46,450 nt of DNA. Origin: Candidatus Gastranaerophilales bacterium (GTDB lineage: Bacteria > Cyanobacteriota > Vampirovibrionia > Gastranaerophilales > Gastranaerophilaceae). This document shows, one piece after another, positions 1 to 46,450 of this stretch. The stretch's first letter is position 1; each line of letters begins with the position of its first letter. Under the pieces are notes generated by a model. That model was not told the DNA's origin. It searched no databases and was given only the letters and a program-made list of their open reading frames with translations. The DNA lies in NCBI GenBank assembly GCA_944324405.1, contig CALUWF010000010.1, positions 1 to 46,450 of the forward strand. The letters are read 5' to 3'. The position numbers were made by a program, and so were the translations under genes.

Positions 1-73
1 TGCGTCTGATGCGATTCGAACGCATGACCTATCCCTTAAAAGGGGAGTGCTCTACCTGCTGAGCTACAGACGC
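1..73 (-). tRNA. tRNA-Lys (anticodon UUU)
   Basis: Read on the minus strand, the 7-bp acceptor stem GCGTCTG/CAGACGC closes a standard cloverleaf. The D-arm is GCTC-AGCAGGTA-GAGC, the anticodon loop is CTTTTAA (anticodon TTT) and the T-arm is ATGCG-TTCGAAT-CGCAT. Position 1 is the discriminator base A, so whether CCA is encoded lies outside the window. The outer pair of the anticodon stem is mismatched; the rest pairs well. Lys identity follows from the anticodon. Confidence 0.95.
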
Positions 74-103
74 AAACCTAAACTTTATTCAATTGTCATA
101 TCT

Positions 104-177
104 ATAGCTCAGCAGGTAGTTTGTGCGGACTCGCCGCTAACCTCGCTGCGCTCGTTTACTTGAGCTACAGACGCAAA
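104..177. repeat. tRNA-Lys-derived fragments flanking a GC-rich segment
   Basis: Bases 161-177 repeat bases 60-76 (the 5' end of tRNA-Lys plus its leader) exactly and in the same orientation. Bases 105-119 are an inverted copy of the tRNA D-arm at 52-66. Between the two pieces lies about 40 bases of unusually GC-rich DNA (121-155 is about two thirds G+C in an AT-rich genome). The segment is bounded by the 7-base inverted repeat TAGCTCA (105-111) / TGAGCTA (161-167). No complete second tRNA can be folded. It looks like a broken tRNA copy or a small palindromic element inserted next to the tRNA; what it does is unknown. Confidence 0.6.
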
Positions 178-327
178 TACAATTGCTTAATCAATATAAC
201 AAGAACAAAGTTTTGCGTCAAATACTTTTTTAAAATTATAAACTGCCATGTTGTACTCGCCAGGAAGATGTATTTAAAAACCGAATATTTATATAATATT
301 AATCTTATATACAAGAAAGGGAACAAC

Positions 328-939
328 ATGAAAAAAACTTTATTAATGCTTGCAATCACAGTATTCTTTGCAAATTGTACATTTGCAGCCCCATGCGACA
401 TCACAAAACCGTATAACACAAAACAAGACTGTCAGAACTGTAAACAATACAACACACCGGACGGTTGTGAGAAAAAAGACTGCAACAGCTGCAAAAAAAC
501 AACAAACACGGTTGCCCAAAATAATGAGTGCTTTTTTGATAATCAATTTTCACAAATGAAAAAAATCCTATGCCTGAGTCCGCAGCAAGAATCTGCAATA
601 AACTGTATTTACGACAAATATAAAAACCAAATGCAAATTTTACATGACCAGGCACAGTGCAGACAAGAGAAACTCTGCAAAATGATTAATGATTGTGCCT
701 CAAATTCCGACATAAGAGCACAAAGAGACGAACTTAAAGAAATCAGAGACGAAGCAAAGGAACAATATAAGTGTTTCTCTAAAGAAATAAAGGCGCAACT
801 TTGCTCAGACCAGGTAAAATGTTTCAAAAAATTTAACCGCATGGAAAAAAAGAAAATGAAAAAACTTGTAAAATATTGTATGCAGCCTCATTTCCCGTGT
901 GATTGCGGATGCAAAATGTACAGCGCCTGCGGCAAATAA
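328..939 (+). CDS. Cysteine-rich secreted protein, Spy/CpxP-like
   Basis: This is a 203-residue exported protein. The ATG at 328 follows an SD (AAGAAAGGGA) and opens a classic signal peptide (MKK, hydrophobic core, cleavage after TFA). The reading frame stays open upstream to 121, but nothing supports that extension. The mature part has about 20 cysteines, many in CxxC or CxC pairs (DCQNC, DCNSC, CDCGC). The middle is charged and helical. A segment LSPQQ and a later LCSDQ, each followed by helix, resemble the two LTxxQ motifs of the Spy/CpxP/ZraP periplasmic chaperone and metal-sensing fold. A TATAAT at 292-297 could be its -10 box. The Spy-like assignment is tentative; metal binding or disulfide chemistry is inferred only from the cysteine content. 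Confidence 0.75.
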   Translation: MKKTLLMLAITVFFANCTFAAPCDITKPYNTKQDCQNCKQYNTPDGCEKKDCNSCKKTTNTVAQNNECFFDNQFSQMKKILCLSPQQESAINCIYDKYKNQMQILHDQAQCRQEKLCKMINDCASNSDIRAQRDELKEIRDEAKEQYKCFSKEIKAQLCSDQVKCFKKFNRMEKKKMKKLVKYCMQPHFPCDCGCKMYSACGK

Positions 940-954
940 ATAAAATTTAAAAAA

Positions 955-981
955 AACCGCCCCACATTTATTGGGGCGGTT
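955..981. terminator. Bidirectional rho-independent terminator
   Basis: A 9-bp perfect stem AACCGCCCC/GGGGCGGTT has a 9-base loop. A run of A on its left side becomes a U-tract for minus-strand transcripts, so it ends valS well. A weaker T-rich tail on the right may also serve the plus-strand gene ending at 939. Confidence 0.85.
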
Positions 982-987
982 AATTTA

Positions 988-3600
988 TTATGATAATTTA
1001 CTTATCAGTTCGGATATTGTTGAAATTTCCGTCTTTATCTCCTTTGTGCGCGCCCTTGTCTGCTCAACCACTTCCTTTGGCGCCGAATTTACAAATTTTT
1101 CGTTATTTAATCTGGCATTGAGCGAGTTAAGCTCTGCTTCAAATTTCTGAATTTTCTTGTTTTGACGCTCGATTTCCTTATTAATATCAATTAAGCCCTC
1201 AAGCGGAACGATTATTTTTGTATCACCAACACTGCAATACGCACAGTGTTTTTCATCCTTTGAATTCTTTTCAAACTCAACATTTTCAACGCGCGCAAGA
1301 CGTTTTATGTAGGGGATAATTTTTGAAAACAAATCCTCATCCCCGTCGATTTTAATATTTATTTTTGAGCCTACCGGTATATTAAAATCCGCCCTTAGGT
1401 TTCTCAAAGACTTAATTGCCTCAAATACATTTTGCATTTGTTCGGACTCATATTCAAACTCAAATTCTTTATTATATACGGGAAAATCCGTTTTCATAAG
1501 GGCGGCTTCACTTTTTTCAACAGGCATTAACTGCCAGATTTTCTCCGTAATATGAGGCATAATGGGGTGCAGCAGTTTTAAAGACTGTTCAAGCACATAC
1601 GCCATAACGGCTTCATTTTTTTCAATTTTAGAAAGCTCGACATACCAGTCACAGTAATAATTCCAGAAGAAATCGTAAAGAATTGAGGCAACCTCGCCTA
1701 TTCTGTAGTTTTCAATATTTTCATTTACTTCTTTTATTACTTTGTTTAACTCATTTAAAATCCACCTGTCGGCAATTGAGAAGTCTTTAGGGTCAAGTTT
1801 TAAATCTTTACCCGACTTTGTTAAATTCATTAAAACAAAGCGTGAAGCATTCCAGATTTTATTTGCAAAATTTCTGCCGTACTCGAACCTTTCGTTTGAA
1901 AGCTTGATATCCTGTCCGCCGTACGTGCAGAGCGAAGTTAAAGTAAAGCGCATGGCATCACACCCGTACTTCTCAATAATTTCAACGGGGTCAATTGTGT
2001 TACCTTTTGACTTGGACATTTTTTGTCCGTTTTCATCTCTTATAAGCCCGTGGATATAAACGGTAGAAAACGGCGGAACTTTTGTAAATTCAAGCCCCAT
2101 TGTAATCATTCTTGCCACCCAGAAGAAAATAATGTCAAAACCTGTAACAAGCGTTGTTGTCGGGTAGAATTTTTTGTAATCATCAGAATTTGTATCAGGC
2201 CAGCCCATTGTTTCAAAAGGCCACAAGCCCGAAGAAAACCATGTGTCTAAAACGTCCGTATCCTGCCTGTAGTTATCGGGGTCAGGATTTTCAAGTGCTA
2301 CGACCATCTCGCCCGTTTTTTTATGGTAATAAGCGGGAATTTGATGTCCCCACCAGAGTTGGCGGGAAATACACCAGTCGCGTATATTTTCCATCCACAT
2401 TAAATAATTCTTTTCCCAGCGGGAAGGAACAAATTTTATTGAGCCGTCCTTAACCTTTTCAATTGCAGCTTTTGCCAGAGGCTCCATTTTAACAAACCAT
2501 TGCTCGGAAAGCAGAGGCTCGATTGTTGTATTGCAGCGCTGGCATTTTCCCACGGCATGCAGGTGATCGGTTATGCGCACCAGAACCTGATGGTCTTTTA
2601 GCATTCTTAAAGTTCTCTCGCGCGCGTCATATCTGTCCCTGCCGTGCAGTTCCGGATGAACCTCGCTGCATGCAATCATTCTGCCCTGTTCGTCAATTAC
2701 TTTAATTGATTTTAAACCGTGGCGCCTGCCGACTTCAAAGTCGTTGGGGTCATGGGCGGGAGTAATTTTAAGTGCGCCCGTACCGAAACTTTTATCAACG
2801 TATTCATCTGCAATAATAGGGATTTCACGTCCCGTCAGGGGAATTACGCATTTTTTGCCTATTAAATCCTTGTATTTGTAGTCATTCGGGTTAACGGCGA
2901 CCGCAACATCACCAAACATTGTTTCAGGACGGGTAGTTGCAATAACAATTGCACCCATTTCATCTTTCAGAGGGTATGAAATCTCCCATAATTTACCCTC
3001 TTCGTTTTCATACTGCGTTTCAATGTCAGAAATGGCACTCTGGCAGCGGGGGCACCAGTTTACAATATATGAACCCTTATAAATTAATCCTTTGTTGTAC
3101 AAATCCACAAAAACTTTTTTTACGGCGCGCGAGCAGCCTTCATCAAGTGTAAAACGGGCGCGCGACAGGTCAAAAGAGGCGCCGAGTTTTTTAAACTGGT
3201 TTAAAATTTTACTTTTGTGGTCATTTGCCCAGTCCCAGGTTATTTTGACAAATTCTTCACGCCCTATGTCATGGCGGCTTTTGCCTTCTTTTGCAAGTTG
3301 TTTTTCAACCACATTTTGAGTGGCAATTCCCGCATGGTCACACCCCGGGAGCCAGAGAGCTTCATAACCTCTCATCCTGTGGTATCTGGTTAAAATGTCT
3401 TGCAGGGTTCCGTCCAGAGCATGGCCCATATGTAAAACGCCCGTGACGTTTGGCGGAGGAATAACGATTGAATAAGGCTCTTTTTTCGACTTGGCGTCAG
3501 CCTTGAAACACTCGTTTGTTTCCCAAAACTTATAAATTTCTTCCTCAATCTTTCTTGCTTCATATGTCGTTGCCATGTTTTGGATTTGCAAATTGTCCAT
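988..3600 (-). CDS. valS: Valine--tRNA ligase
   Basis: Class I aminoacyl-tRNA synthetase that charges tRNA-Val, 870 residues (bacterial ValRS is usually 870-950). The HIGH-type motif HMGH lies at residues 57-60 after PPPNVTG. The connective editing domain spans roughly 200-340 and contains TTRPET at 222-227. KMSKS is at 527-531. The last about 75 residues are the charged coiled-coil arm typical of ValRS. The first ATG (3600) has a GAGGA SD, but the residue-9 Met (MATTYEA) matches the usual family start better, so the true start may be 24 bases in. It is a single gene with its own promoter and terminator. Confidence 0.97.
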   Translation of the reverse strand: MDNLQIQNMATTYEARKIEEEIYKFWETNECFKADAKSKKEPYSIVIPPPNVTGVLHMGHALDGTLQDILTRYHRMRGYEALWLPGCDHAGIATQNVVEKQLAKEGKSRHDIGREEFVKITWDWANDHKSKILNQFKKLGASFDLSRARFTLDEGCSRAVKKVFVDLYNKGLIYKGSYIVNWCPRCQSAISDIETQYENEEGKLWEISYPLKDEMGAIVIATTRPETMFGDVAVAVNPNDYKYKDLIGKKCVIPLTGREIPIIADEYVDKSFGTGALKITPAHDPNDFEVGRRHGLKSIKVIDEQGRMIACSEVHPELHGRDRYDARERTLRMLKDHQVLVRITDHLHAVGKCQRCNTTIEPLLSEQWFVKMEPLAKAAIEKVKDGSIKFVPSRWEKNYLMWMENIRDWCISRQLWWGHQIPAYYHKKTGEMVVALENPDPDNYRQDTDVLDTWFSSGLWPFETMGWPDTNSDDYKKFYPTTTLVTGFDIIFFWVARMITMGLEFTKVPPFSTVYIHGLIRDENGQKMSKSKGNTIDPVEIIEKYGCDAMRFTLTSLCTYGGQDIKLSNERFEYGRNFANKIWNASRFVLMNLTKSGKDLKLDPKDFSIADRWILNELNKVIKEVNENIENYRIGEVASILYDFFWNYYCDWYVELSKIEKNEAVMAYVLEQSLKLLHPIMPHITEKIWQLMPVEKSEAALMKTDFPVYNKEFEFEYESEQMQNVFEAIKSLRNLRADFNIPVGSKINIKIDGDEDLFSKIIPYIKRLARVENVEFEKNSKDEKHCAYCSVGDTKIIVPLEGLIDINKEIERQNKKIQKFEAELNSLNARLNNEKFVNSAPKEVVEQTRARTKEIKTEISTISELISKLS

Positions 3601-3611
3601 TTTATCCTCGA

Positions 3612-3640
3612 ATTATAACTACAACAATAATTTATCACAA
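3612..3640 (-). promoter_or_regulatory. Putative sigma-70 promoter for valS
   Basis: Read on the minus strand, TTGTGA is followed by a 17-base spacer and a perfect TATAAT. The -10 box ends only 11 bases before the first ATG of valS, so the transcript would start within a few bases of it. Consensus match only. Confidence 0.5.
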
Positions 3641-3698
3641 AAGTATTAGCCCATAAAGCGTATTATTTTTTAAACAATTATTGATTAATCTTTTTGTT

Positions 3699-5132
3699 AT
3701 GAAAAAAGTTATAATTATACTTTTTTTAATAATATTACACTTTGTCTTTCCGGGCATAATATTTTGCAAAGAAGAATATGCGGATAACGAAATAACTCTT
3801 CACAGCACTTTTAGCGACTGTTTAAAGGATGTAAATATAGAAAAAGAAGTCAATGATTATTTTTCGGAAGATGTGATTTACATTAATTTAAAAGAATGCA
3901 TTGAAATAGCGCTCTTATATAATTATTACCTTAAAAGCGCTGATTTTGACTATATAAGAAGCAATTGGGAATATAAAAATTCACTTACAAATTTTCTTTT
4001 TGACGTTGGTGCTACCGGCTATTCCGTTTACTATAGCGGCCAAGTTCTTGTCGGCGCGGCACTTGTCGATAAATTTCACGAACTCGCATTGTCAATTAAT
4101 TTACATGCAACACACCAACTCACAAGAGGGGGCGAACAGATTTTTGAAGCACTTTCAAAAAGGCATCTAAAATTTGCCCAAAGACATAATTTAAATTTTA
4201 CAAGAAACGAAGTACTGCTATATACCGCAAAATATTACTATGAACTTTTAAGGACAAAACTTAACATAGAAATTTACCAAAAAAACTACAAGGAACGTTG
4301 CGCACAGCTTGTACAGACTGAAAATCTTCTTATGGCTGGCCTTGGCACAAAATTTGACGTAATCCGCTCCAAAACAGAACTTGCACAGGCAAAACAAAAC
4401 CTTTTGGATGCAATGCAGGAATTTCGACTTGCACAAGCCCGCCTGGCAAACGTCATGGGTGTTGAAATTACAACGGGGCTTATGCCGATTGAGCTTGAGG
4501 CAAAAGAGTACATACTGACCGACGAAAGTAAAACAATAGATGATATGTATAATCTTGCCTGTTGTGCAAGGGAAGATATTAAAGAAATACGCTCCAAAAT
4601 AAAAGCGCTAAAGGAACAAAAAAAGATGATTTACACGCAATTTATCCCAAGACCAAGAGTAATTGCTCAACAACAATGGCAAGGAACGGCCGAAGCCGGA
4701 CTCGGCCCTGCCGTAATTGTAGGGGGGTATATAGATTGGAACGTAGGAGAAAATATGGGACTTGGCACAATTACCAATGCAAAAGCAAAGCAGGCAGAGA
4801 TTGATAAAAATATCGTGGATTTGGAACAATCACTAAGGGATATAAAAGAAAATATTTTAAAGGATTATTATGAGTCTAAAATATCAAAAGACAGGATAAA
4901 AATTTCAAAAGAACAAACGCAATACGCAACTCAAAGTGTCGAGCTTGCAGAATTAAGGCTTGATTCCGGCGAGGGGATTTTAATTGACGTAATCCAGGCG
5001 CAGACCTTTAAAACAAGAACCAGAATAGAGCTTGTAAATTCAATCATCCGCTACAACATTGCACAGGTACAAATACTCTTTGATGCGGGGATAATATCTA
5101 AAGACGGGATACTTAAAAATTACAGTCCGTAA
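3699..5132 (+). CDS. Outer-membrane efflux protein, TolC/OEP family
   Basis: A 477-residue exported protein of the OEP (TolC-like) family, which forms trimeric channels through the outer membrane for type I secretion or efflux. An N-terminal hydrophobic stretch (about residues 3-22) is a signal peptide. It is followed by two OEP-type repeats of long helices: the first about 50-270, with a segment LAQAKQNLLDAMQEF and ending in LANVMGVE, the second about 290-470. No inner-membrane partner (membrane-fusion protein, ABC or RND pump) is nearby, so the partner must be encoded elsewhere. The start is the ATG at 3699; an in-frame TTG at 3681 is also open, and neither has a clear SD. Substrate unknown. 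Confidence 0.85.
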   Translation: MKKVIIILFLIILHFVFPGIIFCKEEYADNEITLHSTFSDCLKDVNIEKEVNDYFSEDVIYINLKECIEIALLYNYYLKSADFDYIRSNWEYKNSLTNFLFDVGATGYSVYYSGQVLVGAALVDKFHELALSINLHATHQLTRGGEQIFEALSKRHLKFAQRHNLNFTRNEVLLYTAKYYYELLRTKLNIEIYQKNYKERCAQLVQTENLLMAGLGTKFDVIRSKTELAQAKQNLLDAMQEFRLAQARLANVMGVEITTGLMPIELEAKEYILTDESKTIDDMYNLACCAREDIKEIRSKIKALKEQKKMIYTQFIPRPRVIAQQQWQGTAEAGLGPAVIVGGYIDWNVGENMGLGTITNAKAKQAEIDKNIVDLEQSLRDIKENILKDYYESKISKDRIKISKEQTQYATQSVELAELRLDSGEGILIDVIQAQTFKTRTRIELVNSIIRYNIAQVQILFDAGIISKDGILKNYSP

Positions 5133-5235
5133 AGAAATGTAAACTTTTTAATAAATTGTAGCAAATACACTAATTTATGTGTTTTAAATAAGTACAAAAA
5201 GATACCTAACAACCCTAAATACATATTAACACTAT

Positions 5236-5268
5236 GCCTGCCTCCAAAAGCAGGCTTTTACTTTTTTG
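5236..5268 (+). terminator. Rho-independent terminator after the TolC-like gene
   Basis: The stem GCCTGC (5236-5241) pairs with GCAGGC (5250-5255) across an 8-base loop. TTTTACTTTTTTG follows, a good U-tract. It lies about 100 bases past the stop at 5132. Confidence 0.8.
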
Positions 5269-5303
5269 ATTTAATATTATATAATTTTAAAAAAGAGGTA
5301 ATA

Positions 5304-5804
5304 ATGGATAAATTTGCACTGACGAAATTGAGTTACGGAATGTATGCAATAGGAGCAAAAGACGCGCAAAAGCGATTTTGCGGCTGTATTGCAAATTCAC
5401 TTATGCAAATAACAGCCGAGCCTGCAACTGTTGCACTGAGCATAAATCACGACAATTATACAAATCAATGCATTAAAGATACAAAAGAATTCAGTGTAAA
5501 TATACTCCCTGAAAAAATAAATCCGCTTATAATAGGTACATTCGGCTTCAGAAGCGCAAGAGATATTGATAAATTTGCAAATATTAAATATAAGACAATA
5601 AATAATCTGCCCGTGTGCGAAGAGGCCTGCGCATATCTTATATGCAAACTCATAAATACCCTTGAAACAAATACACATACCATATTTTTGGCGTCGGTCG
5701 AAGATTGCGAAATTTTAAATGACAATGCGCCAATGAGCTATGCTTACTATCATAATGTCATAAAAGGTAAAAGCCCTAAAACTGCGCCGACATACGTCGG
5801 TTAA
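5304..5804 (+). CDS. Flavin reductase family protein (flavoredoxin-like)
   Basis: A 166-residue cytoplasmic flavin-binding protein. The whole length fits the Flavin_Reduct split-barrel domain: early GMYAIGAKD, then NSLMQITAEPATVALSI, then FSVNILPE, the order of FMN-binding elements in this family. The C-terminal tail (about 150-166, VIKGKSPKTAPTY) resembles the linker that joins this domain to a rubredoxin domain in high-molecular-weight rubredoxins of anaerobes, but the rubredoxin part is absent here. A strong SD (AAAGAGGT) precedes the ATG. Likely role: electron transfer from NAD(P)H or a protein donor to FMN in an anaerobe; the partner is unknown. Confidence 0.85.
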   Translation: MDKFALTKLSYGMYAIGAKDAQKRFCGCIANSLMQITAEPATVALSINHDNYTNQCIKDTKEFSVNILPEKINPLIIGTFGFRSARDIDKFANIKYKTINNLPVCEEACAYLICKLINTLETNTHTIFLASVEDCEILNDNAPMSYAYYHNVIKGKSPKTAPTYVG

Positions 5805-5814
5805 GCCTGCATTT

Positions 5815-6207
5815 TTAGGCTTTGTGTCTTAATTTTCTTATTATATTATTAAAATCGCGCTGCGAAATATCATATTTATTACAAATAAATTGCAGCGTCT
5901 GAAAGGCTAAATCCCAAAAATGCACAACCGGCATTTGTTTTGAATTGTAAACCCCGGCGTCATATATTGATTTATCGGGTTTATTTCCGCATAAAAAATC
6001 CAGCTTAACCCCCCAGCCTTTTGCGTATCTAACTTTTGAAAGGCAAATAGTATCCCCTTCGGTCATTTTTTTAATTTTATCCGTTGAAAGAAATTTTTCA
6101 TAGTCGCAAATTGCTTGATTTAGAGCGTTTTTTGCCTCCGGCGAAATTTTTTTATCATATAAATTAGCGTCAATCACAAGATTTGCACAAAAGTTAATAT
6201 CGTTCAT
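5815..6207 (-). CDS. Hypothetical protein, 130 residues
   Basis: I do not recognise this family. The product is soluble, with no signal peptide or membrane segment, and contains four cysteines. The C-terminal third (FICNKYDISQRDFNNIIRKL) is basic and helical and could be a short HTH-like or nucleic-acid-contacting end, but that is only a guess. The ATG follows AAAGG on the minus strand. It converges on the flavin reductase, 10 bases from its stop; the AAGCCT/AGGCTT hairpin across both ends is too weak to call a terminator with confidence. Confidence 0.7.
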   Translation of the reverse strand: MNDINFCANLVIDANLYDKKISPEAKNALNQAICDYEKFLSTDKIKKMTEGDTICLSKVRYAKGWGVKLDFLCGNKPDKSIYDAGVYNSKQMPVVHFWDLAFQTLQFICNKYDISQRDFNNIIRKLRHKA

Positions 6208-6372
6208 AAAGAGCCTTTCACTTATGTATAAAGCGCAAAAATATATTTTTTTGCAAGTAATGTAAAGTTATGTAACAAAATAAGTATATACTGAATTTAT
6301 AATTTTTATATTGTTTTTATATAAGTGTAGAGATTAAAAAAAGACGACAGATTATACAAAGGAGAACATATT

Positions 6373-6759
6373 ATGAGTCTTAGTGCAAGCGCAGGTCTAT
6401 TTTTAGCAGGCAAAACAAATGTCAGCCCTCAGGCTTTACAAAAAAATGCAGAAAGCAACGTATTTAATCAACCGGTACAAACAGAAAACAAAAAAGAAAT
6501 TTCAAACCCATTTGCACAACATGTCGAAGAAAACAAAAAACCGGTAAACCCGTTTGATCTATCGCAAAAAGAAATCCAGGAAAAAATGGCTGCACTCTCA
6601 GCCCCCTATAATCAAGGTGCAGAAGCAGCAGGAACCCTGGCATATAGAAGCGCAAGCCCGGAAGCAGCAGGAACACTTGCATACAGCACAAGCGGAGCCG
6701 AAGCTGCGGGAACTGTAGCATCAGCAGGCAGCGCTTCAAGCATGAGCTGTGTAGCATAA
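6373..6759 (+). CDS. Low-complexity protein with EAAGT repeats and two NPF motifs
   Basis: A 128-residue protein of unknown function with a strong SD (AAAGGAG, 6359-6365). Residues 1-20 are small and uncharged but are not a normal signal peptide. Residues 30-80 are polar and carry two NPF motifs (45-47 and 59-61). Residues 84-117 hold three copies of EAAGT(L/V)A at 84, 97 and 110, a strict 13-residue period. A lone cysteine lies three residues from the end. Composition (Ala, Ser, Gly, Gln) suggests a disordered or surface-exposed protein. A separate small membrane-protein gene follows 44 bases downstream, possibly co-transcribed. Confidence 0.75.
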   Translation: MSLSASAGLFLAGKTNVSPQALQKNAESNVFNQPVQTENKKEISNPFAQHVEENKKPVNPFDLSQKEIQEKMAALSAPYNQGAEAAGTLAYRSASPEAAGTLAYSTSGAEAAGTVASAGSASSMSCVA

Positions 6760-6803
6760 GTTTAAGTTAAATTCTCTTGTTTGAAATTTAAGGTGGCAAT
6801 AAA

Positions 6804-6947
6804 ATGAATGAAAATAAAATTACAAATTATCTGCTTTGTTCAATAGTTGTATTGACAACACTAATGTTCAGCTGGACTTTTATATACGTTAACCAAATAG
6901 CACTAAATTCTACAAATACACCTGTAGTATCCGCATTTGACGCATAA
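6804..6947 (+). CDS. 47-residue single-pass membrane microprotein
   Basis: A short ORF beginning MNENKITNYLL, with a strong SD (AAGGTGG, 7 bases before the ATG). The SD and spacer closely resemble those of the gene starting at 10957 on the other strand. Residues 8-30 form one hydrophobic membrane helix, and the last about 15 residues are polar (NSTNTPVVSAFDA). No family recognised. It ends just before a strong terminator, so it is probably the last gene of a two-gene unit with the repeat protein upstream. The call rests on the SD, membrane helix and position only. Confidence 0.6.
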   Translation: MNENKITNYLLCSIVVLTTLMFSWTFIYVNQIALNSTNTPVVSAFDA

Positions 6948-6964
6948 TTTAATCAATAAACATA

Positions 6965-7000
6965 AAAACACCCTCGTCAAGAACTCAACGAGGGTGTTTT
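6965..7000. terminator. Strong bidirectional terminator
   Basis: A 13-bp perfect stem AAAACACCCTCGT/ACGAGGGTGTTTT has a 10-base loop. A T-tract follows on the right and A-rich sequence lies on the left. It sits between convergent units and can end both the plus-strand genes at 6373-6947 and the minus-strand kor operon. Confidence 0.93.
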
Positions 7001-7016
7001 ATTTTTGCAAATTATT

Positions 7017-7274
7017 TTATGCTTTTTTATCCACTCTGATTGCATTATCAGGGCAAACAAGCTCGCATGTGCCGCAGGCAATGCATTCTTCCGGATTTGG
7101 TTCAACAGCCGGAGTTTGGTAAATACCGACTTCTTTTGACCAGTTTAAGCATTTTTTGGGGCATTTTACGATACAAAGACCGCACCCTTTGCAGTAATCA
7201 GTAAATAAATGCCAGTCTGCTTTGCCTTTTGCAACGTTATTAACCGTTACAGCTTTATGTTGAGTTGTTGTCAT
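7017..7274 (-). CDS. korD: 2-oxoacid:ferredoxin oxidoreductase, delta (ferredoxin) subunit
   Basis: An 85-residue ferredoxin-type subunit with two complete [4Fe-4S] motifs: CKGCGLCIVKCP and CIACGTCELVCP. It passes electrons from the thiamine-diphosphate catalytic core to free ferredoxin. Last gene of a four-gene operon; its ATG overlaps the stop of the gamma gene by one base (TAATG), which suggests translational coupling. Family and role are clear; which 2-oxoacid is used cannot be read from this subunit. Confidence 0.9.
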   Translation of the reverse strand: MTTTQHKAVTVNNVAKGKADWHLFTDYCKGCGLCIVKCPKKCLNWSKEVGIYQTPAVEPNPEECIACGTCELVCPDNAIRVDKKA

Positions 7275-7834
7275 TATACACCTGCTTTCTCTATTAGGCC
7301 CATACCCATTTCAAGAGCTTTGTAGTTAAGTTCTCTTAATTCGGGTTTTGCGTCAAATTTTTTGCCAAGAGCTTTTTCCATGGCGTTTTTAATATCGCTC
7401 AATTGCAGAACGTTTGTTGCACTCAGTAATACACCGAGAACAATGATGTTGAATACTCTTGCGCTCAACTGCTCGTTTGCAATTTTATTTGCTTCAACCG
7501 AAATAATGCTTTTAGCATTGCAAACAGGTTTTTTTGTACAAACGGATGAGTCGTAAATTACAGTTGAATTTTCGCTTACATAAGTTGTACATCTGTCAAT
7601 TGCACGGTCAGAGAGCATTATTACGATATCGCCTTTTGAAAATCTCGGCTCGCCGATTTTTTCATCCGCGATTTGACAGAAAGCAATTGAAACACCGCCC
7701 CTTTGTTCTACACCGAAGTTAGGGATGTAAAGAATTTCTTTACCTGCTTCATAGCCTGCTTCAACAAGGATTTTTGCAACACTTTGGACGCCCTGTCCGC
7801 CTTCACCTGCTAAAACTATTCTTGTTCTTGCCAT
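7274..7834 (-). CDS. korC: 2-oxoacid:ferredoxin oxidoreductase, gamma subunit
   Basis: A 186-residue protein of the POR gamma family. The N-terminal glycine motif (LAGEGGQGVQ, residues 8-17), the tyrosine-rich YIPNFGVEQRGG and the downstream VIMLSD region are family landmarks. In four-subunit enzymes this is a separate chain supporting the CoA- and thiamine-diphosphate-containing core. It lies 5 bases after the beta gene and overlaps the delta gene by one base. Confidence 0.92.
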   Translation of the reverse strand: MARTRIVLAGEGGQGVQSVAKILVEAGYEAGKEILYIPNFGVEQRGGVSIAFCQIADEKIGEPRFSKGDIVIMLSDRAIDRCTTYVSENSTVIYDSSVCTKKPVCNAKSIISVEANKIANEQLSARVFNIIVLGVLLSATNVLQLSDIKNAMEKALGKKFDAKPELRELNYKALEMGMGLIEKAGV

Positions 7835-7839
7835 AATTA

Positions 7840-8595
7840 TTACTCCAATCCTTCTCTTTGGACAAACTCTTTAACTTCAAAGAATTCTTCCATAGTTTTT
7901 AATCTGTCCCATGTTTGAACGTTATTTGTTCTCCAGTTTAAGGGGCATACAGAGAGAACTTCAACAAACGAAAATCCGCCCATATCAACGTTTTTAAGAG
8001 CTTTTTTAAATGTTGTTTTTAATTTTCTTAAATTAGAAACAGAAGCTCTTGCAACGAAAGATTTGTTAGGATCAGCAATTGATGCAACCATTTCGGCACC
8101 TTTTGCGGGACGACCCGTAACGTCGCAGTCACGACCGTAGGGTGTGGTTTCCGTTTTTTGACCCGGCATTGTGGTAGGCGACATTTGACCGCCCGTCATA
8201 CCGTAGTTAGTGTTATTTGCAACGATAATAAGCAGATTTTCACTTCTGACGGAAGCATTTACAAGGTGTTGAGAACCAATTGCAAGACCGCCGCCGTCAC
8301 CCATATATGCAATACCGACTAAATCGGGATTTGCACGGGTTACACCGTAAATAACCGGAGTTGTACGACCGTGGTGTGTTTGAACCGTATCAACATTCAT
8401 ATAATTCCAGGAAAGCAGAGAACAGCCGATGTCGCAGCCAAAAACCGCTTTATCATTCAACTCAAGTTCATCAATAGATTGAGCAAGAGTTTTTAAAATC
8501 ATACCATGACCACAGCCCGGGCAAAATTTAGATGCGCCAACCTCAGCGTTTTGCGCTTTTGCGAGCCTTGGTCCTTTTTCTAGCATTTCAATCAT
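7840..8595 (-). CDS. korB: 2-oxoacid:ferredoxin oxidoreductase, beta (TPP-binding) subunit
   Basis: A 251-residue thiamine-diphosphate subunit. It shows FCPGCGHG near residues 24-31, the pyrophosphate-binding segment YMGDGGGLAIG followed by ANNTNYGMTGGQ, and the family's TTPYG and cysteine-containing C-terminal part. It catalyses oxidative decarboxylation of a 2-oxoacid to the acyl-CoA together with the alpha chain. The length fits KorB/VorB rather than the longer pyruvate enzymes. It lies 26 bases downstream of the alpha gene. Confidence 0.93.
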   Translation of the reverse strand: MIEMLEKGPRLAKAQNAEVGASKFCPGCGHGMILKTLAQSIDELELNDKAVFGCDIGCSLLSWNYMNVDTVQTHHGRTTPVIYGVTRANPDLVGIAYMGDGGGLAIGSQHLVNASVRSENLLIIVANNTNYGMTGGQMSPTTMPGQKTETTPYGRDCDVTGRPAKGAEMVASIADPNKSFVARASVSNLRKLKTTFKKALKNVDMGGFSFVEVLSVCPLNWRTNNVQTWDRLKTMEEFFEVKEFVQREGLE

Positions 8596-8621
8596 TTATA
8601 TTTCCTCTTATTTCTAATTAT

Positions 8622-9716
8622 CTACACTGTAGCCGGTTCTTTAACCATTGATTCAACTTTTTGAACAATATCGTCGCCCGTAACGCCGACGCCCATTTTG
8701 TATAGAGTTGAATACGGTGTTGTTAAACCGTAGATTTTTTCAAGAACCATTTGCGCCAATTGACCGTTTGCAGATTCCGTAAAGAGAACTTGTTTAGCGC
8801 GTTTTACAGCGGCTCTCAGCGGTTTTACGGCAAGAGGACGGAGGGTAATCGGTCTGAATAAGCCCGCTTTAATTCCTTTTGCTCTTAATTCATCAATAGC
8901 AGTCATGGCAGACCTTGCAACAATACCGTGTGCAATTACCAAAATCTCTGCATCATCAGCTTTATATTCAAGATACTCTTCAATTTCCGGAGAAATTCTG
9001 TCAAATTCTTCCTGATATTTATCAAGAACTTCCATAAGCTCTTCTTCAAGGTTGAAAGTGTTTCTGACATGGTTAACGGGTCTTGAACCGTTTGCACCGC
9101 CTAGCGTTGCAACAGTCGGAACCATTTTGATACCGCGCGAAGCAGGATCATAAAGAGTAACGGGTTCTCTCATTTTACCTTGATAACCGTCAGCAAGCAT
9201 AAATGTAGGGAATCTGTATTTCCATGCCGTATTAAATGCTTTAATCATATAATCGTACAAATCCTGGTGACCTGCTGTCGAATATACAATTCTGAAGCCT
9301 TCACCGTTGCCGCCGAAGCAAGTCAGTCTTGTTTCCTGTTGAGCATAAATAACGGTTGCGGTGGACGGGCCGCCTCTTTGCATAACAGCGCAAACAAAAG
9401 GTATTCTCATCATCTCAGCCATGCTTTGTGCATCCTGCATAATTACATTACCGGGACCTGCTGTCGCAGTAAAAGCTCTCTTACCGGCTAAAATACCGCC
9501 GATTGTTGAAAAACCTGCCGAGATTTCATCTTCCGTTTGTAAAAAACCGGCTTCCATTTTAGGAAGCAATTTGCACCAAGTGTGCATAATTTCGTTCTGG
9601 GGAGTGATAGGATAACCGTACATAAATTCGGCTTCCGCTGCGTTTGCCGCATAGGCAATAACTTCATTTCCCGTCAAGAACATTCTGGTGTCTTGTGTAA
9701 TAAGTTTTTTTACCAT
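8622..9716 (-). CDS. korA: 2-oxoacid:ferredoxin oxidoreductase, alpha subunit
   Basis: A 364-residue alpha chain (pyrimidine-binding fold, then a transketolase C-like domain). YGYPITPQNEI near residue 34 and the later EDEISAG and TATAGPGN segments are typical of KorA/VorA alpha subunits. First gene of the alpha-beta-gamma-delta operon, with an AAGGA SD. Substrate is most likely 2-oxoglutarate or a branched-chain 2-oxoacid; the sequence alone does not decide this. The enzyme needs anaerobic conditions and ferredoxin, which fits a fermentative organism. Confidence 0.92.
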   Translation of the reverse strand: MVKKLITQDTRMFLTGNEVIAYAANAAEAEFMYGYPITPQNEIMHTWCKLLPKMEAGFLQTEDEISAGFSTIGGILAGKRAFTATAGPGNVIMQDAQSMAEMMRIPFVCAVMQRGGPSTATVIYAQQETRLTCFGGNGEGFRIVYSTAGHQDLYDYMIKAFNTAWKYRFPTFMLADGYQGKMREPVTLYDPASRGIKMVPTVATLGGANGSRPVNHVRNTFNLEEELMEVLDKYQEEFDRISPEIEEYLEYKADDAEILVIAHGIVARSAMTAIDELRAKGIKAGLFRPITLRPLAVKPLRAAVKRAKQVLFTESANGQLAQMVLEKIYGLTTPYSTLYKMGVGVTGDDIVQKVESMVKEPATV

Positions 9717-9790
9717 TTTGAATCCTTACATTTTGTGAGTGAATACACTAATTTTTTACTACAAAATCAAGGATTGTTCAAGTAAAATAT

Positions 9791-10957
9791 TTATTTAGAC
9801 AAGTTTTTCTTTATTCTTGCGTCTGCTGCGGATTTTATTTTATAAAGATTGTTAAAATCCATATCCGGCGTAAGGTGAAGCTTTTTACGCTGTGTGCTTG
9901 CAAATTCACTTATTGTCAAAAACTCGGGAATAAGCCTTTCCTTTGGCGAAGAGGGCCCCTTTTTCCTTTCATGTTTGTATGCAGCCGTTGTATATGCAAT
10001 AAATTCATTTCTTAGCTTTAATCTTGCGGCGTTTTCAGGATTTAAAGGATTATCGTCAACAGGTAAAAGCGGCTTTAAGATTTCTTTTATCTCTTCGTAC
10101 TCCGGATGTACGGCCTTACCTTGCAATATTTTATACGGAATGTCTTCTAACTCTTTAAAAATCGCAACATCCTTACCCAAAATTTGAATTTCACCCGTTA
10201 TTCCGTCGGGAAACTCGACTAAAATATGAATTGCGGTGTAGCCCGTTTCATTTCTTGTTATTGATTCCGATGCAAAGGTGCCGAATTTTTTATAAGAAGC
10301 TTTTGCAAGGTTGTGAAGTTTGGTTTGGCTTACATATTGAAACTTTTTATCCATTGGAATGTGGTTTTCAACCTCAACTATTTTAAGCTTACCCTCACTT
10401 TGAATATAGTCAATAAGCGCATCAATTACCGTGTCGGCACCGCCTTTTAATCCGTTACCCAAAATAATTCTGGCGCCCGTCAGGTCATGAAGATTGTTAA
10501 TTACACTTTCTTTTGAATACAAAAATTTCTGGCTTGCTTTTTCTCTTATTGAATTTGCACCCTTGGTGCGGCTTTCCAACTTAAAAACAGGATGCTCATC
10601 ATCACAAGGCATGCCATCCTGCGGCCTAAGAGGGCCAAGCACTTTTCTTAGAATATATTTAAGATCATTTGTATCACGATTTGCCATAGTGTATATACTA
10701 TGTGCCAAACCGTTTGATATCGTTCTTTCTTTTCCGGTTAAATCTTTTGAACCCGCCTTTGCCGTTTTTTCAAGCGCCTGCGGTTCAAATGTTTTTGCGG
10801 GCAGATTTTTACCTCTTGATGTAAAGGAAACACAGTCGTTTAAAAGCGGTTTAAGCCGCGGAGCATTAAACGTACTTGTGCTCATAACGGAGTTATTTTT
10901 TGAATTATCGATGCGAGGCGCAAAGACATTAATATTGTGAGTAAAAATTTTAAGCAT
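9791..10957 (-). CDS. RelA/SpoT-like nucleotidyltransferase domain protein
   Basis: A 388-residue protein. Residues about 120-285 match the (p)ppGpp synthetase domain: R130-x-K132 with SIREK (136-140), DLTGAR (158-163), GYTAIH (239-244), and E256-I-Q258 followed by LEDIPYK, equivalent to the EHxxxYK end of small alarmone synthetases. There is no HD hydrolase, TGS or ACT domain, so it is not the housekeeping Rel. The first about 110 residues are basic and low in predicted order; VSFTS at 43-47 is a weak match to a tag seen in other proteins here. The SD is AAAGGTGG. It follows yraN by 55 bases. It could make an alarmone, or pyrophosphorylate another target as toxic SAS proteins do; no antitoxin-like neighbour is evident. 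Confidence 0.7.
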   Translation of the reverse strand: MLKIFTHNINVFAPRIDNSKNNSVMSTSTFNAPRLKPLLNDCVSFTSRGKNLPAKTFEPQALEKTAKAGSKDLTGKERTISNGLAHSIYTMANRDTNDLKYILRKVLGPLRPQDGMPCDDEHPVFKLESRTKGANSIREKASQKFLYSKESVINNLHDLTGARIILGNGLKGGADTVIDALIDYIQSEGKLKIVEVENHIPMDKKFQYVSQTKLHNLAKASYKKFGTFASESITRNETGYTAIHILVEFPDGITGEIQILGKDVAIFKELEDIPYKILQGKAVHPEYEEIKEILKPLLPVDDNPLNPENAARLKLRNEFIAYTTAAYKHERKKGPSSPKERLIPEFLTISEFASTQRKKLHLTPDMDFNNLYKIKSAADARIKKNLSK

Positions 10958-11012
10958 TAATTGCCACCTTTAAACAGACAAAGTGTATAAAACATGAAAA
11001 GAATTTTTTTTG

Positions 11013-11357
11013 CTATATCGTAATGTTTTCAATAAATTCAATTTTGTTATCAAGAATTGATACGGCACTTATCCTATAAGAGCGGCACTTTTCTTTGGAT
11101 TGCGAAAGATAATATTGTGCGCATGAAATAATTTTTTCGAGTTTTGATTTTGTTATTGCTTCAAATGGCATGCCATATGCGTTTGTTGTTCTGTATTTTA
11201 CTTCGACAAAATATATTATATTACTCTTTTGTGCAATTATGTCAACCTCCCCGAAGCGTGAAAAGCGAAAGTTTGTATCAAGGATTTTAAAACCTCTTTT
11301 CAAAAGAAATTCTTTTGCTTTATCTTCTCCCAGTTTACCTTTAAGTTTGTTTGACAT
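11013..11357 (-). CDS. yraN: YraN family (UPF0102) protein
   Basis: A 114-residue protein with the YraN restriction-endonuclease-like fold. LGEDKAKEFLLKRGF is followed by FGEVDIIAQK and FVEVKYR, the conserved E-x-D...E-x-K core. The frame stays open upstream through the antisense strand of gatA, but the ATG at 11357 begins the conserved part (MSNKLKGKLGE), leaving a 40-base divergent gap to gatA. Precise cellular role of the family is not established; a DNA repair or processing function is usually suggested. No strong SD. Confidence 0.9.
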   Translation of the reverse strand: MSNKLKGKLGEDKAKEFLLKRGFKILDTNFRFSRFGEVDIIAQKSNIIYFVEVKYRTTNAYGMPFEAITKSKLEKIISCAQYYLSQSKEKCRSYRISAVSILDNKIEFIENITI

Positions 11358-11397
11358 AAAATAATTGTAATACAAAATAAAGTGGAGCACAAAGCTG

Positions 11398-12834
11398 ATG
11401 GAATTATTAAAAAAGACAGCAAAAGAACAGAGAAAAGCACTTTTAAACAAAGAAATAAGTGCTGTTGAACTGGTAAACGAAACATTCAAACAAATTGAAA
11501 ATCTTGATGAAAAAATTGGTGCATACAATTCCCTTACCAAAGAACAAGCCATTGAAACCGCAAAAAAAGTGGACGAAAAAATTGCAAAAGGTGAAGAACT
11601 GCCGCCTATGGCCGGTATTCCGCTTGCACTTAAAGATAATATGAACATGATTGGCTCTAAGACAACCGCAAGTTCAAAAATCCTTGAAAACTTTGTTTCA
11701 CCCTTTGATGCTACGGTTACAAAAAAACTTAAAGAAAACCTTGTACCTATTGTGGGTAAAGCAAATCTCGATGAGTTTGCAATGGGTTCAAGCAATGAAA
11801 ACTCGGCATTTAAAATTGTCAGAAACCCGCTGAACCTAAATAAAGTCCCCGGCGGCTCCTCAGGCGGCTCCGCCGCCTCCGTTGCAGCGTATGAGGCAAC
11901 CGTTTCACTCGGTTCGGACACAGGCGGAAGTATCAGACTTCCTGCAAGTTTTTGCGGCATAAACGGATTTAAACCCACCTACGGCAGGGTTTCGCGCTAC
12001 GGTTTAATAGCTTTTGCTTCATCGTTAGACCAGATAGGCCCATTTGGAAGATGTGTGGAAGATATTGCAAACCTTTATATGACAATTGCCGGATGGGACG
12101 AAAAAGACTCCACTTCACTAAAAATGGAAGTAGATGATGTTACAAAAACACTCAAAGACGGCGTCAGCGGACTAAAAATCGGCGTTATAAAAGAGCTTTT
12201 GGGCGAAGGCGTAAACGATGACGTCAGAAAATCTGTTGAAAATTCAATTGAAATTTATAAAAAACTCGGTGCAACAATAAAAGAAATATCTCTTCCGCTT
12301 TTAAAATATTCAATCGGCATTTACTACATTGTTGCAACGGCGGAGGCAAGCTCCAACTTAGCCCGCTTTGACGGCGTAAGATACGGCTATCGCACAAAAG
12401 ATGCCCAAAATCTTCTTGAAATGTACACAAAAACCCGTGCGGAAGGCTTCGGGGATGAAGTAAAAAGACGTATAATGCTTGGCACATACGCGCTTTCAAG
12501 CGGATATTACGATGCATACTATAAAAAAGCCCAACAGTTAAGAAGACTTGTGAAAGAGGACTTTGACAAGGCATTTAAAGATGTGGATATTTTAATTTCT
12601 CCCACATGCCCCACAACAGCTTTTGACATAGGTTCCAGAAACGAAGACCCGCTTGCGATGTATTTAACAGACATTGCAACAATAAGCGCAAACTTAATCG
12701 GTGCACCGGCTGTAAGCACTCCTTGCGGATTTGACAGCGAAAAAATGCCTATCGGACTGCAAATAATAGGTAAAAACCTCGATGAGGCAACGGTCTTAAG
12801 GGCTGCATACAATCTTGAACAAGCTCTAAAATAA
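11398..12834 (+). CDS. gatA: Glutamyl-/aspartyl-tRNA(Gln/Asn) amidotransferase subunit A
   Basis: A 478-residue amidase that supplies ammonia for converting misacylated Glu-tRNA(Gln) (and possibly Asp-tRNA(Asn)) in the GatCAB complex. The amidase signature is intact: Lys79 in LKDN, Ser154 in PGGSSGGS and Ser178 in SDTGGS. These match the known catalytic triad. Length is normal. gatB and gatC are not adjacent, so the operon is split. It is divergent from yraN and followed by a terminator. Confidence 0.97.
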   Translation: MELLKKTAKEQRKALLNKEISAVELVNETFKQIENLDEKIGAYNSLTKEQAIETAKKVDEKIAKGEELPPMAGIPLALKDNMNMIGSKTTASSKILENFVSPFDATVTKKLKENLVPIVGKANLDEFAMGSSNENSAFKIVRNPLNLNKVPGGSSGGSAASVAAYEATVSLGSDTGGSIRLPASFCGINGFKPTYGRVSRYGLIAFASSLDQIGPFGRCVEDIANLYMTIAGWDEKDSTSLKMEVDDVTKTLKDGVSGLKIGVIKELLGEGVNDDVRKSVENSIEIYKKLGATIKEISLPLLKYSIGIYYIVATAEASSNLARFDGVRYGYRTKDAQNLLEMYTKTRAEGFGDEVKRRIMLGTYALSSGYYDAYYKKAQQLRRLVKEDFDKAFKDVDILISPTCPTTAFDIGSRNEDPLAMYLTDIATISANLIGAPAVSTPCGFDSEKMPIGLQIIGKNLDEATVLRAAYNLEQALK

Positions 12835-12855
12835 ACTTTTGCCGCAAAATAAATT

Positions 12856-12883
12856 AACGCCCCTTTAATAAAGGGGCGTTTTT
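12856..12883 (+). terminator. Rho-independent terminator after gatA
   Basis: An 11-bp perfect stem AACGCCCCTTT/AAAGGGGCGTT with a 3-base loop is followed by TTT. It lies 21 bases past the gatA stop. Confidence 0.93.
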
Positions 12884-12961
12884 ACATATCTTTACAAAGC
12901 CTAAAGTATGTTTATTTCGGGTCGTTAATAAAAAAGTGTGAAACTAAAGGAAGGGATTAAA

Positions 12962-13627
12962 ATGAGTTCACAGTATAATTACGACGCAAGGCTCTCCGGG
13001 CTAAACATAGACAAAGACACATTTAATCAAAGAGCGCATGAAGTAATCGAAAATGAAAAACAAAACACTGATGAAAGCGTATTCTCATCAAAGGAAAACT
13101 TTGTAGAGCATTATGAAGAAAAAATCCTTGGCTCAAACAATGAAATAAGTCTTGATGATTTTACACAAAATGCAATTGAAAAAGGCTATTTGGAAGAAGA
13201 TGAGAGCGAAATATTTGCACGCCTTACAGATGGCGAGATGGGAGATCGGATTTTAAATAAAGACGAAGTCACAGCCCTTCTCGGTGCCGTCTACGACGGA
13301 GCGCAGGAAGCACAAAAAGGTGATAACGGAATTTATGAAAAAGTTACGGTTCAAGCCTGGGGCACAGGAGTTGATGACTGTTTGTCAAGAATTATAGACA
13401 ACTATGTGGATGGCATTGAGCTTTACAGTGAAGAATATAATGAGTACCTTAGCGAACTTTGCCGCATAAACGGAATTGAAGACCCGAATGTTGCATGGGG
13501 CGAAATAAAACTTCCAAAGATGAAACGCGGCGAAAATAACGAAATTTTAAAAGACCAAAACGGCAATATACAATTCTACAGTGAAGACGAACTTTTAGCA
13601 CTAAAAAACGAAAGCGAAAACACTTAA
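12962..13627 (+). CDS. Acidic protein with degenerate EF-hand-like loops
   Basis: A 221-residue, very acidic, soluble protein with no signal peptide. The ATG at 12962 is chosen because the SD AAGGAAGGG (12948-12956) sits right before it; the GTG at 12938 would place the SD inside the gene. Two loops resemble EF-hands but lack consensus positions: DGEMGDRILNKD and DQNGNIQFYSED. Glu- and Asp-rich helices surround them. The C-terminus is polar. It neighbours the true EF-hand gene at 13915, which suggests a shared family or use. Calcium binding is uncertain. The stop overlaps the end of the convergent miniprotein gene by 4 bases. Confidence 0.75.
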   Translation: MSSQYNYDARLSGLNIDKDTFNQRAHEVIENEKQNTDESVFSSKENFVEHYEEKILGSNNEISLDDFTQNAIEKGYLEEDESEIFARLTDGEMGDRILNKDEVTALLGAVYDGAQEAQKGDNGIYEKVTVQAWGTGVDDCLSRIIDNYVDGIELYSEEYNEYLSELCRINGIEDPNVAWGEIKLPKMKRGENNEILKDQNGNIQFYSEDELLALKNESENT

Positions 13628-13806
13628 TATGACCTAAAAAATCTGTTGTTCACTCCTCCCTTCCCTATCCTTACTATTACCTGTTTTAAACACCTCGGGC
13701 ACTTGCCTTCATAGGCAGTGCCCTCTTTATTTTTATATATTCTGCCGTATACATTACAGCATTCAAACATTACGCCCAAAAATTGTCTTTTTTCACTCAT
13801 AGTCAA
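13624..13806 (-). CDS. Small zinc-ribbon-like protein
   Basis: A miniprotein of about 60 residues with one Cys pair (ECCNVY, adjacent cysteines) and a CPRC knuckle, around GTAYEGKCPRC and ending in GGVNNRFF. The mix of conserved-looking Gly, Tyr, Cys and Arg and the intact frame indicate a real small protein, not a shadow. It recalls small zinc-ribbon proteins seen in other bacteria, but I cannot name the family. The TTG at 13806 has an SD (AAAGGTG) at good spacing; the ATG at 13800 starts MSEKRQ and is the alternative. Function unknown. Confidence 0.65.
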   Translation of the reverse strand: MTMSEKRQFLGVMFECCNVYGRIYKNKEGTAYEGKCPRCLKQVIVRIGKGGVNNRFFRSY

Positions 13807-13914
13807 ATTCTACACCTTTATAAAAACTTAAACAAGTCATATCGTTTAAATGGTTGTTTTCTTTTTTATAAAAAATCATTAAGCTATATCCAGGTTATAA
13901 AATGAGGTTAGATT

Positions 13915-14421
13915 ATGAGCGGATTAAGCGGTCAAGGGCTTATGGCACAAGCCATTTACGGACTTACAAACAATTTTGCGGTATTAAGCGCAGGCTCATC
14001 AGGCGGATTGACTTTAGATCAGATAATAAACCCGTCTGACGAAGTAAATAAAAACAATATTAATGCAAGCTTTCAAAGCTACTTAACACAAAATTTTTCA
14101 AGCATTGATGCGGACGGCGACGGAAAAATAAGTGCAACCGATTTGCAGCAATACACAAACCAACTTTCCCAAAAAGGCTTGAGTTATCAGGAACTAATGC
14201 AGCTATGCTACAGCGGCAGTGCAAGTTCCACGCTTGAAGAAGTACTTGCAAATTTTCAAGAAATTGACAAAGACGGCGACGGCCGGGTAACAAACCAGGA
14301 AATTGCCGCATATGGTATGGATGAAGAAATAGAAGAAATGGAAGAAAAATATCCGAAATTTCAGGCTACAAATATTTCAAATTATGTAGATAACGACGAT
14401 TACACTTCATCTTCAACGTAA
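13915..14421 (+). CDS. EF-hand calcium-binding protein
   Basis: A 168-residue protein with two canonical EF-hand loops: DADGDGKISATD (residues 65-76) and DKDGDGRVTNQE (118-129), each with acidic flanking helices. The N-terminus (MSGLSGQGLMAQAIYGL) is Gly/Ala/Leu-rich but lacks a charged signal-peptide start, so the export route, if any, is not obvious. The tail is acidic and Ser/Thr-rich. Calcium binding is well supported by the loop residues; the biological role is unknown. The 3' end overlaps the convergent rsmD by 9 bases. Confidence 0.85.
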   Translation: MSGLSGQGLMAQAIYGLTNNFAVLSAGSSGGLTLDQIINPSDEVNKNNINASFQSYLTQNFSSIDADGDGKISATDLQQYTNQLSQKGLSYQELMQLCYSGSASSTLEEVLANFQEIDKDGDGRVTNQEIAAYGMDEEIEEMEEKYPKFQATNISNYVDNDDYTSSST

Positions 14422-14955
14422 TTTTACAAACAAAAGACAACAACGACCATATTTTTTTTCCCTAAAAAGCTCCAGTGTGCCAACTTTGCTTAATTGCAAA
14501 AGTACATCGGGCTTTTTCTTTATGTCACATTCAACAAGTCCAAGCCCCTCTTGCTCCAGGAGTTTAGAGCATATTTGAAAAATTTCAAAATAAGAATAAG
14601 CCCAAGGGGGATCTGCATAAATTACGTCAAATTTTTCTTTTAAACCCGGTGCTTTCTTTAGGGAGTCAGCCAGAATAAATTTTGAATTAACACCCAAAAT
14701 ATTTGAATTTTCTTTTAAAATTTCAACAACAGACGGATTTATTTCAAAAGATAGCGTATTAAAGCCGCGCGAAACCGCTTCAAAGGTCATAATACCGGAG
14801 CCTGAAAACATATCCAAAAATTTTTTCCCCGAAAAATCACCAAAATAAGAATAAAGAGCATTAAAAACACTTTCGCGCACGACACTAAGGGTCGGACGTA
14901 CGCCCTTTGGAGTAGTTATTTTTCTGCCTTTATATTGCCCGCCTGTAAGTTGCAT
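14413..14955 (-). CDS. rsmD: 16S rRNA (guanine(966)-N(2))-methyltransferase
   Basis: A 180-residue SAM-dependent methyltransferase that modifies 16S rRNA in the 30S subunit. It starts with the typical LTGGQYKGRKI and RPTLSVVRESVFN, has the SAM-binding DMFSGSG (48-54) and the catalytic DPPW (115-118). Length and motif order match RsmD. It is divergent from the flavoprotein at 14985, with a 29-base gap that must hold both promoters or start signals. Confidence 0.95.
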   Translation of the reverse strand: MQLTGGQYKGRKITTPKGVRPTLSVVRESVFNALYSYFGDFSGKKFLDMFSGSGIMTFEAVSRGFNTLSFEINPSVVEILKENSNILGVNSKFILADSLKKAPGLKEKFDVIYADPPWAYSYFEIFQICSKLLEQEGLGLVECDIKKKPDVLLQLSKVGTLELFREKKYGRCCLLFVKLR

Positions 14956-14984
14956 TTTATTTTAAATCCTTACATCATATTACC

Positions 14985-16358
14985 ATGAAAAAAATTGTTA
15001 TTATAGGCGGAAGCGCAGCAGGCCCAAAGACAGCGGCCAAATCAAAAAGAATGAATTCCGAAAATATTATCGAACTGTATACGGATGAAAACCTCATATC
15101 CTACAGTGCCTGCGGGCTGCCTTATTTTATTGAAGGAACGGTTAAAAATATAAATCAGCTCATCATAAGAACACCGGAGGACTTTGAAAAACAAGGGGTA
15201 AAAGTTTTTCTTGAGCACAGGGCGCAAAAAATCTATCCTGAAAAAAAGTGCGTAATAATTAATGACAAGGAAGTATTTTATGACGAGCTTGTGCTTTGCA
15301 CAGGTGCAAGTCCTATTGTTCCGAATATTAAAAATATAAATATAGACGGTGTTTATTTTCTAAGGCGTGTGCGCGACGGAATAAAAATCAAAGAAGCGAT
15401 GCACAACTCTAAACGCGCGGTTATTATAGGGGGCGGCTTTATAGGCATCGAACTTCTTGAAGCTTTTGTACATAACGGTTTAAGCGTTGTTTTGATTGAA
15501 AGCTGCACAAGACTTATGAGAGCTTTTGACAGCGAATTCAGCGATATGATAAAAAACCACATACTGGAGCGTGACGGACAATGGATTGAAATGCACTTTG
15601 GGCAAGATGTTGAAGAATTTATCGCAAATGAAGAAGGAAAATTTACAAAGCTGAAAACAAAAGAGGGGCTTGAAATTGAGGCGGATTTTTGCGTAATAGC
15701 TTCCGGTGTAAAGCCAAATATAGATCTTGCGCGCGACGCCGGGGTTGAAATCGGCTCAAAGGGCGGCATTGTTGTTGATGAAACAATGAAAACAAATGTT
15801 AAAAATATTTGGGCAGCAGGCGACTGCACTCAGACACGCTGCCTTCTTACGGGACGCCCCGTTTATTATTCACTTGGAACAATTGCAAACAAACAAGGCA
15901 GGGTCGCCGCTATTAATATAAACACATGCCCGAAAGTATGTGAAAAATTTGACGGTGTACTTGGCTCGGCAATTACTAAATATTTTAATTATACAATGGC
16001 ACTCAGCGGCATAACACAAGAGAACGCGGCAAGAATAAGCGAACAATATGATCTGCATCCGATTAGCGCAACCGTTGTAAAAAAAGATAAAGCAGGCTAC
16101 ATGCCCGATTCAGAAAATATTACAATAAAACTGGTTGCCGATAAAAAAACAGGAAAATTGCTTGGTGCGCAAGGAATTGGCACAGGCGACGTAAATAAAA
16201 GAATAAATGCGATAACCTCGGCGCTGCAATCCGGACTTACCGTCGAAGACTTTCTGCACCTGGATTTACCTTATGCTCCGCCTTATTCTTCAACAATTGA
16301 CATACTTTTAACCGCAGCATACAGGCTAAACGGGCAGATTAAAGATAAAAACTGGTAA
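14985..16358 (+). CDS. FAD-dependent CoA-disulfide reductase/NADH oxidase family protein
   Basis: A 457-residue member of the pyridine nucleotide-disulfide oxidoreductase superfamily. The FAD motif GGSAAG is at 8-13, the redox cysteine is Cys43 in SACGLPY, the NAD(P)H motif is VIIGGGFIGIE near 146-156, and WAAGDCTQ binds FAD. A dimerisation domain follows. The single Cys in SxCGLPY is the hallmark of CoA-disulfide reductases, NADH oxidases/peroxidases and persulfide reductases. No rhodanese domain is fused. In an anaerobe it may reduce CoA disulfides, peroxide or polysulfide; the exact substrate is not resolved. Confidence 0.85.
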   Translation: MKKIVIIGGSAAGPKTAAKSKRMNSENIIELYTDENLISYSACGLPYFIEGTVKNINQLIIRTPEDFEKQGVKVFLEHRAQKIYPEKKCVIINDKEVFYDELVLCTGASPIVPNIKNINIDGVYFLRRVRDGIKIKEAMHNSKRAVIIGGGFIGIELLEAFVHNGLSVVLIESCTRLMRAFDSEFSDMIKNHILERDGQWIEMHFGQDVEEFIANEEGKFTKLKTKEGLEIEADFCVIASGVKPNIDLARDAGVEIGSKGGIVVDETMKTNVKNIWAAGDCTQTRCLLTGRPVYYSLGTIANKQGRVAAININTCPKVCEKFDGVLGSAITKYFNYTMALSGITQENAARISEQYDLHPISATVVKKDKAGYMPDSENITIKLVADKKTGKLLGAQGIGTGDVNKRINAITSALQSGLTVEDFLHLDLPYAPPYSSTIDILLTAAYRLNGQIKDKNW

Positions 16359-16361
16359 AAT

Positions 16362-17222
16362 CTAGTTAATATAATCAAAAGCAAGGTCAAGCGTGGGGGC
16401 ATTTGCCACTATTGCGCTTGTAGAGATAATATCCACACCGCATTTTGCAATTTGTTCAAGTGTATCAAGGTTAACCCCGCCGCTTGCTTCAACAATAGCC
16501 TTTTTATCAATTAATTTTACGCACCGCTCCATAACATCGACATCCATATTATCAAGCATAATTATATCTGCACCCGCTTCAAGTGCCTGTTCCACTTGTG
16601 AAATCGTATCACATTCCACCTCGATTTTATGTGCGTGTGAAATATTTTCCCTTACATGTTTAACCGCAAGCATAATATCACCCCCAAGAAGAGCAATATG
16701 GTTATCTTTTAGCATTACACAATCACAGAGATTGAACCTGTGCAAGTATCCGCCGCCGATTTTTACCGCGTATTTTTCAAATATTCTGAAATTTGGGGTA
16801 TTTTTTCTCGTATCAACAACTCTTGCACCATATTTTGAGGCTATGTTTTGATATTTTCTGCTTGCACTTGCAATGCCGCTCATCCTCTGAACATAATTAA
16901 GCGCAAGACGCTCTCCGGTCAGAACATATCGCGCAGGGCCAAAAATTTTCGCTATTTTATCGCCTTTTTTAATCTCGTCCCCGTCATGGAAGTAAAACTC
17001 AACTTTTACTTCATTTCCGGATAAAACTTCAAAAACCTTTTTGAATACATCTTCTCCGCAAAAGACGCCGTCTGTACGCGTTTTAAGATATACTTCAAAA
17101 TTTTTGCCCTCACATCCGCAGCAAATTGAATCCGTCGTAATATCACCATAGCCTATGTCTTCAAGAAGTGCACTCTTTACATGTTCTTCAACTATAAAAT
17201 TATTCAGCAAAAACTTCGCCAT
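16362..17222 (-). CDS. nadC: Nicotinate-nucleotide pyrophosphorylase (carboxylating)
   Basis: A 286-residue quinolinate phosphoribosyltransferase of de novo NAD synthesis. It makes nicotinate mononucleotide from quinolinate and PRPP. Family landmarks are EDIGYGDITTD near the start, RMSGIAS, RVVDTRKNTP, GGGYLHRFNL (family form GGGxxHRxxL), KDNH, then VEVECD and IMLDNM. The length is normal. It overlaps the end of nadB by 23 bases and follows it in an operon; nadA is not in the window. Confidence 0.96.
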   Translation of the reverse strand: MAKFLLNNFIVEEHVKSALLEDIGYGDITTDSICCGCEGKNFEVYLKTRTDGVFCGEDVFKKVFEVLSGNEVKVEFYFHDGDEIKKGDKIAKIFGPARYVLTGERLALNYVQRMSGIASASRKYQNIASKYGARVVDTRKNTPNFRIFEKYAVKIGGGYLHRFNLCDCVMLKDNHIALLGGDIMLAVKHVRENISHAHKIEVECDTISQVEQALEAGADIIMLDNMDVDVMERCVKLIDKKAIVEASGGVNLDTLEQIAKCGVDIISTSAIVANAPTLDLAFDYIN

Positions 17223-18840
17223 TATTTTTATTTACTCCCGTATTTGATGTATCAGAAGTCCCCCCGCTATCAGGTTTTGAGGGGAAATCATCTCTGTAGT
17301 GCGCGCCGATTGAATTTTCGCGCTCAAGCGCCGCCTCTACGATTAAACTTGAAACAAGCAGCATATTTTTAGCTTCGTAACAATCACTTATATGAGAACA
17401 GTTTGCGCTGTTTAATGCATTTAAAAGCACGTCGAGTTCAGCTTTTGTATTTTTCAACTTTTTGGCATTTCTTATTATGCCTGCACCTTCCCACATTATG
17501 TCCTTAATTTTATTTTTAATATCTTCAATATCCACATCTTCAAGTTCGCAAATATTAAGCGAATCTTGTCTGTATTTTTCAAGCGTTTCTTTTACTTTTT
17601 CATCAAAATTTTTGGGCGCATCAAGATTTTTTTGACATAAAACATCCGCCAGTTCATATGCACCTACGGCGCATTCCAAAAGTGAGTTTGAAGCAAGTCT
17701 GTTTGCACCATGGAAGCCGCTGCAAGCACATTCACCTATTGCATAAAGATTATCTATTGATGTTTCGCCGTACACATTTGTCTCAATTCCGCCCATAAAA
17801 TAATGTGCGGCCGGTATTACCGGTATCAGACCGTCTGATATATCTATACCGTTATCCTCGCAGCTTTTTGCGATATTTGGGAAACGCTCTCTAAAGTATT
17901 CAATGCCCATTTGTGAAATATCAAGATAAACATACTCATCACCGTTATTGAGCATTGTTGTATAAATTGCACGGGCAACGATATCTCTTGGTGCAAGCTC
18001 GCCCCTTTTATCAAAATCCTTTGCAAAATAATTTCCACGGCAATCACAAAGCTTTGCACCCGCACCGCGAACCGCTTCCGAAACCAATGGCATGGATACT
18101 TTATTTGAAATTGCAAGTGCGCTCGGGTGAAATTGTATAAATTCCATATTTTTGACTTTTGCGCCCGCGCGATATGCAAGCGCTATACCGTCGCCCGTTG
18201 CAACATAAGGGTTTGTTGTATGCGCAAAAAGCTGTCCGACACCTCCGGTTGCAAGAACTACGCAATTTGAATATACAGCCTCATAAGAATCCGCTTCCCG
18301 ATTATATACAATAACCCCTTTTGCAGAGTTTGACTTATCAACAAGAAGTTCTATTGCCGATGTGTTTTCATAAATATCTATAGCTTCGTTTTCTCTTACT
18401 TTTTGTATAAGGACATTTTCAATCGCCCTGCCTGTTGCATCTTTTACATGTAAAATCCTTGGCATGCTATGCGCCGCCTCCAGCGCAAAACTTAATTTGC
18501 CGTCCTTATTTTTATCAAATTCAACTCCCAAATTTATTAAATTTTGAATAACACAGGAGGAATTTTGAGAAATAAATTTAACGGCATTAAAATCATTTAA
18601 ACCGCAGCCCGCTTTTATTGTATCACTTATATGCGAGCTTATGGAATCACCTTTGTTTAACTCGGGTAAAACTGCGACAATTCCGCCTTGGGCAAGTTCG
18701 GAAGATGAAATATTAAGCTCGGATTTTGTAACAACGAGTATTCCGTCGTTCAAATGTTTTTCATTTGCGATTTTTTGCGCAAGATAAAGCCCTGAAACGC
18801 CGCTGCCTATTATTACAACTGAATATTTGGAATACTTCAT
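17200..18840 (-). CDS. nadB: L-aspartate oxidase
   Basis: A 546-residue flavoenzyme making iminoaspartate, the first step to quinolinate with NadA. It has the FAD-binding VVIIGSGVSGLYLA near residues 8-21, SELAQGGI, the substrate-loop region EFIQFHPSAL, and PAAHYFMGGI as in NadB and fumarate reductase flavoproteins, plus GANRLASNSLLE. In anaerobes NadB uses fumarate instead of oxygen as acceptor (family knowledge). The C-terminal about 25 residues are Ser/Asn/Gly-rich and variable. Upstream gene of the nadB-nadC operon. Confidence 0.95.
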   Translation of the reverse strand: MKYSKYSVVIIGSGVSGLYLAQKIANEKHLNDGILVVTKSELNISSSELAQGGIVAVLPELNKGDSISSHISDTIKAGCGLNDFNAVKFISQNSSCVIQNLINLGVEFDKNKDGKLSFALEAAHSMPRILHVKDATGRAIENVLIQKVRENEAIDIYENTSAIELLVDKSNSAKGVIVYNREADSYEAVYSNCVVLATGGVGQLFAHTTNPYVATGDGIALAYRAGAKVKNMEFIQFHPSALAISNKVSMPLVSEAVRGAGAKLCDCRGNYFAKDFDKRGELAPRDIVARAIYTTMLNNGDEYVYLDISQMGIEYFRERFPNIAKSCEDNGIDISDGLIPVIPAAHYFMGGIETNVYGETSIDNLYAIGECACSGFHGANRLASNSLLECAVGAYELADVLCQKNLDAPKNFDEKVKETLEKYRQDSLNICELEDVDIEDIKNKIKDIMWEGAGIIRNAKKLKNTKAELDVLLNALNSANCSHISDCYEAKNMLLVSSLIVEAALERENSIGAHYRDDFPSKPDSGGTSDTSNTGVNKNNGEVFAE

Positions 18841-18989
18841 ATAAATCCTTGGTTTTTTGCGTATTAATCCTATTCTAAAAATATTTTAATACAAATATCC
18901 AAAGCTTTCATGATAATTTATAAAATTTTTATTTTGTTTTCATAATCTTTATTTTGCAAAAAACATAGGCATTATGGCAAGTACAATAA

Positions 18990-19754
18990 CTAAATAAGAG
19001 CCGGGGCGGTATTTGTATTTTTATTCACTCCGGCCCCAAAAAGGGCAAAATCGTATTTAACCGGATCATTTGGGTCAAATTCTTTGAGTTTTTGAGTAAG
19101 TTCAATTACAGATTTAAAATCGTTCGCATTTCTTTTAAGCAGCCCTAAACTCCTTGAAACATTTCCCACATGGACATCCAGAGGTATTAAAAGCTCGTTT
19201 TTTTTCATAAAATTCCATAAGCCGATATCCACTTCGCTTTTTCTTATCATCCATCTTAAAAACATATTCATTCTTTTCATGGCACCACCTTTTTCCGGTC
19301 GTGCAAAAAGATGGCAAAAGCCTTGTGTGGACGTATTATTAAGGGTAGAGTAAAAATATTTTGTAACGTAATTTAGCATATCGGTTTTTTTATAGCCGTT
19401 TGCAAATAATTCCTCCAGACTTAAATTATCGTGTGCGTAAAGCTTATTAAGCGCATTTAACAGGCTAAAGAGATCTTCGCTTTTTACAAATCTGTAAACA
19501 AAATCTTTAAGCGCTTCATTATGCCCCTTAAAATTTAAAATAAAATTATAAGGCTCGTTTTGCATAAAATCAAAAAGGTTATCAAGCTTATTAATAAAGG
19601 CTTCGCGCCTGCCAAAGGCAAACAATGCCGCAATAAAAGAGGCAATTTCAATATCGTTTTTATTTTTATACCTGTGCGCAAAACGCACCGGGTCATCTTT
19701 TATAAACTCTTTTGTTTCATACTTTTTAACCAGTTTATCAAGATATTCTTTCAT
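18990..19754 (-). CDS. TIGR02757 (DUF2400) family protein
   Basis: A 254-residue soluble protein matching the uncharacterised TIGR02757/DUF2400 family. Landmarks are IASFIAALFAFGRRE near residue 37, FLRWMIRK, VDIGLWNF and LLIPLDVHVG near the C-terminal third. The fold resembles HhH-type DNA-repair glycosylases in some descriptions, but function is not established. Its ATG overlaps the tadA stop by 4 bases, so it is translated as the last gene of the nfeD-to-DUF2400 run. Confidence 0.85.
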   Translation of the reverse strand: MKEYLDKLVKKYETKEFIKDDPVRFAHRYKNKNDIEIASFIAALFAFGRREAFINKLDNLFDFMQNEPYNFILNFKGHNEALKDFVYRFVKSEDLFSLLNALNKLYAHDNLSLEELFANGYKKTDMLNYVTKYFYSTLNNTSTQGFCHLFARPEKGGAMKRMNMFLRWMIRKSEVDIGLWNFMKKNELLIPLDVHVGNVSRSLGLLKRNANDFKSVIELTQKLKEFDPNDPVKYDFALFGAGVNKNTNTAPALI

Positions 19755-20188
19755 TTTCTGAGCCTTAAAAAATAGTCTTTTAAAAGTTTATTGCATTCAT
19801 CTTCCATTATACCGCCAAAAACTTTTGCTTTAAAATCAGACAATTCCAAAAGGTTAATTTTAGAACCCATTGCGCCGTATTTTAAATCATAAGAGCCGAA
19901 ATAAACTTCTCTTATCCTTGAATTTAAAATACTCCAAGTGCACATCGGACAAGGCTCAAGCGTAACATAAAGACTGCAATCCGCAAGCCTCCAATTGTTT
20001 TTAATCTTTGCCGCCTCCCTAATGGCCAAAATCTCTGCATGTGCCGTTATATCGTTATTTTTTTCACGCATGTTATGTGTGCGTGCAACAATTTTACCGT
20101 CACACACCACAACGCATCCGACAGGAATATCAATGCCGGAGCGCTTTGCTTCATCTATTGCGCATTTCATAAAAAAATTATTCGACAT
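19751..20188 (-). CDS. tadA: tRNA-specific adenosine deaminase
   Basis: A 145-residue deaminase converting A34 to inosine in tRNA-Arg(ACG). Zinc site and catalytic residues are intact: H50-A-E52, and C80 and C83 in PCPMC. The ATG at 20188 (MSNNFF) is chosen over an upstream TTG. It overlaps the end of the histidine kinase by 11 bases, and its own stop overlaps the next gene by 4. A housekeeping tRNA gene within a signalling operon is likely an accident of compact order, though co-expression follows. Confidence 0.94.
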   Translation of the reverse strand: MSNNFFMKCAIDEAKRSGIDIPVGCVVVCDGKIVARTHNMREKNNDITAHAEILAIREAAKIKNNWRLADCSLYVTLEPCPMCTWSILNSRIREVYFGSYDLKYGAMGSKINLLELSDFKAKVFGGIMEDECNKLLKDYFLRLRK

Positions 20189-21830
20189 AATCGTTAAAAA
20201 CAAGCATTAAATTGAAATAATCATTTTCACACTCAAGAATTATATCAATATCCATAGCCGCGCAAAGCCCCTTGACAATGTACAGGCCAAGGCCTGTTCC
20301 GCGCGTTGTCCGGGTAAGTTCCGAGTCCATGCGGATAAATTTATCAAAAAGTTTTTCCTTCATATCATCCGGTATGGGCAGAGTTTTATTAACAATTGAC
20401 ACACAAGGACGCCCGGAAACATTTTTTGCCGTTATTCTTATCGGCTCGGAATCTCTGTTGTATTTAACCGCATTGTCACACAGATTTATAAGAACTTGCT
20501 CCAGTCTGTCTTCGTCAACATAAATATGTTTTAAATCTTTTGCGATATCAAGTTTGAAATCGGAATTGTTTGAATTTGCGTACAGAACAGAATTTTCAAG
20601 CGCCTCGCCAAGGTCGGTTTCAACTTTATTGAGCTGTATACTAAAGCTTTCAATTTCGGGCACCACAAGCAAATCTTCGACCATTCTCGATAATCTTTGT
20701 GCCTGCTGTTTAATAATTTTTAAAGATTTAATCCTTGTTTCATCGTCAATTTTAATATCATGTCTTAACAGACGGCTTGAATAGCCTACAATACTGGTAA
20801 GAGGGGTTCTGAACTCATGGCTTATAGCATTCACAAGGTTTGTCCTGAATTCATTCAGGCGCTCTAATTCTATATTTTTTTCAGATAAATCATGATAGGA
20901 CTGGTGAATTTTTTTTGCCATATAGTTAAATTCTTTTGCAAGGAAAACTATTTCATGGGGCGTAAACGCACTCTTTAAAAGGTGAATTTTTCTTTCATAG
21001 CTTCCTTTTGAAATCGCTATAATGCCTTTAAAAAGCTGTCTTATGTTTATATAAAGATAAAAAGTATAAAAACCTACCATTGCAATTATAAAAAATGCCG
21101 CAAGAGTAAGTGCAAGAATAATCCTAAAGCGCGCTTTGTCAATAGTTGCATTTGTGATATTTTCTGTCGTATTTACAATTATTGTCCAGTCGGGATTTTC
21201 AAGGGTATAATAAGCGCTTGGCTGGTTTTTATATTTATTGAACAAATCCGCTTTTTCAAGAGTTTTTTTAGAGGGCAGATTATTTACAAGCCGCTCCAAT
21301 TCCTGGGCACCCGGGGCATTGGTTGCAATTAAAGAGTTGTCATTTGCAAGAATATAAATTTGCCTTTTTTCCTCTTTATAGCGCTCAGATACGGCGTTTT
21401 GCATATAGACGGCATCAAGTTTTGCATGCAAAGCATATTCATCGTTTATGGGGCTGTAGAGATTAATTGAAGATTCGTTTTTATCTAATACAAAACGCTC
21501 TTTCGGCACTTCATTTAAGGGAATTATTTGAAAATTTTTAAAGCTTGCATCCTTATGTTCAATCTCGCTTAAAAAATCCGCACGGTCAGAAGCGTACGGT
21601 ATAAAAGTAATTGCGCTTGATGCCTCATCGAGTTTATTTTGGGCAAATTCAAGATAACTTTGAATATTTTCGCCAATTGTGCGCGACATTTCAAGTGCAC
21701 TGTAGTTAAGTTCGCGTCTTACCGATTGCTGTGAAATATTAGATATTATAAGACCTATTGTAACAAAAGGAATTAATACCGCAAAAAGCAGTACAATGAT
21801 AATCTGCTGGGCGATTTTAAGCCTCTGCAT
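20178..21830 (-). CDS. Sensor histidine kinase
   Basis: A 550-residue membrane kinase. TM1 is about 8-31, an extracytoplasmic sensing region is about 32-233 (size and predicted fold suit a Cache-like domain), TM2 is about 237-261, then HAMP to about 315. HisKA has His338 in AISHEFRTPL; the HATPase domain shows NLCDNAVKYN and GTGLGLYIV. It phosphorylates the adjacent response regulator, whose stop overlaps this ATG (TGATG). The signal sensed is unknown. All catalytic motifs look intact. Confidence 0.95.
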   Translation of the reverse strand: MQRLKIAQQIIIVLLFAVLIPFVTIGLIISNISQQSVRRELNYSALEMSRTIGENIQSYLEFAQNKLDEASSAITFIPYASDRADFLSEIEHKDASFKNFQIIPLNEVPKERFVLDKNESSINLYSPINDEYALHAKLDAVYMQNAVSERYKEEKRQIYILANDNSLIATNAPGAQELERLVNNLPSKKTLEKADLFNKYKNQPSAYYTLENPDWTIIVNTTENITNATIDKARFRIILALTLAAFFIIAMVGFYTFYLYINIRQLFKGIIAISKGSYERKIHLLKSAFTPHEIVFLAKEFNYMAKKIHQSYHDLSEKNIELERLNEFRTNLVNAISHEFRTPLTSIVGYSSRLLRHDIKIDDETRIKSLKIIKQQAQRLSRMVEDLLVVPEIESFSIQLNKVETDLGEALENSVLYANSNNSDFKLDIAKDLKHIYVDEDRLEQVLINLCDNAVKYNRDSEPIRITAKNVSGRPCVSIVNKTLPIPDDMKEKLFDKFIRMDSELTRTTRGTGLGLYIVKGLCAAMDIDIILECENDYFNLMLVFNDYVE

Positions 21831-22552
21831 CAGACCTCCTCCAGTGCGCCGAAAGGTGTTAATTTATACCCCACATTTGTAACAGTATGAAGATATTTTG
21901 GCTTTCTTGTGTCATTTTCTATTTTCTGTCTCAGAGAACCGACATGTACTCTTACCATTCTGACATCTTCATCCGAGCCGTACCCCCAAACTTCATCCAA
22001 AAGTGTCGCAAGGGTTACGGGATTATTTAAATGCTGCATAAGACAGTATAAAATTTCAAACTCAGTAGGCGTAAGCTTTACCTTTTTATCAAGTATGACA
22101 GCTTCAAGAGAATCGGGTAAAATTTCAATATCTCCGGCTCTTAAAACTTCTTTTGAATTTGTTTTATCTTCCGAGCTTTCCGAACGGCGCAGCAGTGCAC
22201 GGATATGCAAGAGTACCTCCTGAATATCAAAAGGTTTAACAAGATAATCATCCGCACCGCAGTCAAAACCTTCTGTTTTATCATTTATTGTACCTTTTGC
22301 GGTAAGCATCAGTATGGGTATATTAGGTTTTACAAGTCTAATATTTTTACATACATCATAGCCGTTCATCTTTGGCATCATGACATCCAATAAAATGAGG
22401 TCATAGTTATTGTCAAGTGCCTTTTTGAGAGCAGCTTCGCCGTCAACCGCGCTTTCCACAATATATCCGCTCTGCGCTATATCAAAGGTTAAAAGCTCTC
22501 TAATTTGCTCGTCATCATCCGCCACAAGCAGTCTTTTATTAGTCTTTGTCAT
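21830..22552 (-). CDS. OmpR-family response regulator
   Basis: A 240-residue DNA-binding regulator. The receiver domain (about 8-120) has the acidic cluster DDD (12-14), phosphoacceptor Asp56 in LLDVMMP, Thr in LMLTAKG and the Lys in YLVKPF. A winged-helix OmpR/PhoB output domain follows (KLTPTEFEIL, EVWGYGSD, VRVHVGSLRQKI). The DNA-binding end resembles the RpaA/RpaB class of cyanobacterial regulators (family impression, not a search). Paired with the kinase that overlaps it. Confidence 0.95.
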   Translation of the reverse strand: MTKTNKRLLVADDDEQIRELLTFDIAQSGYIVESAVDGEAALKKALDNNYDLILLDVMMPKMNGYDVCKNIRLVKPNIPILMLTAKGTINDKTEGFDCGADDYLVKPFDIQEVLLHIRALLRRSESSEDKTNSKEVLRAGDIEILPDSLEAVILDKKVKLTPTEFEILYCLMQHLNNPVTLATLLDEVWGYGSDEDVRMVRVHVGSLRQKIENDTRKPKYLHTVTNVGYKLTPFGALEEV

Positions 22553-22573
22553 ACTTTTTGCCCTTTTTATGAA

Positions 22574-23542
22574 TTATTTTTTGTCAAGCATCTGTTTTAT
22601 GCCGTCAACAGAACTTAAAATTCCCGTTGCTTCATAAGGCATATAAACTACTTTATTATCCTTGCCGCTTGTCATTTCTTGCAATGTTTCAATGTATTTC
22701 ATTGCAATTAAGTATTTATCCGGCTGACCGTTGCCGCTTAACGCTTCAATAACATTTCTTATTGCTTCGGCTTCACCTTGCGCTTCTTTAATACGCGCCT
22801 GAGCCTTACCTTCCGCTACAAGAATTTCAGCCTGTTTTTCACCTTCCGCTTTGTTGATTTGACTTTCTTTTACGCCTTCAGCTTCAAGGATTGCCGCCTT
22901 TTTAAGACCTTCAGCCTCTAAAATTGCCGCACGGCGGTCGCGTTCCGCCTTCATTTGTTTTTCCATTGCGTTTTGAATTTCTTTTGGCGGAATAATGTCT
23001 TGAAGTTCAACTCTGTTAATTTTAACACCCCATTTATTTGTTGCATCATCTAAAATTGCGCGCAATTTTTCATTAATTATGTCGCGGGAAGTAAATGTTG
23101 TATCCAAATCCATCTCGCCGATAACGTTTCTAAGCGTTGTTTGGGTAAGTTTTTCAATAGCCTCGGGCAAATTTTCGATTTCATAAACCGCACTTTTAGG
23201 ATCAATTATTTGAAAATACAAAAGTGCATTTATTGAGATTGTAACGTTATCTTTTGTAATTACATTTTGGCGCGGAAAATCAAAAACACTCTCCCTTAAA
23301 TCAATTTTTTCCACTGTTGAATAAACACTGTAAGCATCTCCCATCGGAGTTTTTACGATTTTTTTCATATGCACTCCGCGGGGTGTATCTATAAAAGGAA
23401 TTATAAACTGCAAGCCCGGATTTAAAATTCTGTTAAACCTGCCAAGGCGTTCTATTATCATAACCTGAGCCTGGTTAACAATTTTAAAGCCGCTTAAGAA
23501 AAATACAACAACTAAAATTACAAAAATAAAAAATAAAATCAT
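22574..23542 (-). CDS. SPFH/Band 7 (stomatin/paraslipin-like) membrane protein
   Basis: A 322-residue stomatin-type protein that oligomerises on membranes. One N-terminal hydrophobic segment (residues 1-20) is followed by the SPFH domain (GLQFIIPFID, DNVTISINALLYFQI, TLRNVIGEMDLD). An alanine/glutamate-rich coiled coil follows at about 200-265 (repeated EAEG-type stretches). It overlaps nfeD by 4 bases, the usual partner pairing in bacteria. Role inferred from family: membrane microdomain organisation or protease regulation. Confidence 0.94.
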   Translation of the reverse strand: MILFFIFVILVVVFFLSGFKIVNQAQVMIIERLGRFNRILNPGLQFIIPFIDTPRGVHMKKIVKTPMGDAYSVYSTVEKIDLRESVFDFPRQNVITKDNVTISINALLYFQIIDPKSAVYEIENLPEAIEKLTQTTLRNVIGEMDLDTTFTSRDIINEKLRAILDDATNKWGVKINRVELQDIIPPKEIQNAMEKQMKAERDRRAAILEAEGLKKAAILEAEGVKESQINKAEGEKQAEILVAEGKAQARIKEAQGEAEAIRNVIEALSGNGQPDKYLIAMKYIETLQEMTSGKDNKVVYMPYEATGILSSVDGIKQMLDKK

Positions 23543-24021
23543 GCCTGCTCCTTATTTTCTCCGTTATCGATATTATTTGCAAGTTCAAGCGGCTCAACAA
23601 ACATTATAAGGCTCTCGTTACTGATTATTTTAACCATTTGTCCCGCTTTAATTTCAAGTCCTTCTTTTGTTTTAGCCTGCCAGGTTTCACCGTAAATTTT
23701 TATCACGCCTAAGCCGTCACTGTCTTTAGCTCCTATATCTTTTATAACCTGGGCACTTTGGCCGATATACTTTGCTTCAACTCCGGTGAGTTCTTGTTTT
23801 TGGGGCTTTTTAGCCATAAAGGGACGCACCGTAAAAAAGAAAATTACGGCAAATAGCGCAAAGACTCCCGCTTGAATCCAGTAGTCATCAGGGTACTTAA
23901 ATGCTGCAACAGCCGCAAAAAAGGATGCGCCGCCAAGAGGAAGAAAAAACATGGAAGGTGCCGCAATTTCCGCAAAAAGAAATATAAAGCCCACAATTGC
24001 CCAAATTTTAAAAATTTCCAT
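23539..24021 (-). CDS. nfeD: NfeD family membrane protein
   Basis: A 160-residue protein of the short NfeD type. Two or three hydrophobic segments occupy residues 5-72, then a soluble OB-fold domain (about 80-145) with GQSAQVIKDIG, GVIKIYGETWQAK and GQMVKII. NfeD proteins act with SPFH proteins, here the next gene (4-base overlap). First gene of the run that continues into the two-component genes. Confidence 0.92.
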   Translation of the reverse strand: MEIFKIWAIVGFIFLFAEIAAPSMFFLPLGGASFFAAVAAFKYPDDYWIQAGVFALFAVIFFFTVRPFMAKKPQKQELTGVEAKYIGQSAQVIKDIGAKDSDGLGVIKIYGETWQAKTKEGLEIKAGQMVKIISNESLIMFVEPLELANNIDNGENKEQA

Positions 24022-24091
24022 ATACCTGCGCCCCTTTTAGTCTTTTAAAAGTCTAGCGATTTTTTGCACCTGTGTCAATTGTCTTTACATG

Positions 24092-25465
24092 CTATCTTGA
24101 AGCAATTACACGAGCGGCGTAAACACCTGACGCGCTTGCCTGCATAAGCCCTCTTGTAACTCCTGCGCCGTCGCCGATTGTAAAGAGATTTTTAACCCCT
24201 TGTGTTTCAAGCTCATTAGTCAGAAGTACGCGTGCAGAGTAGAATTTTACTTCTACACCGTATAGGAGAGTGTATCTTGATGCAACACCGGGCGCGATTT
24301 TATCAAGCGCGTAGAGCATTTCAATGATACTTAAAAGCTGACGATAAGGAAGCACTAGGCTTAAATCTCCGGGGGTAGCACACGTAAGCGTCGGAGTAAT
24401 TATGCTCTCTTTAATTCTTTGAGCGGTAGAGCGTCTGCCGTCAAGCAAATCTCCGAACCTTTGAACGAGAATACCGCCGCCCAACATATTTGCAAGGCTT
24501 GCAATGTGCTGACCGTATTTAATCGGTTCTTTAAAAGGTTCCGTAAATTTTTTGGAAACAAGAAGTGCAAAATTGGTATTTGCCGTTTTTTTATTGGCGT
24601 AAGAGTGTCCGTTGACGGTTGAAATACCGTTATAGTTTTCATTTACAACTTCACCGTTGGGGTTCATACAAAACGTTCTTACTTCATCGCCAAAAGTGGG
24701 GGCATGATAAATTAATTTTGACTCATAAAGTCTTGAAGTAATAGGCTCCATAACGGGTGCCGGCAATTCTACGCGAACACCTATGTCAACGGCATTATTT
24801 ACCATGCCTATTTTATTTTTTTCAAATTCATGTGTAAGCCAGTCTGCGCCTTCGCGCCCCGGGGCGATTACAATATAGTCGGCAAAAATTTTATCGCCGC
24901 CGCTTGTAATAAAGCCTTTTACCTGCTCGTTTTCAACAATCAGGCTTTCGACTTTCTGATTATTTACAATTGTAATTTTATCGCTTAAATAATCCTGCAT
25001 ATGTTTTAGTACATGCAAGGAGCGCTCTGTGCCAAGGTGTCTTACCGGTGAATGCACAAGCTTAAGCTCGGCAAGAGTTGCGGCACGCTCGATATCGGCA
25101 AATTCTTCCCTGTTAGTACCGTAAACAACATCCGTTGCGCCATGTTCCAGGTATAATTTATCGCAATAGTCAATTAAATCTTCGACATCCTTATATGACA
25201 TATAATCAACAAGGTGTCCGCCCACATCAGGTGTCAGGGTTAATTTACCGTCTGAAAATGCGCCGGCACCGCCCCATCCGCAGAGCAAGCCACATTTTTT
25301 ACAATTAACACACTGTTTTAAACCTTCTCTCATCGGGCATTTGCGCTCTTCAATTCTGCTGCCCTTTTCAATCAGAATAATTTTCCAATCGGGTTTTAAT
25401 TTAGTTATCTCAAGCGCCGTAAAAATTCCAGCAGGGCCACCGCCGACTATTGCTACATTATACAT
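24092..25465 (-). CDS. FAD-dependent dehydrogenase, COG2509-like
   Basis: A 457-residue flavoprotein. VAIVGGGPAGIFTALE at the start binds FAD; C-rich segments (RKCPMREG, then CVNCKKCGLLCGWGGAGAFSDGK) follow near 48-75; GDGAGVTRGLMQA near the C-terminus closes the FAD site. This pattern matches the uncharacterised NAD(P)/FAD-dependent dehydrogenases of COG2509. The four clustered cysteines near residue 55-65 suggest a metal or redox site. The start is set at the ATG 25465, with AAGGAAG 8 bases upstream, instead of the TTG two codons earlier. Substrate unknown. Confidence 0.85.
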   Translation of the reverse strand: MYNVAIVGGGPAGIFTALEITKLKPDWKIILIEKGSRIEERKCPMREGLKQCVNCKKCGLLCGWGGAGAFSDGKLTLTPDVGGHLVDYMSYKDVEDLIDYCDKLYLEHGATDVVYGTNREEFADIERAATLAELKLVHSPVRHLGTERSLHVLKHMQDYLSDKITIVNNQKVESLIVENEQVKGFITSGGDKIFADYIVIAPGREGADWLTHEFEKNKIGMVNNAVDIGVRVELPAPVMEPITSRLYESKLIYHAPTFGDEVRTFCMNPNGEVVNENYNGISTVNGHSYANKKTANTNFALLVSKKFTEPFKEPIKYGQHIASLANMLGGGILVQRFGDLLDGRRSTAQRIKESIITPTLTCATPGDLSLVLPYRQLLSIIEMLYALDKIAPGVASRYTLLYGVEVKFYSARVLLTNELETQGVKNLFTIGDGAGVTRGLMQASASGVYAARVIASR

Positions 25466-25569
25466 AAACAAAACTTCCTTTATAATTTACTTAAAGTCTT
25501 TGTGAACACGGGGCAAAAAGCCGCCAAATGACATTATACTACAAACAAATTAATTAAAAGTATTTGCGG

Positions 25570-25599
25570 TTGAATTTTTACCATTTTTAATAATATAAT
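25570..25599 (+). promoter_or_regulatory. Putative sigma-70 promoter of clpP
   Basis: TTGAAT (25570-25575), an 18-base spacer and a perfect TATAAT (25594-25599) precede clpP. A transcript would start near 25606, giving a leader of about 20 bases with an SD (AAAGGG). Confidence 0.6.
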
Positions 25600-25627
25600 T
25601 AGGTGTAATATTTTAAAGGGATTACAA

Positions 25628-26245
25628 ATGAACGAATATAAAATTATAGACTATGTTCCGACCGTAATTGAATCATCATCCAGAGGAGAACGCTCTTTTG
25701 ATATTTTCTCAAGACTTCTTCGCGAAAGGATAATATTTTTAGGCTCGGAAATTGACGACGATGTTGCAAACTCTGTTGTAGCGCAGCTTTTGCTTTTGGA
25801 CAGTGAAAATCCCGAAAAAGATATTATGCTCTACATTAACTCTCCCGGCGGAGTTATAACCGCAGGACTTGCCATTTATGATACTATGCAGCTTATAAAG
25901 GCTGATGTATCTACAATTTGCCTTGGCGATGCAGCTTCAATGGGCGCTTTTCTGCTCTCGGGCGGAACAAAAGGGAAACGTCTTGCACTTCCGAATGCAA
26001 GAATTATGATTCACCAGCCATTAGGCGGTGCAAAAGGCCAAGCTACTGATATTGAAATTGAGGCAAAAGAAATTTTAAGAATGAAGACCATGTTAAATGA
26101 GCTTATGGCGCAGCACACGGGTCAAAAAGTCGAAAAAATCAAAAAAGACACCGAAAGGGACAATTTTATGACCGCGCAAGAAGCTCTCGAGTACGGTCTT
26201 ATAGACAGAATTATAACAAAAGTCGGCGAAGATAAAGAAGCTTAA
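25628..26245 (+). CDS. clpP: ATP-dependent Clp protease proteolytic subunit
   Basis: A 205-residue serine protease forming the ClpP double heptamer. The triad is present: Ser104 in AASMGAF, His129 in MIHQP and Asp178 in DTERDNF. The segment before the serine reads CLGDAASMG instead of the common GQAASMG. The N-terminal 20 residues serve as axial loop or propeptide. No clpX follows, so the chaperone is encoded elsewhere. Its stop abuts the convergent glycosyltransferase gene with no spacing. Confidence 0.96.
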
Positions 26246-27928
26246 TTACACTTTTTCAAAAAGATGAAGCCGCCAGCTTTTGCTGTCATAATATCCTTTA
26301 TAGCTAAGCTTTTGGGAAGATTCTCTCAGGCAGTAATTTTTAACGTATGAACTCATAAGATACAAAAAAGGAATTCTTTCGTAACTTTTAGCGTCCAAAA
26401 CAATGTTTTCAAGTCTCTCTTCGCTAAAAAACGAAACGGACGTAAGTTCAACTATAAAAAGCTTATCCCCTTTATTCATTTTTAAATAGTAATTATCCGC
26501 AAGAAATCGACTTAATTTTTCGTTACGCTTTAATAAAAAAACATCACGGTATAAAGCTTTCCCTCTTTTAAAAGCATCGTAAGTACTTGATTCACCGGGA
26601 TATACATAAAGAGGGAAATTATACTTGTCTATTGAATTTGCGTAAAAAAAAAGATTGCTTTCTTTTGTGTACTTTTCAAACCTTGAGGGAGGGTAATAAA
26701 GATAGAGCACTCTGTCGTTTTTCTTTATTCCCATATCACAAAGCGCACTCACGACAAGCCTTTGGCCCTCTTCACGCACAAGCCTTACCGGCGAAGTATA
26801 AGAAACGATGATATAGAAAAGGGTGAGCACCGAAAACACCGTCGCAAGCGTAATTTTAAAACCCCGAAGCTGCATTGAAGCCCAGCCGACAGCAACAAGA
26901 AGAATTAAAATCGGGTAGAGTTCAATTAAATATTTAGTAAGGAAAATAATTTTGCCGAAAAGTGCGGCAATAAGAACTGCCAAAAATGTTGCCGAAAAGA
27001 GCGTAAGCAGATATAAATTCACCCTTCTTCCGTTTTGAAAAGCTTTAATTAAAAGCCCGATACAGATAAAAGTTGGAACCAAAGCAAAAATTATAAAGCC
27101 TATATTTAAAGAAGCGTTGTCAAAAATTTGCTGCAAAAAGCTTGGCGGAGCGTTTGATATATTTTTAAGCACCGGCGAGAATAAGTCCGTAAAATAAAAT
27201 AAGAGCTTAGACCAGCTAAAAGGCGCCCACCATTGGCTAAAATATTTAGGATGAGCAAAGAGCCCGTATAAGAAAGGTACAAGCGGCAAGCATAGGATAA
27301 TTACCGCAATAATATTATTTGCAAAGCTGTTTTCCTTTCTTTTTCTTTCCATAAAAGCAATTAATGCGCATGTGTTAAAAATTACAAAAACAAAGCCTAT
27401 TGTATGTTCAAAGATTAAAAGCAGAGAAAAGAGCGAAAGAAGCCAACGGTTTTTATTTGAAGGGTTATTAAAAACTTTAAGCGAATAATAAAGCACCATG
27501 GATGCAATTAAAAAAGTAAGCGAATAAATCCTTACTTCTTGGGAAAAATAAATTAAAAATCCGCTTATTGCAGTAATAAATGCAGCCGCAAGCGCGCACA
27601 GCTCCGAATGTTTTTTTAAAAGATATTCTTTTGCGCAAAGGTACATGGTAAAAATCGAAATTACCCCCGGCACAAGGGATGAGACCCGCAGAGATATGTC
27701 CGAGTCTTTGAATAAAAACATCCAGGCCTTAAGGTAAAAATAATGAAGCGGAGCATGGCAATTGTTTGCAACGCCTTGAAAAAAATCGGAGGGAAATTTT
27801 AAATTTGCGATTGACCAGGTAAGATACTCATCGTTCCACATACCCTCGGGCTTATCTATATTCCATAGGCGGAGCAAAAGCCCTAAAATTACAATTAATA
27901 TTAAATATAAGACATTATTCTTACTCAT
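26246..27928 (-). CDS. GT39-family membrane glycosyltransferase
   Basis: A 560-residue polytopic membrane protein of the GT39/ArnT-PMT class that uses polyprenyl-phosphate sugars. After the first TM, the loop MWNDEYLTW carries the DE catalytic pair. HAPLHYFYLKAW and SQEVRIYSL follow as in this family. About ten hydrophobic segments occupy residues 8-385; the last about 170 residues are a soluble domain, probably on the outer face of the inner membrane. The ATG at 27928 (MSKNN) is preferred to a TTG six codons earlier; neither has a good SD. Likely substrate: lipid A, O-antigen or protein glycosylation, not resolved. Confidence 0.87.
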   Translation of the reverse strand: MSKNNVLYLILIVILGLLLRLWNIDKPEGMWNDEYLTWSIANLKFPSDFFQGVANNCHAPLHYFYLKAWMFLFKDSDISLRVSSLVPGVISIFTMYLCAKEYLLKKHSELCALAAAFITAISGFLIYFSQEVRIYSLTFLIASMVLYYSLKVFNNPSNKNRWLLSLFSLLLIFEHTIGFVFVIFNTCALIAFMERKRKENSFANNIIAVIILCLPLVPFLYGLFAHPKYFSQWWAPFSWSKLLFYFTDLFSPVLKNISNAPPSFLQQIFDNASLNIGFIIFALVPTFICIGLLIKAFQNGRRVNLYLLTLFSATFLAVLIAALFGKIIFLTKYLIELYPILILLVAVGWASMQLRGFKITLATVFSVLTLFYIIVSYTSPVRLVREEGQRLVVSALCDMGIKKNDRVLYLYYPPSRFEKYTKESNLFFYANSIDKYNFPLYVYPGESSTYDAFKRGKALYRDVFLLKRNEKLSRFLADNYYLKMNKGDKLFIVELTSVSFFSEERLENIVLDAKSYERIPFLYLMSSYVKNYCLRESSQKLSYKGYYDSKSWRLHLFEKV

Positions 27929-28038
27929 AATTAAAAAGCATATCAAAAGTTTTTTACTTTGTCATTTTCTTTAAGAAAATTAAAAAAGTGGAAAAATAAT
28001 ATTTTTCATTGTAATATAAATTCCAAAAGGAGTTATTA

Positions 28039-29370
28039 ATGGGGTTTAATAATACTATAACGGTAATAAGCGCAAGCGAAACACTTATAGAACAAATAAG
28101 TTCAAAACTCATACTGTTAAGGGATTTAGACAAAGTCACAAGCTGCTCTTATAAAGACGCTCCCGCTTTTTTAAAAAACACTCTTCCTAATGTTATTATG
28201 CTTCATTGCGAAAAAAATGACCCCGACGCGTTAAAACTCATAAAAGAAATAAGAGAAAGCGAAATATTCTCCTGCACGCCGATTTTGTTTATTGATGACC
28301 AGTGCAGCAGGGAAATGGTAATAGATGCATTTGATGCGGGAATAAGCGATATCATAAAAGCCCCGATATACGACCATGAACTTTTAATTCGCACAATCTG
28401 GTGTATCCAAAAAGAAGAATCCGCCACAAACAGCAGGACAAAGTTTGAATTTATGAAAAGCCTCGGTATAATTCAGCCTGACACCGGCGTTTATACCCAA
28501 AAATACTGTGAAGAATTTTTGAAAAGCGAACTTACGCAGGTGCAAGCCCACAAAACAAGCGCATGCCTTATGCTGATTACACCTGATTCCAAATATCCGG
28601 GCTACAAAAATCCTAAAGAATTTTTAGAGGTAATAAACAAGTCAATAAGAATAAACGACACCGTTGCAATTAAAGACGTTGATGAATTTTACGTCTTTTT
28701 GCCAAAAACAAGATTAAACGGAGTATACCCCGTTTTTGAAAGAATAAACAATAATCTCGGCGTGGATTGCGGCGCAAATGCCTCTGTTATAGAGGTAAAA
28801 AATGAAAAATTCGAATCATTAAGAGAATTTTTATCGCAAGCACTCAGCAAGGCAAAAGAAGAAACAAATGCATTAATTGTCGCCTCAAGCGCATATTCAA
28901 ACGACCCGAATGCGGGTATAAACCTTTCAAAACAACAGCTTATCATGCCGGATGGCAGAACAAAAACTCAACAACTCGCACAAAAAACAGAAATAGCTCC
29001 GAGTGATGAAAAAAAATCAAAAATGTACAGACAGGCATACAGGCAAAAATGCAAAATAGTTTTTGAGCCCGTTTTTGAAAAATATCAAAATTACATCAAC
29101 TCAAAAATAAAAGATATTGCCATAAAATACGAAGCAACCGTTGAAAAATCAAAATTCACGATGCTTAAAAATAATGTTAAAGCTACACTTTCAATAACAT
29201 ACGGAGGGCAATACAAAGCCCGGATAGATACTGCAATTATAAGCCATGACATAACAAAAAGTACAAATACTTTTGTCATAGACTTTGTGCAGTTGAATTT
29301 CCAAAAGTTATCCCAAGTGCTTGAAGAACTCTATATCGAATTTAAAAACTATATAAAAACCGGGGATTAA
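28039..29370 (+). CDS. Pseudo-receiver/degenerate GGDEF protein
   Basis: A 443-residue soluble protein with a strong SD (AAAAGGAG). Residues 5-125 have the receiver fold (VIMLH, TPILFIDD, GISDIIKAP), but the phosphoacceptor Asp is His56; Lys107 is kept. Residues 145-285 resemble a GGDEF domain (TGVYTQKYCEEFL, then RINDTVAIKDVDEFYVFLP), where GGDEF is replaced by DVDEF (213-217), so diguanylate cyclase activity is unlikely. Residues 300-443 are of unknown type. Possibly a non-catalytic scaffold or c-di-GMP-independent regulator. It overlaps the next minus-strand gene by 4 bases. Confidence 0.7.
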   Translation: MGFNNTITVISASETLIEQISSKLILLRDLDKVTSCSYKDAPAFLKNTLPNVIMLHCEKNDPDALKLIKEIRESEIFSCTPILFIDDQCSREMVIDAFDAGISDIIKAPIYDHELLIRTIWCIQKEESATNSRTKFEFMKSLGIIQPDTGVYTQKYCEEFLKSELTQVQAHKTSACLMLITPDSKYPGYKNPKEFLEVINKSIRINDTVAIKDVDEFYVFLPKTRLNGVYPVFERINNNLGVDCGANASVIEVKNEKFESLREFLSQALSKAKEETNALIVASSAYSNDPNAGINLSKQQLIMPDGRTKTQQLAQKTEIAPSDEKKSKMYRQAYRQKCKIVFEPVFEKYQNYINSKIKDIAIKYEATVEKSKFTMLKNNVKATLSITYGGQYKARIDTAIISHDITKSTNTFVIDFVQLNFQKLSQVLEELYIEFKNYIKTGD

Positions 29371-29570
29371 TTGTTGCTGACAAGCATTTTAAAAGCAACA
29401 AGCGCACGTGCGGAAATTTGTTTTGAAGTTTCTCTCTGTTCCTTTGCAATATTAAATACGCGTGCAATTCTTTGTACTTCTTGGATTTTCTTTGCATTGT
29501 CAAGTTTGTAGACATTCTTTTCGGGGTCACAAACAATGTTAAAAATAGTGTTTAATTCAATTTCCGTCAT
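29367..29570 (-). CDS. Small hypothetical protein, 67 residues
   Basis: A short charged protein with no recognised family, mostly helical by composition, with a basic middle (AKKIQEVQRIARVF). The ATG at 29570 (MTEIELN) has GAGAG 8 bases upstream; an earlier ATG at 29585 (MRVLVM) is possible but lacks an SD. The stop overlaps that of the convergent gene by 4 bases. Real but unassigned. Confidence 0.5.
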   Translation of the reverse strand: MTEIELNTIFNIVCDPEKNVYKLDNAKKIQEVQRIARVFNIAKEQRETSKQISARALVAFKMLVSNN

Positions 29571-29680
29571 AACCAAAACTCTCATTAAGCTATTGTTATA
29601 TTAATAAAGTCCTTAAGAGAAAAAATATTGACAAAATTGATTAAAATATTAACAAATGTAAAGCAAATTTTTATAAAAGC

Positions 29681-30217
29681 CTACTGTTGCGCGGGTTTTC
29701 GCAAATCTTCAAAAGTAATATTCTTTGATTTTAATATAAAGTCGCAAATCTCGCGCACCGCACCTTTACCGCCTTTTTTAGACGTAACAATGTCACATAT
29801 TTCTATTACCTCATCAACTGCATCTTTTGGGCACACCCCAAGACCCGCAGCCCTTAAAACTTCAATATCCGGTAAATCATCACCCATATATAAAATTTCA
29901 TCGCAGGAGAGGGAAAATTCTTTGCACAGCTCATTTAGTGCCAAAATTTTATTTTTTTGGTTTAAAAAAATCTTGGTAATATTTAAAGTTTTTGCCCGCG
30001 CAGTTACACAAGGGGAATCTTTTGCGGTAATTATTGCCGTTTTTATACCTGCCGCAGCGAGCATTGAAAGACCCAGTCCGTCTTTTGCGCTAAAAGCCTT
30101 TGCCTCTGAGCCGTCAGGCAGATAAATAAGCGAACCGTCTGTCATTACGCCGTCTACATCAAAAGCGGCGAGTTTTATCTTTTTTGCCTTTAATTTTAAT
30201 TCAAGCGAGTTATACAT
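29681..30217 (-). CDS. kdsC: 3-deoxy-D-manno-octulosonate-8-phosphate phosphatase
   Basis: A 178-residue HAD phosphatase that makes free Kdo from Kdo-8-phosphate for the LPS inner core. Asp20 and Asp22 are in FDVDGVMTDG; the later Lys (TAKDSP) and GDDLPDIEVL complete the HAD motifs. The short C1-type cap and length of about 180 residues are KdsC features. It follows kdsD with a 1-base gap, so the pair is co-transcribed. It shows that the organism has Kdo-containing LPS. Confidence 0.94.
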   Translation of the reverse strand: MYNSLELKLKAKKIKLAAFDVDGVMTDGSLIYLPDGSEAKAFSAKDGLGLSMLAAAGIKTAIITAKDSPCVTARAKTLNITKIFLNQKNKILALNELCKEFSLSCDEILYMGDDLPDIEVLRAAGLGVCPKDAVDEVIEICDIVTSKKGGKGAVREICDFILKSKNITFEDLRKPAQQ

Positions 30218-30218
30218 T

Positions 30219-31208
30219 TTATGCTACCCCTGCGCGAAGGAGATCATGAATATGCAAAAGTCCGATAGGAACATTATTGTCATCAACAACGGCTAGAGAT
30301 GTTATTGAATATTTTTCCATTATAGCAAGAGCCTTTGCACAAAGTTCATCCGTGCCTATGGTTTTTGGATTTTTGGTCATAACGTCTTTTACCATTAAAT
30401 TTCTTGCATCAGGATGTTTTATAACCGCTCTTCTTATATCACCATCCGTTAAAACACCCTTAAGCTGCAAATTTTTATCAACCAAGAGAGCCGTACCGAG
30501 GCATTTTTCACTAACAAATTTTATTGCTTCTTCAAAAGTTACATCCTGCGAAATAACAGGTATTCTGTCGTCTTTTACCATAAGTTCGCCGACCTTGTAT
30601 AAAATACCCTTGCCAAGCGAGCCTGAAGGATGGTAAAGAAGGAAATCTTCGTATGAAAATCCGCGTTTTTTTAAAAGACATACCGCAATTGCATCACCAA
30701 GCGCAAGAGTTGCCGTAGTGCTTGCAGTTGGGGCTTTGTTGAGGGGACAAGCCTCCCTTTCGACCGAAATATCAAGCACAACATCACTTTTTTGCGCAAG
30801 TGTTGATTTTAATCCGCCGGTAATACCGATTAAGGGCACCCCAAAACGCAATATTAAGGGTAAAAGGTTGAGCAGCTCCTGGGTTTCGCCACTGTTTGAA
30901 ATTGCAATAACTACATCATTTCTTGAAATAATGCCACTGTCACCATGTGTGGATTCGGCCGGGTGCAAAAATACGGCCGGGGTACCCGTCGAACAAAGCG
31001 TAGAGGCAATTTTCCTGCCGATGAGTCCTGATTTACCCATGCCCGTGACCACAACTTTGCCTTTTGATGCGTATATTAAATCCAGTGCACGTATAAAGTC
31101 ATCACCGATACGCTCTTTTAGCTTTAAGATTGAATTTGCCTCAATATCAAAGACATCTTTTGCGCTTTTAATTAGTTCAAAAGTATCAATGGTAGCTGAA
31201 TTTTGCAT
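30219..31208 (-). CDS. kdsD: Arabinose-5-phosphate isomerase (KpsF/GutQ)
   Basis: A 329-residue isomerase making D-arabinose-5-phosphate from ribulose-5-phosphate, the first step to Kdo. The SIS domain (about 40-175) has GMGKSGLIGRK, HPAESTHGDSG and ISNSGET; two CBS domains follow (about 205-329, with LKGVLTDGDIRRA). The ATG at 31208 has GAGG about 7 bases upstream; an earlier in-frame start 39 bases upstream has no support. Upstream gene of the kdsD-kdsC pair. Confidence 0.94.
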   Translation of the reverse strand: MQNSATIDTFELIKSAKDVFDIEANSILKLKERIGDDFIRALDLIYASKGKVVVTGMGKSGLIGRKIASTLCSTGTPAVFLHPAESTHGDSGIISRNDVVIAISNSGETQELLNLLPLILRFGVPLIGITGGLKSTLAQKSDVVLDISVEREACPLNKAPTASTTATLALGDAIAVCLLKKRGFSYEDFLLYHPSGSLGKGILYKVGELMVKDDRIPVISQDVTFEEAIKFVSEKCLGTALLVDKNLQLKGVLTDGDIRRAVIKHPDARNLMVKDVMTKNPKTIGTDELCAKALAIMEKYSITSLAVVDDNNVPIGLLHIHDLLRAGVA

Positions 31209-31333
31209 AATGAGCCTCACACCAATATATTTAAAAAAATTATACACTAAAAGGTCTAGATTTTAAATTTTGTTATAAAAAATTACAAAATAACTCCGAA
31301 ATAAATAATACAAACAGTTATCAGACTATAAAA

Positions 31334-31636
31334 ATGAATATTTTTAAGATTAAAGAAAAAACGCAAATTAACATTGCAGATAAAATCGAAGATTTCCTCG
31401 TAAAAAGCCCGCAAAATCACGCAGAAATAGATATCAGCATGATGAATTTAATAGATGCCATGCGCACTGCGGTTCTATGGTCGGTTAATTTATTTACAAA
31501 ATATCCCGATAAAAAAATATGTTGGGCAGTAAAAGACGAAGAAACAAAAAAAGCTATATCGCGCTTAATGTTAAAGAACATGGAGCTTAAAATAAAAGAA
31601 AATACTACGGCAAATAAGGTATACGCACTAAAATGA
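31334..31636 (+). CDS. Small protein, STAS-like by appearance
   Basis: A 100-residue soluble protein. Residues 31-44 read EIDISMMNLIDAMR, followed by alternating hydrophobic and polar residues and a WAVKDEETKKAISRL segment; this resembles the STAS fold of anti-sigma factor antagonists (impression only, no conserved Ser established). Its stop overlaps the eda ATG by 4 bases, so the two are coupled. A link between a STAS-like protein and aldolase expression would be unusual. Function unknown. Confidence 0.55.
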   Translation: MNIFKIKEKTQINIADKIEDFLVKSPQNHAEIDISMMNLIDAMRTAVLWSVNLFTKYPDKKICWAVKDEETKKAISRLMLKNMELKIKENTTANKVYALK

Positions 31637-32232
31637 CAAACGCTGTTGAAGAAATTTTTAAATCAAGAATTTATGGGATTATAAGAGAGGATGACCCGGA
31701 TAAAGCACTTGAAATTGCAAGTGCATATCTTGAGGCGGGAATTAAAGTTGTTGAGATAAATTCCTGTATGGAAACAATAAAAAAGGTTTCAAATCTTAAG
31801 GGCATATTCGTTGCACAAGGCGGCATAATTACATCTGCACAAGCTCATCACGGAATTGAAGCCGGTGCAAAACTTCTTGTATCGCCGATTTTACAAATGG
31901 GACTTGCAAAAGTATCTTCAAGCAGCAAGGTGCCGTTAATTTTAAGTGCAACAACCCCAAATGAAGCCTACAGCGCTTGGAAAGTACGCGTACCGATTAT
32001 TAAGATTTTCCCGATAAAAGACCTTGGCGGTGCAACGTATATTGAAGATCTCCTGCGCCCAATGCGCTTTTTAAATGTTATGCCATGCGGCAGTGTTAAA
32101 ATCGAACATATAAAACCCCTCTTAGACGCTGGTGCATGTGCGGTAGGCATGGGAAGAGCATTGTATTTAAACAAAAGCTACGATGAAATTGTCGCAAATG
32201 CCAAGGAAGCTGTCGCACAGGCCGGAATGTAA
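31633..32232 (+). CDS. eda: KHG/KDPG aldolase
   Basis: A 199-residue class I aldolase. It cleaves 2-keto-3-deoxy-6-phosphogluconate to pyruvate and glyceraldehyde-3-phosphate or 4-hydroxy-2-oxoglutarate to pyruvate and glyoxylate. The Schiff-base Lys is in PIIKIFPIKDLGG, the acid/base Glu in VVEINSC, and CGSVKIEH and AVGMGRALY lie in the phosphate-site region. No edd (dehydratase) is nearby, so an Entner-Doudoroff role is uncertain. It abuts convergent leuA with no gap. Confidence 0.9.
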   Translation: MTNAVEEIFKSRIYGIIREDDPDKALEIASAYLEAGIKVVEINSCMETIKKVSNLKGIFVAQGGIITSAQAHHGIEAGAKLLVSPILQMGLAKVSSSSKVPLILSATTPNEAYSAWKVRVPIIKIFPIKDLGGATYIEDLLRPMRFLNVMPCGSVKIEHIKPLLDAGACAVGMGRALYLNKSYDEIVANAKEAVAQAGM

Positions 32233-33753
32233 CTATTTATAAACCTGGTTGAGCGCGTTAAATATTGCTTTAACGTTTGCTTTTGCAGTATTTTGGTCAA
32301 TTGCACGGCCGATAATTTCTTCGCCCTTTTTGCCGATAAGGTTAATAACGCTCATTGCGGTTGCGCCGGAGCCCATTTTATCTTCATCAAGCGCGTATTG
32401 TTTATAATGCGAGAGTTTTCTCGGGAAACCGGCATTTTTAAGTGCATCCAAGCATGCATCCAAAGGGCCGTTGCCGCAGCCGGCTGCTGTTTTATACTCA
32501 CCCTTAAATTTAAATTCAAGTTTAAATTCATCACCCGAAGTATGTTTAAAGGAAACAAGCTCAAAAGCACCCTTAACGTTTAATATTTCATCAAAATATA
32601 CTTTTAAAATTTCATTGGTGCCAAGCTCTCCTTTTTGTTCGGATATTTCTTTTACAATAGGCGTCAGACGAACCGCTTCATCAATAGTAACGGGATATCC
32701 TGCATTATTAATGATTTCATACACGGCAGATTTGCCGGATTGCGATGTAAAGCCGATTTTTTCGTCATCCTTTCTGCCTATAAGAGAAGGTTTAATCGGT
32801 CTGTACGCACCAAATTCCATATCTTTTGTTTTAATTGCGCCGTCCTGGTGTATTCCGCTTCTGTGAGCAAGAGCCTCCGGCCCTATAAGCGGAGCTTTTT
32901 CATATATTGGAGTTTTGGACATCTGCGAAATTATAAGAGATATTTCATAAATTTTATCAAGATTAACCGGAACTTTAACCCCGTTGTTATGAAGTGCAAC
33001 CGCCACTTGTGCAAAGTCGGTATTTCCCGCACGTTCTCCAAGCCCGTTCAAACAACATTCAAGCTGTCCGGCACCGGCAAAGTAACCCTCAACGGTTGTA
33101 GCCGTAGCCATGCCCAAATCATTGTGGTTGTGCAAAGAGATAATAACATTATCCCCGAGCGCCTTTTTAACTTTTTTTACCATTTCAATAAAAACAGCAG
33201 GGCGGGTACGCTCAACCGTATTTGGAAGGTTAATTACATCAGCACCGGCCTTTGTAATTTCCTTAAGTGTATCGATTACGAAATCTAAATTTTGCGAACA
33301 ATCACCAAAATGCTCGACACTGAATTGAATTTGAGCGTTTTTGTTTATCTTTTTAATTTTATCATTAGCGTATTTTACCGCTTCAATTGCTTTTTTTGCA
33401 CAATATTGAGGTTCCCTGTTTAAAACATATTTCATATGAAACGGACTGAGAGTCAAAAATGTATGCACTCTGGGAATTTGAGCATGGGATATAGACTCCA
33501 CAACCGCGTCAATATCTTTTTGTACAGTCCTTGCAAGCGCCGAAATAATAAGGTTATTCCATGCCATATCGGCAAGGGTTTTACAGGCTTCAAAATCCAT
33601 ATGCGAAGAAGCCGGAAAACCAACCTCTACAGCCTGAACGTTTAATTCATGCAGCCTTTCAAAAATATAACATTTCTCGTTTAGCTGCCAAGGTTTTTTT
33701 AAAGACTGATTTCCGTCCCGCAAGGTAATATCGTAAAAAAAAGGTTCTCTCAT
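32233..33753 (-). CDS. leuA: 2-isopropylmalate synthase
   Basis: A 506-residue enzyme condensing 2-oxoisovalerate with acetyl-CoA, the first step of leucine synthesis. The catalytic TIM barrel has TLRDGNQS, VEVGFPASS, the metal HNHNDLGM and GLGERAGNTD. The C-terminal domain (about 380-506, with GNGPLDACLDAL and GSGATAMSVINL) is the leucine-binding regulatory region. Related synthases (citramalate, homocitrate) share the barrel, so specificity is not proven. Single gene; leuB/leuC/leuD are absent here. It has a candidate promoter within 90 bases. Confidence 0.9.
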   Translation of the reverse strand: MREPFFYDITLRDGNQSLKKPWQLNEKCYIFERLHELNVQAVEVGFPASSHMDFEACKTLADMAWNNLIISALARTVQKDIDAVVESISHAQIPRVHTFLTLSPFHMKYVLNREPQYCAKKAIEAVKYANDKIKKINKNAQIQFSVEHFGDCSQNLDFVIDTLKEITKAGADVINLPNTVERTRPAVFIEMVKKVKKALGDNVIISLHNHNDLGMATATTVEGYFAGAGQLECCLNGLGERAGNTDFAQVAVALHNNGVKVPVNLDKIYEISLIISQMSKTPIYEKAPLIGPEALAHRSGIHQDGAIKTKDMEFGAYRPIKPSLIGRKDDEKIGFTSQSGKSAVYEIINNAGYPVTIDEAVRLTPIVKEISEQKGELGTNEILKVYFDEILNVKGAFELVSFKHTSGDEFKLEFKFKGEYKTAAGCGNGPLDACLDALKNAGFPRKLSHYKQYALDEDKMGSGATAMSVINLIGKKGEEIIGRAIDQNTAKANVKAIFNALNQVYK

Positions 33754-33763
33754 AAAAAAACTG

Positions 33764-33792
33764 TTCCATTTCTAAAATGTGTGTGGTATAAT
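33764..33792 (+). promoter_or_regulatory. Putative extended -10 promoter for the gene at 33925
   Basis: TGGTATAAT (33784-33792) is a perfect extended -10 element. The -35 region is weak, as usual for extended -10 promoters. The resulting leader would be about 125 bases. Confidence 0.45.
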
Positions 33793-33807
33793 TGTAAAGC
33801 AAACAAT

Positions 33808-33836
33808 ATTCTATTACAAATCACCAACGCATGTAA
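33808..33836 (-). promoter_or_regulatory. Putative promoter for leuA
   Basis: Read on the minus strand, TTACAT, a 17-base spacer and TAGAAT lie about 55 bases before the leuA ATG. Only a moderate consensus match. It faces the plus-strand extended -10 promoter at 33764-33792. Confidence 0.4.
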
Positions 33837-33924
33837 ATTTTTATTAACAGGATGACTCTATACAAATCTTTTAAGGCAATTTCTTTTTATGTTTTGCATT
33901 AAAAGACATGGTTAAAGAAGGTAT

Positions 33925-34515
33925 ATGATTACTAGAATACAGAGCAACAACAACACAGTTAATTTTGGTGCGCTTAAATTAAACAAAGGGGCACAAAATT
34001 TTCTTACAAAGGCTGATAATTTTTCAAGTGTGCACCAGAGGCTTGCACTTGGAGTTTTCGGACTTATTGTCCAGCCCGCAATTGATTTAAAAAACAAAGA
34101 AGTTGATGAAGATACAAGAAAAGTATCAGCCCTAAGGAGTGCCGCAAAGGCAATCATCGGTACCACAACGGGCATTATAGTACGCGGCGGCTGTATAAAA
34201 GCTGCCGAACTAAAATTCGCAAAAAGAGATTCAAACGGAGCTGTTTTAAAAAACGCGAAAAAAACAGTGATTGATGAAAACAAAATTTATAAAACCTTTA
34301 AAAAAGGTTTTGATTCGCTAAAACTGGATGACAAACAGTTGAAAGAAGCAATTAACCGCGTACCATCCGTTATAGGTACAATTGCCGCTCTGTGCGTTAT
34401 GATTGCCACAAACTTCTTGGTAGATGCCCCTCTTACAAATAAAACAATGGAAAAACTTGAAGAAATAATGGCAAAAAAGCAGCAAAAAGAAAGTGAAGGT
34501 GCAAAGAATGTCTGA
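33925..34515 (+). CDS. Unknown membrane-associated protein with N-terminal NFG tag
   Basis: A 196-residue protein of unknown family. Residues 10-16 read NTVNFGA, a tag shared with the 38338 gene. Hydrophobic helices lie at about 60-75 (weak), 80-95 and 150-168 (PSVIGTIAALCVMIATNFL), separated by charged segments. The C-terminus is Lys/Gln/Glu-rich. No signal peptide. The next gene overlaps by 8 bases, so the two products are probably made and used together. The SD is AAAGAAGG. Confidence 0.7.
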   Translation: MITRIQSNNNTVNFGALKLNKGAQNFLTKADNFSSVHQRLALGVFGLIVQPAIDLKNKEVDEDTRKVSALRSAAKAIIGTTTGIIVRGGCIKAAELKFAKRDSNGAVLKNAKKTVIDENKIYKTFKKGFDSLKLDDKQLKEAINRVPSVIGTIAALCVMIATNFLVDAPLTNKTMEKLEEIMAKKQQKESEGAKNV

Positions 34516-35062
34516 TTTTGCACAAAAAATAATGGCGAAATTTGCTGATGATAACGCCAAGTTTCTGTTTTTAACAGCTGCCTTCGGCTGGTTCCTTGCA
34601 AGTGCGGCCCAAACTTTTGGGATAATCACAAATAAAAAAATAGATGATGAGGATAAAAAATTTCTTATTCCGCAGGAAATTGGCGACGGGCTTGTAAATA
34701 TCGGGCTTTACGCCTTAATTACCGCACCCCTTATGAAACATACGCAAAAAATGATAGACAAGGGAGCAATCACTTTTGCCAATGTTACAAAAGACAGCCC
34801 CGAGTTTGATCGGTTAAAAGGCGGCGCAAAAGTAATCGCGTCAATTGCAGGCGCAGTTATTTCAAGCAATATTTTAACTCCGATTGCAAGAAATAAACTC
34901 GGTACAATTGCACAAAGAAAAGCGCTGCACCAAAAAGTTCAAACAAAGGCACCCAATTATGACCCTTATTATCAGCCCTTGTTTCAAAAAAATATGGACA
35001 GAGCGCCGCTAAAAATGAGCAACTATATAGCTTTTACAAGAAGCGGAAATTTAAAAATATAG
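34508..35062 (+). CDS. Unknown membrane protein paired with the 33925 gene
   Basis: A 184-residue protein. The ATG at 34508 (MSDFAQ) has a good SD (GAAGGTG). The five upstream codons from 34493 are not supported. Hydrophobic segments lie near residues 18-36 (FLFLTAAFGWFLASAA), 57-73 (LVNIGLYALITAPL) and 105-120. The rest is basic and polar. There is no recognised domain. It overlaps the previous gene by 8 bases and resembles it in organisation (two to three helices between charged loops), which suggests a two-part membrane complex. Confidence 0.7.
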   Translation: MSDFAQKIMAKFADDNAKFLFLTAAFGWFLASAAQTFGIITNKKIDDEDKKFLIPQEIGDGLVNIGLYALITAPLMKHTQKMIDKGAITFANVTKDSPEFDRLKGGAKVIASIAGAVISSNILTPIARNKLGTIAQRKALHQKVQTKAPNYDPYYQPLFQKNMDRAPLKMSNYIAFTRSGNLKI

Positions 35063-35072
35063 CATTTTAAAT

Positions 35073-35726
35073 TTAAAGGATTTCTTGCCTTATAAGCTTT
35101 ACCATTTCGCAATACCTTTTGCTCAAATCAGCCCTTGTGAGCTTTAAATTTCTTGCAATCATGGTCTGATTGAGATTGTCCACATATTTCATGGTAAAAA
35201 TTTCAAAAAACTTTTTAGCCGGTTCTTTTGTATTTATTCTCAAAAGTGCTTCTATAATATTCTTAGCGAGCAATCGTCCGGTTGGTCTTTCCGGGAAAAA
35301 TTCCCGCGGGTCAATAAGTCCTTCATAAGGATTTTTAATACTTATTTTCTTCTCGGTATTTTCTTGCGGCTCGCTATACTGCGGCAATGTTTCATGCCTG
35401 TTTGTGCTGTTTTCATTTCTTATGTCTTCAAGCTGCTTATGAGAATTTGCGTTTTGAATATCAAAATCAAAATCTTGGGTATTTATAGAGTTTATTTTCT
35501 CCCTGATATTCTTTGCGGCGGAAGATTTTATTACATTTAAAACCGAAGTGTCCGCAACTTTTTTAAGATAATTTTTTAAACTCTCAACATTTGAAACAGA
35601 ATCTAAAAGCAGATAAGACTTTTTGTATACTTCCGCACAAAACTGCTCCATAAGGTGTTCATTACCCTTATAGGCAGGATTTTGCTTAATAATGTTTTCG
35701 ATAAGTTCTCTGTGTGCTGCGTTCAA
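35073..35726 (-). CDS. Sigma-70-like protein (putative) with TTG start
   Basis: A 217-residue protein. The start is the TTG at 35726, because AGCGGAGG lies 6-7 bases upstream; the longer frame to 35792 includes a hydrophobic stretch that looks like non-coding leader. Residues about 25-75 resemble sigma region 2 (a helical pattern ending VESLKNYLKKVADTS). A polar, poorly ordered linker covers 80-150. Residues 165-217 resemble region 4: a helix-turn-helix around LNQTMIARNLKLTRADLSKR. This is a composition and pattern judgement; it could be another HTH protein. It lies on the strand opposite bamA. Confidence 0.5.
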   Translation of the reverse strand: MNAAHRELIENIIKQNPAYKGNEHLMEQFCAEVYKKSYLLLDSVSNVESLKNYLKKVADTSVLNVIKSSAAKNIREKINSINTQDFDFDIQNANSHKQLEDIRNENSTNRHETLPQYSEPQENTEKKISIKNPYEGLIDPREFFPERPTGRLLAKNIIEALLRINTKEPAKKFFEIFTMKYVDNLNQTMIARNLKLTRADLSKRYCEMVKLIRQEIL

Positions 35727-35815
35727 ATAAAACCTCCGCTTATAAAAAATATAGCACAAAATAATTATACTGTTTAATGTAATTTTTTGCACTATTGTTA
35801 CATTATTTGACGGGT

Positions 35816-35844
35816 TTGCAGCGCATGATATTTGGTTATATAAT
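35816..35844 (+). promoter_or_regulatory. Putative sigma-70 promoter of bamA
   Basis: TTGCAG (35816-35821), a 17-base spacer and a perfect TATAAT (35839-35844) lie about 40 bases before bamA. Consensus match only. Confidence 0.55.
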
Positions 35845-35882
35845 ATATATTGAGAGATAAACTGGATAAAATCCTGAGTTAG

Positions 35883-37901
35883 ATGAGAAGTATAAAAAAA
35901 CTGTTATTAATTTATACAGTGCTGGGGCTATTACTGCTCCGGCAGCCGGCTTATGCTGCATTTAACTTTAAATTTCCCAAATTTTTTAAAACAAAAAAAG
36001 AAAAAAAGATAGAGAAAGAACAGCTTCAACAAGGCCAAGAAATGCCGCAGGAGCAGAGCGAAGCGCTTGAAGATGATATTACACCCCAAGATACAAATGA
36101 AGCCGATGTAAATCAGGCAAATTATAATGACTCGCAAAGCGAGCAGGATGAAACAAATGCGGTTTATATAAGACAGGTTGAAATTTTTGGCAATAACATT
36201 ATTGAAACCTCTTTTATAAAAGACCAATTAAGCGCAAAGGAAGGCTATTTATACGACAGAAAAGCAATCTCATCTGACTTGAATAAACTCTACAAAACCG
36301 GATATTTTACTCAGAATATCCGTGCAGTTCCACTCAGGGCGGAAGAAGGAGGTATTCGCTTAAGGATTATTGTTGAAGAGAACCCGCCGATAAAAGGCTT
36401 TACGGTTGAGGGCAATAATGTCGTTGCAACACGCGACATTATGAACATTTTATCCCAATACGAAGGGCAGCCGCAGAACATTTTGAGCATAAATTCGGCA
36501 ATTGAACAAATTCAGGAAATGTATAGCATAAAAGGCTACATTCTTTCACGTGTAACATCGGTTCAGGATGATCCCGACGGAATTGTCAATATTACAATTG
36601 ATGAAGGTGTTATAAACGATGTAATAGTAGAGGGTAATTATAAAACACGTGATTTTATCGTTAAAAGAAATATACTTCTCGAGCCGGGCACTGTATACAA
36701 CGAAAACATTATGCGTGATGATATTTTAAGGCTGATGGGTACACAGGCCTTTAAAGATGTAAAGCGCGACATCGAAATGGATCCGCAAAGCGGAAAATAC
36801 AACATTACTATTTCGCTTGACGAGCAAAGAACCGGAAAAATCTCTCTCGGGGTCGGTGTCGATTCAACCTCCGGTTTCTTTGGTTCGGTCGGATTTTCGG
36901 AAAATAACTTTAGAGGACTGGGTCAAAAGTTAAGTATTAACTTTATGGCAGGTACGGGTATTTTGATGAACGACACATCAATTATCGACAGGCCCAATCT
37001 GCAAGCCGAATTAGGCTTTATAGAGCCTCATTTTAAATCCGAAAATCAATCCTTGGGCTTTAGAGCCTTTGCAAGGAACTTCGGAAGCTACCAGGTACCG
37101 CTGGCGATTGAAAAACGCTACGGCGCCGACATCACATTTACCCGCAAATTCAAGGCCTTTAAAAATCTAAGCGGAAGCTTGAGCTTTGGCGGAGAAAGTG
37201 TTGATTTGGAAGAAGGCGACGAGTGGAAAGCAAGACAAGCATACGCGGGGCGCGGCATCAACTTTGCAGAACGTGCAAAACAGCTTGATGGAGGCATATA
37301 TGCAAAAATCACTCCCGCGCTTACTTATGACACAAGAGATACTGTAGTTAATACAAGGCGCGGTGTCTTGGCACGTTTATGTCTTGAAGAATCAATCGGT
37401 TTCGGCGCAGATTCTTTTGGTAAATTGTACGGTGTAATTAAGAAATTCATCCCTGTCGGAAGAAAATCAACCTTTGTTGTGGCAGCACGCGGCGGCGGCA
37501 AACTCCACGGCGACATGCCGGAATTTGCAGCATTTGCACTTGGCGGCCCATATAGCATAAGAGGTTTCAACATTTCTGAAGTCGGTACCGGTGACGGCTT
37601 TATGATGGGTACTGCGGAATTTAGGACACCTATTCCTTTTATGGACAGGCTCACAACAAACACTTTCTTAAACAACGTAAGACTTGCGGCATTTGTTGAT
37701 GCGGGTACTATTTTTAGCGACACTCTTACAAACAGAATTTATGACAGGCCCGGATATGCAATCACCGCAGGTGTCGGCTTAAGAGTTTTCATCCCGGGAC
37801 TTGGGCCTATCAATCTTGACTATGCGATACCATTTACAAATACCGGCGGAAAAGACCGCAGCAACGGCTTCTTCACCTTTGGCATGGGCGAGATGTACTA
37901 A
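35883..37901 (+). CDS. bamA: Outer-membrane protein assembly factor BamA/Omp85
   Basis: A 672-residue Omp85 protein that inserts beta-barrels in the outer membrane. A signal peptide ends at AYA (residue 25). Residues 30-93 are a low-complexity Lys/Glu/Gln/Asp linker. Three POTRA domains follow (about 94-168, 169-242, 243-317), the number typical of cyanobacterial Omp85, not the five of proteobacteria. The barrel (about 318-672) holds GGPYSIRGF, the VRGF/Y-type motif of the L6 loop. There is no strong SD. Confidence 0.94.
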   Translation: MRSIKKLLLIYTVLGLLLLRQPAYAAFNFKFPKFFKTKKEKKIEKEQLQQGQEMPQEQSEALEDDITPQDTNEADVNQANYNDSQSEQDETNAVYIRQVEIFGNNIIETSFIKDQLSAKEGYLYDRKAISSDLNKLYKTGYFTQNIRAVPLRAEEGGIRLRIIVEENPPIKGFTVEGNNVVATRDIMNILSQYEGQPQNILSINSAIEQIQEMYSIKGYILSRVTSVQDDPDGIVNITIDEGVINDVIVEGNYKTRDFIVKRNILLEPGTVYNENIMRDDILRLMGTQAFKDVKRDIEMDPQSGKYNITISLDEQRTGKISLGVGVDSTSGFFGSVGFSENNFRGLGQKLSINFMAGTGILMNDTSIIDRPNLQAELGFIEPHFKSENQSLGFRAFARNFGSYQVPLAIEKRYGADITFTRKFKAFKNLSGSLSFGGESVDLEEGDEWKARQAYAGRGINFAERAKQLDGGIYAKITPALTYDTRDTVVNTRRGVLARLCLEESIGFGADSFGKLYGVIKKFIPVGRKSTFVVAARGGGKLHGDMPEFAAFALGGPYSIRGFNISEVGTGDGFMMGTAEFRTPIPFMDRLTTNTFLNNVRLAAFVDAGTIFSDTLTNRIYDRPGYAITAGVGLRVFIPGLGPINLDYAIPFTNTGGKDRSNGFFTFGMGEMY

Positions 37902-38338
37902 TTTAGTTCAAGATATTTCATATCACTGCGCACATTAGAACCAGGCCTAGGGTTTAATACCGGCGGAGTTATTTTATCAAGGGATTCTCTTGCGCAATCA
38001 GCAAAATCGCCTGCTCTTTTGCAGCCGGAGTTTGAAGCCACTGTATTAAACCAAAATTTTTCCGCAAAATATGTAATATCGGCAAGGGGCTTGTTATCTT
38101 TATCACATGCATCAATTGTATACTTGACACCCTGATTATTCCGCGACATTTTACAGCTTATAAATACGTCTTCCGGGAAATTTTTAATTTTATAAAATTC
38201 TCTGAACATATTTGCATAAAAGTCAGCATTAGCCATACGAAGCGCATTTAAACCTTCTTCTGTCTGCCTCCTTAATTGCTTTTGCCATACAATTCTGCCA
38301 AAAGAAATGTTATTGCTGTTCAAATTTATTTTATTCAT
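37898..38338 (-). CDS. Small unknown protein with N-terminal NISFG tag
   Basis: A 146-residue soluble protein of unknown family. Residues 9-15 read NNISFGR, the same pattern as the 33925 gene. The rest is mixed, with cysteines in ISCKMSRNN, TIDACDKDN, GCKRAGDFADC. The SD is GGAAGG before TTGGTTT-ATG. The stop overlaps bamA's stop region by 4 bases (convergent). No domain or membrane segment. Co-regulation with gyrA upstream on the same strand is unlikely, since a terminator lies between them. Confidence 0.6.
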   Translation of the reverse strand: MNKINLNSNNISFGRIVWQKQLRRQTEEGLNALRMANADFYANMFREFYKIKNFPEDVFISCKMSRNNQGVKYTIDACDKDNKPLADITYFAEKFWFNTVASNSGCKRAGDFADCARESLDKITPPVLNPRPGSNVRSDMKYLELN

Positions 38339-38371
38339 AAACCAACCTTCCTAACGTGACAATAAAAAGAA

Positions 38372-38398
38372 AACGCCAAAAAAAAATTTTTTGACGTT
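38372..38398 (-). terminator. Rho-independent terminator of gyrA
   Basis: Read on the minus strand, AACGTCAAAAAA pairs with TTTTTTGGCGTT (one G-T wobble) across a 3-base loop. A T-rich tail follows. It is AT-heavy, so only moderately strong. Confidence 0.6.
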
Positions 38399-38423
38399 GT
38401 TGTTGAATATTGGGTAAAATTAT

Positions 38424-40970
38424 TTATTCTAAATTTAAATTCCCCTGCGAAACATCACCCGCAGTATCGTTTTGCTCTTGCGATGCGGTTTCTTTTTGAG
38501 CGCTGTCATCCTCATCAGGATTTATTATTTTATTTACCGAAACAACAGTATCATTATCAACAAGGTTTTGAACCTTAACACCTGTTGCCGGTCTGCCCTG
38601 ACGCGAAATATCAGCGGCGCTTACACGGGTAACAATACCGTTTGCGGTTACAACCATAATATCATCGTGTTCATCAACAATTGTGAGTGCCACAAGTCTT
38701 GAAGTTGCAGATTTAAATTTCGTTGCTATAAGTCCAAGTCCGCCTCTGTTTTGAGGTCTGAATTCACTCAGTTTGGAGCGTTTTCCAAAGCCGTCCGAGG
38801 TTACGACAAGCAAGTCCGCATCATAATCGCGCGGTACAACGTCACAGCCGATTATAGTATCTCCGCTTCTCAGCTTCATTGAGTTAACTCCGCGCGCGGA
38901 GCGTCCCAGAGGTCTTAAATCTTCGATTGAGAAGCGAATAGCCATACCGCATGAAGTACCGATAATTATTTCATCGTTATTTTGTGCAAGTTTTACCCAG
39001 TTAAGCGTATCGCCTTCTTCAAGCCCTATTGCGATTATTCCGTTTCGCCTTATGTTTACAAAGTTATCAAGACTAATGCGCTTAATATAGCCTTTTTTGG
39101 TTAACATAATAAGATTTGTATTCGGACTGAATTCGCTAACCGGTACAACAGCCGTTATTTGTTCATCCTGCTCGATAGGTAACACGTTTATAATCGGCAG
39201 ACCCTTTGATTGACGCGAGCCTTCCGGGAAATCGTATACATTTAAGCTGTAAACAACGCCTTTTGAAGAGAAGAAAAGCACTTTATCATGCATCATTGCC
39301 GTAAAGAAATGATCAACGTCATCATCCTCTTTTGTTTTCATGCCGCCCTTGCCGCGGGTAGCGCGGTTCTGGCGCTCAAAAGTATCAAGAGAAATACGCT
39401 TAATATAACCCTGGCGTGTTATAAACACAGCCATGGCAGTATTTGGAGTCAAATCTTCAATATTCAACTCGCCCTGTTCGGGAAGGATTTGCGTTTTTCG
39501 GTCGTCACCGTACTTTTCTTTATCTTCAAGAAGTTCTTGCTTAATTAGCGCAAGTACTTTGTTTCTGTCGGCAAGAATTGCTTCATACTCCGCAATTTTC
39601 TTGATTAAATCGTCGTATTCGGCTCTGATTTTATCTTGTTCAAGACCCGTTAAGCGCCTTAATTGCATTTCCAAAATTGCATTTGCCTGCTCGGTATCAA
39701 GCCCGAAACGCGACATTAAGCCATTTCGCGCTTCTTCGGTATTTTTTGACTTTTTAATAAGCTCGATAACCTCATCAAGCGCATTTAGTGCAATCATTAA
39801 ACCTTCTAAGATATGAGCGCGCGCTTTTGCCTTTTTCAGGAAGAAAATAGTTCTTCTCGTAATAACATCCACCCTGTGCTCAATAAATTCGTTCAAAACC
39901 TCATAAAGATTTAAAAGGCGCGGCTGTTGACCCACAAGTGCGACCATATTAACGCCAAAACTTGTCATAAGGGCGGTTTGTTTGTATAAATTGTTTCTTA
40001 CGACATCAGGTTTAGCGTCGCGCTTAAGCTCGATTACCACCCTCATACCTTCACGGTCGGACTCATCTCTGATATCTGATATACCTTGTATTTTGCCTTC
40101 TTTTACAAGGTCTGCAATCTTTTCAATTAGTGCGGCTTTGTTCACCTGATAAGGAATTTCGGTTACAACAATAGCCGTTCTTCCCTGACGTCCGTTACCG
40201 CCCGGTAATTCTTCAATTGAAGATACAGCAGACATTTTAATTGAGCCTCTGCCCGTTTCATAAGCTTTTTTAATTTCTGATGTACCTATAATTGTTGCCG
40301 CAGTAGGAAAGTCAGGGCCTTTTATATACTGCATCAGGCCTTCCGTGGTAATTTCTGGATTATCAATCATCGCAATTGTACCGTCCACAATCTCGCACAG
40401 GTTGTGAGGCGGGATATTTGTTGCCATACCGACAGCAATGCCCGATACACCGTTTAGCAAAAGCATGGGAAGTCGGACGGGCAAAACGGAGGGCTCTTGC
40501 AAAGAACCGTCAAAGTTTGGAGTAAAGTCAACCGTTTCGCAGTCTATATCAGCCAGCATTGAAGTTGTAATTTTATGCATTCTTGCTTCCGTATAGCGCA
40601 TTGCAGCTGCCGAGTCGCCGTCAACCGAACCAAAGTTGCCATGACCGTCTATTGTTAAATACCTTGTGGCAAAGTCCTGAGCCATACGAACCAAAGACTC
40701 GTAAACCGCGCTGTCACCGTGCGGGTGATATTTACCGAGAACTTCCCCGACTATCCTTGCGCATTTTTTAAACGGTTTGTCAGGTGTCATGCCAAGTTCG
40801 TTCATGGCAAATAAAATACGCCTGTGAACAGGTTTTAAACCGTCGCGCACGTCGGGCAAAGCGCGCCCCACGATAACACTCATGGCGTAATCAATGTAGG
40901 AACGCTTCATCTCGTCGCGGATGTTAACGGGAACAATTTTTCCATGGTCGAATAAATTAGTCTGGCTCAA
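38424..40970 (-). CDS. gyrA: DNA gyrase subunit A
   Basis: An 848-residue topoisomerase II subunit. The catalytic Tyr126 is in [10 protein letters not shown]. The quinolone-binding region reads HGDSAVYE (Ser87, Glu91; E. coli Ser83 and Asp87 positions). The C-terminal beta-pinwheel repeats are present (several copies of IKRISLD and similar). The GyrA-box is variant: [10 protein letters not shown] instead of the QRRGGKG consensus. Length is normal; the tail is acidic and Gln-rich. gyrB is not adjacent. It is divergent from wecB. Confidence 0.97.
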
Positions 40971-41078
40971 AATTAAACTCCTAAACTGCCTGTTAATAAC
41001 ATTTTACAACAAACAAAAGGGCATGACAAACACAAAATAAGCTTGTTTTTTAAATGTGATTTTAATACAATTTAAACT

Positions 41079-42197
41079 ATGGAAAAGAAAATAAAAGCAG
41101 CATTGGTATTCGGAACGCGGCCCGAGGCGATTAAAATGGCGCCTCTTGTGAAGGAAATTCAGTCGCGAAAAGAACTTGAGGCGATTACCGTTGTTACCGC
41201 CCAGCACAGGCAAATGCTTGATCAGGTGCTTGAGCTTTTTGAAATAACGCCCGATTATGACCTGAATTTAATGAAGCCTAATCAAAACCTCTGGGGGCTG
41301 ACATCTGACGTGCTTTTGCAGACAAAAGAAATCTATGAAAAAATTAAGCCGGATATTGTCCTTGTACACGGGGACACAACAACCGCGGGCGCAAGCGCAC
41401 TCAGCGCATATTATGCAAGAATTCCCATAGGACACGTTGAAGCGGGGCTTCGGACATTTAACAAGGATTACCCTTTTCCGGAGGAGATTAACAGGGTTTT
41501 AGCGGATGCGGTAAGTGATTTGCACTTTTGCCCCACGGAGGGTGCCGCAAAAAACATTGAAAACTCGGGCATTAAAACCCCTAATTCAATTTATATTACG
41601 GGAAACACAGTAATAGACGCGCTTTTATATACAGTAAATAACAGGGAAGCAAACCTTGATTTTATAGGATTGGATAAAAATTTAAAAACAATACTTTTAA
41701 CTTCCCACAGGCGCGAAAATTTCGGAAAGCCGCTGGAAGAAATATGTGACGCGGTTTTAGAGCTCATTAATAAAAACAAAGATATACAGGTGGTTTATCC
41801 TGTGCATTTAAACCCCAATGTACAAAATACCGTAAGGGCAAAGCTTGATGGGGTCGAGAGGGTAAAATTAATTGACCCGCTTGATTATGCGCCCTTTGCA
41901 ACGCTTATGAAAAAATCTCATATAATTTTAACAGACTCGGGCGGAGTACAGGAAGAAGCGCCGTCTTTAGGCGTGCCTGTGCTTGTTTTAAGGGATGAAA
42001 CGGAACGCCCCGAAGCGCTTGAATATGGATGTGTCAAGCTTGTAGGCGCACACAGGAATAAAATCGTTTCAACGGTAGAAAAGTTACTTAACGACAAAGA
42101 ATTTTATAATACAATGAAGCAAGCCGTAAACCCTTACGGTGACGGACTTGCCTCAAAAAGAATTGCTGATATTATAATTAAAAAATTTAGCGCGTAG
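41079..42197 (+). CDS. wecB: UDP-N-acetylglucosamine 2-epimerase (non-hydrolysing)
   Basis: A 372-residue epimerase giving UDP-ManNAc for surface polysaccharides. Landmarks are FGTRPEAIKMAPL near the N-terminus, VHGDTTT, HVEAGLRT, LLTSHRREN near the middle, DSGGVQEEAPSLG and VLRDETERPEAL near the end. Length is usual. No sugar dehydrogenase or other polysaccharide genes are adjacent. There is no clear SD, and gyrA is divergent upstream. Confidence 0.95.
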   Translation: MEKKIKAALVFGTRPEAIKMAPLVKEIQSRKELEAITVVTAQHRQMLDQVLELFEITPDYDLNLMKPNQNLWGLTSDVLLQTKEIYEKIKPDIVLVHGDTTTAGASALSAYYARIPIGHVEAGLRTFNKDYPFPEEINRVLADAVSDLHFCPTEGAAKNIENSGIKTPNSIYITGNTVIDALLYTVNNREANLDFIGLDKNLKTILLTSHRRENFGKPLEEICDAVLELINKNKDIQVVYPVHLNPNVQNTVRAKLDGVERVKLIDPLDYAPFATLMKKSHIILTDSGGVQEEAPSLGVPVLVLRDETERPEALEYGCVKLVGAHRNKIVSTVEKLLNDKEFYNTMKQAVNPYGDGLASKRIADIIIKKFSA

Positions 42198-42210
42198 CGG
42201 AAATATCGCT

Positions 42211-42657
42211 TTAAGCTGCGCTGTAGGCGCTAAGTGCATCGCTTACGGTAGCGGAGTCAGTTCCATCAGACGACATACCCTGGCGCATTTCGTATATTAT
42301 CATCTCAGCCGCGCTTACCGTACCGTCCTGATTTAAGTCCATTTCATCATACTCTTCTTCATCTTCGCTGTCCGAAGATGATCCGCCCGAGCTTGAGGAA
42401 GAAGACTCCTCGCTTTGCGCTACACTTTGCGTGTCTTGCGCGCCTTCTATTTCCATTCCCGCAGGTATACCGAGCAAACTTTCGTCAATTTTTGCAACGC
42501 TCTGCTCCTGTGTTTTATCGCCAAGGGCATCGAGAGTATCTTGAAAAGCCGTTTCAAAAACTTCCGTATCGGTTTTATTAACCTGAGAGTAGGTGCCTAT
42601 TGAATAAGCACCCGCCACGCTTTGCGAGTATATGGAATCAGATATTGAATCAACCAT
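42211..42657 (-). CDS. EF-hand protein with Ser/Glu-rich linker
   Basis: A 148-residue acidic protein. One canonical EF-hand loop, DLNQDGTVSAAE, is at residues 107-118. Before it is a Ser/Gly run (85-95) and an acidic stretch (96-106). The N-terminus (MVDSISDSIYSQSVAGAYSIG) resembles that of the 13915 EF-hand protein in composition and lacks a signal peptide. A very strong SD (AAGGAGG) suggests high translation. Single-EF-hand, dockerin-like use is possible but unproven. Function unknown. Confidence 0.75.
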   Translation of the reverse strand: MVDSISDSIYSQSVAGAYSIGTYSQVNKTDTEVFETAFQDTLDALGDKTQEQSVAKIDESLLGIPAGMEIEGAQDTQSVAQSEESSSSSSGGSSSDSEDEEEYDEMDLNQDGTVSAAEMIIYEMRQGMSSDGTDSATVSDALSAYSAA

Positions 42658-42750
42658 TTCAACCTCCTTGACTTTATTATTTCACAGAACCAATAAAATT
42701 AAATCGGTCAAAAAGTATACAGGTATATGTGTGGTATTGCGCACAAAAAA

Positions 42751-42786
42751 TACCGTCCGAGCAAGCAGCAGCAGGCCCAAACGGCA
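42751..42786 (-). terminator. Rho-independent terminator of the ribosomal operon
   Basis: Read on the minus strand, TGCCGT pairs with ACGGTA, then a TT/GG mismatch, then GGGC pairs with GCTC, around a loop containing CTGCTGCTG. A run of six T follows. It lies about 24 bases past the rpsI stop. Confidence 0.75.
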
Positions 42787-42809
42787 TTTTATAGAATAAG
42801 AATAAGAAA

Positions 42810-43211
42810 TTATCTTTTTGAAAATTGAAATCTTTTTCTTGCTCTTTTGCGACCGTATTTTTTACGCTCTTTAACTCTGGCGTCACGAGTTAAAAGACCT
42901 TCTTGTTTTAATACGGGTTTGAATTCTTCATTCATTTCAAGCAAAGCGCGAGAAATTGCATGTTTAATCGCATCGGCCTGAGCACAAACGCCGCCGCCCA
43001 ATGCCTTAACCCTTACGTCAAGTTTGTCTTGATTGTCAGTTAAAACGAGCGGGCGATAAATTGCCATTTCAAGAGAAGGGCGATTTCCAAAATAACCTTT
43101 AAGAGTTTTACCGTTTATAAAAATTCTGCCTTTGCCCGAAGCCACTTTAGCAACAGCAATAGAGCATTTTCTTCTGCCGGTTTTAACTACTTCTGCCTTA
43201 TTATCTGCCAT
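42810..43211 (-). CDS. rpsI: 30S ribosomal protein S9 (uS9)
   Basis: A 133-residue ribosomal protein. It has TGRRKCSIAVAKV near the start, GGGVCAQADAIKHAISRAL in the middle, and the basic C-terminal tail ending in KRFQFSKR that reaches into the decoding centre. Last gene of the operon, 2 bases after rplM and before a terminator. Confidence 0.97.
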   Translation of the reverse strand: MADNKAEVVKTGRRKCSIAVAKVASGKGRIFINGKTLKGYFGNRPSLEMAIYRPLVLTDNQDKLDVRVKALGGGVCAQADAIKHAISRALLEMNEEFKPVLKQEGLLTRDARVKERKKYGRKRARKRFQFSKR

Positions 43212-43213
43212 TA

Positions 43214-43654
43214 TTATTTATCTCCTTTGATTTCATATTTTTCGGGTTTTTGTGCCTCATGCGGATGTTTATCATCAGCGTACACTTTTAATTTTGTGAA
43301 CTGTTGAGCCCCTAAAGTATTGTGAGGAAGCATACCCTTGACAGCTTTTTCAATTGCGCGAGTCGGGTCTTTTTCCATTAATGCCTTAAAGCTGATTTCT
43401 TTAAAACCGCCGGGGTAACCGCTGTGTGAACGATAGAGTTTATCTGTCTCTTTTTTACCGCTTACTTGAATTTTTGCCGCATTTATAACCACGACAAAAT
43501 CACCCGTATCAACATGCGGCGTATATTGGGGTTTATTTTTGCCGCGAAGAATATTTGCAACGGCAACTGCAAGACGACCGAGTGTTTGACCATCGGCGTC
43601 AATTACATACCATTTTCTTTCAACTTCAAGCGGCTTTGCGCTAAATGTTTTCAT
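43214..43654 (-). CDS. rplM: 50S ribosomal protein L13 (uL13)
   Basis: A 146-residue ribosomal protein with [30 protein letters not shown] and the [12 protein letters not shown] segment typical of L13. Its ATG overlaps the truA stop by 4 bases. Paired with rpsI as in nearly all bacteria. Confidence 0.97.
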
Positions 43655-44439
43655 TTATGTACCTTTCCTATGTATTTGTTTATATATTCCAAACAATTAT
43701 CGTAACCGACCGTTTCAAGGATTAAACCCTTGGCGTCAGCCGTGGCACCTGCGTTTGCACGCTCTTTTGATTTTAAAATTTCAAACATCGATAGCGGTTC
43801 AAGGTTATCTTTTTCAATCATCAAAAGTGTACCGACAATTGTTCTTACCATATTATAGAGAAATCTATTCCCTATAATGTCAATTGTTATGTATTTTCCG
43901 TCACTGCTGCGCTTTGCCTGTGCAAAGTAAATATTGCAAACGCACGCAGGGTTATCGGATTTTGATTTAAAAGCAGAAAAATCATGTTCGCCCAACAAAT
44001 ACTGAAGCGCTTCATTCATTCTGTTTGCATTTAGCTTGTATTTACAGAATAAAACACATCTGTCAAAAACGTTTTCAACAAAGTCGTTTCTGATTGTGTA
44101 TTTATAGTGCCGAAACATTGCGGATTTTTGAGCATGAAAAGTTTTATCTTTTTTAGCTATCTCAAAAACCCTTATATCATCAGGCAAAAGAGCATTTAAA
44201 GAATTGAGAAATTTTGCTTCATTTTCAATTATTAAATTAGAGTCAAAGTGCAAAACCTGGCACCTTGCGCTGACTCCGGCGTCTGTTCTGCCCGAGAATA
44301 TTGTTTTTATGCTTTCCTTTATCAATGTACAAAGTGCTTTTTCGATTTCATCCTGGATTGTGTTAACGCCCACTTGCTTCTGTGAGCCTTTGTAATTTTT
44401 GCCAAGATATTGGATTTTCAGCGCATAGCGTTGAGTCAT
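43651..44439 (-). CDS. truA: tRNA pseudouridine(38-40) synthase
   Basis: A 262-residue enzyme modifying tRNA positions 38-40. The catalytic Asp53 is in FSGRTDAGV; the next residues read SARCQVLHF where many family members have [16 protein letters not shown] is the conserved C-terminal region. It lies between rplQ and rplM and overlaps both (1 and 4 bases), the order found in cyanobacteria and many other bacteria. Confidence 0.95.
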
Positions 44440-44867
44440 TATACAAGCTGTATCATTGCCATTTCAGCAGCATCACCTCTGCGGGGGGCAAGTCTGTAAA
44501 TTCTTGTATATCCGCCGTTGCGTGTGGCATACTTTTTGCCGATAACGCTGAAAAGTTGTCTTAAAACCGTTTGTGAAGCTAGCTTTTGGCCTTCTTGAGG
44601 AGTGTCAAAAATCTCACCGGTTTCAAGATTCATATATTTTGAAGTTTCTTTATCAAAGATGTATTTTGCAGCCTGTCTGCGCGAAGCCAAATCGCCTTTT
44701 TTAGCGAATGTAATAACATTTTCTGCATAAGGGCGAAGTGCTTTCGCTCTTGCCATGGTTGTAGTAATTTCGCCATGCAAAAACAATTCGGTAGCCAAAG
44801 AACGAAGCAGTGCTTTTCTTTGATCAGCCGCCTTTGATAAATGATGTCTTTTACATTGGTGTCTCAT
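44439..44867 (-). CDS. rplQ: 50S ribosomal protein L17 (bL17)
   Basis: A 142-residue ribosomal protein with the invariant-type RHHLSKAADQRKALLRSLAT and ITTTMARAKALRP at the start, and GGYTRIYRLAPRRGDAAEM at the end. A charged insert of about 25 residues (YIFDKETSKYMNLETG region) lies in the middle. It overlaps truA by one base. Confidence 0.96.
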   Translation of the reverse strand: MRHQCKRHHLSKAADQRKALLRSLATELFLHGEITTTMARAKALRPYAENVITFAKKGDLASRRQAAKYIFDKETSKYMNLETGEIFDTPQEGQKLASQTVLRQLFSVIGKKYATRNGGYTRIYRLAPRRGDAAEMAMIQLV

Positions 44868-44883
44868 TTTATTTATCCTTTTG

Positions 44884-45861
44884 TTATATTAATTCTAAGT
44901 CGTCCACACCTTCGGGATTGGGTTGAAGATCCAAACCGAGCTGATGCAGTTTTTCAATAACTTCATCAGAAGATTTTTTACCGAAGTTTTTAATATTAAG
45001 CAGATCATGTTCAGATTTTTTAAGCAGCTCTGCCATTGAATTTATACTTGCTCTTTTTAAGCAATTGTACGCACGAACCGAAAGTTCCAAATCTTCAATT
45101 GTGAAAGCCGGAACATCTTCTTGTGCCGTTTCCGTTTTTACTTCTTCTTCGATTTTAACGCTTACAGGAGCACCTGTTATTGCAGCTATTTGTGAGAAGT
45201 GCTCAATTAAAAGATTTGCACCTTTCGATAATGCTTGCGTTACATCAATTGAACCGTTTGACCAAATTTCAAGAGTTAATTTATCAAAGTCAAGATTTTC
45301 ACCTACACGTGCCGGCTCAACAATGTAGCTTACGCGTTTAATAGGCATAAAAGCCGCATCAATCGGAAGCATATCGATAGACATTCCGTTTTTCTGCTCT
45401 TTTAAAACATCCTGAGTTACATAACCCTTGCCAACTTCAACAACGATATCGGCATGTATTGAACCGCCTTCTGCCAATGTACAAATTAAACAGTCAGGAT
45501 TTACAATTTTTACACCTGCGGGAAGTTCAATATCGGAAGCCAAAACCGGGCCTGATTTTGTAACATCGAGTCTTAAGTGTTGAATGTCACGATTTTCCGT
45601 CTTTACAACAAGTCCTTTAAGGTTAAGCATAATGTCAATAACATCTTCAACAACACCCGGGATTGAAGTATATTCATGAGTAATGCCTTCAATTCTGACG
45701 GATGTAACCGCAGCACCTTCAAGACTGGAGAGTAAAACCCTTCTTAAAGAGTTGCCGATTGTTGCGCCATAGCCTCTTTCAAGCGGCTCAATAACGAATT
45801 TACCGTATTGAGAACCGTCCGAGCTTGTTGTTGTATTAACGTTTTTAATTTTAAGTTCCAT
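44884..45861 (-). CDS. rpoA: DNA-directed RNA polymerase subunit alpha
   Basis: A 325-residue alpha subunit. The N-terminal assembly domain has FVIEPLERGYGATIGNSLRR; the C-terminal domain (about 255-315, LSVRAYNCLKRASI and NFGKKSSDEVIEKL) binds UP elements and activators. A Glu/Thr-rich linker (about 235-250) separates them. It lies between rpsD (upstream) and rplQ. Confidence 0.97.
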   Translation of the reverse strand: MELKIKNVNTTTSSDGSQYGKFVIEPLERGYGATIGNSLRRVLLSSLEGAAVTSVRIEGITHEYTSIPGVVEDVIDIMLNLKGLVVKTENRDIQHLRLDVTKSGPVLASDIELPAGVKIVNPDCLICTLAEGGSIHADIVVEVGKGYVTQDVLKEQKNGMSIDMLPIDAAFMPIKRVSYIVEPARVGENLDFDKLTLEIWSNGSIDVTQALSKGANLLIEHFSQIAAITGAPVSVKIEEEVKTETAQEDVPAFTIEDLELSVRAYNCLKRASINSMAELLKKSEHDLLNIKNFGKKSSDEVIEKLHQLGLDLQPNPEGVDDLELI

Positions 45862-45879
45862 ATTCTTATTCTCTCCTAA

Positions 45880-46450
45880 TTATTTAGAGTAGTATTCAAT
45901 TACGAGTTGTTCTTTAAACTCTGGATCCATCTCTTCCCTTTGCGGTACTCTGTCAAAAACAATCTTGCAGGCAGCTTTGTCAACATTTAACCATGCATAT
46001 GAAAGCGCCATATCAATTGATTCCTGAACATTTTTAATGTAATTTTGACTGTTTGTTTTAACAGTGATTTCATCTCCTGCTTTTAGCAAATAGGAGGGAA
46101 TATCAACTTTTTTGCCGTTAACAAGGACATGTCCGTGGTTAACTATTTGTCTTGCCTGTCTTCTTGTAATTGCAAAACCTGCGCGGAAAATTACGTTATC
46201 AAGTCTTGATTCAAGCATTTGAAGCATAATTGTACCCGTAACGCCTGTTTTTCTTGAAGCAGTTTGATAGTATTTTGAAAACTGTTTTTCTGATACAAGA
46301 TAGGTAAGACGGATTTTTTGTTTTTCTTTTAATTGAAGGGCGTAATCGGAAGCTTTCTTTCTCATTGCACCATGCTGCCCTGAAGAATTTTGTCTCATTG
46401 ACGATGTCAATTTACGATTGGACGTATCCTTGACATCGAATTTTCTGAAT
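45880..46450 (-). CDS. rpsD: 30S ribosomal protein S4 (uS4), 5' end outside the window
   Basis: About 190 residues of S4 are visible. The frame is open to the window edge (reading FRKFDVKD upstream of the internal TTG at 46410), so the start lies beyond 46450. [34 protein letters not shown] and [17 protein letters not shown] mark S4. It binds 16S rRNA early in 30S assembly and, in many bacteria, represses its operon (family knowledge). The C-terminus is complete (VIEYYSK). Confidence 0.97.

What the first reader, a model, noticed from the sequence alone, without database searches (positions are those of the whole stretch)
9791..10957. Stand-alone RelA/SpoT-like synthetase domain with a long N-terminal extension
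All core synthetase residues appear present (R130/K132, SIREK, DLTGAR, GYTAIH, E256), but there are no hydrolase or regulatory domains and the N-terminal 110 residues match nothing I know. It could be an alarmone synthetase with an unusual localisation region, a toxic SAS, or an exported effector.
Basis: partly seen in the sequence, partly recalled or inferred. Interest (0 to 1): 0.6.

Follow-up and report, generated by a model that had tools for sequence, protein, structure and literature searches.

The report
Tagged alarmone synthetase-like enzyme in gut Melainabacteria
This gut bacterium makes a stand-alone enzyme of the kind that produces bacterial stress nucleotides, and its disordered front end carries a short sequence tag that also sits on a dozen unrelated enzymes of its relatives, so the tag is probably an address label and may mark proteins for export.

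Summary
The ORF at 9791-10957(-) has a RelA_SpoT domain (Pfam E 1e-7), and its AlphaFold model matches whole RelQ (Z 13.5) and RelP (Z 12.7). All named core residues are present and nearly invariant in 46 relatives.

The 'unknown N-terminal 110 residues' need correcting. Residues ~77-110 are the ordinary first helix of a small synthetase. Only 1-75 are extra, and they are predicted disordered. They contain a 17-residue block, LxPLxxD(T/C)VSF(T/S)(S/G)RxK, conserved while its flanks drift. In sister genera the same tag (YPNLAPLxxDTVSFSG) sits on about a dozen unrelated families, including HNH-like, LRR, PolyA-polymerase-like and phosphomutase proteins. A strict pattern gives 60 hits in 117 genomes against 3 in the control, and 48 of 50 examined are N-terminal.

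The domain family splits cleanly: a tagged, partnerless clade with GYxxxH (this protein) and a clade of 320-4355 aa effector-like proteins with GYxxxQ, mostly followed by a ~140-aa partner gene. This genome has one of each, plus a long RSH.

These genomes carry a second type III export gate, which may be the exporter; that link is inferred. I favour a RelP/RelQ-like nucleotide pyrophosphotransferase with a lineage-specific sorting tag, possibly exported. Product and export are untested.

The parts
9791..10957 (-). Stand-alone RelA/SpoT synthetase-like protein, 388 aa
10964..10969 (-). Shine-Dalgarno-like AGGTGG, 6 nt upstream of the ATG
   Evidence: read directly
10739..10957 (-). N-terminal extension, residues 1-73; predicted disordered, no hydrophobic signal segment
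   Evidence: pLDDT 25-32 over residues 1-70; highest 15-residue Kyte-Doolittle mean 0.53
10808..10858 (-). N-terminal tag, residues 34-50 (RLKPLLNDCVSFTSRGK); shared with unrelated proteins in sister genera
   Evidence: mean pairwise identity 0.56 against 0.20 and 0.19 for the flanks; pattern search; families
9932..10729 (-). SYNTH domain, residues ~77-342, with R130, K132, S136, K140, D158, R163, Y240, H244, E256, Q258
10256..10357 (-). Family-specific insertion, residues 201-234, between strand 3 and the acceptor-binding GY motif; contains a helix and invariant Y208
9794..9931 (-). C-terminal tail, residues 343-388, with conserved DFNNLY..K..AD helix
8622..9716 (-). Conserved downstream neighbour: 2-oxoacid:ferredoxin oxidoreductase alpha subunit (KorA-like), 97-99% identical in relatives; context only
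   Evidence: synteny, identities; name from sequence character
11013..11357 (-). Conserved upstream neighbour, YraN/UPF0102-like; context only (no antitoxin)
   Evidence: synteny; name from sequence character

Best explanation
The protein is a small-alarmone-synthetase-type enzyme. It binds ATP through R130/K132/S136/K140, uses D158 and E256 for metal, and moves the pyrophosphate to the 3'-hydroxyl of an acceptor nucleotide stacked on Y240. The acceptor is most likely GDP or GTP, because the canonical H244 is kept. A 34-residue helical insertion next to the acceptor site may change acceptor choice or regulation. The first ~75 residues are a flexible leader holding a short tag that directs this enzyme, like other tagged enzymes of the lineage, to one common destination outside the bulk cytosol. 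The likeliest destination is export, with the lineage-wide second type III export apparatus as candidate exporter. Shown here: domain, fold, residues, conservation, the shared tag, the clade split, and the presence of a second type III export gate. Inferred: catalytic activity (about 0.8), tag as sorting signal (about 0.7), export (about 0.5), type III route (about 0.3).
For: Pfam RelA_SpoT. Profile matches to RelP/YwaC at 7e-10 and to RelQ. Model aligned over the whole of RelQ, Z 13.5, RelP 12.7, CapRel 11.9, SaEAS 10.9, Tas1 9.1. K132, D158, Y240, E256 and Q258 in 46 of 46 clade members, R130 in 45. Purifying selection. Tag block conserved against drifting flanks. Tag pattern 60 hits against 3 control in 117 genomes, 48 of 50 N-terminal, on 12 sequence clusters including HNH-like, LRR, PolyA_pol and phosphomutase proteins. 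Own genome holds a sister-clade effector-like protein of 808 aa with a related 'GDSVNFSK' block and a partner gene. Second export gate: FHIPEP in 116 of 117 genomes, the own genome with two full-length types; FliP in 116 of 117, own genome two; FliMN, FliO, FliP, FliQ, FliR, YscJ/FliF by Pfam in the own genome.
Against: No activity or localisation data exist. The gene is single-copy, syntenic and under purifying selection, which fits a housekeeping enzyme as well. Some tagged proteins look like ordinary metabolic enzymes (phosphomutase, CCA-enzyme-like). In the query's own genus a strict tag search finds little beyond this gene. No known export domain is present, and the link between tag and type III apparatus is only co-occurrence in the lineage. 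R260 and H272, usual in RelP and the sister clade, are replaced by L and D.
Confidence: 0.5

Rival explanations
1. Housekeeping cytosolic small alarmone synthetase. The N-terminal tag is a docking or regulatory motif inside the cell (for example binding a scaffold, compartment or sensor), and the enzyme tunes (p)ppGpp together with the long RSH.
For: Single-copy, in 15 of 15 genus genomes and at the same locus in all relatives read; dN/dS 0.05-0.10; keeps the canonical GYxxxH; a long RSH with a hydrolase-like N-terminus is in the same genome, so product could be removed; neighbours are energy or amino-acid metabolism genes in several genera; some tagged proteins resemble metabolic enzymes.
Against: Evolves much faster than its KorA and KorB neighbours (about 56% against 97-99% identity); the tag is on effector-like families (HNH-like, LRR) and a related block is on the own-genus 808-aa protein.
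Confidence: 0.35
2. Toxic small alarmone synthetase (toxSAS) of a toxin-antitoxin or phage-defence system.
For: Fold similarity to CapRel (Z 11.9) and Tas1 (Z 9.1); a sister clade of the same domain is mostly followed by a ~140-aa partner gene.
Against: No adjacent partner in any tagged-clade member with enough flank, apart from two 800-aa members of the sister clade with a related block; fixed synteny and universal presence in the genus; no PADLOC, phage or plasmid match.
Confidence: 0.06
3. Catalytically dead SYNTH-fold protein kept for binding only.
For: R260 and H272 of canonical synthetases are replaced; weak model confidence around 237-239 and 260-280.
Against: All residues that contact ATP, metal and acceptor base are invariant or nearly so over 46 divergent members, which a dead enzyme would not need.
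Confidence: 0.08

Closest known systems
RelP/YwaC and RelQ/YjbM small alarmone synthetases
   Same: Stand-alone SYNTH fold over its whole length including C-terminal helices; R-x-K, S-I-x-x-K, D-x-x-G-x-R, G-Y-x-x-x-H and E-x-Q motifs.
   Different: Extra 75-residue leader with tag, 34-residue insertion next to the acceptor site, C-terminal tail, E-I-Q-I-R-T changed to E-I-Q-I-L-G, L-E-H to L-E-D; about 15-22% identity; far below the NCBIfam YjbM cut-off (19.7 against 320 bits).
Exported alarmone synthetases (EAS: SaEAS, VpEAS, AaEAS) and the T6SS effector Tas1/Apk1 (PMC12691689)
   Same: SYNTH fold (SaEAS Z 10.9, Tas1 Z 9.1) with N-terminal parts devoted to export; isolated Sec-type EAS loci also lack immunity genes.
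   Different: No Sec signal peptide, WXG/LXG, Rhs/PAAR, DUF4157, MuF or XopAD part seen here; a lineage-specific tag instead; keeps GYxxxH.
tRNA-modifying toxSAS (FaRel2, CapRel)
   Same: SYNTH fold (CapRel Z 11.9); residue spacing matches FaRel2 R64/K66/S70/K74 as reported in PMC11782079.
   Different: No antitoxin gene or fused antitoxin domain; the ~75-residue leader is disordered in the model.
XopAD-type effectors with Rel-like domains (named in PMC12691689)
   Same: Precedent for a Rel-like domain in proposed type III effectors.
   Different: No sequence comparison was made here; the architecture here is short and tagged.

Membership tests
Small alarmone synthetase (broad sense: stand-alone SYNTH domain) | SYNTH nucleotidyltransferase fold | tested here: met
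   Pfam, model match to RelQ and RelP, profile match
Small alarmone synthetase (broad sense: stand-alone SYNTH domain) | No HD hydrolase, TGS or ACT domain | tested here: met
   Only RelA_SpoT above cut-off
Small alarmone synthetase (broad sense: stand-alone SYNTH domain) | Conserved ATP, metal and acceptor residues | tested here: met
Small alarmone synthetase (broad sense: stand-alone SYNTH domain) | Makes (p)ppGpp or a related alarmone | not testable with these tools
   needs enzyme assay
RelQ/YjbM subfamily | NCBIfam equivalog model score above cut-off | tested here: not met
   19.7 bits against 320
RelQ/YjbM subfamily | C-terminal helices forming a tetramer | tested here: inconclusive
   helices 285-297 and 307-332 are in the monomer model; oligomer not modelled
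toxSAS toxin-antitoxin module | Adjacent antitoxin or immunity gene, or fused antitoxin domain | tested here: not met
   neighbours are YraN-like (or none called) and KorA-like in all genomes read; no partner-profile hit next to H-clade members
toxSAS toxin-antitoxin module | Toxic on expression | not testable with these tools
   needs growth assay
Exported alarmone synthetase (EAS) | SYNTH fold related to Apk1/SaEAS | tested here: met
   SaEAS Z 10.9, Tas1 Z 9.1
Exported alarmone synthetase (EAS) | Known export signal or domain | tested here: not met
   no Pfam domain besides RelA_SpoT; no hydrophobic leader; no dedicated signal-peptide predictor was available
Exported alarmone synthetase (EAS) | Protein is exported | not testable with these tools
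   needs localisation experiment

The most novel reading that the evidence does not exclude
The block YPNLAPLxxDTVSFSG is a new sorting signal, worn by a repertoire of unrelated enzymes across gut Melainabacteria and read by a second, flagellum-independent type III export apparatus. The alarmone synthetase in this window is one of its cargoes, so these common gut bacteria release a nucleotide second-messenger synthetase into neighbours or the gut environment.
Probability: 0.3. Interest if true: 0.87.

Novelty: new variant of a known kind. Interest (0 to 1): 0.63.

Why it matters
The searches I ran in open-access papers found no report of effectors or of a type III export apparatus used for secretion in Gastranaerophilales. 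A recurrent N-terminal tag on unrelated enzymes gives a direct handle: it predicts a cargo list by sequence alone and can be tested with a reporter. The clean split of one synthetase domain into a tagged, partnerless clade and a partner-linked effector-like clade, with three diagnostic active-site changes, makes the question of how alarmone synthetases become effectors testable within one bacterial family.

Tried and rejected
The first tag pattern used a wrong code for serine and found nothing; it was corrected. Very loose motifs ([IVT][NST]Fx[GSA]) gave only about 3-fold N-terminal enrichment, so the stricter LxPLxxDTVSF was used. PHROGs and PADLOC gave nothing convincing. tblastn against phages and plasmids gave nothing. 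An eCIS marker (Pvc16_N) was absent from 117 genomes, but nothing rang in the controls either, so this shows nothing. Weak eIF2D-like PDB hits of the N-terminus (E 0.5) were taken as chance. BFVD gave phage SYNTH proteins by fold only. An alignment attempt with trimmed tails misnumbered residues (second half) and was redone.

Full report
What was checked. The window lies in contig C10 of a 1.80 Mb genome. Close relatives in GTDB are Candidatus Gastranaerophilales MAGs, including Ca. Galligastranaerophilus, so this is a gut Melainabacterium. The ORF 9791-10957(-) is real: ATG start, Shine-Dalgarno-like AGGTGG, 388 aa. Pfam gives RelA_SpoT at E 1.1e-7 over residues 129-260 and no other domain.

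Fold. An AlphaFold model from six sequences has mean pLDDT 69, low over residues 1-75 and mostly 80-90 from 81 to 340 with weaker loops. Its best structural matches are RelQ (5ded, Z 13.5, 177 residues, model 81-342 on RelQ 3-195) and RelP (Z 12.7). CapRel (11.9), SaEAS (10.9), long RSH enzymes (about 7-10) and Tas1 (9.1) follow. A profile of 27 relatives finds RelP/YwaC in the PDB at 7e-10. Helix 82-110 is the usual first helix of a small synthetase, so the truly extra N-terminus is about 75 residues.

Active site. In 46 members of the query's clade K132, K140, D158, Y240, H244, E256 and Q258 are invariant, and R130 and R163 nearly so (H244 defines the clade). R130/K132/S136/K140 match in spacing the ATP-binding R64/K66/S70/K74 that PMC11782079 describes for FaRel2. 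PMC6793942 states that the G-loop after strand 3 binds GTP or GDP. In this family that connection holds an extra ~34 residues with a helix and an invariant Y208: the alignment to RelP/YwaC stays at chain residue 125 where this family has ~33 positions.

Conservation. An orthologue is present in all 15 genus genomes, the own one included, and lies upstream of KorA-like genes, mostly behind a YraN-like gene, in the five relatives read. dN/dS is 0.05-0.10 over residues 74-388 and 0.16-0.21 over 1-73. The protein is about 56% identical to its orthologues, whereas KorA and KorB are 97-99% identical; several other small proteins of the window also diverge fast, so speed alone proves little.

The tag. 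Within the leader, residues 34-50 have mean pairwise identity 0.56 among 15 orthologues, against 0.20 before and 0.19 after. In sister genera the block reads YPNLAPLxxDTVSFSGxxxK. A strict nucleotide pattern for LxPxxxDTV(S/T)F finds 60 sites in 44 of 117 family genomes, against 3 when read backwards. Of 50 sites examined, 48 lie within 100 residues of the first start codon. After removal of the tag region the proteins fall into 12 BLAST clusters. Besides the synthetases these include HNH-like, LRR-bearing, PolyA-polymerase-head and phosphomutase proteins by Pfam (the HNH and LRR matches are weak), and a ~335-aa family with a kinase-like glycine-rich GEGQEA stretch (by eye only). This shared, position-fixed block on unrelated bodies is best read as a sorting or docking signal. 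In the query's own genus the tag is found on this gene but hardly elsewhere with a strict pattern.

Two clades. A profile search finds the domain in 176 of 241 genomes of the order at E <= 1e-8; the long RSH also contributes some matches. Of 69 distinct domains, 46 have GYxxxH, 22 have GYxxxQ and one neither; the H and Q groups form a perfect split in a tree (local support 0.93). Positions 260 (hydrophobic against mostly R) and 272 (D against H) follow the same split. The H clade is 315-511 aa, nearly always tagged, and never followed by a partner gene where flanks allow a check. The Q clade is 320-4355 aa and mostly followed within 400 bp by a ~140-aa gene of one family; L025 and L032 have room but no partner hit. 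Q-clade proteins carry other parts such as an HD domain (L058) or a calpain-like stretch (L061). This genome has both: the window gene (H), and an 808-aa Q-clade protein with partner at C1:350123-352983 whose N-terminus reads GDSVNFSK. It also has a long RSH at C12.

Candidate exporter. FlhA/SctV-type genes are found in 116 of 117 family genomes, in two score classes (about 850-885 and 710-736 bits). The lower class is present in most, including genomes without the higher one; the own genome has both. FliP/SctR behaves the same way. In the own genome the second set includes FliMN-like, FliO, FliP, FliQ and FliR genes on C20, and FlhA-like, FliH-like and FliF/YscJ-like genes on C3 (the FliH assignment was tested on the G021 homologue). 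A 501-aa protein with a tag-like N-terminus lies next to the C3 set. Di Rienzi et al. [quoted passage not shown] a search for Melainabacteria with type III secretion found three papers, none on this subject by title. That tagged proteins use this apparatus is inference.

Reading. The most economical account is a RelP/RelQ-like pyrophosphotransferase with a lineage-specific sorting tag. Export is somewhat more likely than a purely cytosolic role because the tag is shared with effector-like families, but the fixed locus, purifying selection and the canonical H244 would fit a housekeeping enzyme nearly as well. A toxin-antitoxin role is unlikely.

Noticed in passing
L122:5124-7550 and 7568-7984 (own genome C1:350123-352983): 808-aa protein with a C-terminal Q-class synthetase domain, glycine-rich middle part, tag-like N-terminus, and a 138-aa partner gene 18 bp downstream.
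   Followed up: partly
L057-L062, L139-L141: Giant proteins of 1600-4355 aa with an internal or C-terminal synthetase domain, almost without known Pfam domains, each followed by a ~140-aa gene of one family; the partner may be immunity protein or chaperone.
   Followed up: partly
own genome C3:17539-24168 and C20:10136-14163 (L221, L222, L228): Second type III export gene set besides the flagellar one on C1, conserved across the family, also in genomes with a single FliP.
   Followed up: partly
L172:653-3035: Three tandem ~250-aa paralogues, each with its own N-terminal tag and related bodies.
   Followed up: no
L175:909-2222 and L167:1411-3033: CCA-enzyme-like (PolyA_pol head) and phosphomannomutase-like enzymes wearing the same N-terminal tag; not clear whether they are extra copies.
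   Followed up: no
window 33925-34515 and 5815-6207; own C3:24251-25756: Small or unknown proteins with tag-like N-terminal stretches (NTVNFGALKLN, DINFCANL, RINFTSNK...ARINFGARRKK).
   Followed up: no
window 13915-14421: 168-aa protein with two EF-hand motifs (Pfam E 1e-10), 84-96% identical in relatives, unusual for so fast-evolving a neighbourhood.
   Followed up: no
L124, L128, L129, L130, L133, L067, L065: In several genera the tagged synthetase gene lies next to a large pyruvate:ferredoxin-oxidoreductase-like gene, KorA-like genes or ilvN/ilvC-like genes; names from sequence character only.
   Followed up: no
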